This document shows, one piece after another, positions 1 through 42,075 of a stretch of 42,075 bases of DNA. Below the pieces are notes generated by a model that was not told the DNA's origin, ran no database searches, and saw only the letters and a program-made list of their open reading frames with translations. Location: assembly GCA_947311495.1 (NCBI GenBank), contig CAMZLG010000076.1, positions 1 through 42,075 on the forward strand, written 5' to 3'. The first letter of the stretch is position 1. The number at the start of each line of letters is the position of its first letter. Position numbers and translations under genes: made by a program. This stretch comes from an uncultured Zetaproteobacteria bacterium. GTDB taxonomy: Bacteria; Pseudomonadota; Zetaproteobacteria; Mariprofundales; Mariprofundaceae.

Positions 1-93
1 TGGTTTTCATCGTATCGCAAGAACTACCCTGTGCGCCGCAGTTGGGATAAAGTATTAGCCACCAACAACTACCCCAAGGATTTATTCTTTTGA
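1..93 (+). CDS. C-terminal fragment of an unidentified protein
   Basis: The first 30 codons of the window are open and end at a TGA (91-93). The encoded tail is aromatic and basic and ends in two phenylalanines. A terminal Phe is common in outer-membrane beta-barrel proteins, but the fragment is too short to assign. Its stop overlaps the TTG start of tsaE (TTGA), so the two genes are probably co-transcribed. I do not recognise the family. Confidence 0.6.
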   Translation, partial: WFSSYRKNYPVRRSWDKVLATNNYPKDLFF

Positions 94-512
94 TAACCAT
101 CAAAAATGAAGAAGACATGGTTAAACTCGCGCAAGGTTTGGCAGAAAAGTGCCAAGCAGGTGATTGTTTTGCCCTGCATGGTGATTTGGGTGCTGGCAAA
201 AGCTTTTTGGCAAGAGCCATGATGCGTGCGCTTGGTGTCACCGATGAAGCACTTCCCAGCCCTACTTTTGCCATTATTCAGGAGTATGATGCTGCCAACG
301 GATTAAAAGTTGCGCACATGGACTGGTATCGCTTAGAAGATAGTTTTGATGTGGCAAACCTTGGTGTGGATGAGTTTTTTACAGCGCCTTGGGTCACACT
401 GATTGAATGGAGCGAGCGCGCCCCTGAATTATTACCCCAGCATACCGTTCACATCTACATTGAACTGGATGATACAGATATAAATGCAAGATTCGTGAGG
501 ATAGAAAAATGA
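90..512 (+). CDS. tsaE: tRNA threonylcarbamoyladenosine biosynthesis ATPase TsaE
   Basis: TsaE is the ATPase that, with TsaB and TsaD, drives transfer of the threonylcarbamoyl group onto A37 of ANN-decoding tRNAs in the cytosol. The 140-residue protein has a Walker A loop GDLGAGKS (31-38), the SPTF switch (57-60), the H-x-D-x-YRL segment (76-82) and an IEW strand (105-107), all typical of the family, and its length is usual. The TTG start is chosen because an AAGGA lies about nine bases upstream. An in-frame ATG at 117 would cut into the first strand. The stop overlaps the next gene by four bases. Confidence 0.93.
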   Translation: MITIKNEEDMVKLAQGLAEKCQAGDCFALHGDLGAGKSFLARAMMRALGVTDEALPSPTFAIIQEYDAANGLKVAHMDWYRLEDSFDVANLGVDEFFTAPWVTLIEWSERAPELLPQHTVHIYIELDDTDINARFVRIEK

Positions 513-847
513 TAACTATGTATGGCATACCCAACTGCAATACCATCAAAAAAGCCAAAGATGCATTGACTGCCAAAGGCATTGAATTTGTATTTCACAA
601 CTACAAAAAAGACGGCATTGATGAAAAAACATTGGAAACATGGTGCAGCCAAGTCGGCTGGAAAACCTTGTTAAACCAACGCGGTACAACATGGCGCAAA
701 CTAAGCGCAGACGACAAAGACGGCATCAATCAAAGCAAAGCCATTCAGTTGATGGCTGTCTATCCATCCATGATTAAACGCCCCGTATTGGATGTAGGCG
801 ACAAAATCATCGTGGGTTTTGATGAAGAAGAATACGGGAACCTGTGA
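509..847 (+). CDS. ArsC/Spx family protein, YffB-like
   Basis: This 112-residue thioredoxin-fold protein closely follows the YffB/Spx branch of the arsenate reductase family. It starts with a beta strand and a single active-site-type cysteine (YGIPNCNT, Cys10), has the conserved GTTWRKL segment (59-65) and ends its core with the KRP motif (90-92) that supplies the family arginine. The second cysteine of a CxxC is absent. YffB proteins bind glutathione and their role is unclear, so reductase activity should not be assumed. The start overlaps the tsaE stop (ATGA), giving translational coupling. Confidence 0.85.
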   Translation: MITMYGIPNCNTIKKAKDALTAKGIEFVFHNYKKDGIDEKTLETWCSQVGWKTLLNQRGTTWRKLSADDKDGINQSKAIQLMAVYPSMIKRPVLDVGDKIIVGFDEEEYGNL

Positions 848-856
848 GAAAAAAGC

Positions 857-1471
857 ATGAGTAGTCATCACCCTGAAAAAATGATATTGGATGGGCCAAC
901 AGGTAAACTTGAAGCTTTGTACCATCAAGGTACTGCTGGCAAACCTGCGATTGTAGTCTGTCACCCGCATCCTGTGTATGGCGGAACCATGCGTAATAAA
1001 GTGGTGTATTGGATGGCTAGAGCTTTTGAAGAGCTTGGTTTTTCAGTGTTGCGCTTTAATTTCAGAGGTGTTGAAAAAAGTGAAGGTGAGTGGGATGAAG
1101 GCGTGGGCGAAGCCGATGATGTGACGGCGATGATTGATTGGCTCGAAGTCAATCACCCCAACAGCCCATTATATTTGGCAGGTTTCTCATTTGGCACGTA
1201 TGCAGGGCTTAAAGCTGCAAGGCATGACAAGCGCATTGAAAAAATGCTCGCCGTTGCCCCTGCGGTCAACCTATGGTCATTTGATTTCATGTTGGGTGAT
1301 ACCCGCCCGCTGACCATCATCCAAGGCACTAATGATGAGATTGTACCCTTTGAGCAAGTCAAAACCTTTGTTGCAAAGCTGCCACATGTTCAATTTTATG
1401 AAGATGAAGACGCAGGTCACTTCTTCCCCAATCATTTGGAAGAATTGCAACGGTTGTGCAAAACCATTTAA
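857..1471 (+). CDS. alpha/beta hydrolase, COG2945 type
   Basis: A 204-residue cytosolic serine hydrolase of the small COG2945 group. It carries the HPHPVYGG oxyanion-side motif (36-43), the nucleophile elbow GFSFG (Ser111), the acid in GTNDEIVP (Asp160) and the catalytic histidine in DAGHFF (His188), so the triad is complete. The natural substrate of this group is unknown. The gene follows the YffB-like gene after nine bases and is probably in the same transcription unit as tsaE. No signal peptide is visible. Confidence 0.85.
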   Translation: MSSHHPEKMILDGPTGKLEALYHQGTAGKPAIVVCHPHPVYGGTMRNKVVYWMARAFEELGFSVLRFNFRGVEKSEGEWDEGVGEADDVTAMIDWLEVNHPNSPLYLAGFSFGTYAGLKAARHDKRIEKMLAVAPAVNLWSFDFMLGDTRPLTIIQGTNDEIVPFEQVKTFVAKLPHVQFYEDEDAGHFFPNHLEELQRLCKTI

Positions 1472-1487
1472 CCTTACTATTCCACAT

Positions 1488-1557
1488 CGTCATTCCGTAC
1501 TTGATGCGGAATCCAGTGACTCAAACAAACTGGATACCCAATCAAGTTGGATATGAC
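1488..1557 (+). repeat. CGTCAT-type paired palindromic repeat, copy A
   Basis: Two short hairpins lie head to head. The left one begins CGTCATTCCG and closes at GCGGAATCCA. The right one begins TGGATACCCAATC and closes near GATATGAC. The same architecture recurs at 4209, 5273, 8877 and 24539. The right hairpin is slightly decayed compared with the copies that read GGGTATGACG. It fills most of the gap between the hydrolase gene and the sdh operon. Confidence 0.8.
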
Positions 1558-1575
1558 AAAGGTTTTGTAATCCCC

Positions 1576-1604
1576 TTGTGGTTTTTTCGACTTAGTCGTA
1601 TGAT
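1576..1604 (+). promoter_or_regulatory. candidate sdh promoter
   Basis: TTGTGG (1576-1581) and TATGAT (1599-1604) are separated by 17 bases, a possible sigma-70 promoter. The -10 element ends nine bases before the sdhC ATG, so a transcript from it would be nearly leaderless, which weakens the call. A small CGAC/GTCG dyad sits in the spacer. Confidence 0.3.
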
Positions 1605-1613
1605 GAGTTTTCT

Positions 1614-1994
1614 ATGAGCCAAGAGATGAAGCAACCACCATTAAGTCCGCGATTAAGCATCTACAAATGGCGCTTAACCATGTTTGCCAGCATTGCCCAC
1701 CGTGCTAGTGGTATATTTTTGGTGTTCACCATCCCTGCGCTATTTTGGCTGCTTTTAAGCATGGCACATGGCAAAATAACCTATGCTTTTGGTCTGCATT
1801 GGCTGCAAAGCAGCTTTGGTACACTGATTTTATGGCTAACATGCGTGGCTCTATTTTATCACATGGCAAATGGTATTCGTTTTTTACTGCTCGACATCGG
1901 TAAAACCGATTCCAGAGAAGCCATGAAACTATCGGCAAAAATCGTGGTCTTTAGCACCATACTCTTTGCACTTGTTTTGGCGATTAAAATATGA
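1614..1994 (+). CDS. sdhC: succinate dehydrogenase cytochrome b556 subunit SdhC
   Basis: Membrane anchor subunit of complex II, carrying part of the haem b and ubiquinone sites in the inner membrane. The 126-residue protein has the family start PLSPRLSIYKW, the quinone-site segment SIAHRASG (26-33) and three hydrophobic helices. The haem ligand lies in FYHMANGIR (His83). Length is normal. No strong ribosome-binding site precedes the ATG. The stop overlaps sdhD by four bases (ATGA). Confidence 0.93.
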   Translation: MSQEMKQPPLSPRLSIYKWRLTMFASIAHRASGIFLVFTIPALFWLLLSMAHGKITYAFGLHWLQSSFGTLILWLTCVALFYHMANGIRFLLLDIGKTDSREAMKLSAKIVVFSTILFALVLAIKI

Positions 1995-2383
1995 AACATA
2001 AAGACTTAGGCACAGCCCACACAGGATTCCACGACTGGTATTGGCAGCGCATCAGTGCGGTGGTTTTATTGTTCAGCATACCCGTATTGATGGGTGTTTT
2101 ATTGCTCACCTACAATGGCAATATCAGTTTTAACCAACTCAACACATGGCTCACCCACCCCATCAGCAAAGCGGCAAGCATCTTGTTTTCATTTGCCCTG
2201 CTCACCCATGTGTGGACAGGTCTAAGAGTCATCATCGAAGATTATGTGCATACCACCGCCGCAAGGGTTATCGTCTTAAACATACTCTTGTTGCTGTTGG
2301 CCGGTTTTGCAGCGTATATGAGTTATCACATTTGGGCAGAACTCACCTACACTTGGGGTTGTATCCCCTGCGGAGGCAAATAA
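1991..2383 (+). CDS. sdhD: succinate dehydrogenase membrane anchor SdhD
   Basis: Second membrane anchor of complex II, 130 residues with three transmembrane helices. The family segment SFALLTHVWTGLRVIIEDY is present, with the haem ligand at His73 and the acidic residue near the quinone site at Asp84. The tail after the last helix is short and contains two cysteines in CIPC, whose role is unknown. It sits between sdhC (four-base overlap) and sdhA (one-base TAATG overlap), which supports strict co-expression. Confidence 0.92.
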   Translation: MKHKDLGTAHTGFHDWYWQRISAVVLLFSIPVLMGVLLLTYNGNISFNQLNTWLTHPISKAASILFSFALLTHVWTGLRVIIEDYVHTTAARVIVLNILLLLLAGFAAYMSYHIWAELTYTWGCIPCGGK

Positions 2384-4176
2384 TGGCATATTTATCTACC
2401 GACAAGGTTGAGCATCATCACCATGATGTGGTGATTATTGGTGCAGGTGGTGCGGGTATGCGCTGCGCCTTGCAACTTGCCGAAGCGGGTTATCGGGTGG
2501 CTGTGGTGTCCAAAGTGTTGCCCACGCGCTCACATACGGTCGCAGCCCAAGGTGGGATGAATGCAGCCCTAGGTAATATCACATCTGACCACTGGCATTG
2601 GCATATGTATGACACGGTCAAAGGCTCGGATTATTTGGGCGACCAAGATGCGATTGAATATATGTGCCGCGCTGCACCGCAATTGGTCAAAGAGTTGGAA
2701 CATCAGGGTGTACCTTTCTCGCGTAATGATGATGGCAAGATTTATCAGCGGGCATTTGGCGGGCAATCGCGTGAGTTTGGCGAAGGTGGGCAAGCCAAGC
2801 GCACATGCGCTGCCGCAGACAGAACAGGTCATGCCATTTTACACACCATGTATCAGCAAAACATCAAAGCTGGTACACATTTTTACGAAGAATTTTTTGC
2901 GCTGAACTTGATTATGGAAGATGAAGCATGTCATGGCGTGATGGCATGGGATATTGGCAAAGGCGAATATCATTTGTTTCAAGCCAAAGCCGTGATTTTG
3001 GCAACGGGTGGCGCAGGTCGTATCTTCAAAACCACCACCAACGCCCATATTTGCACAGGTGATGGCGGTGCATTATGCCTTGATGCAGGGCTTCCGATTG
3101 AAGACATGGAGTTCTTCCAATTTCACCCCACAGGTATTGCCCATGTTGGTCCGCTGATTTCTGAAGCGGTGCGTGGTGAAGGTGGTTATTTGCTCAACAG
3201 CGAAGGTGAACGCTTTATGGAGCGTTATGCACCCACGGCCAAGGATTTAGCCAGCCGCGATGTGGTGAGCCGCGCTATTGCTGTGGAAATCCGTGAAGGC
3301 AGAGGGTGTGGCGAGCATAAAGACCATATTTTACTCAAAGTTGACCATTTGGGTGCAGATATGATTCTGGATAAACTTCCCAATATCCATGAATTAGCCC
3401 TTCGATTTGCAGGCGTGGACTGCACCAAAGAACCCATTCCTGTCCAACCCACTGCCCATTATACCATGGGCGGCATCCCGACCAATCGACATACCGAAGT
3501 GGTCAAACCATCAGGCGACAATGAAGAAGATAAAGTACATGGTTTATTCGCCATTGGTGAAGCCGCTTGCACATCCGTGCATGGAGCCAACCGCTTGGGT
3601 GGTAATTCATTGCTTGAAATCGTGGTCTTTGGCAGAGCATGTGGTTTAAGAGTGATGAAATGGCTAAGCGAACATCGTTATCACAAAACCATCAGCCCAG
3701 ACGCATGGCAAGCAGGTGTGGCAAGGGTTGAGCGTTGGTTAGATAGCGCCAACAAAGCAGATGTTGGCATTGCCGAAGTGCGCGACACCATGCAAACCAC
3801 CATGCAAACCCATTTCAGTGTGTATCGCACTGAAGATGTGATGCAAGAAGGTGTGAGCGCGATTGAAAAAGTAGCAGCGAACTTGGCTAACGCACAAATT
3901 CAAGATAAAAACCGTGTGTTTAACACCGAACTGATTGAAGCCTTGGAGTTGGAAAACTTGATGAGCCTTGCCAGAGCCACGGCTGCAAGTGCTGCCAACC
4001 GCAAAGAATCAAGAGGCGCACATGCCAGAGATGATTACCCTGAGCGCGATGATAAAAACTGGATGAAACATTCCTTGGCTGTGATTAAAGATGGTAAAGT
4101 CAGCGTGGATTATAAACCTGTGCGAACGATTCCCATGACGGTTGAAAGTTTTCCGCCTAAGAAGCGAGTTTACTAA
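2383..4176 (+). CDS. sdhA: succinate dehydrogenase flavoprotein subunit SdhA
   Basis: Catalytic subunit that oxidises succinate to fumarate and passes electrons to covalently bound FAD. The 597-residue protein has the dinucleotide motif GAGGAG (20-25), the flavinylation segment RSHTVAAQGG with His51, the catalytic loops around SRDVVSRAI and HYTMGGI, and the arginine in GANRLGGNSLLE. The ATG at 2383 is chosen because CGGAGG lies seven bases upstream and it overlaps the sdhD stop. The frame stays open further upstream, but that part overlaps sdhD and is not conserved sequence. Confidence 0.97.
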   Translation: MAYLSTDKVEHHHHDVVIIGAGGAGMRCALQLAEAGYRVAVVSKVLPTRSHTVAAQGGMNAALGNITSDHWHWHMYDTVKGSDYLGDQDAIEYMCRAAPQLVKELEHQGVPFSRNDDGKIYQRAFGGQSREFGEGGQAKRTCAAADRTGHAILHTMYQQNIKAGTHFYEEFFALNLIMEDEACHGVMAWDIGKGEYHLFQAKAVILATGGAGRIFKTTTNAHICTGDGGALCLDAGLPIEDMEFFQFHPTGIAHVGPLISEAVRGEGGYLLNSEGERFMERYAPTAKDLASRDVVSRAIAVEIREGRGCGEHKDHILLKVDHLGADMILDKLPNIHELALRFAGVDCTKEPIPVQPTAHYTMGGIPTNRHTEVVKPSGDNEEDKVHGLFAIGEAACTSVHGANRLGGNSLLEIVVFGRACGLRVMKWLSEHRYHKTISPDAWQAGVARVERWLDSANKADVGIAEVRDTMQTTMQTHFSVYRTEDVMQEGVSAIEKVAANLANAQIQDKNRVFNTELIEALELENLMSLARATAASAANRKESRGAHARDDYPERDDKNWMKHSLAVIKDGKVSVDYKPVRTIPMTVESFPPKKRVY

Positions 4177-4208
4177 TGCGCACCATCGTCTTTTTCTTTG
4201 ATTTATTT

Positions 4209-4235
4209 CGTCATTCCCGCGAAGGCGGGAATCCA
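4209..4235 (+). repeat. CGTCAT-type palindromic repeat, single arm, copy B
   Basis: One hairpin, CGTCATTCCCGC then GCGGGAATCCA, inserted between sdhA and sdhB. No matching right-hand hairpin follows. It sits inside an operon whose other junctions overlap, so sdhB is separated from its partners by 85 bases. Confidence 0.8.
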
Positions 4236-4261
4236 TGTGCTGTCGCGTTGGGGTTACCATC

Positions 4262-4972
4262 ATGAGTAAAAAAGTGAAACTCGAAATCTACCGCTACAAC
4301 CCTGAAGTTGACGACAAACCATTGATGCAAAGCTTTGAAGTGCCTGTGGAAAAACCAGGCATGAAGCTTTTGGATGCGCTCAATTATATCAAATGGCATT
4401 TGGATGGTTCGCTCACTTACCGCCGTTCTTGCGGCGAAGGTGTGTGTGGTTCAGATGGCTTAAATATCAATGGTGTAAACGGTTTGGGGTGTATCACCGC
4501 CATTGAAGGTTTGAAGCAGCCCATCAAAGTGCGCCCATTGCCGAATATGCCTGTCACCCGTGATTTGGTGGTCGATATGGAGCATTTCTTCGACCAATAC
4601 AAACAAATCAAGCCTTGGTTGCAGTCCAACACGCCCAAACCTGAAAATGAACGCCTACAAAGCCCCGCAGAACGCGCAGAATTGGATGGCAGCTACGAAT
4701 GTATCCTTTGCGGCTGCTGCACCACGTCTTGCCCATCATGGTGGTGGAATGGTGATAAATTTTTAGGCCCTGCTGCCCTGCTTCAAGCCAACCGTTGGCT
4801 CAAAGATTCACGAGATGATGCCGCTGGTGAACGATTGGACATGTTGGAAGACTCCTTCAAACTTTATCGCTGCCATCAAATCATGAATTGTATGGAAGCT
4901 TGCCCTAAAGAGCTCAACCCCACCAAAGCGATTAACGACATCAAACGGGCTTTGACCCAAAGAAAGGTATAA
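4262..4972 (+). CDS. sdhB: succinate dehydrogenase iron-sulfur subunit SdhB
   Basis: Carries the electron relay of complex II from FAD to quinone. The 236-residue protein has the [2Fe-2S] ligands Cys57, Cys62, Asp65 and Cys77, the [4Fe-4S] set Cys147, Cys150, Cys153 and Cys157, and the [3Fe-4S] set with Cys204, Cys210 and Cys214. As in E. coli, one plant-type ligand is Asp. The ATG at 4262 gives the normal SdhB start. An in-frame ATG at 4235 lies at the edge of a repeat and adds nine unrelated residues. The ribosome-binding site (GGGG at 4250) is weak. Confidence 0.96.
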   Translation: MSKKVKLEIYRYNPEVDDKPLMQSFEVPVEKPGMKLLDALNYIKWHLDGSLTYRRSCGEGVCGSDGLNINGVNGLGCITAIEGLKQPIKVRPLPNMPVTRDLVVDMEHFFDQYKQIKPWLQSNTPKPENERLQSPAERAELDGSYECILCGCCTTSCPSWWWNGDKFLGPAALLQANRWLKDSRDDAAGERLDMLEDSFKLYRCHQIMNCMEACPKELNPTKAINDIKRALTQRKV

Positions 4973-4975
4973 ATC

Positions 4976-5257
4976 ATGAGTGTAGAACAAGAACCCAATG
5001 CTGAATTATGTATGGAATTTCCATGCCATTTCCCGCTCAAAGTGATGGGTACGAATAATGATAGTTTTGAAAACGACATCGTGATGATTGTGCGTAAACA
5101 TGTGCCCAAGCTTGGAGAAGGTGCAGTGTCATCCAAACCCAGTAAAACGGGTAAATACTTGGCGCTGACCATTGCGTTCACTGCTGAAAGCCGCGAGCAG
5201 TTGGATAAGATTTACAGTGAACTCAATGCTCACCCTGATGTGAAGATGACGCTTTGA
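4976..5257 (+). CDS. DUF493 / YbeD family protein
   Basis: A 93-residue protein with the DUF493 hallmark FPCHFPLKVMG (15-25) and an ACT-like alpha/beta ending in a DVKMTL strand. E. coli YbeD adopts a regulatory-domain-like fold, and its exact role is not established. It follows sdhB after three bases with an AAAGG ribosome-binding site overlapping the sdhB end, so it is almost certainly the last gene of the sdh operon. That placement is unusual, since ybeD is usually next to lipoate genes. Confidence 0.85.
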   Translation: MSVEQEPNAELCMEFPCHFPLKVMGTNNDSFENDIVMIVRKHVPKLGEGAVSSKPSKTGKYLALTIAFTAESREQLDKIYSELNAHPDVKMTL

Positions 5258-5272
5258 TGAACTTCAAACGTT

Positions 5273-5371
5273 CGTCATTCCCGCGAAGGCGGGAGCGAAG
5301 CAACGACCGTAAGAGAGATTCATCCATTTACACTGATACCTTGGTGGATACCCGCCTACGCGGGTATGACG
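5273..5371 (+). repeat. CGTCAT-type paired palindromic repeat, copy C
   Basis: The left hairpin is CGTCATTCCCGC with GCGGGA, losing the usual ATCCA end. About 60 bases of unique spacer follow, then the right hairpin GGATACCCGCC with GCGGGTATGACG. This is the longest spacer of the five copies. It fills the gap between the sdh operon and the next gene and may act as the operon's terminating structure, though no T-tract follows. Confidence 0.8.
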
Positions 5372-5381
5372 GCATAGAATA

Positions 5382-5987
5382 ATGGCAACCTTATACTACA
5401 TCCACGACCCCATGTGTTCATGGTGTTGGGCATTTCGCCCCGTGTTCACCGAACTTTTAAACAAACTGCCTGATGATATAGACGTGCAATATTTGGTGGG
5501 AGGCCTTGCCCCTGACTCAAGCGAACCCATGGATGTTGCCACACAAACCATGATTCAACACCATTGGCGCACCATTCAAGCCAAAGTTCCCAACACCCAA
5601 TTCAACTTCGATTTTTGGGCAAACAGCACACCCCGCCGCTCCACATACCCTGCCTGCCGCGCTGTACTCGCTGCCAAAGCCATCAACCCCGACAAAGAAG
5701 ATGCCATGATACTCGCCATTCAACAGGCGTATTATCTGCATGCCTTAAACCCATCGGATGATGATATGTTAATTGATTGCGCAGCATCCATTGGTTTGGA
5801 TACATCCCTGTTCGCACAAACACTCAACAACCCCACCACCCAACAAACCCTGTTAGACAACATCCAAAAGAACCAAAGCTTAGGTGTGTATAGCTTCCCA
5901 AGCCTTGTGTTAGAAGAAAATGGTCAATTCAAACCTATTGCTATTGATTATAACGATGCCGAGAACATCTTAAGCCAACTTCAATAG
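5382..5987 (+). CDS. DsbA-fold protein, COG3531/FrnE-like
   Basis: A 201-residue thioredoxin-fold protein with a CSWC active-site motif (Cys12-Cys15) right after the first strand and the CSWCWAF context typical of COG3531. A conserved cis-proline-type segment appears as YSFPSLVLEE near residue 168. There is no signal peptide, so it should act in the cytosol, as expected for this group, rather than as periplasmic DsbA. The start lies ten bases after repeat C and no clear ribosome-binding site is seen. The 3' end nearly touches the convergent acyltransferase gene. Confidence 0.83.
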   Translation: MATLYYIHDPMCSWCWAFRPVFTELLNKLPDDIDVQYLVGGLAPDSSEPMDVATQTMIQHHWRTIQAKVPNTQFNFDFWANSTPRRSTYPACRAVLAAKAINPDKEDAMILAIQQAYYLHALNPSDDDMLIDCAASIGLDTSLFAQTLNNPTTQQTLLDNIQKNQSLGVYSFPSLVLEENGQFKPIAIDYNDAENILSQLQ

Positions 5988-5988
5988 T

Positions 5989-7722
5989 TCAGCCTTGCTT
6001 AGGCTCCTGCTCAACTTCAATATACCGTTTGCGTGTTTTTTCTTTGAGTTGCTGTAGGTCAATCATCACCAGACCATCTACACAATTGGAAAAATCAGGG
6101 TCGATATTAAAATCTAAAAAAGACACACCTTCAGGCTCACAAATATCAGGGTATTGCTTATACAACGTTGGCACAGCACAACCCAAGTATTTCAAGCTGC
6201 TTTTGAGCACCTTAAAATCTTCTTTGTAGTTTTCACCACTAAAAAATGCTGCAAGCTCTTCTTTGCGTTCTTCATGTAAACGGTATGGCAGCAATGCTCT
6301 AGCTTTGTTATCATTGTCACCAAAATAAAGGCTGTAAAAATAGACCAGTAAATCCTTGGCTGCTGCTGGGTAGTTATCACTAATCGACACAGGACCAAAC
6401 AGATAGCGGAACTCAGGATTCTTGCGAATAAACGCACCAATACCATACCATAAATAATCTAAGCTGCGCTTACCCCAATATTTAGGCTGCACAAAGCTGC
6501 GTCCCAACTCCAAACCTTGTTGCATCATTTCATCCATGGCTTCATCAAATTGAAATAATGTTTCGCTGTAAAGTTTACCACCATCTTGCTTCACTTTTGC
6601 TGTCGCACACATGCGATATGCGCCAACAATCTCCAAATCAGCATCATCCCACAACACAAGCTGAAAACATTGTGGGTCGAAACTATCCACATCACGGCGT
6701 AAACCACTGCCCTCTCCTGCGGCTCTAAAAGCAATTTCCCGCAAGCGCCCTATCTCACGCATCAAGCTACTATCAGCTTGATAAGGTGCTAAATAAATAC
6801 TTTTCCCGTCCTTGGTTTCACCCAGTATTTCACAATCTTGAATTTCTAGGCGTAGTCTTTGTCTGGGTTCGGGGTGTGCAATGGGTTTAATCGTGGCATA
6901 CATACCAGGCTTTCGTTTGGCTATACGGTATAAGTGTTTTTGAAACAGTCTTACCCGTGCCTGCAAGGGCAATTTTACATCTTGATAGCTGTCAAATGGG
7001 ACAATTTCACCAATGCTTACACTCACCGAACGCTTGGCTTGTTTAAACATCTCACGTATCAACCAAAGGGTTGAAAGCGGTTTAGCAACCAGTGACAAGG
7101 TATAAAAAAACATGGAGTTTCGTCCATTAACATGAATAGGTAAAATAGGCGATCGGGTTGCGTTGGCAATACGCAGAAAACCACTATGCCATTTGCCATC
7201 ACGGATACCTGTTGCCGATAACCGCGACACCTCACCTGCAGGAAAAATAATCACTACACCTTCATCTTCCAAATGTTGATACACGGCTTTGAGTTGTTCT
7301 CGCGTACTTTTACCTCCCATATTATCTACGGGCAAAAGCAGGGGTTCTAAAGGTTTGATGCTGGACAACACCTGATTAGCAACCGCTTTCACATCATTGC
7401 GCACCTGCGCTACCAGTTGAAACAACACAAACGCATCCAATGTACCAATCGGGTGATTGGCAACAATCACAACTCGCCCAGAGCTTGGTATCCGTTCCAG
7501 CTCACGGGGTTGCACCGCATAACCAAAGTCAAAGTATTCGAGAACTTGCTCAACAAAGTCTAAGCCTTGAAGGTGTGGGTATTCATTTTCAAACTTCTGC
7601 TGTTCCCGTTCGTGAAACAGCATTCTAAGCGCTGCGAGAATCGGTCGCTTAACCATGGATGTATTTTGTTCAAACTTAGGGAAACGCTCTTCAATCATTT
7701 CATCAACATTTAACATCTTCAT
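5989..7722 (-). CDS. olsF: bifunctional acyltransferase, OlsF-like ornithine lipid synthase
   Basis: The 577-residue protein joins two acyltransferases. The N-terminal part (about 80-270) is PlsC/OlsA-like, with NHPIGTLD (89-96) and FPAGEVSR (159-166). The C-terminal part (about 300-480) is a GNAT-fold, hemolysin/OlsB-like N-acyltransferase with the ELGRSFVQPKYWG-type segment. This order matches OlsF, which makes ornithine lipid from ornithine in two acylations. GAGG precedes the ATG. The substrate is inferred from the family, and glycine or another amino acid lipid is possible. It acts at the inner leaflet of the cytoplasmic membrane. Confidence 0.72.
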   Translation of the reverse strand: MKMLNVDEMIEERFPKFEQNTSMVKRPILAALRMLFHEREQQKFENEYPHLQGLDFVEQVLEYFDFGYAVQPRELERIPSSGRVVIVANHPIGTLDAFVLFQLVAQVRNDVKAVANQVLSSIKPLEPLLLPVDNMGGKSTREQLKAVYQHLEDEGVVIIFPAGEVSRLSATGIRDGKWHSGFLRIANATRSPILPIHVNGRNSMFFYTLSLVAKPLSTLWLIREMFKQAKRSVSVSIGEIVPFDSYQDVKLPLQARVRLFQKHLYRIAKRKPGMYATIKPIAHPEPRQRLRLEIQDCEILGETKDGKSIYLAPYQADSSLMREIGRLREIAFRAAGEGSGLRRDVDSFDPQCFQLVLWDDADLEIVGAYRMCATAKVKQDGGKLYSETLFQFDEAMDEMMQQGLELGRSFVQPKYWGKRSLDYLWYGIGAFIRKNPEFRYLFGPVSISDNYPAAAKDLLVYFYSLYFGDNDNKARALLPYRLHEERKEELAAFFSGENYKEDFKVLKSSLKYLGCAVPTLYKQYPDICEPEGVSFLDFNIDPDFSNCVDGLVMIDLQQLKEKTRKRYIEVEQEPKQG

Positions 7723-7780
7723 ACCTCACATATCGCTATGCTTTAGTCTGATTTATCAATATGGCATGGGTATGACAGGT

Positions 7781-8869
7781 TTAATCTAAATTTAAGCCCA
7801 ACTGCATCTTCGCATCTTTTTTTTCTTGGTTCTCAAGCCCGCTCACCGTAAACCCAACAAGCCGTACAGGTTTGATACCTGCTTGGGTATCTGCCAACAG
7901 TTTGGGGATAAGTGTTAAGGCTTGGCTTTGATTGATCATGTTTGGCTCTGTTTTACTGCGTGTGACCTGCTTAAAATCGGCATATTTTACTTTGATGGTG
8001 ATGGTTTTGCCTTGCAGCTCGTGTTTGTCCAAGCCTTGAAACACTTGCACCACCAATGCTTTGAAATGACCAAGCAACACATCCACATCCTTAATATCTT
8101 GGGCAAATGTGGTTTCTTTGCCCAGCGATTTGCGTTCTCTAAAGCTTTTGACTGCTCTTTCATCTATGCCTCTGGCGATGTTGAAGTAATAGGCGGCGGA
8201 CTTGCCGAAATGGGCTTGCAAGTCGGGTAATGACCATGTTTTGAGGTCTGCACCTGTGTATATGTCCAAGGCTTTCATCTTTTTGGCTGTGGCAGGGCCA
8301 ACACCATAGAACTTCTCAATGGCTAAGGCTTGCACAAAAGCTGCGCCCTGCTTGGGTGTGATGACATATAAACCATCGGGTTTATCCATATCCGATGCGA
8401 CTTTGGCTAAGAATTTGTTGTAGGACACGCCTGCCGATGCGGTTAAACCTGTTTCCTGCTTAATCTCATGTTTGATGGCTTGGGCAATCTTGGTGGCGAT
8501 ACCATCAAATGCGGCGGTGTAGCTCACGTCTAAATAGGCTTCGTCCAAGGATAAGGGTTCAACTTGGGCAGCATAACGCCAAAACACCTCACGAATCTTT
8601 GCCGATGCCTCTCGGTACGCTTCAAAACGCACAGGCACAAAGATGGCTTGCGGGCAAAGGCGATAGGCTTGCGAGCATGGCATAGCAGAATGAATGCCAA
8701 ACTTACGCGCTTCATAGCTGCACGCCGCCACCACACCCCTTGAATTGGGTTTGCCGCCTACAATCAATGGTTTACCACGGTATTCAGGGTTATCCCGCTG
8801 CTCAACGGATGCGAAAAAAGCATCCATATCGACGTGAATAATTTTACGTTGTTTGGTCAAAGTACACAA
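7781..8869 (-). CDS. dinB: DNA polymerase IV
   Basis: Y-family translesion polymerase. It shows the IIHVDMDAFFASVE start (metal ligand Asp14, steric-gate position Phe19), the SLDEAYLD motif with Asp109 and Glu110, and helix-hairpin-helix and little-finger regions of usual length. No ATG exists before the conserved strand. The start must be TTG at 8869 or TTG at 8860, neither with a clear ribosome-binding site. Repeat D begins eight bases upstream of the 8869 start. The protein lacks an obvious C-terminal clamp-binding QLxLxF motif, but QLGLNL near the end is a good match to it. Confidence 0.92.
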   Translation of the reverse strand: MCTLTKQRKIIHVDMDAFFASVEQRDNPEYRGKPLIVGGKPNSRGVVAACSYEARKFGIHSAMPCSQAYRLCPQAIFVPVRFEAYREASAKIREVFWRYAAQVEPLSLDEAYLDVSYTAAFDGIATKIAQAIKHEIKQETGLTASAGVSYNKFLAKVASDMDKPDGLYVITPKQGAAFVQALAIEKFYGVGPATAKKMKALDIYTGADLKTWSLPDLQAHFGKSAAYYFNIARGIDERAVKSFRERKSLGKETTFAQDIKDVDVLLGHFKALVVQVFQGLDKHELQGKTITIKVKYADFKQVTRSKTEPNMINQSQALTLIPKLLADTQAGIKPVRLVGFTVSGLENQEKKDAKMQLGLNLD

Positions 8870-8876
8870 CGAAGTA

Positions 8877-8949
8877 CGTCATACCCAACTTGATTGGGTA
8901 TCCATGGAGACATCAGTGTTGGTGGATACCCACCTGCGTGGGTATGACG
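8877..8949 (+). repeat. CGTCAT-type paired palindromic repeat, copy D
   Basis: The left hairpin is CGTCATACCCAA with TTGGGTATCCA. After a spacer of about 21 bases comes the right hairpin GGATACCCACC with GTGGGTATGACG. Stem sequences differ from copies B and C, yet both strands of each stem change together, so base pairing is kept. The element lies between the dinB start and the end of the 120-residue gene. Confidence 0.85.
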
Positions 8950-8977
8950 AGGTGATGAACGGAATACATACATATCT

Positions 8978-9340
8978 TTAGGTTATCTTTGGGATTTCGA
9001 TTTCAAGCATGTTTGGGTCATTCATAACCTGTTCAGACACACTCAACACGGTGAACTGTTTTAAATCATTAAAGGCTTCTCTTTGATGGCTTGTCATGTG
9101 TTCAATATTATGAAGGATAACAATCACTTGCCCCGACAATGTTAAAGTTTTTTTGAGCCAATATCCCCATTTATTCTGCTCACGTTTCAGGTCGATTTTC
9201 TGCACTTGAACATCGGAAATCAAGGACAATAAATCTTCCAATGTTTGCCGCCGTCCTCGCCCATGTGGAGCATGCAAATTGACAGACTCCCCTGACAATA
9301 AATGGTCAGCAAGTTGTTGCGTAAAGGCGGGTCTAAGCAT
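8978..9340 (-). CDS. hypothetical protein, degenerate P-loop-like
   Basis: A 120-residue protein that I do not recognise. Residues 20-33 look like a strand plus P-loop (NLHAPHGRGRRQT) but have Arg-Arg where GK[ST] should be. Residues 72-80 form a hydrophobic strand ending in HNIE, like a Walker B with Asn replacing Asp. The layout resembles the start of an AAA/STAND-type ATPase domain that has lost nucleotide-binding residues. The start lies two bases after the peptidoglycan-binding gene, so the two are co-translated with truC. It has no membrane segment. Confidence 0.7.
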   Translation of the reverse strand: MLRPAFTQQLADHLLSGESVNLHAPHGRGRRQTLEDLLSLISDVQVQKIDLKREQNKWGYWLKKTLTLSGQVIVILHNIEHMTSHQREAFNDLKQFTVLSVSEQVMNDPNMLEIEIPKIT

Positions 9341-9342
9341 AT

Positions 9343-9714
9343 TTAAATCAAGCTGCTCGGTGTGACTTTTTTCTTTTCTTTATCCCACTCTTCTTGGCTA
9401 AACACACCTTTGGTAATCAAAAGGCGGACCAAAGCATCCAACTCTTTTTGATTGGTCGGCATCATCTTACTTTTACTGGGTTTTTCATCTTCCGAAGGAG
9501 CTGGCGCACCGCCTGACATTTGTTTCATCAATGCCTCATCCACAATACCTGTCGGTTTTAAACCCTGCTGCTTTTGAAAGCTTTTGACCGCATCGCGGGT
9601 ATCCACACCAAACAATGCCTTTTGGTCTTTAATCTCATAACCCATACGCTGCAACACCGATTGCAATTGGGTGATGCTTTTGCCGCGCATAAAAATTTTT
9701 AATGCTCGTGCCAT
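9343..9714 (-). CDS. peptidoglycan-binding-domain protein
   Basis: A 123-residue protein whose first 70 residues form a PG_binding_1 three-helix domain (LQSVLQRMGY, DTRDAVKSFQKQQGL, TGIVDEALM). A Pro/Ser/Glu/Lys linker (72-84) and a SHOCT-like C-terminal helix pair (LVRLLITKGVFSQEEWDKEK) follow. There is no signal peptide, which is odd for a wall-binding domain and suggests a cytosolic or adaptor role. A good AAGGAG lies eight bases upstream. The gene follows truC by 12 bases. Confidence 0.82.
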   Translation of the reverse strand: MARALKIFMRGKSITQLQSVLQRMGYEIKDQKALFGVDTRDAVKSFQKQQGLKPTGIVDEALMKQMSGGAPAPSEDEKPSKSKMMPTNQKELDALVRLLITKGVFSQEEWDKEKKKVTPSSLI

Positions 9715-9726
9715 GTGTGTGTCTCC

Positions 9727-10461
9727 TTAAACCTTATCCGACCAATGCAAATGCTGAAGCACGCTTGTAAAAACATCATCCAAACCCGCTTCAATGTTTA
9801 TTCTTTCTTGGGATACAGGATGCTCAAAGCTTAGAGATGTTGCAGTCAGCAGCAAGCGATGACAATTCATCTTATCTCGAAACATCTGATTATGTTTGCC
9901 ATCACCATGCGTGGTGTCGCCCACAATGGGATGAAATATATGTTTAAGATGTCGCCGTAGTTGATGTTTGCGCCCTGTTTTCGGCATTACACGAACCAGA
10001 CTATACCTTGAAGTCTTATACCGCCCTACTGGCTCATCCAATTCAACTGTGGCAAGCCGCTTATAATGCGTGACCGCATCTTGCGGTGCTTTATCCTGCT
10101 TGGCTTGTTTATCGCTCTTTTTATCCAACTCTTCTTTAAGCGCATAATCAATGATGCCGCTTTCATCGGTAAAACCACGTACCACGGCAAGGTAAGTCTT
10201 TTCAATGGTGTGCGCTGCAAACTGCTCACCCACTTGTTTGGCAATGTCAGGATTCAAAGCAAAAAGGAGCACACCCGATGTCGGTTTATCCAAGCGATGC
10301 ACAGGGTACACATGTTGCCCCACTTGATTACGCACCATTTGTAGGGCAAAGCGCGTTTCATGTTTATCAATCATGGAGCGATGCACCAACAAACCCGAAG
10401 GTTTATTCACCGCAACCAAGTGTTCATCCTGATATAATATGTCTAAGCTTTCATCGCACAT
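9727..10461 (-). CDS. truC: tRNA pseudouridine(65) synthase TruC
   Basis: RluA-family pseudouridine synthase of 244 residues. The catalytic motif HRLDKPTSG carries Asp58, and the GRKHQLRRHLKHIFHPIVGD segment, with its extra arginine-histidine pair, is characteristic of TruC, which modifies U65 of tRNA-Ile and tRNA-Asp. The C-terminus ends after the usual EHP strand. It heads a three-gene leftward unit with the peptidoglycan-binding and P-loop-like genes. Other RluA-type specificities cannot be excluded, but the THGDGKHN segment supports TruC. Confidence 0.87.
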   Translation of the reverse strand: MCDESLDILYQDEHLVAVNKPSGLLVHRSMIDKHETRFALQMVRNQVGQHVYPVHRLDKPTSGVLLFALNPDIAKQVGEQFAAHTIEKTYLAVVRGFTDESGIIDYALKEELDKKSDKQAKQDKAPQDAVTHYKRLATVELDEPVGRYKTSRYSLVRVMPKTGRKHQLRRHLKHIFHPIVGDTTHGDGKHNQMFRDKMNCHRLLLTATSLSFEHPVSQERINIEAGLDDVFTSVLQHLHWSDKV

Positions 10462-10519
10462 ATCGCGAGCTTAGCCGACAATCATTGAAATCATAGCCTT
10501 AAACCATAAGACTGAGCGC

Positions 10520-10804
10520 ATGACAGAACACAAGAACACTGACCCTTTGCACGGCGTAACCCTAAAAATGATGTTGGAAGAGCTGGTTTCATTCTATGGC
10601 TGGGGTGAAATGGGCATTTATGTCAAAATACGCTGCTTTAATATGAATCCGTCCATCAAATCAAGCTTGGCATTCCTGCGCAAAACGCCGTGGGCACGAA
10701 CCAAGGTTGAGTATTTATACAAAGACATGTTGGATGAAAAGAATGGCGTAAGCAAAGAAGAACCAAAGAAAAAATCAAACAGCCCATGGCCTGATGTCGA
10801 TTAA
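10520..10804 (+). CDS. VF530 family putative DNA-binding protein
   Basis: A 94-residue protein of the VF530 (DUF2132) family, with the signature [17 protein letters not shown], the aromatic stretch FYGWGEMG and the FLRKTPWAR motif. The founding structure, from Vibrio fischeri, resembles DNA-binding folds, but no cellular function is known. The C-terminal 20 residues are Lys/Glu/Pro-rich and probably disordered. It is transcribed divergently from truC and overlaps the stop of the convergent rluE gene by four bases. Confidence 0.88.
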
Positions 10805-11355
10805 AATTTCAGTTGGCGTGCGTCCAAGGTTTGATATTCGCCCACATCAAGACCATCCAAAGTGATGTCACCAATCGCATAACGAATCAAGCGTAGTGTA
10901 GGAAAACCAACGGCTGCCGTCATGCGGCGAACCTGTCGATTTTTACCTTCGGATATTTCAAGCCTTAACCATGATGTTGGGATATTTGCGCGAAAACGCA
11001 CTGGTGGATTGCGTTCCCATAAATCTTTGGGTTCACCCATTTTTTCAGCCTTGGCAGGTTTGGTTTGACCATCTTTAAGCACGGCACCACGCCTTAATTG
11101 TTCAACCGCTTCATCGGTGATGTCACCGTCCACTTGCACCCAATACACTTTGCTTTTTCCATGTTTGGGATGCGCAATTTTGTCTTGCAGCTTGCCATCA
11201 TCAGTGAGCAACAACAAACCCTCACTGTCCTTATCCAATCGCCCTGCGGCATACACATCCTTGAGCTTGATATAGTCGGCTAAAGTCTCTTTATTATCTT
11301 GTGGACTGAATTGGCATAAAACATTAAAAGGTTTGTTAAAACGAATGGTGGTCAT
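10801..11355 (-). CDS. rluE: 23S rRNA pseudouridine synthase RluE-like
   Basis: RsuA-family pseudouridine synthase of 184 residues, with the catalytic [14 protein letters not shown] motif (Asp41) and the [14 protein letters not shown] segment. It lacks an N-terminal S4 domain, as RluE does. RluE modifies U2457 near the peptidyl transferase centre of 23S rRNA. The protein starts directly with the strand [15 protein letters not shown], typical of RluE. It converges on the VF530 gene with overlapping stop codons. Confidence 0.87.
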
Positions 11356-11389
11356 GGGGCAACACTAGTCATTTGAATGCGTTTATGGA

Positions 11390-11764
11390 ATGCTATCACC
11401 TATGTTATTTCAACCCGACCCTGATGTTGAGGCTTATGTGCTTGCCAAAAAAGGCGCTGAAAAGAGCTATCCTTTTGGTGAGGATGTGGCGGTGTATAAA
11501 GTGAAAAACAAGATGTTTGCACTCATGGGAAGCATTGGCATCAACCTCAAGTGCTACCCTGATGAAGCCATTATTTATCGACAAATGTTTGAAGCTGTCA
11601 CACCCGCTTATCACATGAATAAAGAGCATTGGAATTCTGTGACGTTGGATGATGATGCGCCCATAGGTTTAATACACAAAATGATTGATGATTCTTATGC
11701 GCTGATTGTGGCTAAGCTACCAAAAAAAGATAGAGAACGATTGCTTGGGGGATTGAATATATGA
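11390..11764 (+). CDS. MmcQ/YjbR family protein
   Basis: A 124-residue protein of the MmcQ/YjbR-like CyaY fold, with the conserved YPFGEDVAVYKVKNKMFAL strand pair, the NLKCYPDEA segment and the terminal SYALIVAKLPKKDRE helix. These small proteins are suspected DNA-binding or regulatory factors, but no biochemical role is settled. ATG at 11390 or 11402 could be the start, and neither has a convincing ribosome-binding site. The stop overlaps the DUF1499 gene by four bases. Confidence 0.85.
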   Translation: MLSPMLFQPDPDVEAYVLAKKGAEKSYPFGEDVAVYKVKNKMFALMGSIGINLKCYPDEAIIYRQMFEAVTPAYHMNKEHWNSVTLDDDAPIGLIHKMIDDSYALIVAKLPKKDRERLLGGLNI

Positions 11765-12210
11765 AAACAGTTTTGTTTGTTGTGACTGCATTGGTAGCAC
11801 TTGGGCTTGTTGCCTATATCGTGATGGCAGTGTTATCACAAAAAATGCCCGATAACTTGGGTTTACATGATGGCGTACTTCGCCCCTGCCCTGAATCACC
11901 CAACTGCCTTTGCAGCGAAGCGCATACCCAAGGTGATGATGTGCATTACACTGCACCCATTCAAGGTGATAAAGCCATGTGGGATAAGCTTCAATCTGTG
12001 ATTCAAGCCCAAGGCGGCGAAGTGATAACTGATAATGGCGACTATAAACACTACATCTTTAGCACACCTGTCATGCATTATGTGGATGATGTGGAGCTTA
12101 GGTTTGATGAAGCATCTCACCTCATTCATATTCGCTCTGCATCACGTATTGGACGCAAGGATTTTGGTGTAAATCAAGCGCGAATGGATAACATCAAACA
12201 AGCCTTATGA
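11761..12210 (+). CDS. DUF1499 family membrane-anchored protein
   Basis: A 149-residue protein with one N-terminal transmembrane helix (about 4-25) and the DUF1499 core that begins LRPCPESPNCLCSEA (40-54), with Cys43, Cys49 and Cys51. The rest is a beta-rich domain, and its terminal segment SASRIGRKDFGVNQAR is a family signature. The function is unknown. The start overlaps the YjbR-like gene (ATGA), and cutA follows after 13 bases, so the three probably form one transcript. Confidence 0.86.
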   Translation: MKTVLFVVTALVALGLVAYIVMAVLSQKMPDNLGLHDGVLRPCPESPNCLCSEAHTQGDDVHYTAPIQGDKAMWDKLQSVIQAQGGEVITDNGDYKHYIFSTPVMHYVDDVELRFDEASHLIHIRSASRIGRKDFGVNQARMDNIKQAL

Positions 12211-12223
12211 ACCGTGTAACACA

Positions 12224-12526
12224 ATGAATATCATACTCACCAGCATAGATGATAAAAGCAAAGCGCAAGCAATCGCCAAAGCTTTGGTGCAAGCCAAGCT
12301 TGCCGCTTGTGTGCAAATATCAGCCCAAGGTGAGTCGGTGTATATGTGGGAAGGTAAGCTTTGCCAAGAAGCCGAGTATTATCTAAGCATCAAAACAACA
12401 GCAGCGCTCAAAGATAAGGTTGTGGTTTGGTTAGAAGCCAATCATGCCTACGACACACCTGAAATTATCACTTTAAATGCAGAGGCTAGTGAAAGTTATA
12501 ATAATTGGCTTAAATATAACTTATAA
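12224..12526 (+). CDS. cutA: CutA1 divalent ion tolerance family protein
   Basis: A 100-residue trimeric ferredoxin-like protein, with the CutA1 motifs LAACVQIS (25-32), SVYMWEGKL, EYYLSIKT and the H-x-YDTPEIITLNA segment near residue 74-87. CutA was linked to copper and divalent metal tolerance in E. coli, but its molecular function remains unclear. It is the last gene of the YjbR-DUF1499-cutA run. Length is usual for the family. Confidence 0.92.
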   Translation: MNIILTSIDDKSKAQAIAKALVQAKLAACVQISAQGESVYMWEGKLCQEAEYYLSIKTTAALKDKVVVWLEANHAYDTPEIITLNAEASESYNNWLKYNL

Positions 12527-12568
12527 GTCAACACAGGCTAAGCTAATGAGGAATAGAGGCTAAAAAAC

Positions 12569-13087
12569 GTGAGCGAAAACATCAGTGAAATAATCAAAAA
12601 CATTTCTTCTCCAAAAGAGCTCTTACAGGTCTTCGAGACGATTAAGCAGCACATGATAACACTAAAGGTTGCAACAAATCAGACTGACCCTGTTGGTCAA
12701 TATGCTGAATATTTGGTTTTGAAATTATATCCTAATTCCCAAAAAACTTCTGATGGGACTCCAGGTTGTGATGTAGTTACATTTGAAAATAAAAAAATCG
12801 AAGTGAAAGGGCGTGTTGCACGAACTAAAGGATATATACCAAAGACATACATTTCAGATTCAAACGTCTCTGATGAAAGTTTTGATTACCTTATCTACAT
12901 AGTCTTTGACGGCAACTATGATATAAAATATGCCTATGGAATGTCTGTTGATACCTTCAAAGAAAAAGCAAAGTTAGTAAATCATAACAACAGTCGTCCA
13001 AAGTGGCGGTTTAGCGCCAAATATGAATACTTAAATTGTAAGAAAGTAGATAACCTAACAAACTGTTTAACTGCGCTTCAAACCTAA
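12569..13087 (+). CDS. orphan PD-(D/E)XK nuclease-like protein
   Basis: A 172-residue protein from a GTG start with GAGG upstream. An N-terminal helical region (1-35) precedes a core with a conserved-type Glu47 (GQYAEYLVLKLY), then GCDVVTFENKKIEVKGR containing Asp68, Glu78 and Lys80. This E-D-ExK layout is the PD-(D/E)XK restriction-like nuclease pattern, as in small domains with type II enzyme ancestry. Base composition is clearly more AT-rich than in its neighbours, suggesting acquisition. No methyltransferase is adjacent. Nuclease activity is inferred from the motif only. Confidence 0.72.
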   Translation: MSENISEIIKNISSPKELLQVFETIKQHMITLKVATNQTDPVGQYAEYLVLKLYPNSQKTSDGTPGCDVVTFENKKIEVKGRVARTKGYIPKTYISDSNVSDESFDYLIYIVFDGNYDIKYAYGMSVDTFKEKAKLVNHNNSRPKWRFSAKYEYLNCKKVDNLTNCLTALQT

Positions 13088-13653
13088 TTCTTTTTGGTGA
13101 ACTCGGTAAGAATAACAATGGTTTGACCGTTCACTTTACCTTCGATGTGCGCTTCATTATCCAAAACCAAACGAATATTACGCACAGGTGTGCCACGTTT
13201 GGCAGTGAAACCACCACCCGCAACTTTTAAATCTTTGATTAAAACGACGGAGTCACCCGCTTCCAAAACCACGCCATTACTATCACGATGAACCAATGCA
13301 TTCTCATCTGCCAAACCTGCTTCAGCCCAAGCTTTGACATCATCTTCTAGATACATCATATCCAATAGGTCTTGCGGCCAGCCTTCGCCTTTGAGTTGAT
13401 TCAGCATACGAAATGCGACCACTTTCACGGCATCCACTTCGCTCCACATGCTGTCATTCAAACAACGCCAGTGATTGGCATCCACATTATCCGCATCGTT
13501 AAGTTGCGTGTTGCATGTACCACAGACAAAAACGGCTGCATCTGCGCCATCTGTCAGGCTGTTTGGCACTTCATACACAGTTAAACCGTCTGTGCTGCCA
13601 CATAATTCGCATTTGTCACCGCTGCGTGTTGCTAATGTTTGCTCTAAACTCAT
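13084..13653 (-). CDS. yjdM: YjdM/PhnA family zinc-ribbon protein
   Basis: A 189-residue protein with an N-terminal zinc ribbon (Cys15, Cys18, Cys44, Cys47) and the C-terminal PhnA beta-barrel (GDSVVLIKDLKVAGG, then HIEGKVNGQTIVILTEFTKKN). Despite its old name, it is not a phosphonoacetate hydrolase and its function is unsettled. The ATG is preceded by GAGG about nine bases upstream. It converges on the nuclease-like gene with overlapping stops. Confidence 0.9.
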   Translation of the reverse strand: MSLEQTLATRSGDKCELCGSTDGLTVYEVPNSLTDGADAAVFVCGTCNTQLNDADNVDANHWRCLNDSMWSEVDAVKVVAFRMLNQLKGEGWPQDLLDMMYLEDDVKAWAEAGLADENALVHRDSNGVVLEAGDSVVLIKDLKVAGGGFTAKRGTPVRNIRLVLDNEAHIEGKVNGQTIVILTEFTKKN

Positions 13654-13686
13654 GATATTTAAACCTCGAAATAAATTTTCGCCAAT

Positions 13687-14058
13687 CTAACGCCGATTGG
13701 GGCGATTACCACGCCCTGAACCTGAAACAGGCGTATTGCTTCGTGGTTCAAGCAAATGAATGTCTTCACCACGTAATACAATATCTTGCCCGCAACCTTT
13801 ACATGCACTACCAAATCCCGAAAAAGGGAAAAGTTTTAGCTTGCCACATTCTGGGCATTCACCTTTACGCGCTTTGAAAGGCAATACAAACACACAGCCT
13901 GCAATCACCAAAGAACTCACAATACCTGTAATCGGCATCATAAAGATAAGTAAAATACTGCCACCCCATAAGGGTAAGGAAAACAATAAAATACGAAAGG
14001 GTGCAGCTTTGGCTGCTGTGGTCTTTATGGTTTCCCGTTGGGGTCGAACGCGGCTCAT
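13687..14058 (-). CDS. small membrane protein with zinc-ribbon tail
   Basis: A 123-residue hypothetical protein. A basic N-terminus (1-20) precedes two hydrophobic helices (about 22-40 and 43-60). A rubredoxin-like zinc ribbon follows, with CPEC (Cys68, Cys71) and CKGC (Cys86, Cys89). The Arg/Gly/Pro-rich tail is probably disordered. By charge rule both termini should be cytoplasmic. I do not recognise a named family. The gene lies just upstream of yjdM on the same strand, with a 33-base gap. Confidence 0.7.
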   Translation of the reverse strand: MSRVRPQRETIKTTAAKAAPFRILLFSLPLWGGSILLIFMMPITGIVSSLVIAGCVFVLPFKARKGECPECGKLKLFPFSGFGSACKGCGQDIVLRGEDIHLLEPRSNTPVSGSGRGNRPNRR

Positions 14059-14070
14059 GCGCTAATCATG

Positions 14071-14112
14071 CGCAAACAAAAACACCGTGCAAGTGATAAA
14101 CTTACACGGTGT
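14071..14112 (-). terminator. Rho-independent terminator of the peroxidase gene
   Basis: ACACCGTG and CACGGTGT (14082-14089 and 14105-14112) form an eight-pair stem, extended by AAGT/ACTT around a five-base loop with one mismatch. On the minus strand it is followed by TTTTTGTTT. It lies downstream of the cytochrome c peroxidase gene and isolates it from the zinc-ribbon gene. Confidence 0.85.
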
Positions 14113-14142
14113 CTATTGAATTTGACTATTTCATAAAAATAA

Positions 14143-14253
14143 ACTGTAGCGAGCGCTAAATCAACAAGGCGTACGGAGCACAGCGACCGAGGTATATTGA
14201 ATGATATATCGAGGAAGCGAGCACCGCACAACACAGTTGGTTTTGTGCGCAGT
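14143..14253. repeat. long imperfect palindromic element
   Basis: The element starts ACTG and ends CAGT. Its outer arms, AGCGCTAAATCAAC on the left and GTTGGTTTTGTGCGC on the right, are near inverted copies. Inner arms (CGACCGAGGTATAT and ATATATCGAGGAAGCG) also partly match in inverted orientation, around a short centre near 14197. A tighter hairpin, CGCACAA (14225-14231) with TTGTGCG (14243-14249), sits in the right arm. It encodes nothing visible. It could be a MITE-like or REP-type element. Confidence 0.6.
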
Positions 14254-14256
14254 AAG

Positions 14257-15237
14257 TTAGTCTTTAAAGTCCAATGCTTTTCCAGTTGGGCGCGGCAACA
14301 CTGGGAACGTCACTTGTGGCGCATCACCCGTTAACGTTTCCAAGAATGCCACGATGTCTGCAATATCTTTCTTGGACAGTTTAACATCCAATTGCACTCT
14401 GCCCATGGTCGCAACCGCTTCTTCCAGAGTGGCTGCTGAGCCATCATGGAAATAAGGCGCAGTCATCGCCACATTACGCCATGATTGCACACGGAATACA
14501 TGGTCATCATCATCTTTGCCTGTAACCGACTTCAAACCTTCATCTTTGCCATATTTGAAAGTAACAAATTCGTTGCTGGTAAACAAAGGCCCTGAGTGAC
14601 AAGAAGTACAACCAATATCAGCTACTTTGTGCATACCACGCTTGGCTGCTTTGGAAATATCGCCTTTGCCTTGTACAAATTTATCAAAGGGCGCGTTGGG
14701 TGTAAGCAAGGTGCGCTCAAAGGCTGCAATGGCTTTTGCCATATTGTCGTAGTTTAATGAATGTTTACCAAACACTTCATCAAACAACGACGAATAACCC
14801 GCATCTTTCAAACGCTTAACCACAGCTTCTTCACTGTCTGCTGCCATTTCAACTGGGTTGAGTGGTGGTCCTTTGGCTTGGTCTTCAAGCAATGGTGCAC
14901 GACCATCCCAGAATTGCTTGCTCCAAAAGCCTGAGTTCAACACGGTTGGTGCATTGCGTCCGCCATGGTTCCACTGATGACCAATCGAAAACTTCTGATT
15001 ATCCACACCCCACGTTGCCAAATTATGGCATGAGTTGCAGGAAAAATGCCCGCTTTTTGATATAGCAGGCTCAAAATACAACTTCTTACCCAATTCAACC
15101 TTGGCTGCACTCATAGGATTATCCGCAGGCACTGGCACTTGTGTTGGCAACACGCCCATCCCTTCTGGAATATCAGCTGCAACTGCGTTGCCGAATCCCA
15201 AGAATGATAATGATGCCAATAAAATAAGCTTTTTCAT
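14257..15237 (-). CDS. ccpA: di-haem cytochrome c peroxidase
   Basis: Periplasmic enzyme reducing hydrogen peroxide to water with electrons from cytochrome c. The 326-residue precursor has a signal peptide ending AVA-AD (cut near residue 20), the first haem site CNSCH (Cys67, Cys70, His71), the conserved WNHGGRNAPTVLN region, the second site CTSCH (Cys210, Cys213, His214) and the family methionine near 278. The ATG at 15237 is chosen because AAGGAG precedes it by seven bases. A start 15 codons upstream would spoil the signal peptide. It is divergent from oxyR, which probably controls it. Confidence 0.93.
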   Translation of the reverse strand: MKKLILLASLSFLGFGNAVAADIPEGMGVLPTQVPVPADNPMSAAKVELGKKLYFEPAISKSGHFSCNSCHNLATWGVDNQKFSIGHQWNHGGRNAPTVLNSGFWSKQFWDGRAPLLEDQAKGPPLNPVEMAADSEEAVVKRLKDAGYSSLFDEVFGKHSLNYDNMAKAIAAFERTLLTPNAPFDKFVQGKGDISKAAKRGMHKVADIGCTSCHSGPLFTSNEFVTFKYGKDEGLKSVTGKDDDDHVFRVQSWRNVAMTAPYFHDGSAATLEEAVATMGRVQLDVKLSKKDIADIVAFLETLTGDAPQVTFPVLPRPTGKALDFKD

Positions 15238-15260
15238 ATCTAACTCCTTGTTTCTTGATT

Positions 15261-15361
15261 TGTATGCCAAGCGCATACACATTCTTTATGCTGCGAAGTA
15301 TAACATGGCATACATACAGATAAAATTGATTGTTTAGATGGTATTCATTGATTTTATGAAT
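15261..15361. promoter_or_regulatory. candidate operators between peroxidase gene and oxyR
   Basis: The divergent gap holds two dyads: TGTATGC (15261-15267) with GCATACA (15273-15279), and ATTCAT (15343-15348) with ATGAAT (15356-15361). A further GCATACA lies at 15309. An ATAG-centred stretch follows the second dyad (15363 on) but matches the E. coli OxyR box poorly. LysR-type regulators usually bind such dyads between divergent genes. Assignment to OxyR is inference. Confidence 0.4.
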
Positions 15362-15383
15362 GATAGAATACAATATATGCATG

Positions 15384-16304
15384 ATGAACAGCTACCCCAC
15401 CACCAAACAACTACAATGTTTAATAGCATTGGATGAGTTTAAGCATTTTGGCAGAGCAGCCAATGCCTGCCATATATCCCAATCTGCATTCAGCACCGCC
15501 ATCAAAGCCTTGGAAGAAAAGTTGCAAGTGCAGCTGGTGGACAGAACCAATAAACAAATCATTTTTACCGATATGGGTTTAAGCGTGGTGCATCAGGCTA
15601 GGCTTTGTTTATCCGAGTTGGATGTATTATTGGATGTCGTTTTGGGTGCAGATGCACCGCTGAGTGGCAAATTAACCTTGGGTGTTATTCCAAGTATTGC
15701 CCCTTTTGTTTTGCCCAAATTCGTACCTCAAATCACCCAAACCCACCCTGGCTTACAGCTTTATTTGCGCGAAGATAAAACGCATGTCGTGCATGAACAA
15801 TTGCTTGCAGGAAAATTAGATGTGGTGCTGATTGCCCTACCCTTTGAGCTGCAAGGTACGCAAACCTTAACTCTATTTGATGACCCATTTTTATTGGCTT
15901 ATCATCAGCATTCCAAATGGTTTAAGGATGAAGGTAAGTCTTTCAACATCAACCATTTACCCAAGGAAAGTTTATTATTACTTGATGACGGGCATTGCTT
16001 GCGCGACCATGCTTTGGAAGCTTGTCATTTGCGTTCTGTGGAGCAAATCAGCCGCTTTGCCGCGACCAGTCTGCAAACGCTGCTGCAAATGGTTGCCAGC
16101 GATTTGGGCGTGACCTTTATCCCGAATATGGCAAAAGATTCACTCATGGTTAAAGATTCCAATATCGAACTTTTACCCTTGCCCAAAAATATGCACAGGC
16201 AAATTGGTTTGGCTTGGCGTAAAGGCTCTAGCCGTGAGGAAGAATTTAAGATGTTGGGCGACATCATCACTGCATGTATGGATAACCCTAAAGCAGATAT
16301 ATAG
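15384..16304 (+). CDS. oxyR: hydrogen peroxide-sensing LysR regulator OxyR
   Basis: LysR-family activator of peroxide defence. The 306-residue protein has the N-terminal winged helix (AANACHISQSAFSTAIKALEEKL) and the diagnostic sensor loop DDGHCLRDHALEAC, with Cys205 and Cys214 spaced as Cys199 and Cys208 of E. coli OxyR, which form the regulatory disulfide. ATG at 15384 aligns best with OxyR starts. In-frame ATGs at 15381 and 15360 are alternatives, and the last lies in a likely operator. No clear ribosome-binding site is seen. The divergent peroxidase gene is its probable target. Confidence 0.93.
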   Translation: MNSYPTTKQLQCLIALDEFKHFGRAANACHISQSAFSTAIKALEEKLQVQLVDRTNKQIIFTDMGLSVVHQARLCLSELDVLLDVVLGADAPLSGKLTLGVIPSIAPFVLPKFVPQITQTHPGLQLYLREDKTHVVHEQLLAGKLDVVLIALPFELQGTQTLTLFDDPFLLAYHQHSKWFKDEGKSFNINHLPKESLLLLDDGHCLRDHALEACHLRSVEQISRFAATSLQTLLQMVASDLGVTFIPNMAKDSLMVKDSNIELLPLPKNMHRQIGLAWRKGSSREEEFKMLGDIITACMDNPKADI

Positions 16305-16359
16305 ATTCTTCATGGCTAGCCGCTAAACTTCATCACTATTCTACGCACGAGGTTTTCTT

Positions 16360-17544
16360 ATGAGTATTTCTATCGGCACGGCATTAACATCCACAGCAAC
16401 CAAGGTCATGCTGCTTGGCTCAGGCGAATTGGGCAAAGAAGTTGCCATTGAATTACAACGCTTGGGTGTGGAAGTCATTGCTGTAGATAGCTATGCCAAC
16501 GCTCCTGCCATGCAAGTTGCGCACCGCAGCTTTATTGTGAATATGCTCAATGGCAATGCCCTGCGTGAGCTGATAGAACAAGAAAAACCTGATTTGATTG
16601 TACCCGAAGTTGAAGCCATCGCCACAGACACCCTTGCAGAGCTTGAAAGCGAAGGGTTTACTGTGATTCCCACTGCTCGCGCCACACAACTGACCATGAA
16701 CCGTGAAGGCATTCGCCGTTTGGCAGCCGAAGATTTGAATTTGACCACTTCCCCTTATCAATTTGCTGATACACTTGAAACCTTTGAAACTGCTGTTGCC
16801 CAAATTGGCAAGCCATGCGTGGTCAAACCCATCATGAGTTCATCAGGCAAAGGGCAATCAGTGATTAAAACGGATGCAGACATCCGAAAAGCATGGGATT
16901 ATGCCCAAGAAGGCGGCAGAGCAGGCAAAGGCAAGGTGATTGTCGAAGGTTTTGTAGATTTTGACTATGAAATTACACTTCTCACCATTCGCCATCGTGA
17001 TGGCACGTCGTTTTGCCTGCCCATCGGACACTTGCAAGAAGATGGCGACTACCGCGAATCATGGCAGCCCCAAGCCATGAGCGACAAAGCATTGGCTGCA
17101 GCCAAACATATCGCTGCCCAAGTGACTGAAGCACTTGGTGGTTACGGTTTATTTGGTGTGGAGCTATTTATCAAAGGTGATGAGGCGATTTTCAGCGAAG
17201 TCTCCCCTAGACCCCATGATACAGGTTTGGTCACATTGATTTCACAAGATTTATCCGAGTTTGCGTTGCATGTGCGCGCGATTCTTGGTTTACCCATTCC
17301 CAACATCACCCAACACGGTTTTGCTGCATCTTGCCCCATCGTGGTGGAAGGTGATTCCACGCACGTATCCTTTGCTAACTTGGAACAAGCCTTGGCAGAA
17401 CCTGACACGCAAATGCGTATCTTTGCGAAACCTGAAGTACATGGAAAGCGGCGTATGGCAGTGATGTTGGCGAGAGGCAACAGCATTGAAGAAGCGAGAA
17501 CCAAAGCCAAAAATGCAGCGGCTAAGGTGCAAATTAAGCTTTAA
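16360..17544 (+). CDS. purT: formate-dependent GAR transformylase PurT
   Basis: ATP-grasp enzyme making formyl-GAR from GAR, formate and ATP in purine synthesis. The 394 residues match the family length. Visible motifs are the N-terminal [19 protein letters not shown] strand-turn-helix, the EVEAIAT segment, the ATP loop [12 protein letters not shown] and the metal-binding region FGVELFIKG with [17 protein letters not shown] precedes the ATG by seven bases. It is downstream of oxyR by 55 bases and may have its own promoter. Confidence 0.96.
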
Positions 17545-17605
17545 ACAACACTTCCTTCATCTGTGGTTTTAGCGTAACATGAGCTTGTGATTTAAGGAGC
17601 TGGAT

Positions 17606-18622
17606 ATGCATATTTTATTCTACAATGCCAAAGCTTATGACAAAGAATTTTTTACCCAAGCCAATCAGCACTTTCAGCATGGTATTCGTTTTGTTGATGC
17701 CAAGTTAAACATCGACACGGTTGACCTTATCAATGATGAAAAAGCTATCTGTTTATTTGTGAATGAGTGCGCTGACCGTGAAGTGATGAAGCGATTATCT
17801 CAGGCTGGTGTGCAGTTGATTGCCTTGCGTTGTGCGGGCTTTAACAACGTAGACATCAAAGCAGCGCATGAATTTGGCATCACAGTGGTGCGTGTGCCTG
17901 CGTATTCACCTTATGCTGTCGCCGAACATACATTAGGTTTGATGCTTTCACTCAACCGAAAAATACACCGTGCCTACAACCGTGTACGCGATGGAAACTT
18001 TGCACTCGATGGTTTACTTGGCTTTGATTTTCATGGGCGAACAGCAGGTATTATCGGCACTGGTCGCATTGGCGCGTTGGTTGCGAAGCTTTTGCGCGGC
18101 ATGGGTATGAAAGTGGTTGCTTATGACCCGCAACATCATCCTGATAGTGATGCCTTGGGTATTCATTATGAGAGCTTGGCTGACTTATTTGCCCAATCCG
18201 ATGTGATTTCACTGCACTGCCCACTTACACCAGACACCCATCACATGATTGGTAAACAAGCACTACAAAGCATGAAACAGGGAGCTATGCTGATTAATAC
18301 CAGCCGTGGCGCACTGTTAGACACCCAAGCTGTGATTCACAGCCTCAAAAGCAAACATTTGGGTTACTTGGGTTTGGATGTGTATGAGCAAGAAAGCGAA
18401 TTATTTTTTGAAGACTTTTCTTGCGACATTATCCAAGATGACATCTTTGAACGTTTACTGACATTTCCTAATGTGTTGATTACTTCACACCAAGGATTTT
18501 TCACCAAAGAAGCCTTGCAAAATATTGCTGACACAACACTAAATAACATTAAACAATTTGAAAAACTGTCTATCGCTCAACAACCCATTGAGCTTAGCAA
18601 TATGGTTACTCTAAACGCATGA
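17606..18622 (+). CDS. ldhA: D-lactate dehydrogenase (NAD), fermentative
   Basis: D-2-hydroxyacid dehydrogenase that reduces pyruvate to D-lactate with NADH. The 338 residues follow E. coli LdhA closely, with ALRCAGFNNVDIKAA, the NAD loop GTGRIG, ISLHCPLTPDTHHMIG, NTSRGALLDT with the catalytic Arg, and the TSHQGF histidine near the end. The extended LFFEDFSCDIIQDDIFERL loop is LdhA-specific. AAGGAG lies seven bases before the ATG. Its presence implies some fermentative or redox-balancing capacity. It converges on the bicupin gene. Confidence 0.92.
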   Translation: MHILFYNAKAYDKEFFTQANQHFQHGIRFVDAKLNIDTVDLINDEKAICLFVNECADREVMKRLSQAGVQLIALRCAGFNNVDIKAAHEFGITVVRVPAYSPYAVAEHTLGLMLSLNRKIHRAYNRVRDGNFALDGLLGFDFHGRTAGIIGTGRIGALVAKLLRGMGMKVVAYDPQHHPDSDALGIHYESLADLFAQSDVISLHCPLTPDTHHMIGKQALQSMKQGAMLINTSRGALLDTQAVIHSLKSKHLGYLGLDVYEQESELFFEDFSCDIIQDDIFERLLTFPNVLITSHQGFFTKEALQNIADTTLNNIKQFEKLSIAQQPIELSNMVTLNA

Positions 18623-18623
18623 T

Positions 18624-19523
18624 TTAATGAACAAATTGAATGTCTAAAGTCCGCATATAAGTGTGCAAACCTGCATCTTGCACAGGAAACACATAAGCAT
18701 CGGTATCCGATTCATTGTGATGCGAATGCCACCAACCCGGAGGCGTGACAAACACGGTATTTTTCTCCCACATCGCTTTCACAGGGTTAATGATTTTACC
18801 ATCAGCATCAATCTTTTTACCAATCAAGGTATAGGTGTTTTCAGCGGCACTCACTGCCAAATCAAGCGCCACAGACTGATGACGATGCGGCTTTTGCATT
18901 TGTTGTTTGGGCAATAAGTTAAATAATGTCCACATGGTATGGGTGACTGTTTTTGATTTTGCCGAGGCATGGTTACCCAAAATAATACCCACTCGATTGC
19001 GATTCTCGCTCATTGCGGCTTCACGAATCCGCTCAACGGCATCCATCATGTATGCTTTATCGTAAAAGGCAGGTTTAAACATGGGTTTGCTCGGCACCAC
19101 ACCCATGTGTTCCAACAATGGACCGTCATGAGTCCAATACAATGCGCTATCTTCTTCAGCAAAGTGGGTCACGCCTTCATTACATGGCAAAGTAAACGAA
19201 TCACCCTCTTTCCACTGAATCGTACCTGTTTCGGTTTCGGTATAACCCTTACCACGCATCACGAAAAAGATTTCCGATGTGGCATTCACATGGGTATGAA
19301 TATGTTCATTGGGATTGATGCGAATATAATTGGCAAGCAAATTGGGCGATGTCGCGAGGTACGGTGTTTCCAATTCTTTGGATAAATCCAAGGCAATCAC
19401 TCGCGTTTCGCCCTGCTCATGCAAGGATGCAGGAAACGGTTGAATCGGCACTTCTTTTAAATCAGGTGTCGCTGCCGAAGAATACTCCCAGCTTACAACT
19501 TCCTGCGCCCATGTTTCGTTCAT
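18624..19523 (-). CDS. bicupin metal-binding protein, gentisate-dioxygenase-like
   Basis: A 299-residue protein with two cupin barrels. Barrel 1 has HIHTHVNATSEIFFVMRGKG, with possible ligands His74, His76, His78 and Glu84, then His120. Barrel 2 has KPHRHQS (His213, His215) and PPGWWHSHHNES (His266, His268, His269). The arrangement resembles gentisate 1,2-dioxygenase relatives, but no aromatic degradation genes are nearby. An oxygenase role is therefore a guess and the substrate is unknown. No signal peptide is visible. It lies upstream of mutL's end on the same strand but is separately spaced by 72 bases. Confidence 0.75.
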   Translation of the reverse strand: MNETWAQEVVSWEYSSAATPDLKEVPIQPFPASLHEQGETRVIALDLSKELETPYLATSPNLLANYIRINPNEHIHTHVNATSEIFFVMRGKGYTETETGTIQWKEGDSFTLPCNEGVTHFAEEDSALYWTHDGPLLEHMGVVPSKPMFKPAFYDKAYMMDAVERIREAAMSENRNRVGIILGNHASAKSKTVTHTMWTLFNLLPKQQMQKPHRHQSVALDLAVSAAENTYTLIGKKIDADGKIINPVKAMWEKNTVFVTPPGWWHSHHNESDTDAYVFPVQDAGLHTYMRTLDIQFVH

Positions 19524-19595
19524 ATTTCGCCTCGTTTATCCATCAATTCGCGGCGCATACTCATGATTTGATAAACGAAGGCAATTCAGTTTTTC

Positions 19596-21446
19596 TTATT
19601 CTTTTCTTCCAAAAAGCTTATCCATATCATTTAAGGATAAGCGAACATACGTGGGTCTGCCGTGATTGCATTGGGCGATATTGGGTGTTTTCTCCATTTC
19701 GCGCAGCAAGCTTACTTGCTCCTCATGGTTAAGGGTGCGCCCTGCTTTGATGGAACCTTTGCAAGCTCGGTTGCCCAACCAACGCTCTAAAATGCGCCCT
19801 AGCCCCGTATTTCCCGCTTCAGCTTGCATACCCAGCAACACGCACGATTCAATCAATTCTGCCACCAGTTCAGCAGGTGGTTCACTGCTTAACATCGCAG
19901 GTATACTATGGATTTGCACTGACTCATCATCTTGAATGGACACAGACACCGCAAAAGCTTCCAAGGCATCTTTGCTGTCATGCAACCACGCTAAATTTTC
20001 ACCATCTAAAGTTAGGTTTTCAGGGGTAAGCATCAGTTGCGCAGCAACCTTTCCACCTGATAATTGCGCTTTTAATTTCTCAAAGGTCATGCGCTCATGC
20101 GCAGCATGTTGGTCGATTAACACAATACCATCTGCCGTTTGCGAGAGCACATAACATTGATGGATTTGCGCCAAAGGTTGCCCCAAGTCTAGCTTACCTT
20201 CCACATCATAAGCCGCATCATCTTCTGCCACCGATGAACAAAATAAAAGCCGTTGCACATCTTCTGGCACGCGGTTGGATGATTGAGGCGCATAAGCTTG
20301 AAAATTAGAGCTTCGTTCAGAGGCAAACCTTGGCATGGTGCTGTGAGACACAGGTTGTGAAGCTTGATAAGATGATTGATGTGTTGGATGGGATGGATTT
20401 GAAAATTGCATGGCATCCAAAGCCTTACCCGTAGTCGTGGAAGCCACCGTTTGCCCCATGCGTTCAATGCCAGCACGCACACAGCCAACAATGGATGCAA
20501 ACACAGCTTGTGGTGATTTAAAGCGCACCTCACGCTTGGCAGGATGCACATTCACATCCACAAATGCAGGGTCTATCTCTAGGCGAATCATGGCAACGGG
20601 ATAACGGTCGTGAAACATCACATCGCGGTAGCCTGCTCTGAGTGCAGCAATCAATTGTTTATCCCGAATCACCCGCCCATTGACCAAAAACATCATACGG
20701 GTGCTGTCTCGGTGGTGATAAGTTGGCAAACCCAAGAATCCTGAAACCTGAATCCCCTCATGCTCTAGCGTTTGATAAATATAGTTCTCAGCAAAATCTT
20801 TGCCCATCAGCTTCAACACTCGAGCTTCTTCGCTTTGCGCGGCAAAATCAAAGCGGACTCGACCATCCAACTCTAATCGCAAAGCAATGCTTGGGTGCGC
20901 CAATGCCAACCCCTTAAACGCTTCCACAATGGCAGCTTCTTCGGTTTTATCGGTGCGCATAAACTGCAAACGTGCGGGAGTGTTTAAAAACAAATCCAAA
21001 ATCTCGATTTTTGTGCCCTTTCGCTTGGGCGCAGGGCGAGTTTCCGTGTCTAACCCGCCATCCACACGCACTTCTACCCCTTCGTTGCTATCTTTGCTGC
21101 ATGTGGTCATACGAAAGCGTGACACAGAGGCAATGGATGGCAGCGCTTCGCCGCGAAAGCCGTGGGATGCGATACGGTGCAAGTCTTCGGATGTTTCAAT
21201 CTTACTGGTGGCGTGGCGCTCTAAAGCCAATTCCGCATCTTGGGCAGACATACCCATACCATCATCTTCGACTTCAATGCGTTTTTTGCCCGCGCCTGTT
21301 ATCCGCACAGTGATGCGCTTCGCCCCAGCATCCACACTGTTTTCCATCAGCTCTTTCACTGCCGATGCAGGGCGTTCCACCACCTCACCTGCGGCAATTT
21401 GGTTGGCAACTTGGGGTGGTAAAATATGGATATAAGACTTTGGCAT
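19596..21446 (-). CDS. mutL: DNA mismatch repair protein MutL, endonuclease type
   Basis: MutL couples mismatch recognition by MutS to strand removal. The 616-residue protein has the GHKL ATPase motifs AAGEVVERPASAVKEL, DDGMGM and SHGFRGEALPSI, and a low-complexity Ser/Gln/His-rich linker around 350-400. The C-terminal domain holds DQHAAHERMTFE (445-456), the DQHA(X)2E(X)4E metal-binding motif, plus ACKGSIKAG and CNHGRP (from Cys593). These mark a nicking MutL rather than the E. coli MutH-dependent type. ATG at 21446 is preferred over TTG at 21452. Confidence 0.95.
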   Translation of the reverse strand: MPKSYIHILPPQVANQIAAGEVVERPASAVKELMENSVDAGAKRITVRITGAGKKRIEVEDDGMGMSAQDAELALERHATSKIETSEDLHRIASHGFRGEALPSIASVSRFRMTTCSKDSNEGVEVRVDGGLDTETRPAPKRKGTKIEILDLFLNTPARLQFMRTDKTEEAAIVEAFKGLALAHPSIALRLELDGRVRFDFAAQSEEARVLKLMGKDFAENYIYQTLEHEGIQVSGFLGLPTYHHRDSTRMMFLVNGRVIRDKQLIAALRAGYRDVMFHDRYPVAMIRLEIDPAFVDVNVHPAKREVRFKSPQAVFASIVGCVRAGIERMGQTVASTTTGKALDAMQFSNPSHPTHQSSYQASQPVSHSTMPRFASERSSNFQAYAPQSSNRVPEDVQRLLFCSSVAEDDAAYDVEGKLDLGQPLAQIHQCYVLSQTADGIVLIDQHAAHERMTFEKLKAQLSGGKVAAQLMLTPENLTLDGENLAWLHDSKDALEAFAVSVSIQDDESVQIHSIPAMLSSEPPAELVAELIESCVLLGMQAEAGNTGLGRILERWLGNRACKGSIKAGRTLNHEEQVSLLREMEKTPNIAQCNHGRPTYVRLSLNDMDKLFGRKE

Positions 21447-21524
21447 AGGCAAACCCTAGCAAACGCTTGGCTTTAATCCAAAATAACCTTAAACTTGTTC
21501 TTGTTCGGTTTATCGGAGGTCGCC

Positions 21525-21968
21525 ATGCGTGATGAAAAAAATGTAGAAACCTGCGTCAAAGATAAAAGCGTATGGATGCGTTTACTGTATATGATTTTGT
21601 TTGTTATCCTCTATTGGGTTGCCGAAGTCGTTATTTTTGCCGTGGCAGTGTATCAATTCTTGTCTGTTCTTTTCACGGGCAACAAAGATGAAAAGATTTT
21701 GAACTTGGGCAAATCCTTATCCGCTTATGTCTATCAAGTGTTGCAGTTCTTAACCTTCAACACTGAAAGCAAACCTTACCCAATGGGTGATTGGCCTGAT
21801 GCCAAATTACTCGCTGCCGAAGCCGACAAACCCAAACGCGCACCGCGCAAAACAACAGCTCGCAAACCTGCGGCAAAGAAACCCGCAGCCAAACGTAAAC
21901 CTCGTGCTAAAAAAGAAGAACCCAAAGCAGATGAAAACAAACCTGCCGAGGATAAAGCTCCAGAGTAA
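21525..21968 (+). CDS. DUF4389 membrane protein with histone-H1-like basic tail
   Basis: A 147-residue protein. The N-terminal DUF4389-type domain has one or two hydrophobic helices (about 19-50) followed by a short amphipathic part (YVYQVLQFLTFNTESKPYP). From about residue 102 the tail is almost all Lys, Ala, Pro and Arg (KPAAKKPAAKRKPRAKK), then turns acidic. The tail could bind nucleic acid or another anion. Its function is unknown. GGAGG precedes the ATG at 21525 well. It is divergent from mutL. Confidence 0.78.
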   Translation: MRDEKNVETCVKDKSVWMRLLYMILFVILYWVAEVVIFAVAVYQFLSVLFTGNKDEKILNLGKSLSAYVYQVLQFLTFNTESKPYPMGDWPDAKLLAAEADKPKRAPRKTTARKPAAKKPAAKRKPRAKKEEPKADENKPAEDKAPE

Positions 21969-21976
21969 GCCCACGT

Positions 21977-22450
21977 TTGAACATCTATCTATTGACGCAT
22001 AGCCGCGAGCTTTTGCGCAAAACCAACACAGGCAAGTTGGTCAAAAGCGTTTTAGGCAAACAATGTTCTATCTTTGAATGGCAACGAAAGTTGCCCAACC
22101 CCGAACTCTTACAACACATCGCCAATGAGTCCGTTGCCTTGCTCTACCCGCATGAAGATAGCAGTCCGCTTGGTGAACAAGAAGCAAGCTTTGATGCGTA
22201 TATTTTGATTGATGCCACATGGCAGGAAGCGCAAAAGATGGTTAACCACAGCCCATATCTGCACGATTTACCCAAAGTCTCACTCACCCCAAACACACCC
22301 TCAATTTACAAGCTCCGCCGCAACCAAAAAGAAACAGGACTATGCACCGCAGAATGCGCGATTGAACTGTTAAAGCTTCATCAGCAAACCACAAAAGCCA
22401 AACGGATTGATGATAATTTACGAGAATTTATTCAACAAAACTCATATTAA
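21977..22450 (+). CDS. DTW-domain tRNA-uridine aminocarboxypropyltransferase-like
   Basis: A 157-residue SPOUT-like DTW protein, related to TapT/YfiP, which transfers the aminocarboxypropyl group of SAM to U47 of tRNA. Motifs include HSRELLRKTNTGKL, DATW (79-82) and YKLRRNQKETGLCTAECAIELL. The start is TTG. An in-frame stop at 21953-21955 rules out a longer form. The N-terminal cysteine cluster common in the family is therefore missing, and the protein is shorter than usual. It lies eight bases after the DUF4389 gene. Confidence 0.82.
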   Translation: MNIYLLTHSRELLRKTNTGKLVKSVLGKQCSIFEWQRKLPNPELLQHIANESVALLYPHEDSSPLGEQEASFDAYILIDATWQEAQKMVNHSPYLHDLPKVSLTPNTPSIYKLRRNQKETGLCTAECAIELLKLHQQTTKAKRIDDNLREFIQQNSY

Positions 22451-22500
22451 GCTGGTTAAATACGTTCAGTATACAATAACTCCACGAACTTTATCTAATT

Positions 22501-22632
22501 ATGCAAAAAAGATTGATAGAAAAACACCTTGATATAGTTGTCGTATTTATTATATTTGCGACATATATAAATATAGGGGCTGCAATTCATGAGAAAATTA
22601 GAGTTTACATCTCTACAAGTAAGAGATATTGA
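22501..22632 (+). CDS. possible 43-residue membrane peptide
   Basis: A small open frame from ATG would encode a basic N-terminus, one strongly hydrophobic stretch (about 11-28) and a basic tail. It overlaps the VOC gene by 44 bases in another frame. No ribosome-binding site is visible, and a dyad at 22539-22563 suggests this stretch is instead the promoter region of the island. I list it as doubtful. Confidence 0.15.
   Translation: MQKRLIEKHLDIVVVFIIFATYINIGAAIHEKIRVYISTSKRY
22539..22563. promoter_or_regulatory. candidate operator of the VOC-EVE-MarR island
   Basis: TGTCG (22539-22543) and CGACA (22559-22563) form a dyad around an AT-rich 15-base spacer, 26 bases before the VOC start. Partial outer symmetry (TATA on both sides) extends it. 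MarR-type repressors commonly bind such dyads over their own promoter, and a MarR gene ends this cluster. The link is inferred from position only. Confidence 0.35.
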
Positions 22633-22951
22633 AACTTCCAAAGAGTTTTATACTAAAAAATTAGGTTTTGAACTTTCCGAGATGGAAAACCATGAAGCTG
22701 TTATCTTTAAATTCAACAGGGGTGAAACAAGTTTTGCTATAAGAAAGCCTCTTGAAAATTTGGAGAATAAGGAGCTTGGGAATGGTATCTCCATTTGGTT
22801 TGCTATAGATGAGAGAATTGAAGATTTACAAACCCAGCTTATAGCAAATAATGTAACTACGTTAGGGTCAATTATGAATACACCTTTTGGAAAAGCATTG
22901 CATGTGAAAGATCCAGATGGATACAAATTAACCTTTTTAGAACCAATTTAA
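22589..22951 (+). CDS. VOC superfamily (glyoxalase/bleomycin-resistance fold) protein
   Basis: A 120-residue protein of two beta-alpha-beta-beta-beta modules. It starts with VRDIETSKEFYTKKLGFEL and ends with GKALHVKDPDGYKLTFLEPI, the standard VOC pattern with the acidic metal ligand near Glu118. The substrate cannot be told from sequence. AGGGG precedes the ATG by about nine bases. It opens an AT-rich three-gene run with EVE and MarR genes and differs in codon use from both flanks. Confidence 0.85.
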   Translation: MRKLEFTSLQVRDIETSKEFYTKKLGFELSEMENHEAVIFKFNRGETSFAIRKPLENLENKELGNGISIWFAIDERIEDLQTQLIANNVTTLGSIMNTPFGKALHVKDPDGYKLTFLEPI

Positions 22952-22953
22952 AA

Positions 22954-23385
22954 ATGCTAAATCAACAAGCAAAATATTGGATACTAACGGCTTCAAAAGA
23001 GCATGTACAAAATGGAATAAAAGGTGGATTTGCGCAAGCTTGTCATGGAAAAGAAACACCTTTAAAGAAAATGAAAACAGGTGATTATGTGATTTATTAT
23101 TCTAGTAAATTGTATTTTAACAAACAAGACAAGTGCCAAGAATTTACAGCCATTGGGAAAGTAATAAGCAATAAGGTTTATCAATTTAGAATGACAGAAT
23201 ATTTTTGCCCTTTTCGGATAGATATTGATTTCTTTAAGACAAAAAGCATTTCAATTTTGCCATTGATAAATGATTTAGAGTTTATCCCTAATAAACAAAA
23301 GTGGGGCTACCCATTTCGTTGGGGAACTTTGCAAATTAACGAATACGATTATAAACTAATTTCAAATTTAATGCTCAATGACTAA
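22954..23385 (+). CDS. EVE-domain protein (UPF0310-like)
   Basis: A 143-residue single-domain EVE protein with the WILTASKEHVQNGIKGGF start, the GDYVIYYSSK strand, the AIGKV strand and the FRWGTLQI end typical of UPF0310. EVE domains have a PUA-like fold and bind modified bases, and many belong to modification-dependent restriction enzymes. This one stands alone, so it could be a reader of modified nucleic acid or a nucleotide-binding regulator. Its start lies two bases after the VOC stop. Confidence 0.88.
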   Translation: MLNQQAKYWILTASKEHVQNGIKGGFAQACHGKETPLKKMKTGDYVIYYSSKLYFNKQDKCQEFTAIGKVISNKVYQFRMTEYFCPFRIDIDFFKTKSISILPLINDLEFIPNKQKWGYPFRWGTLQINEYDYKLISNLMLND

Positions 23386-23821
23386 AAAAATTATCTTTGA
23401 TTTTGAATCACCTGATGAAAATTTAGGCTATTTACTTTGGCAAACCACTATGCTTTGGCAACGGCAAATGAATAGGGCTTTAGATGGAGTCAAGTTAACG
23501 CACACCCAATTTGTAATCTTAATTGCGCTAGCTTGGTTATCTCGTTCTTCTGAAAATATCACACAAAAAGAGATTGCCGATCATAGCAAAACAGACAGAA
23601 TGATGGTTTCTAAGATTTTGCGAACCCTACAAAAAAATGGGCTGATTGAACGAAAAGAACACGAAACAGATACGAGGGCTAAATGTGTGTTTTTAACCGA
23701 AAAAGGTGCTAAAACTCTTCAAAAAGCCATTAAAATTAAAACAAATGCAAATGAACTATTTTTCAAAAAGATATGTGATAAACATAAGTTTTCAAAAGAA
23801 CTAAGGAAAATAATTGGATAA
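23378..23821 (+). CDS. MarR family transcriptional regulator
   Basis: A 147-residue winged-helix regulator. The recognition region ITQKEIADHSKTDRMMVSKILRTLQKNGLIERKEHETDTRAKCVFLTEKG is classic MarR. It overlaps the EVE gene by eight bases, so the VOC, EVE and MarR genes are translationally linked. It probably autoregulates the island, perhaps through the dyad at 22539. The inducer is unknown. Confidence 0.9.
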   Translation: MTKKIIFDFESPDENLGYLLWQTTMLWQRQMNRALDGVKLTHTQFVILIALAWLSRSSENITQKEIADHSKTDRMMVSKILRTLQKNGLIERKEHETDTRAKCVFLTEKGAKTLQKAIKIKTNANELFFKKICDKHKFSKELRKIIG

Positions 23822-23852
23822 ACACATGCGCTTAGCCAACTCTAAATAGAAA

Positions 23853-24443
23853 TCAGAGTAATAAACAAGCCCTTGCTAAAAAGTCCATTCTATCCACACC
23901 AAAGAACATCTGATTTCGTGGTTTATCATGCAAAACAAAGGTAGGCACGCCAAACGCCCCAGCTTTGAGGGCTTGTTGCGTATTGTCACCCAATGCGGCT
24001 TTGCTGTCGCTTGTGGCTAAGTCTCGCCATGTTTCTGGTAGTTGTTTGAGCTTAAAAACTTCATCCAGCCAAACATCAGCTTTCACATCCACATCACCTG
24101 CCCAAACCGCTTCAAACACCGCTTTGCAAAACACCTTTCTATCAGCACCTTGCAACGCCATCGCAATATACATGGCGGGTCGGCTATCAAATGTGCCCGG
24201 GCGAATCAGTTTGAAGGGTACATCCAAATACTCAGCCCAGCGTTTCAAATCTCGCAATGAATACAATGCTTTGTTTTTAATCAAGGCAGGCGGTGTGTTG
24301 CCTGAAAGTTTGATGAGTTTGGGTAAGTTCACTGCCACCCAATTCACTTCAACATCATGCTCTGCTTCAAACTTATCCATCTGCGTCACCGCAAAATAAG
24401 TATAGGGGCTGATAAAGTCGAAATAAAAATCAATGGTTTTCAT
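23853..24443 (-). CDS. 2-hydroxychromene-2-carboxylate isomerase-like DsbA-fold protein
   Basis: A 196-residue glutathione-S-transferase-kappa-like protein. It begins MKTIDFYFDFISPYTYFA, where Ser12 in the SPY motif is the glutathione-activating residue of HCCA isomerases. It ends with GAFGVPTFVLHDK and FFGVDRMDFL, which are also typical. No naphthalene pathway genes are nearby, so the true substrate is unknown. ATG at 24443 is chosen as the family start. Five extra codons upstream are not conserved-looking. Confidence 0.85.
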   Translation of the reverse strand: MKTIDFYFDFISPYTYFAVTQMDKFEAEHDVEVNWVAVNLPKLIKLSGNTPPALIKNKALYSLRDLKRWAEYLDVPFKLIRPGTFDSRPAMYIAMALQGADRKVFCKAVFEAVWAGDVDVKADVWLDEVFKLKQLPETWRDLATSDSKAALGDNTQQALKAGAFGVPTFVLHDKPRNQMFFGVDRMDFLARACLLL

Positions 24444-24538
24444 AGGGCTGCACCCCAAAGAAGACCACGCTGCGTTGCTTGTCGTTCATTTGAAATCATC
24501 AAACTACTCCTGTAAAACTTAACTGCTTTCGACTTAAA

Positions 24539-24613
24539 CGTCATACCCAACTTGATTGGGTATCCAGAAAGACCTTGCACCTTAATGGATTCCGCATCAA
24601 GTGCGGAATGACG
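24539..24613 (+). repeat. CGTCAT-type paired palindromic repeat, copy E
   Basis: The left hairpin is CGTCATACCCAA with TTGGGTATCCA, identical to copy D. The right hairpin is GGATTCCGCATC with GTGCGGAATGACG, which is the inverse of copy A's left hairpin. It lies between the divergently placed end of prfC and the start of the HCCA-like gene, the only notable content of that 200-base gap. Confidence 0.85.
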
Positions 24614-24649
24614 ATAGGAAGTGAAAAAGGCTTTTCATGGAATAGCTTC

Positions 24650-26239
24650 TTAGATTTGCTCTCTGGTTTTATGAAACTCAATCTCAGGATGCTGTTCTTC
24701 GGTGTAGCTTAATTTCCAAGCTGATGGCGCAAGGTATGTGAGGAAACCATCACCATCTTCTGCCAAGTTGGCATCATAGGTTTTCTTGAATGCGGCAAGC
24801 TGTTTTTCATCATCGCATGTCACCCAACGCGCCACCTGAAAATCAGTGTTCACATAGTCTGCATCCACTTTGTATTCAGCTTTAAGCCGCGCTACGGTGA
24901 CTTCAAACTGAAGCACACCCACAGCACCCAAGATATAATCACCACCCAAGAATGTGCGGAATACTTGCACTGCACCCTCTTCGGATAATTGAATCAAACC
25001 TTTATGCAGTTGCTTGCGTTTAAGCGGGTCATTGAGGCGAATACGGCGAAACATTTCAGGGGCAAAGTTGGGCACACCTGTAAATTTAAGCGGTTCTTTG
25101 GTCGTAAAGGTATCACCGATGCGAATCGTGCCATGGTTATGAATACCAATAATGTCACCCGCAAAAGCTTCTTCCACATGCGCCCTATCTTGCGCCATGA
25201 AAATGGTCGCATTGGGAATTTTAATGTCTTTACCCAGCCTATGATGACGCACCGACATACCTTTGCTGTATTTACCCGAACACAAACGGAAAAATGCGAT
25301 TCTATCCCGATGTTGCGGGTCCATATTGGCTTGGATTTTAAAACAAAAGGCTGAAAAGTCTTTTTCGGTGGGTTCAACCAGACGTTCCACAGCGGCTCTG
25401 GGTTGTGGATGCGGTGAAAACTCCACAAAAGCATCCAATAACTCACGTACACCAAAGTTGTTAATCGCAGAGCCAAAAAACACAGGTGTTTGGCTTCCCT
25501 TCAAAAATTCTTGCAAATCAAACGGGTTGGCAGCGCCTTCAAGCAACTCAATTTCTTCTCTTAATTCATCGGCTTGTGAGCCAAGAAGTTCATCAAGCTT
25601 GGGGTCATCCAAACTATCAATGGCAATCGCATCTGTTATATCGTCCGTGCCTGCTTTAAACAAGTGAAGTTGTTTTTTATACAGGTTATAAACACCTTTG
25701 AATGCTTTACCCATACCAATGGGCCAAGACAGTGGCGCACATTCGATTTGCAGCTTTTCTTCAATGTCGGCAAGCAAATCCAAAGGCTCTAGCCCTTCCC
25801 TATCCAGCTTGTTGATAAAGGTGATGATGGGCGTGTTCCGCATACGGCAGACTTCCATAAGTTTAAGCGTCTGCCCTTCCACACCTTTACCCGAATCAAT
25901 CACCATCATGGCAGAATCTACTGCTGTGAGTACTCGATAAGTATCTTCAGAGAAATCTTGGTGACCAGGGGTGTCGAGCAAGTTGATTTCGTAGTCTTGC
26001 CCTGCCACAGCATAATTAAACTTCATCACCGATGAAGCCACAGAAATACCACGCTCTTGCTCAATTTTCATCCAATCGGATGTGGCATGACGGTCGGTTT
26101 TGCGCGACTTCACTGCACCCGCCATCTGAATGGCACCACCAAACAACAGCAGCTTCTCAGTCAGCGTCGTTTTACCTGCATCAGGATGCGAAATAATGCC
26201 AAATGTGCGGCGTTTCTGGACTTCTTCTGCAAAACTCAT
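24650..26239 (-). CDS. prfC: peptide chain release factor 3
   Basis: GTPase that recycles RF1/RF2 from the ribosome after termination. The 529 residues match RF3. Motifs are G1 SHPDAGKTT (17-25), the switch region around [15 protein letters not shown]3 DTPGHQDF and G4 INKLDRE, followed by domains II and III with [28 protein letters not shown] sits close before the ATG. It lies downstream of the lptF/G gene with an 86-base gap. Confidence 0.97.
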
Positions 26240-26325
26240 GCTTACCCCTTCTTAAAAGAAACGAAACTATAACAAGATATTTTTTTTCGGCATGAAATAA
26301 AACGCTGAACTTGTTTTACCTTATT

Positions 26326-27447
26326 TTACCTGTTTGCCATAAACGGAAACATACGCTTCATGGATAAACTTCCATATTTATTCACTTGGGAAAATAATAG
26401 AACAGCCCCAAAAACATAAATAGACTCCAATACCCATGTTAACCACCGCGGAGCATCACCAAGCTCAATTTTATGGTATAAAATTAATTGTGATTGCTCC
26501 ATCAATATTAAAATTAAAAATGCCCATAAAAATGAACCGCCCTTTTGTGAACGTTTAGCTTGAAGGCTTAATGGAATAGCAATAAAAAAAAGTAATATTA
26601 ATGATATGGAAGGAATCCAACGGCTATCCCACTCTGCCTTAGCTTTAATGTTGGATGTATCTAAACGCTGATAAAGTGTTTTCATCTGCATAAAAGAGAA
26701 GTCCGATTCGCTATTTAGCTCCCTAAAACCTGATTCAAATGCAAAAGGAACAAGTATTTGGTAGGCATCAAATTGTGTCAAATTTATCCGTGTCGAAGCC
26801 CCGTTAAACTGATTTCCTTTATTTAATAAAATGAGTAAACCATCATCTATTTTATGGATAACAGCCTGATCTGCTACATATATATTGGGAGAAAGTTTAC
26901 TTTCACGCGCATCAGAAATAAGCACTTTTGCATAAGAGCCATCTTTATTTTTCCCTTCAGAATAGAACGTAATATCATCAATATTGGTGAACCTGCGCGG
27001 TGTAAAGTCTGGCGTTGCATGTAATGCGCCTATCTCATCCAATGTGTTACTCATTTGTAACTTGCTCACAGGTACCAGTTGCATATTCATCCACAATAAG
27101 AATGCACTTAAAACTAAACCAACCCACAAAATAGGGCTAAAAATATTAAACAAAGACAAACTTCCTGCATACAAAGCATCAAGCTCTGAATTCGTTTGAA
27201 ACGTTTTGACACTGCGGTATAAAGCAAAAAAGTAAGCAACAGGAATTGTCATTAATAAAATGGTTGGCAGGAGGCTAGTGAAAAATTTGATAGACAAAGA
27301 TAACGGCACATCATTTTCAACCAAATTGGGCAACCAAAACAACAAATATTTAAGTAAAAATATAAGTGTCACCAAAAACAAAAGCGCCAAAAATGGAAAT
27401 ACCCATGTTTTTAGAACATAACGATTCAAACAACTCAGCTTAAACAT
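26326..27447 (-). CDS. lptF: LPS export permease of the LptF/LptG family
   Basis: Inner-membrane half of the LptB2FG transporter that extracts LPS from the inner membrane and sends it to LptC and LptA. The 373-residue protein has three N-terminal membrane helices, a periplasmic beta-jellyroll (about 135-265) with FTPRRFTNIDDITFYSEGK, and three C-terminal helices. Only one of the usual pair is in the window, so LptF and LptG cannot be told apart with certainty. AT content is somewhat high for the neighbourhood, typical of membrane genes. Confidence 0.83.
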   Translation of the reverse strand: MFKLSCLNRYVLKTWVFPFLALLFLVTLIFLLKYLLFWLPNLVENDVPLSLSIKFFTSLLPTILLMTIPVAYFFALYRSVKTFQTNSELDALYAGSLSLFNIFSPILWVGLVLSAFLLWMNMQLVPVSKLQMSNTLDEIGALHATPDFTPRRFTNIDDITFYSEGKNKDGSYAKVLISDARESKLSPNIYVADQAVIHKIDDGLLILLNKGNQFNGASTRINLTQFDAYQILVPFAFESGFRELNSESDFSFMQMKTLYQRLDTSNIKAKAEWDSRWIPSISLILLFFIAIPLSLQAKRSQKGGSFLWAFLILILMEQSQLILYHKIELGDAPRWLTWVLESIYVFGAVLLFSQVNKYGSLSMKRMFPFMANR

Positions 27448-27519
27448 GATATAAATCTCTTTGGCATACGTTCATATGCATGTCTAAAGCCTTGCTAACA
27501 CACGCTATTAAAAAAATAA

Positions 27520-28887
27520 TTAAGCTTTTTTCCACCGAGTACCTTCGGGTGTATCTTCAAGCACAATACCTTGGGTTAACAGTTCATGACGAAGGCTATC
27601 CGCCTTAGCATAGTCCTTCGCTTGTTTAGCTGCATCTCGCTCTTGCACTAGCTTATCAATAGCGGATGTATCTTCAGCTTCACCTTGAAACCAATCATCT
27701 GCATCATGGTTAAGCAAATTAAAGGCTTCCAACATGGCAAAGAACTCACCACGCAACTTATCGTCATTGGATTTGTTTAATCCTCTGCATGTATCAAACA
27801 GCACCGCCATAGCTTCAGCCGTGTTAAAATCATCATTCATGGCATCTATAAAACGTTGTGGCAACTTGGTTATAGGAGCTTCGCCTAACTTACGTTTGGT
27901 TTCATATAATCTATCCAAACCTTTTTTGGCATCATCCAATGCCGCATCGGAATAATCCAAAGGTGAGCGATAATGCGTACTTAAAATAAACATACGCAAC
28001 ACTTCAGGGTCATATTCTTCAATTACTTCAGCAATGGTAAAGAAATTACCCAAAGACTTGGACATCTTCTCAGCATTGATATTGACAAAGCCATTATGCA
28101 GCCAGTATTTGGCAAACTCACCACCATTGGCAGCTCTGGCTTGCGCAATTTCATTCTCATGGTGAGGAAACTTCAGATCCATACCGCCACCATGAATATC
28201 AAAGGTTGTCCCCAGATGTTTGCAGCTCATGGCAGAGCACTCGATATGCCAGCCTGGGCGACCCTTGCCCCACGGTGAATCCCATGATGGTTCATCAGGT
28301 TTAGCTTGTTTCCAAAGCACAAAATCTAACGGGTCGCGTTTATGGTGATCCACATCTACTCGGCTTCCCGACTCCAAATCATCAATATTTTTACCTGATA
28401 ACTGCCCATATTGTTCAAACTTACGCACGGCATACAACACATCACCTGAATCACATACATAGGCAAAACCTTTATCAATCAAGGCTTGAATCATTTCAAT
28501 CATTTCAGGCATGTGCGTGGTTGCTCTAGGCTCTAAAGACGGACGCAGGCAACCCAGCGCATCCATATCGCTATGAAATGCATCAATCATGGATTGGGTG
28601 AGTTCATCAATATCCACATTCGCAAGCTGGGCGCGCTGAATGATTTTATCATCCACATCCGTAAAGTTGCGCACATAACTGACATCATAACCTAATGTTT
28701 GAAGCCAACGGTAAATGGTATCAAAGACCACCATCACTCTCGCATGACCGACATGGCACTGGTCATACACAGTCACACCACAAACATACATGCCCACTTT
28801 TTCTTCCACCAATGGTTGAAAGACTTCTTTCAGCCGCGTGAGGGAGTTATAAACGTGCAAGTCTGTTTTATAATTGGAATCAGTCAT
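27520..28887 (-). CDS. cysS: cysteinyl-tRNA synthetase
   Basis: Class I synthetase charging tRNA-Cys. The 455 residues carry the zinc-binding CGVTVYDQCHVGH region (first ligand Cys36, HIGH variant HVGH 45-48), WHIECSAMS with the second zinc cysteine, the GGGMDLKFPHHENE zinc histidine region and KMSKSLGN. The ATG at 28887 overlaps the gltX stop by eight bases and gives the normal start. A GTG or ATG 18 bases earlier would add six residues. A tRNA-Cys gene lies elsewhere in the window at 34808. Confidence 0.96.
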   Translation of the reverse strand: MTDSNYKTDLHVYNSLTRLKEVFQPLVEEKVGMYVCGVTVYDQCHVGHARVMVVFDTIYRWLQTLGYDVSYVRNFTDVDDKIIQRAQLANVDIDELTQSMIDAFHSDMDALGCLRPSLEPRATTHMPEMIEMIQALIDKGFAYVCDSGDVLYAVRKFEQYGQLSGKNIDDLESGSRVDVDHHKRDPLDFVLWKQAKPDEPSWDSPWGKGRPGWHIECSAMSCKHLGTTFDIHGGGMDLKFPHHENEIAQARAANGGEFAKYWLHNGFVNINAEKMSKSLGNFFTIAEVIEEYDPEVLRMFILSTHYRSPLDYSDAALDDAKKGLDRLYETKRKLGEAPITKLPQRFIDAMNDDFNTAEAMAVLFDTCRGLNKSNDDKLRGEFFAMLEAFNLLNHDADDWFQGEAEDTSAIDKLVQERDAAKQAKDYAKADSLRHELLTQGIVLEDTPEGTRWKKA

Positions 28888-30283
28888 CCAGTAAATCCAA
28901 CGCATGATTTAAACGTGTTTGAATGCCATCAGCACCTAAAAACACCACTACCTTACTCATTTCAGGGCCATGTGCCTGCCCTGTTAGCGCAATGCGCAGT
29001 GGCATAAACAAACCTTTACCTTTAGCACCTGAAGCTTCTTTCAGCGCATTTGTCCAAGCTTTCCAATCTGTGCCACCTGTTGCTTTGGCAGTGGTTAGCG
29101 CATGGTCGAAAAATACTGCACCTGCTTCTTTTAACACTTGGATGTTTTCATCAGAAATGGCTCCAGAAGCATCAAGCAAACGCTTGAAATTCAACACATC
29201 TTCTATGCGATTCAAGTTGCCACCCAATATTCCAGCCAAAGCCAATGCTTGGGTTTCATCAATCATTACATCGTGTTTAGCCAAAGTTTCGCGCAATAAT
29301 GGCGCTAGTTCTGAAGCTGGTTTTGCATACAAAAACTTGGTATGCCAACGCCACATGGCTTCATTGGACCAGCGCACCGATGATGTAGATAAATGTTCAA
29401 TATCCGTATGTTCTAAAAGTGCTTCAATGGATAATGCATCTTCGGGAATATTGGGGTGACCCAAACGAACCATGGCTTGCTGCAACGCTTCAGGAAACAA
29501 ACCTTCAGCCCGCAAATCAGCAATACTGTGACTGCCTGTACGTTTGGAAAGTTTTGCCCCATCTTCGCCCAACAAAAGCCCATGATGCAAACAAACAGGA
29601 GCCGTATAACCCAAAGACTCCAACATCCACACTTGATACGCCGAGTTGGTCAAATGATCATCACCGCGCAACACATGCGTAATCCCGTCCACAGCATCAT
29701 CAATGGCATTGGGCAGCAAGAAAGTAAATGTGCCATCGGAACGAACGACCACTGGGTCATCCAAGTCTTTGCGCAAAAACACCACATTATCACGCAGCAA
29801 ATCAGGCACAGTGACTTCTCCATTATCGGCATGCACTGCCAAACGCCAAGTGTGGGTCTCACCTGCATCTAACTTGGCTTGTCTCTCGCCATTCGACAAT
29901 TCACGGCAACGCCCATTGTAACGTGGTGGAAGTCCTCTGGATGTCGCAAGCTTTCTATCCAAATTCAACTGACTTTCTGAACAAAAACAAGGGTATGCAA
30001 GGTTTGTTTCAGCCAGTTTATCCAGCGCTTCACGGTGTTGTTCCGCATGTGCTGATTGAAACAGCGGTTCATCATCCCACTGCAAACCAAGCCACAACAT
30101 ATCTTCTTTCAGTGCATCAATGTATTGTTGTTCTGAGCGGCTTTGGTCGGTGTCCTCAAAGCGAAGCAAAAACTTGCCCCCCATCTTGCGGGCAAACATC
30201 CAATTTAACATTGCTGTACGCACATTACCCAAATGCATAAGCCCTGTGGGAGATGGTGCAAATCGTGTCACTACCTTACTCAT
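28880..30283 (-). CDS. gltX: glutamyl-tRNA synthetase
   Basis: Class I synthetase making Glu-tRNA. The 467 residues contain FAPSPTGLMHLGNVRTA (HIGH variant HLGN), the RFEDTDQSR segment, a CFC...YNGRC zinc-like cluster and KLSKRTGS. Length and motif set fit GltX1. Non-discriminating activity cannot be judged. It overlaps ftsB by four bases and cysS by eight, so all three are co-translated in the pyrG-to-cysS run. Confidence 0.96.
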   Translation of the reverse strand: MSKVVTRFAPSPTGLMHLGNVRTAMLNWMFARKMGGKFLLRFEDTDQSRSEQQYIDALKEDMLWLGLQWDDEPLFQSAHAEQHREALDKLAETNLAYPCFCSESQLNLDRKLATSRGLPPRYNGRCRELSNGERQAKLDAGETHTWRLAVHADNGEVTVPDLLRDNVVFLRKDLDDPVVVRSDGTFTFLLPNAIDDAVDGITHVLRGDDHLTNSAYQVWMLESLGYTAPVCLHHGLLLGEDGAKLSKRTGSHSIADLRAEGLFPEALQQAMVRLGHPNIPEDALSIEALLEHTDIEHLSTSSVRWSNEAMWRWHTKFLYAKPASELAPLLRETLAKHDVMIDETQALALAGILGGNLNRIEDVLNFKRLLDASGAISDENIQVLKEAGAVFFDHALTTAKATGGTDWKAWTNALKEASGAKGKGLFMPLRIALTGQAHGPEMSKVVVFLGADGIQTRLNHALDLLDD

Positions 30284-30591
30284 GGTTTTTTAACCTCTTG
30301 CCCTGTTTCTGCCTTGTTTGTGTTCGGCATAATAATCATGGTTTCATCCGGATAAACATACCCCAACTCTTTGTGAATCACTTCTTCAAGCGCTTTGGGG
30401 TCTTCCCGTAACCGTATAATTCTTTTCTGCAGCCTTTCTTTCTCCGCTTTTAAGCGTTGTATATCCAACTGCAATGATTGTTTGGCTTCTTTTTCAGCCT
30501 GAAAAACAAAATACCCATGCTTGGAAAAAACGACATCCCAAGCCATGAGTATAATGATAACAAAACCAACCGCAAAAAGCAGCCAGCGCAC
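30280..30591 (-). CDS. ftsB: cell division protein FtsB/DivIC family
   Basis: Bitopic inner-membrane protein of the FtsQLB division complex. The 103 residues have one N-terminal membrane helix (about 3-20), a leucine-rich coiled coil (31-66) and the family segment DPKALEEVIHKELGYVYPDE. The start is GTG with little ribosome-binding sequence. It lies between eno and gltX, as in several proteobacteria where ftsB follows eno. It overlaps gltX by four bases. Confidence 0.9.
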   Translation of the reverse strand: MRWLLFAVGFVIIILMAWDVVFSKHGYFVFQAEKEAKQSLQLDIQRLKAEKERLQKRIIRLREDPKALEEVIHKELGYVYPDETMIIMPNTNKAETGQEVKKP

Positions 30592-30596
30592 CAGCT

Positions 30597-30610
30597 GTTT
30601 AACGTTAAAC
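30597..30610. other. perfect 14-base palindrome upstream of ftsB
   Basis: GTTTAAC followed directly by GTTAAAC makes a perfect palindrome in the 30-base gap between eno and ftsB. It has no loop, so it is more likely a protein-binding or chance dyad than a hairpin. No function can be assigned. Confidence 0.4.
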
Positions 30611-30621
30611 TTTTTCAGATG

Positions 30622-31905
30622 TTAGCCTCTAGCAAATGCAGACATACCTGCATATTTTGCTCTACTACCAAGCTCTTCTTCAATGCGAAGAAGCTGATTG
30701 TATTTCGCCATCCTATCCGAACGTGACGCTGAACCCGTTTTAATTTGACCACAGTTTAATGCCACAGCCAAGTCAGCAATGGTGGTATCTTCCGTTTCAC
30801 CCGAGCGATGCGACATCATGGAGTTGTAACCTGCTTCATGCGCCATATTTACCGCTTCAATGGTTTCAGACAAGGTTCCAATTTGGTTTACTTTCACCAA
30901 CAATGCATTGGCAACACCTTTATCAATGCCTTGCTTCAAAATTTCAGGGTTGGTCACAAACAAGTCATCACCCACAAGTTGCACTTTATCACCAAGACGG
31001 TCTGTTAAATTTTTCCAACCCCCCCAATCATTTTCATCCAAGCCATCTTCAACCGAGACAATCGGATATTGGCGGCATAGGTCTTCAATGAAATCAACCA
31101 TGGCATCCGAATCCAAACGACGACCGCCCTCACCTGCCAATACATAAGCATTATGTTTATGAAATTCAGACGCAGCCATATCAGCAGCCAACACAATATC
31201 TGTTCCCGCTTTTAAGCCCGCTTTTTCAATTGCTTCAAGCACCACAGTGATGCCTTCTTCATTGGAATGAAGATTAGGCGCAAATCCGCCCTCATCACCT
31301 ACAGCTGTGATATGCCCACCTTTACGAAGCACAGATTGCAAGGAATGAAATACTTCCGCGCCCATATCCATAGCTTCTGCAAAGCTTGATGCACCAGCTG
31401 GTGCAATCATATATTCTTGAAAATCAATGCTGTTATCCGCATGCGAACCACCATTAATCACATTCATGCATGGCACAGGCATCAACACAGCCGATTTACC
31501 ACCAATATGCTCAAACAAGGACACTTCATCTTCTACCGCTTGCGCCTTGGCAACCGCCAAAGATACACCCAAGATTGCATTTGCACCCAAACGCGCTTTG
31601 TTCGGTGTGCCATCAAGCTCAATCAAGGTATGGTCTAAACCACGTTGGTTTTCAGCATCCAAACCCACGACTGTTTTTGCAATTTCACCATTCACAAAAG
31701 CCACTGCCTTGCGAACACCTTTACCATCCAATCTGCTTTTATCGCCATCGCGCAATTCAACAGCTTCACGTTGTCCTGTTGATGCCCCACTTGGCACTGC
31801 AGCGCGGCCAAACGCACCTGATTCTAATCGTACATCCACTTCTACAGTTGGATTACCTCGTGAATCAAAAATTTCACGACCATGTACACTTGTAATAATA
31901 CTCAC
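30622..31905 (-). CDS. eno: enolase
   Basis: Glycolytic enzyme interconverting 2-phosphoglycerate and phosphoenolpyruvate, also part of the RNA degradosome in some bacteria. The 427 residues have the normal start [19 protein letters not shown], the loop [17 protein letters not shown], the metal ligands in [11 protein letters not shown] and VGDDLFVTN, and the signature [14 protein letters not shown] with [11 protein letters not shown]. The start is the GTG at 31905, with AGGAG eight bases upstream. An ATG eight codons earlier lies in a hairpin and is not conserved. Confidence 0.97.
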
Positions 31906-31912
31906 TTTCTTT

Positions 31913-31937
31913 CTCCTAATCAGCCCCATTGCTGATT
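31913..31937 (-). promoter_or_regulatory. hairpin placed against the eno ribosome-binding site
   Basis: AATCAGC and GCTGATT (31918-31924 and 31931-31937) form a seven-pair stem with a six-base loop. On the minus strand it ends directly at the AGGAG that serves eno. On the plus strand it is followed by a T-rich tract, so it could also stop antisense transcription. It is the only notable structure in the kdsA-eno gap. Confidence 0.5.
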
Positions 31938-31977
31938 CTTTTCTTTTTTATACTAAACCATACTAAACTTTATTGAA

Positions 31978-34532
<2,555 letters not shown>

Positions 34533-34589
34533 TTAACCCATCTATTAAATCATGGTACTTTGCAACAACTTTCAACACAAAATAAATGC

Positions 34590-34617
34590 TTGACGCTACC
34601 CTTCGCAACGCTAAAGT
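34590..34617 (+). promoter_or_regulatory. promoter of the tRNA cluster
   Basis: TTGACG (34590-34595) and TAAAGT (34612-34617) are 16 bases apart, and the next bases are GC-rich (CGCCGCG). Such a GC discriminator is typical of stringently controlled stable-RNA promoters. The tRNA-Gly begins at 34632, the right distance downstream. Confidence 0.65.
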
Positions 34618-34631
34618 TCGCCGCGTTCAAT

Positions 34632-34707
34632 GCGGGTATAGCTCATTTGGTAGAGCGCGACCTTGCCAAGGTCGAGGTGACCGGTTCGAGCCCGGTTACC
34701 CGCTCCA
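34632..34707 (+). tRNA. tRNA-Gly (GCC)
   Basis: The cloverleaf is complete: acceptor GCGGGTA with TACCCGC, anticodon GCC at 34665-34667 in the loop TTGCCAA, T-arm GGTTCGAGCC and an encoded CCA end. It is the first of three tRNA genes in one transcript. Confidence 0.97.
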
Positions 34708-34721
34708 GTTTTTGAACTTGT

Positions 34722-34768
34722 AAAAAGGAGTTTGATTGTCTTCGGGCTCAAGCTCCTTTTTTGTTTTT
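34722..34768 (+). terminator. terminator-like hairpin inside the tRNA cluster
   Basis: AAAAGGAGTTTGA pairs with TCAAGCTCCTTTT, 13 pairs with one G-T, and is followed by T-rich sequence. It lies between tRNA-Gly and tRNA-Cys. It would act as a strong intrinsic terminator or a processing site, so the downstream tRNAs may depend on read-through. Confidence 0.7.
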
Positions 34769-34807
34769 AAGATGCTTTGTGAGGCTACCAGCTTACAAAG
34801 CTTGTTA

Positions 34808-34882
34808 GGCAGGGTGGCTCAGTGGTACGGCGGGGGATTGCAAATCCCTTATTCGCGAGTTCGATTCTCGCCCCTGCCTCCA
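34808..34882 (+). tRNA. tRNA-Cys (GCA)
   Basis: Acceptor GGCAGGG pairs with CCCTGCC and CCA is encoded. The anticodon is GCA at 34840-34842 in the loop ATTGCAAAT. D-arm GGCTCAGTGGTA and T-arm GAGTTCGATTCTC are normal. Confidence 0.97.
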
Positions 34883-34921
34883 ATTTCAACGCTAGTATTG
34901 ATGCTAATGTTGATTGTGCAT

Positions 34922-35008
34922 GCCGGGATGGCGGAACTGGTAGACGCAGGGGACTTAAAATCCCCCGGTGGTGACACTGTGCCGGTTCGACTCCGGCTCT
35001 CGGTACCA
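34922..35008 (+). tRNA. tRNA-Leu (UAA)
   Basis: An 87-base class II tRNA with a long variable arm. The anticodon is TAA at 34956-34958 in the loop CTTAAAA between GGGGA and TCCCC. T-arm GCCGGTTCGACTCCGGC, acceptor GCCGGGA with TCTCGGT and encoded CCA complete it. With the preceding genes it gives the Gly-Cys-Leu order of E. coli glyW-cysT-leuZ. Confidence 0.97.
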
Positions 35009-35034
35009 CAGATTGTGGTCCAGAAGGACTTATC

Positions 35035-35070
35035 AAAACCTATCAGCCTTAACGCTGGTAGGTTTTTTTA
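35035..35070 (+). terminator. Rho-independent terminator of the tRNA cluster
   Basis: AAACCTATCAGC and GCTGGTAGGTTT pair with one G-T around a short loop and are followed by a run of T residues. It ends the tRNA transcript. The rest of the gap to 35303 holds no gene. Confidence 0.9.
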
Positions 35071-35155
35071 TTGGTGTATGACCAAGCGTTAGCATACATG
35101 TGTAGTCAGATTGACACACCACACCGAGTAAATATTCCCTTACAAATAATCCCTT

Positions 35156-35161
35156 TATAAT
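35156..35161 (+). promoter_or_regulatory. candidate -10 element for the membrane/VWA operon
   Basis: A perfect TATAAT at 35156-35161 lies in the 230-base gap before the operon, but the matching -35 position is poor. A lone TTGACA at 35111-35116 is too far away to pair with it. The leader would be about 135 bases. Confidence 0.3.
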
Positions 35162-35303
35162 CAATATCTTGCAGCATCATTATGCACTTAAAAACAAGAG
35201 CTTGTGATATTCGTAACATATTCGCCACAGCCCAACATCGTACCTTGAATCCAACGATATCTGGACAATGCCGCTGGTAATAATCAGCGCAAAGGAGGCT
35301 TCG

Positions 35304-36782
35304 ATGTCATTACAAGAAATCTATCTATTATGGTCAGAAAATGCAGCCATATCAGCCACAATTTGGCTTGTATTGCTCATGACTTTAACCTATCTCGCAA
35401 GAGAACCTATGCACAGTATGATTCACGCCGTCACATCCCTGATGAAAAGCGCATTTACCCAAGCAGCAAGTGCATTATCGGATGTGGAGCAGCGCCTCGC
35501 GCAACGCAACACAGAGGTACTTATTGCTGAAGGCAGAGAAGCCTCAGAACATGAAATTGAGCGTGAATTTGAGCGCATCAATAACATTGTTGCCAAAGAT
35601 TTGGCTGAATACCCTACCCTGCATCGTAAAGTCAATGATGTGATTACCAAGCTGGATGAAGATTATAAATCCAGTGCGGACGTGCCACCTGAAGCACCTG
35701 GTTGGGCAAAAGCTGTGGATGCGGTGGCTAAAATTACCACATCTAAAAATGACCCTATGGTGGGTGATATTCTTGAAAGTATTCATGGCTCTATGGAGAA
35801 AAATCATGAGAAAACATTGGAATCTTACCGTTTAGTCAGCAAAGAGCGTCACATGTTGCTTAAAAACATGCGCCCCGCTTGGCACGGCATGAATAAAGAC
35901 CTCAAACAGGTTGACCAAGATGTGAATGCACTTTTAGAACGTGCGCAAGTGGTTGACCGTCAAATGGAACATTATGAGGAAATCATTCGTGAAACCGATA
36001 CCGCGAAGAAAACATTGTCATCATCCTCATTGACGCAATTTTTCGTGGCTGGTTTTGTGCTTGCCATCGCCATTGGTGGCGCCATGATAAACTTCAACTT
36101 GATTGCTCGCCCCATGCAAGAAATGGTGGGCGGTAGCAGCAACATGATGGGGTTTAAGGTGGCAAACATTGCTGCACTGGTCATCATTCTTGTGGAAGTT
36201 GCCATGGGTTTATTCCTCATGGAAAGCTTGCGGATTACGCGGCTATTCCCCGTGATTGGTGCAATGAAAGACAGTATGCGTATCAAAATGGTGTTTATCA
36301 CTTTTGGTATTCTTTTCATGCTTGCCAGTGTGGAAGCAGGTTTGGCATATATGCGTGAAATCTTGGCGCAAGATGATGCGGCTCTTCGCGCTTCATTGCT
36401 TAATGGTAGTGATGCCATGAATGCAGCTTCAGCTGTATCCGACCGCTGGATTACCACAGCCGCACAAATGGGCATGGGTTTTATTCTTCCCTTTGCTCTG
36501 GTGTTTGTAGCGATTCCACTTGAATCGTTTATTCATTCATCGCGCACAGTGCTGGGCATTGCTGCAGTGGCGTCGCTTCGCGCCGCTTCGTTTATGTTTA
36601 ACTTGCTGGCAAACAGCGCCCACTATGCAGGGCTAATGCTCACCAGCTTGTATGATTTACTTATCTTTATTCCGCTTTGGATTGAGTCCAAAATTAAAGG
36701 CACTGCACCCAAAGCACGCAAAAAAGATAAACATGGGTTTAACCCGCTTGATACACAAAGCATGAAGGAGGTTTCATCATGA
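35304..36782 (+). CDS. polytopic membrane protein with long coiled-coil domain, function unknown
   Basis: A 492-residue protein that I do not recognise. One N-terminal helix (about 14-32) is followed by a charged, helical, probably coiled-coil region (35-240) containing heptad-like runs such as LKQVDQDVNALLERAQVVDRQMEHY. Then come about five or six membrane helices: 244-266, 284-309, 327-350, 387-408, 414-435 and 441-461. The basic tail (462-492) is probably cytoplasmic. AAAGGAGG precedes the ATG at 35304. It overlaps the VWA lipoprotein gene by four bases, so the two probably form a complex at the inner membrane. Confidence 0.8.
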   Translation: MSLQEIYLLWSENAAISATIWLVLLMTLTYLAREPMHSMIHAVTSLMKSAFTQAASALSDVEQRLAQRNTEVLIAEGREASEHEIEREFERINNIVAKDLAEYPTLHRKVNDVITKLDEDYKSSADVPPEAPGWAKAVDAVAKITTSKNDPMVGDILESIHGSMEKNHEKTLESYRLVSKERHMLLKNMRPAWHGMNKDLKQVDQDVNALLERAQVVDRQMEHYEEIIRETDTAKKTLSSSSLTQFFVAGFVLAIAIGGAMINFNLIARPMQEMVGGSSNMMGFKVANIAALVIILVEVAMGLFLMESLRITRLFPVIGAMKDSMRIKMVFITFGILFMLASVEAGLAYMREILAQDDAALRASLLNGSDAMNAASAVSDRWITTAAQMGMGFILPFALVFVAIPLESFIHSSRTVLGIAAVASLRAASFMFNLLANSAHYAGLMLTSLYDLLIFIPLWIESKIKGTAPKARKKDKHGFNPLDTQSMKEVSS

Positions 36783-37423
36783 AATATATTGCATTGATAC
36801 TTACAACACTATTGTTTGGCTGTGATAGCGGCAAAGAACTGCCTACAACCAAAGGTGTGTATATGTTGCTCGACACATCAGGCACCTACACCCAAGAGTT
36901 GGTCAAAGCACAACATTTGATTAACTTTACACTTGCGAAACTCAACCCTGGCGACACCTTTGCTGTGGCGCGGGTAGACACAGCAAGTTTTAGTGAAAAA
37001 GATATTGTGGCTAAGGTGACATTTGATGATCGCCCTAGCATTGCCAACCGTCAAAAGCGTCAGTTTCGTGAGAAAATTGATGCGTTTGTGAAGGGAGTTA
37101 AGTCCAGTGGTTACACCGACATCACAGGTGGCATTTTACAAGCTGTGGAATATCTCAATGAAGCAGGTGTTGGCAAAAAAACCGTGCTTATTTTCTCTGA
37201 TTTAAAAGAAGAGCTTAAGGAAGGTTATAACCGCGACATTCCATTGCAATTGGATGGTTTTAATGTGGTGGCATTGAATGTGACCAAGCTTCGTAGCGAC
37301 AATATCGACCCACGTGAGTACATGGATAGATTACAAGCATGGGAAGAACGCGTGAACGCAGGCGAAGGTACTTGGCGCGTAGTTAATGATATGGAACGCC
37401 TAGAGTCCATTATTCTTGATTAA
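36779..37423 (+). CDS. lipoprotein with von Willebrand factor A-like domain
   Basis: A 214-residue protein with a type II signal peptide and lipobox LLFGC (Cys15), the next residue being Asp, which would favour inner-membrane retention by the E. coli +2 rule. The mature part is a VWA domain. The MIDAS motif is DTSGT (Asp32, Ser34, Thr36), a DxSxT variant. The second and third metal residues are in TDITGG (Thr116 or Thr113) and FSDLKE (Asp141). It overlaps the membrane protein gene (ATGA). VWA domains mediate metal-dependent protein contacts, and this one probably binds its neighbour or a shared partner. Confidence 0.82.
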   Translation: MKYIALILTTLLFGCDSGKELPTTKGVYMLLDTSGTYTQELVKAQHLINFTLAKLNPGDTFAVARVDTASFSEKDIVAKVTFDDRPSIANRQKRQFREKIDAFVKGVKSSGYTDITGGILQAVEYLNEAGVGKKTVLIFSDLKEELKEGYNRDIPLQLDGFNVVALNVTKLRSDNIDPREYMDRLQAWEERVNAGEGTWRVVNDMERLESIILD

Positions 37424-37453
37424 GCGTTTGTAAGATATTTCGCTAGCCTTAGA

Positions 37454-37487
37454 AGAGCCTGTTTGTTTTGCATTCAGGCTCTCTTTT
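37454..37487 (+). terminator. Rho-independent terminator of the membrane/VWA operon
   Basis: AGAGCCTG (37454-37461) pairs with CAGGCTCT (37475-37482), followed by TTTTG. It lies 31 bases after the VWA gene stop. Confidence 0.85.
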
Positions 37488-37580
37488 GTCTTGATTTCAT
37501 AAATCATGCTTGGCTAAATGCAGTTTCATCGTATAGTTCGTCCATATTATATATTCTTATTCACTGAAGAGGTTAAAATC

Positions 37581-37925
37581 ATGGCTTTTGTTGTTACCCA
37601 ACTTTGTAAAGATTGCGTTGATACTGCTTGCGTTGCGGTATGTCCTGTGGATTGTTTTTATCAGCCTAAAGATGCTTCTGATGAAACACCAAACATGCTT
37701 TATATCTCACCTGAAGAGTGCATTGACTGCGCGGTTTGTGAGCCTGAATGCCCTTGGGAAGCGATTTATCCTGAAGAAGATGTGCCTGATGTATTTGAAT
37801 CAGACATCGAACTTAATGACCTTTGCGACACCGACCGTGATGCCTTTGAATTGGCTGAAGTTAACGAGAAAACACCGCCTTCTGCCGAAGAAGTGTCTGC
37901 CAACAAAGCCAAATTTGGTCTTTGA
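37581..37925 (+). CDS. fdxA: seven-iron ferredoxin FdxA
   Basis: A 114-residue [3Fe-4S][4Fe-4S] ferredoxin. The [3Fe-4S] ligands are Cys9, Cys17 and Cys57. The [4Fe-4S] ligands are Cys21, Cys47, Cys50 and Cys53, with Pro after Cys21 and Cys57. Extra Cys12 and Cys25 are also as in Azotobacter FdI relatives. The C-terminal acidic extension (about 65-110) is typical of this type. GAGG lies 11 bases before the ATG at 37581. It is monocistronic between two terminators. Its redox partner is unknown. Confidence 0.94.
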
Positions 37926-37944
37926 TATTCTAAACCATTGTATC

Positions 37945-37970
37945 AAAGGGAGCTTTTTGCTCCCTTTTTT
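37945..37970 (+). terminator. Rho-independent terminator of fdxA
   Basis: AAAGGGAGC (37945-37953) pairs with GCTCCCTTT (37959-37967) around TTTTT and ends in a T-run. It also lies just before the rlmN start. Confidence 0.9.
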
Positions 37971-37984
37971 GTTTGTATAGGCTG

Positions 37985-39061
37985 ATGAAAACAACCAAAA
38001 CACCGCTGCTTGGGCTTAACTACGATGAGCTTATCAACATCTGCGAACAGGTGGATGTCTCCCCTATCCATGCCAAAAAAATCATGGGCAAAGTGTTTCG
38101 CTATGGTGAGTTTGACCTTGAAAACATACCCGACTTTCCAAAGAAACTATTAAGCTGGCTTCAAGATAACACTGAAATCACCTTGCCAGACATCATTGCC
38201 AACCAACAAGCCGAAGATGGTACACAAAAGCTGCTTATGCGTATGAGCGATGCCAAAGATGTGGAATCCGTGTTGATTCCTGCTGATGGGCGTTTAACCC
38301 AGTGCATTTCTTCGCAAGTCGGTTGCGCTATTGGTTGCGAGTTTTGCCTTACCGCCACTGCAGGGTTAACCCGCAACTTAACCACGGCTGAAATGATGCA
38401 GGAAGTGATGATAACTAAACAGGTCTTGGGTGAGTTTCCGCGTAATATCGTGATGATGGGTATGGGTGAACCCCTGCATAATTATGAGCATGTTGCCAAG
38501 TTTGTACGCATGGTAACACACGAACAAGGCATGGCGCTTAGCCCAAGGCGGGTCACGATTTCTACGGCAGGTCTTGTGCCTGCGATTTATCGTTTACTTG
38601 AAGATGATTTACCTTGTTCTTTGGCAGTATCGCTGAATGCCACAACCAATGATGTGCGCAATCAAATCATGCCGATTAACCAGAAGTATCCGCTTGAAGA
38701 CTTGCTCGCCGTGATGCAGAAGTATGTGGCTGCGCGCAATAAAAAACGCATACTGATTGAATATGTTTTGCTAGCTGGCATCAATGATTCTATGGATGAT
38801 GCCAAACGCTTACGAGATATTGCCAAAGGTTTGGGAAGCACGGTCAACATCCTGCCTTTCAACCTATTTGAAGGCAGTAGGTTTGACCGACCAAGCGATG
38901 AAGTGGTTGATATGTTTCGCAATTTTCTTAATGATGCAGGTGTGGTTGCTGTGGTTCGCATTTCCAAAGGTCGTGATATATCTGCAGCATGTGGTCAGCT
39001 TAAAACCGAGGTCAACCAACGGGCAGCAACATTGCGCAAACAAAGGAGTCTCACCTTATGA
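37985..39061 (+). CDS. rlmN: 23S rRNA/tRNA adenine-C2 methyltransferase RlmN
   Basis: Radical-SAM enzyme methylating A2503 of 23S rRNA and A37 of some tRNAs. The 358 residues have the CxxxCxxC cluster CAIGCEFC (Cys114, Cys118, Cys121), the MGMGEPLHNYEHV motif, a SLAVSLNATT strand and the methyl-carrying cysteine in SAACGQL (Cys336). ATG at 37985 is chosen. A TTG four codons earlier is possible. The stop overlaps the heptose kinase by four bases. The gene follows the fdxA terminator closely, so the promoter is either inside it or it depends on read-through. Confidence 0.95.
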   Translation: MKTTKTPLLGLNYDELINICEQVDVSPIHAKKIMGKVFRYGEFDLENIPDFPKKLLSWLQDNTEITLPDIIANQQAEDGTQKLLMRMSDAKDVESVLIPADGRLTQCISSQVGCAIGCEFCLTATAGLTRNLTTAEMMQEVMITKQVLGEFPRNIVMMGMGEPLHNYEHVAKFVRMVTHEQGMALSPRRVTISTAGLVPAIYRLLEDDLPCSLAVSLNATTNDVRNQIMPINQKYPLEDLLAVMQKYVAARNKKRILIEYVLLAGINDSMDDAKRLRDIAKGLGSTVNILPFNLFEGSRFDRPSDEVVDMFRNFLNDAGVVAVVRISKGRDISAACGQLKTEVNQRAATLRKQRSLTL

Positions 39062-39975
39062 TTTTAGTCATTGGCGATATTATTGTAGATGAATTTATTT
39101 GGGGTGATGTAAGCCGTATTTCCCCAGAAGCACCTGTACCGGTGGTCAATGTGCAAAAGGTTGACCGCCGTTTGGGTGGTTCTGCCAATGTGATTCGCAA
39201 TCTTCATGCTTTAAACACCAAGTCCGCCATGTTCGGCGTGGTCGGTGATGATGAGCCAGGGCAATGGGTGCATAACCGTTTGGGTGAGCTTGATTCTGAT
39301 GATGTGGGTGTGTTTACCAAAAAAAATGAGCGCCCTACTGCGATTAAAACCCGTGTGGTGGCGCAACATCAACAAATCGTGCGCTATGACCATGAGTGGG
39401 CAAGCCCCATTCACCCCGATACACAAAACAAGATACTGGAACAAATTCTAAGCAAGCTAGACCAAGCTGATGCTGTAATTTTATCCGATTATGCTAAAGG
39501 TGTGCTCACCCCTGAACTATTGGAGAAACTTATCCCCAAACTTAAAGGTAAGATTGTAGGTGTTGACCCTAAACCTGCCAACAACGCATCTTATCATGGG
39601 GCAACCTTTATCACGCCCAACCTTTTGGAAGCCTCACAAATGGCAAATATGGACAATATCAACGAAGATGGGCATGTGGAAATGATTGCCAAACATTTGT
39701 GCGAAACTTTGAACTTAAAATATATCCTTGTGACCCGCTCTGAGCGTGGCATGACTTTGTTTGATGGTAAACAATGTCATCATATCCCGACAGCTGCGCG
39801 TGATGTTTTTGATGTGACAGGTGCAGGTGATACCGTGATTGCAGCATTCACGGCATGTCTCGCCCAAGGTAGCTCACCACTTGACGCTGCAAAAACTGCC
39901 AACCAAGCCGCGGGTGTGGTGGTCGGCAAGGTCGGCACGGCAACCGCAACATGGCAAGAAATCGAGAATCATTGA
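39058..39975 (+). CDS. hldA: D-glycero-beta-D-manno-heptose-7-phosphate kinase
   Basis: PfkB-family kinase that makes heptose-1,7-bisphosphate for LPS core. The 305 residues have the HldE N-terminal-domain features VIGDIIVDEFIWGDVSRISPEAPVPV, LGGSANVIRNLHALN, ILSDYAKGVL and DVTGAGDT with catalytic Asp258. The adenylyltransferase domain of fused HldE is absent, so this is the separate HldA form and a HldC partner should exist elsewhere. It overlaps rlmN by four bases and kdsB by one. Confidence 0.92.
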   Translation: MILVIGDIIVDEFIWGDVSRISPEAPVPVVNVQKVDRRLGGSANVIRNLHALNTKSAMFGVVGDDEPGQWVHNRLGELDSDDVGVFTKKNERPTAIKTRVVAQHQQIVRYDHEWASPIHPDTQNKILEQILSKLDQADAVILSDYAKGVLTPELLEKLIPKLKGKIVGVDPKPANNASYHGATFITPNLLEASQMANMDNINEDGHVEMIAKHLCETLNLKYILVTRSERGMTLFDGKQCHHIPTAARDVFDVTGAGDTVIAAFTACLAQGSSPLDAAKTANQAAGVVVGKVGTATATWQEIENH

Positions 39976-40754
39976 TGCCTTCTGCGCAGACAAATAGCAA
40001 ACTAAGCTGTGCCATCGGCATCCCTGCTCGCTTTGAATCCACACGTTTCCCGGGTAAACCTTTAGCCCTGCTTGCTGGCAAACCTATGATTGTACATGTG
40101 ATTCAGCGCGCACTTGAAGCTGATTTGGGGCAAGTCATTGTCGCTACCGACCATCAAGGTATTGCAGATGTTGCCAAGGATGCAGGCGCAAGCATTGCCA
40201 TGACCAGAAGCGACCATCAAAGCGGCACAGCAAGGCTTGCTGAAGCCATGTTGGATATTGATGTGGATGTAGTGATTAATGTGCAAGGTGATGAGCCATT
40301 AATTGACCCACAAGCTATTCGTGATGTGGTGCAACCCTTTGAACATCAAGTTGAACTGCAAATGGCAACCCTTGCCCACCCCATTCGCCAAGCTGCTGAT
40401 TTTGATGACCCCAATGTGGTGAAAGTGGTATGTAATGCGTTAGGTCATGCCATGTATTTCAGCCGCGCAAGTATTCCTTATCCGCGCAACCAAGACGCGC
40501 TAACTCAAGCTGATACTTTGCAGCATGTAGGTTTGTATGCCTATCGCAAAGACTTCTTGCTCAAGTATGATTCCCTCCCGCCCTGCCAAGCTGAACATAT
40601 CGAACAGTTGGAACAATTAAGAGTATTGCACCACGGTTACCCCATCGCAGTTACCGTTGGCGATTACCATTGTTTGGGCGTGGATACACCTGAAGATATG
40701 CAACGCGCTGAACAACTTATCTCTACTGGTGGAACTGAAATTTTCCATGTTTAA
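39975..40754 (+). CDS. kdsB: CMP-Kdo synthetase KdsB
   Basis: Activates Kdo as CMP-Kdo for LPS assembly. The 259 residues show the nucleotide-binding IGIPARFESTRFPGKPL near residues 14-30, the VINVQGDEPLI motif, YFSRASIPYPR, the HVGLYAYRKDFL segment and the end GVDTPEDMQRAE. ATG at 39975 overlaps the hldA stop (TGATG). A start 24 bases upstream would add eight non-conserved residues. With kdsA, hldA and the LptF/G gene it makes this window rich in LPS functions. Confidence 0.96.
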   Translation: MPSAQTNSKLSCAIGIPARFESTRFPGKPLALLAGKPMIVHVIQRALEADLGQVIVATDHQGIADVAKDAGASIAMTRSDHQSGTARLAEAMLDIDVDVVINVQGDEPLIDPQAIRDVVQPFEHQVELQMATLAHPIRQAADFDDPNVVKVVCNALGHAMYFSRASIPYPRNQDALTQADTLQHVGLYAYRKDFLLKYDSLPPCQAEHIEQLEQLRVLHHGYPIAVTVGDYHCLGVDTPEDMQRAEQLISTGGTEIFHV

Positions 40755-40798
40755 CGCTCAAGATTGCCGATAGGTTTTATCCAATCTATGATAGCCCC

Positions 40799-42075
40799 AT
40801 GAGCGATAAAAAAGATGAACGCGATATAGACGAAATCTTAGCCAGCATTGATGCGATGTTGGCTGAAAAAGATGATGACGCTGATTCACCCAGCAAGCGT
40901 AGAGAAACCGTTGAAAAAGCAGCCCAAAGCTCCGAAGATGTCCTGGGTTTATCATCCTCTGCCGAAGAAGCGCAAACCTCAGCCAAGTTGCAACCGTTTG
41001 AACCCTTGGATGACATCTCTGATACATCCGATAAACCTGCTGCAGATTCAATTGATGACGTTGTAGATGAAAGCGGTGAGACGGAAGCTATAGAAACTAA
41101 AGAAGTGACCGATGAAACTTCGCCACGGCAGCGCATTGTGCTCACAGAAGAATATTTAGAACCCAGCGCCCAAGAATCCTTACCCTTATGGGCGGCACAA
41201 ACACAATCCATCCAAGATGAACCGATGGATGAAACCGATGTTAATCAAAAACCTACTACGAGCGGAAGTGACTTGGAGCAATCCCAAACCACTAAAGCTA
41301 AATGTGAAGATGAAGTAACACATCACGAAAAAAGTATCGTAAAGGAAGTTGAAAGCACTTCAGAGGTCACTAATATTGATGATATTTTAGGTAACTTGGA
41401 TGGCTTTGATATTCCTGACTTGGGTGTGCTCAATGAAACAGCCGAAGAGAAACTTGAAGAAGTCCATGCTGCTGAAATAAATCAAGATAAAAACAATGTA
41501 GAAAACCATACTGATACACCCGCCACTAAAGCTGAAAGTAAGCACAAAGATGAAAATACAAATAATGAATTTGATGCGGTGTTTGATGCTATTGCCAATG
41601 ATGACACCATCACCTTCGACATTAGCGATGCCATGAGCGAAGACACGGTTTATGATATTGAAGTGTTGGACAAAGAGCTGGTTGAAGCCTTTGTGCAAGA
41701 CGTTGTACATGAACATGATACCGATGATATTGACGAAATTGCTGAAACCAAGGCTGATGATGAATCAGACTTAAATGACATGGATATTGAAACCTCCACG
41801 AACGAAGAAGTAAATGAAGATACTAATGATGAAGCAGATGATTCCAGTGAACAAACCCTTGAAGCTGACGCTTTAAACAGTGAAAGCATCGATGAGGTCG
41901 TTGATGATATTGATGAAAGTGAAATCATTGATGATGCCAAAGATGAGACAGAACCGTTGGCTGAACATATCCAAACCTCAGTGCAAGAAGCAGTTGAACA
42001 AGATGACACCATCACCCTCAACCCCGATGAATTAGACCCCATCATTGAAGCCATCAGCGATGATGTGCGCATCAA
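40799..42075 (+). CDS. long acidic disordered protein with PopZ-like N-terminal helix (partial)
   Basis: The frame is open from ATG at 40799 to the window edge: 425 codons with no stop. The protein is dominated by Asp, Glu, Thr, Ser and Ala and should be mostly disordered. Residues 9-22 (DIDEILASIDAMLA) resemble the client-binding N-terminal helix of PopZ, whose family begins with an acidic EEILASI-type helix before an acidic linker. A related copy, IDDILGNLD, starts at residue 193, and DDTIT repeats at 268 and 402. No membrane segment is seen. It begins 44 bases after kdsB without a clear ribosome-binding site. The C-terminal domain is cut off, so the family is unproven. Confidence 0.75.
   Translation, partial: MSDKKDERDIDEILASIDAMLAEKDDDADSPSKRRETVEKAAQSSEDVLGLSSSAEEAQTSAKLQPFEPLDDISDTSDKPAADSIDDVVDESGETEAIETKEVTDETSPRQRIVLTEEYLEPSAQESLPLWAAQTQSIQDEPMDETDVNQKPTTSGSDLEQSQTTKAKCEDEVTHHEKSIVKEVESTSEVTNIDDILGNLDGFDIPDLGVLNETAEEKLEEVHAAEINQDKNNVENHTDTPATKAESKHKDENTNNEFDAVFDAIANDDTITFDISDAMSEDTVYDIEVLDKELVEAFVQDVVHEHDTDDIDEIAETKADDESDLNDMDIETSTNEEVNEDTNDEADDSSEQTLEADALNSESIDEVVDDIDESEIIDDAKDETEPLAEHIQTSVQEAVEQDDTITLNPDELDPIIEAISDDVRI

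Follow-up and report, generated by a model that had tools for sequence, protein, structure and literature searches.

PopZ is the textbook example of a bacterial condensate and polar hub. It is built from a short N-terminal helix that binds clients, an acidic region that is disordered and rich in proline, and three oligomerising C-terminal helices (PMC9926476). In Caulobacter, the PopZ triple mutant E12K/R19E/S22P is inactivated for client binding (PMC5182065). The popZ-valS neighbourhood is the same in Caulobacter and Magnetospirillum (PMC6414705), and PopZ has been stated to occur only in Alphaproteobacteria (PMC9512792). Our search of the literature found no paper that pairs PopZ with Zetaproteobacteria. 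Polar landmarks such as DivIVA, HubP/FimV and TipN are not known to resemble the zetaproteobacterial protein described here in sequence or in architecture. They would be alike in function, as polar hubs, if our inference is right.

A PopZ-like gene at the end of a zetaproteobacterial contig

The window, i.e. the whole stretch of DNA analysed, is a complete contig of 42075 bases from a Ghiorsea-like, iron-oxidising Zetaproteobacterium of the deep sea. The PopZ-like gene, which carries no annotation, is its last gene, and the contig end interrupts its 3' part (Table 1). As estimated from orthologues, about 30 residues are absent from the window protein, including the second C-terminal helix, and the loci of relatives indicate that valS is the downstream neighbour, past the contig end. 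The protein starts with MSDKKDERDIDEILASIDAMLAEKDDD, and the 425 aa in view comprise 31% D+E and 3% P, with a net charge of -106. The segment DIDEILASIDAML (residues 9-21, nt 40823-40861) is followed by the acidic linker, which bears out the first-pass annotation of a very acidic protein with a PopZ-like helix ahead of an acidic linker. E12-I13-L14-A15-S16-I17 have identical residue numbers in the window protein and in Caulobacter PopZ (6xry). Among the client-binding residues of Caulobacter, E12 is kept, whereas R19 and S22 have become A19 and A22. The same genome encodes ParB (E 2.6e-51).

Table 1. Features of the PopZ-like locus in the window
Feature	Position	Strand	Remark
PopZ-related CDS	40799..42073	+	N-terminal 425 residues; 3' end past contig end
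N-terminal helix, residues 6-23, DERDIDEILASIDAMLAE	40814..40867	+	PopZ helix 1 equivalent
Long acidic proline-poor linker, predicted disordered	40868..42001	+	two conserved islands within
Conserved middle motif PRQRIVLTEEYLEPSAQESLPLW, residues 109-131	41123..41191	+	orthologue alignment
IDDILGNLD, residues 193-201	41375..41401	+	not conserved as a copy of helix 1
Conserved segment FDAVFDAIANDDTITFDISDAMSEDTVYDIEVLDKELVEAFV	41570..41695	+	alignment; seen in some members of the genus only; ends in one predicted helix of low confidence
Visible C-terminal part	42002..42073	+	orthologues go on with KINxHLQQILPELISxALLEHL
kdsB (CMP-KDO synthetase), upstream neighbour	39951..40754	+	synteny anchor

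Conservation among orthologues

Complete orthologues within the genus are 339-542 aa long and have valS as the next gene. In an alignment of 9 orthologues of the genus, invariant residues cluster in three islands, namely the N-terminal helix, the middle motif and the C-terminus, and the acidic stretches between them differ freely in length. Positions 1-21 contain 11 invariant residues. All complete orthologues within the genus have an N-terminal helix of the form R[DN]I[DE]E[IV]LAS[IL]D, and the EILASI-type helix is also kept in 8 zetaproteobacterial genera. It is thus not the chance feature that the first reading had allowed for. The middle motif has the consensus P-R-x-R-I-V-L-T-E-E-x-L-E-P-S-A-Q-E-S-L-P-L-W in the aligned sequences and appears as RVVLTEDMMVE..SLPL in other zetaproteobacterial genera. 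The long acidic linker leads to terminal amphipathic helices centred on a conserved LP.LI motif, the C-terminal consensus of the 9 sequences being LNPDELDPIIEAxSDDVRIKINxHLQQILPELISxALLEHL.

The additional docking sites that had been proposed fared less well. The sequence IDDILGNLD is present in the window protein, but it is not conserved, the orthologues having ADSIGDLDDFDLPDL or AESIGDLDDLDLPDL at this site. The two DDTIT copies (residues 268-272 and 402-406) belong to separate conserved segments, DDTITFDISEAM.EDTVYDIEVLD and the C-terminal DDTISLNPDELDP, respectively. They are therefore not repeats of one docking unit, and the label of a repeat protein is unsupported.

Two subtypes of the C-terminus are seen within the genus, one in L037, L033 and L035 (DELQDMVQAVSADVAQQINDHLQTWLPGLISIGIKNH) and the other in L034, L036, L038 and L040 (DELDPLIEAVSDEVRIKINQHLQQILPELISDALLEHL). 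In some Ghiorsea genomes (L034 and L038), kdsB and the PopZ-like gene are separated by a short gene for a hydrophobic membrane protein; its product of 218-225 aa looks haemolysin-III-like by eye.

Distribution and gene order in Zetaproteobacteria

To map the family, 78 zetaproteobacterial genomes from 18 genera were searched with a profile built from residues 1-30. A match was obtained in 28 of the 78 genomes and 8 of the 18 genera, with a single match per positive genome. In all 27 members whose contig continues (27/27, 8 genera), valS is the next gene on the same strand. The Mariprofundus-like genus g9, which includes two single-contig genomes, gave no match to this N-terminal profile. In genera g8 and g10, only 111-125 bases separate holC from valS, which directly follows it, so the PopZ-like gene is missing from that slot. 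The order in other genera is holC, PopZ-like gene, valS, with HolC confirmed by PF04364. As many zetaproteobacterial genomes lack it, the gene is dispensable.

Additional, diverged members may be encoded by the gene before valS in L214 (family f2) and L194 (genus g2); the middle motif is retained in L214 (RVVRLTEDMIVDSPQQTLPLP), which has no clear EILASI helix. A zinc ribbon of the MJ0042/ZitP type was considered as a co-occurring partner and set aside as uninformative, being common in zetaproteobacterial genomes both with and without the gene.

Comparison with alphaproteobacterial PopZ

A set of alphaproteobacterial popZ genes was gathered via PF10691, and in 26 of 32 loci popZ is closely followed by valS. 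The parts of these proteins follow the order N-terminal EPSMEEILASIRRIISED, acidic linker and C-terminal TLEELVRELLRPMLKDWLDxNLPxLVERLVEREI, the linker often including a VL[DE]LT[DE] motif. The zetaproteobacterial protein is alike in the position of its EILASI helix, its acidic disordered linker, its LP-centred C-terminal amphipathic helices and the location of its gene directly before valS. By eye, its middle motif also resembles VL[DE]LT[DE]xM of PopZ (e.g. VLELTDDM). The acidic fraction (31% in the window protein) is close to the 29% published for the Caulobacterales PopZ linker, whereas proline amounts to 3% versus a published 23%, and the linker exceeds the mean length published for Caulobacterales by a factor of 3-4. 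The protein further differs from PopZ in that R18, R19 and S22 of helix 1 are replaced, that its C-terminus is too diverged for the curated profiles PF10691/DUF2497 and NF052660, and that it occurs in Zetaproteobacteria.

The search of zetaproteobacterial genomes with PF10691 (DUF2497) gave sub-threshold noise only, none of it at the PopZ-like locus. No zetaproteobacterial member reached the curated cut-offs of PF10691 or PopZ_fam (NF052660). For one of them PopZ_fam was the sole NCBIfam match, at E 0.044 and 15 bits versus a cut-off of 125. The DUF2497 comparison recommended by the first-pass annotation thus yielded no match, which indicates that the relationship to PopZ is remote. Pfam and NCBIfam scans of the zetaproteobacterial members at permissive E-values revealed no unrelated domain, at the C-terminus or elsewhere, that would explain the protein; weak matches (Nnf1, GlgE and others) look compositional.

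Profile-profile alignment was more informative. Helix 1 (EEILASIRRIISED) is kept in all zetaproteobacterial orthologues, and its profile match to alphaproteobacterial PopZ lies above every decoy. With hhalign, the N-terminal profiles of the two classes aligned with E 8e-9 and a score of 33.8 (200 column-permuted decoys, at most 17.2), and the C-terminal profiles with E 2.6e-5 and a score of 25.4 (best of 200 decoys, 18.5). The C-terminal match improved to E 1.3e-5 with LP-anchored blocks and more genera, and to E 3.3e-6 (score 26.8) when the intermediates described below were joined to the alphaproteobacterial side. Since amphipathic helices may score falsely, harder controls were applied. The 104 windows from five unrelated conserved-gene alignments scored at most 14.9. 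When permutation preserved the hydrophobic pattern, the best decoys scored 20.5 (C-terminus) and 20.7 (N-terminus), and 0/120 in each case equalled the real scores. These profile-profile comparisons, and they only, relate the predicted C-terminal amphipathic helices to DUF2497. A search of the PDB with the zetaproteobacterial helix-1 profile missed PopZ (6xry) and gave as top match an internal EILASLDEL of sulfite reductase. This chance occurrence means that the helix alone proves little.

Structure prediction

AlphaFold2 was run on a complete orthologue of 339 aa with nine sequences as input. The model has a confident helix at 8-23, a mostly disordered middle (pLDDT <50) and C-terminal helices at 269-285 and 293-332 (block pLDDT about 65 to 85). 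The overall pTM of 0.20 is expected for a mostly disordered monomer, the model consisting of isolated helices. The predicted order of helix, disorder and C-terminal helices gives the PopZ layout.

Intermediates in a third clade and a gammaproteobacterial lead

A third clade of Pseudomonadota (INTERMEDIATES), which we take to be probably Magnetococcia, also has a PopZ-like gene directly before valS (L180, L175, L177, L196, L197, L207, L209 and L210). Its proteins combine GPSMEEILASLEEILDE at the N-terminus with a C-terminus of the QLPELLEKIIREEVERV type, as in L180 (5751-7823), which reads GPSMEEILASLEEILDEAEDD ... AILALAREIAEQMIREQLPELLEKIIREEVERVRRGQ. As in PopZ and the zetaproteobacterial family, there is an EILAS[LI] helix wherever the N-terminus is covered, a very acidic repetitive linker and a LPELLEKIIREEVERV-type C-terminus. 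The repeats are acidic or contain proline, with D+E reaching about 52%, and the C-terminus is nearer to alphaproteobacterial PopZ than that of the zetaproteobacterial proteins. For one member, PF10691 gave a sub-threshold match of 13.2 bits at the extreme C-terminus (G045:C1:1798610-1798816). As intermediates, these proteins link alphaproteobacterial PopZ and the zetaproteobacterial family. Extreme repeats (EEAEEVAEEE and similar) occur in L180, L197 and L210, which have about 44-56% D+E.

In a ValS tree, the alphaproteobacterial, zetaproteobacterial, gammaproteobacterial and intermediate clades each form one separate well-supported group. This argues against a recent transfer of the popZ-valS pair, and a recent passage from Alphaproteobacteria to Zetaproteobacteria is unsupported.

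The slot between holC and valS is often occupied in Gammaproteobacteria by a small acidic gene, which has an IPVLxEVV motif (IP[VIL]L..[VIL]) (e.g. L241, L242, L249, L250, L251, L259, L263, L265 and L266). A search with one sequence was unsuccessful, and the family was gathered from the genes preceding valS. It has the same slot and an acidic composition, but lacks a clear EILASI helix. For nine diverse gammaproteobacterial sequences, the C-terminus matched the zetaproteobacterial one with E 9e-7, no decoy being as high, and showed no significant match to alphaproteobacterial PopZ. This gene may be a very remote PopZ counterpart; with only nine diverse sequences, we treat the relationship as a lead, not as a result. 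The popZ-valS pair could even be ancestral to most or all Pseudomonadota, the alphaproteobacterial, zetaproteobacterial, Magnetococcia-like and gammaproteobacterial genes being one family diverged beyond recognition. We regard this as rather doubtful. If true, polar condensate hubs would be an old feature of the phylum as a whole instead of having arisen in Alphaproteobacteria.

Interpretation of the zetaproteobacterial gene

The PopZ lead of the first-pass annotation has gained support from the C-termini of the orthologues, the popZ-valS gene order and the decoy-controlled profile-profile similarity at both ends. Neither outcome that the annotation had named as refuting it was seen, since no unrelated C-terminal domain turned up and the orthologues keep the helix. 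In our opinion the gene is probably a diverged PopZ homologue, with an oligomerising C-terminus that forms a polar condensate or network, a linker that provides spacing and an EILASI helix that captures clients. The basis in hand consists of the position before valS, the similarity to PopZ at both ends, the third-clade intermediates, the predicted layout and the ParB gene. Oligomerisation, polar localisation and client identity are inferred. By analogy with PopZ, oligomerisation of the C-terminal amphipathic helices would build a condensate or network at the cell poles, which are free of nucleoid, and the acidic disordered linker would determine how widely spaced and how fluid it is. Clients, the most plausible being the ParB/parS complex, would be captured at the tip by the N-terminal EILASI helix, and a second binding site could lie in the conserved middle motif. 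The protein is then most likely a condensate-forming polar hub.

Descent from the popZ ancestor would also be compatible with a change of role. The gene could encode a different zetaproteobacterial scaffold, in which helix 1 serves other partners (e.g. proteins of division or of the envelope) and the function resides mainly in the middle motif. This would fit with the changes at R18, R19 and S22, with the absence of the gene from many zetaproteobacterial genomes and with the middle motif PR.RIVLTEE.LEPSAQESLPLW, which equals helix 1 in strength of conservation and surpasses the C-terminus. However, alphaproteobacterial PopZ may itself have a counterpart of this motif (VLELTDDM), and both the helix-disorder-helix layout and the gene position are retained, so that we hold such a switch to be unlikely. 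Convergence would mean that an unrelated acidic disordered protein has come by chance to an EILAS(I/L) helix and an amphipathic C-terminus. Short motifs do match by chance, as the EILASLDEL of sulfite reductase illustrates, and the curated PopZ models find no match. Yet the position before valS is common to three clades, both protein ends outscore all decoys, intermediates exist and helix 1 stands at the Caulobacter residue numbers; this reading is already disfavoured and appears very improbable. The net charge of -106 over 425 residues could also suggest a nucleic-acid mimic or chaperone-like acidic protein without a polar role, such as a DNA mimic or a ribosome-associated factor. This we hardly believe: conservation is found in short helical islands, the acidic stretches vary freely (339-542 aa in the genus), and no such family is matched in Pfam or NCBIfam.

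As to classification, the cut-offs of DUF2497 and PopZ_fam are not reached, and the proteins are therefore named a diverged PopZ-related family and not a curated member. The family is best described as sharing with PopZ its gene position, its layout and both terminal regions.

A homologue outside Alphaproteobacteria would contradict the published restriction of PopZ (PMC9512792), and its presence in Zetaproteobacteria, together with the intermediates of the third clade, would point to an earlier origin of PopZ. It also proposes a candidate polarity factor for this class of iron oxidisers. These proteins offer a natural set of linkers, 300-500 aa long, poor in proline and with acidic fractions of up to about 50%, which could serve to relate linker composition to condensate properties, and the gene losses in other zetaproteobacterial genera render the claim testable.

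Other features of the window

Elsewhere in the window, the region 35268..37423 (+) holds a 504-aa protein that is membrane-bound in appearance and has no Pfam match; after it, and overlapping its end, comes a lipoprotein-like protein with a VWA domain (36779..37423, +). A run of three consecutive tRNA genes, Gly(GCC), Cys(GCA) and Leu(TAA), is located at 34632..35008 (+).
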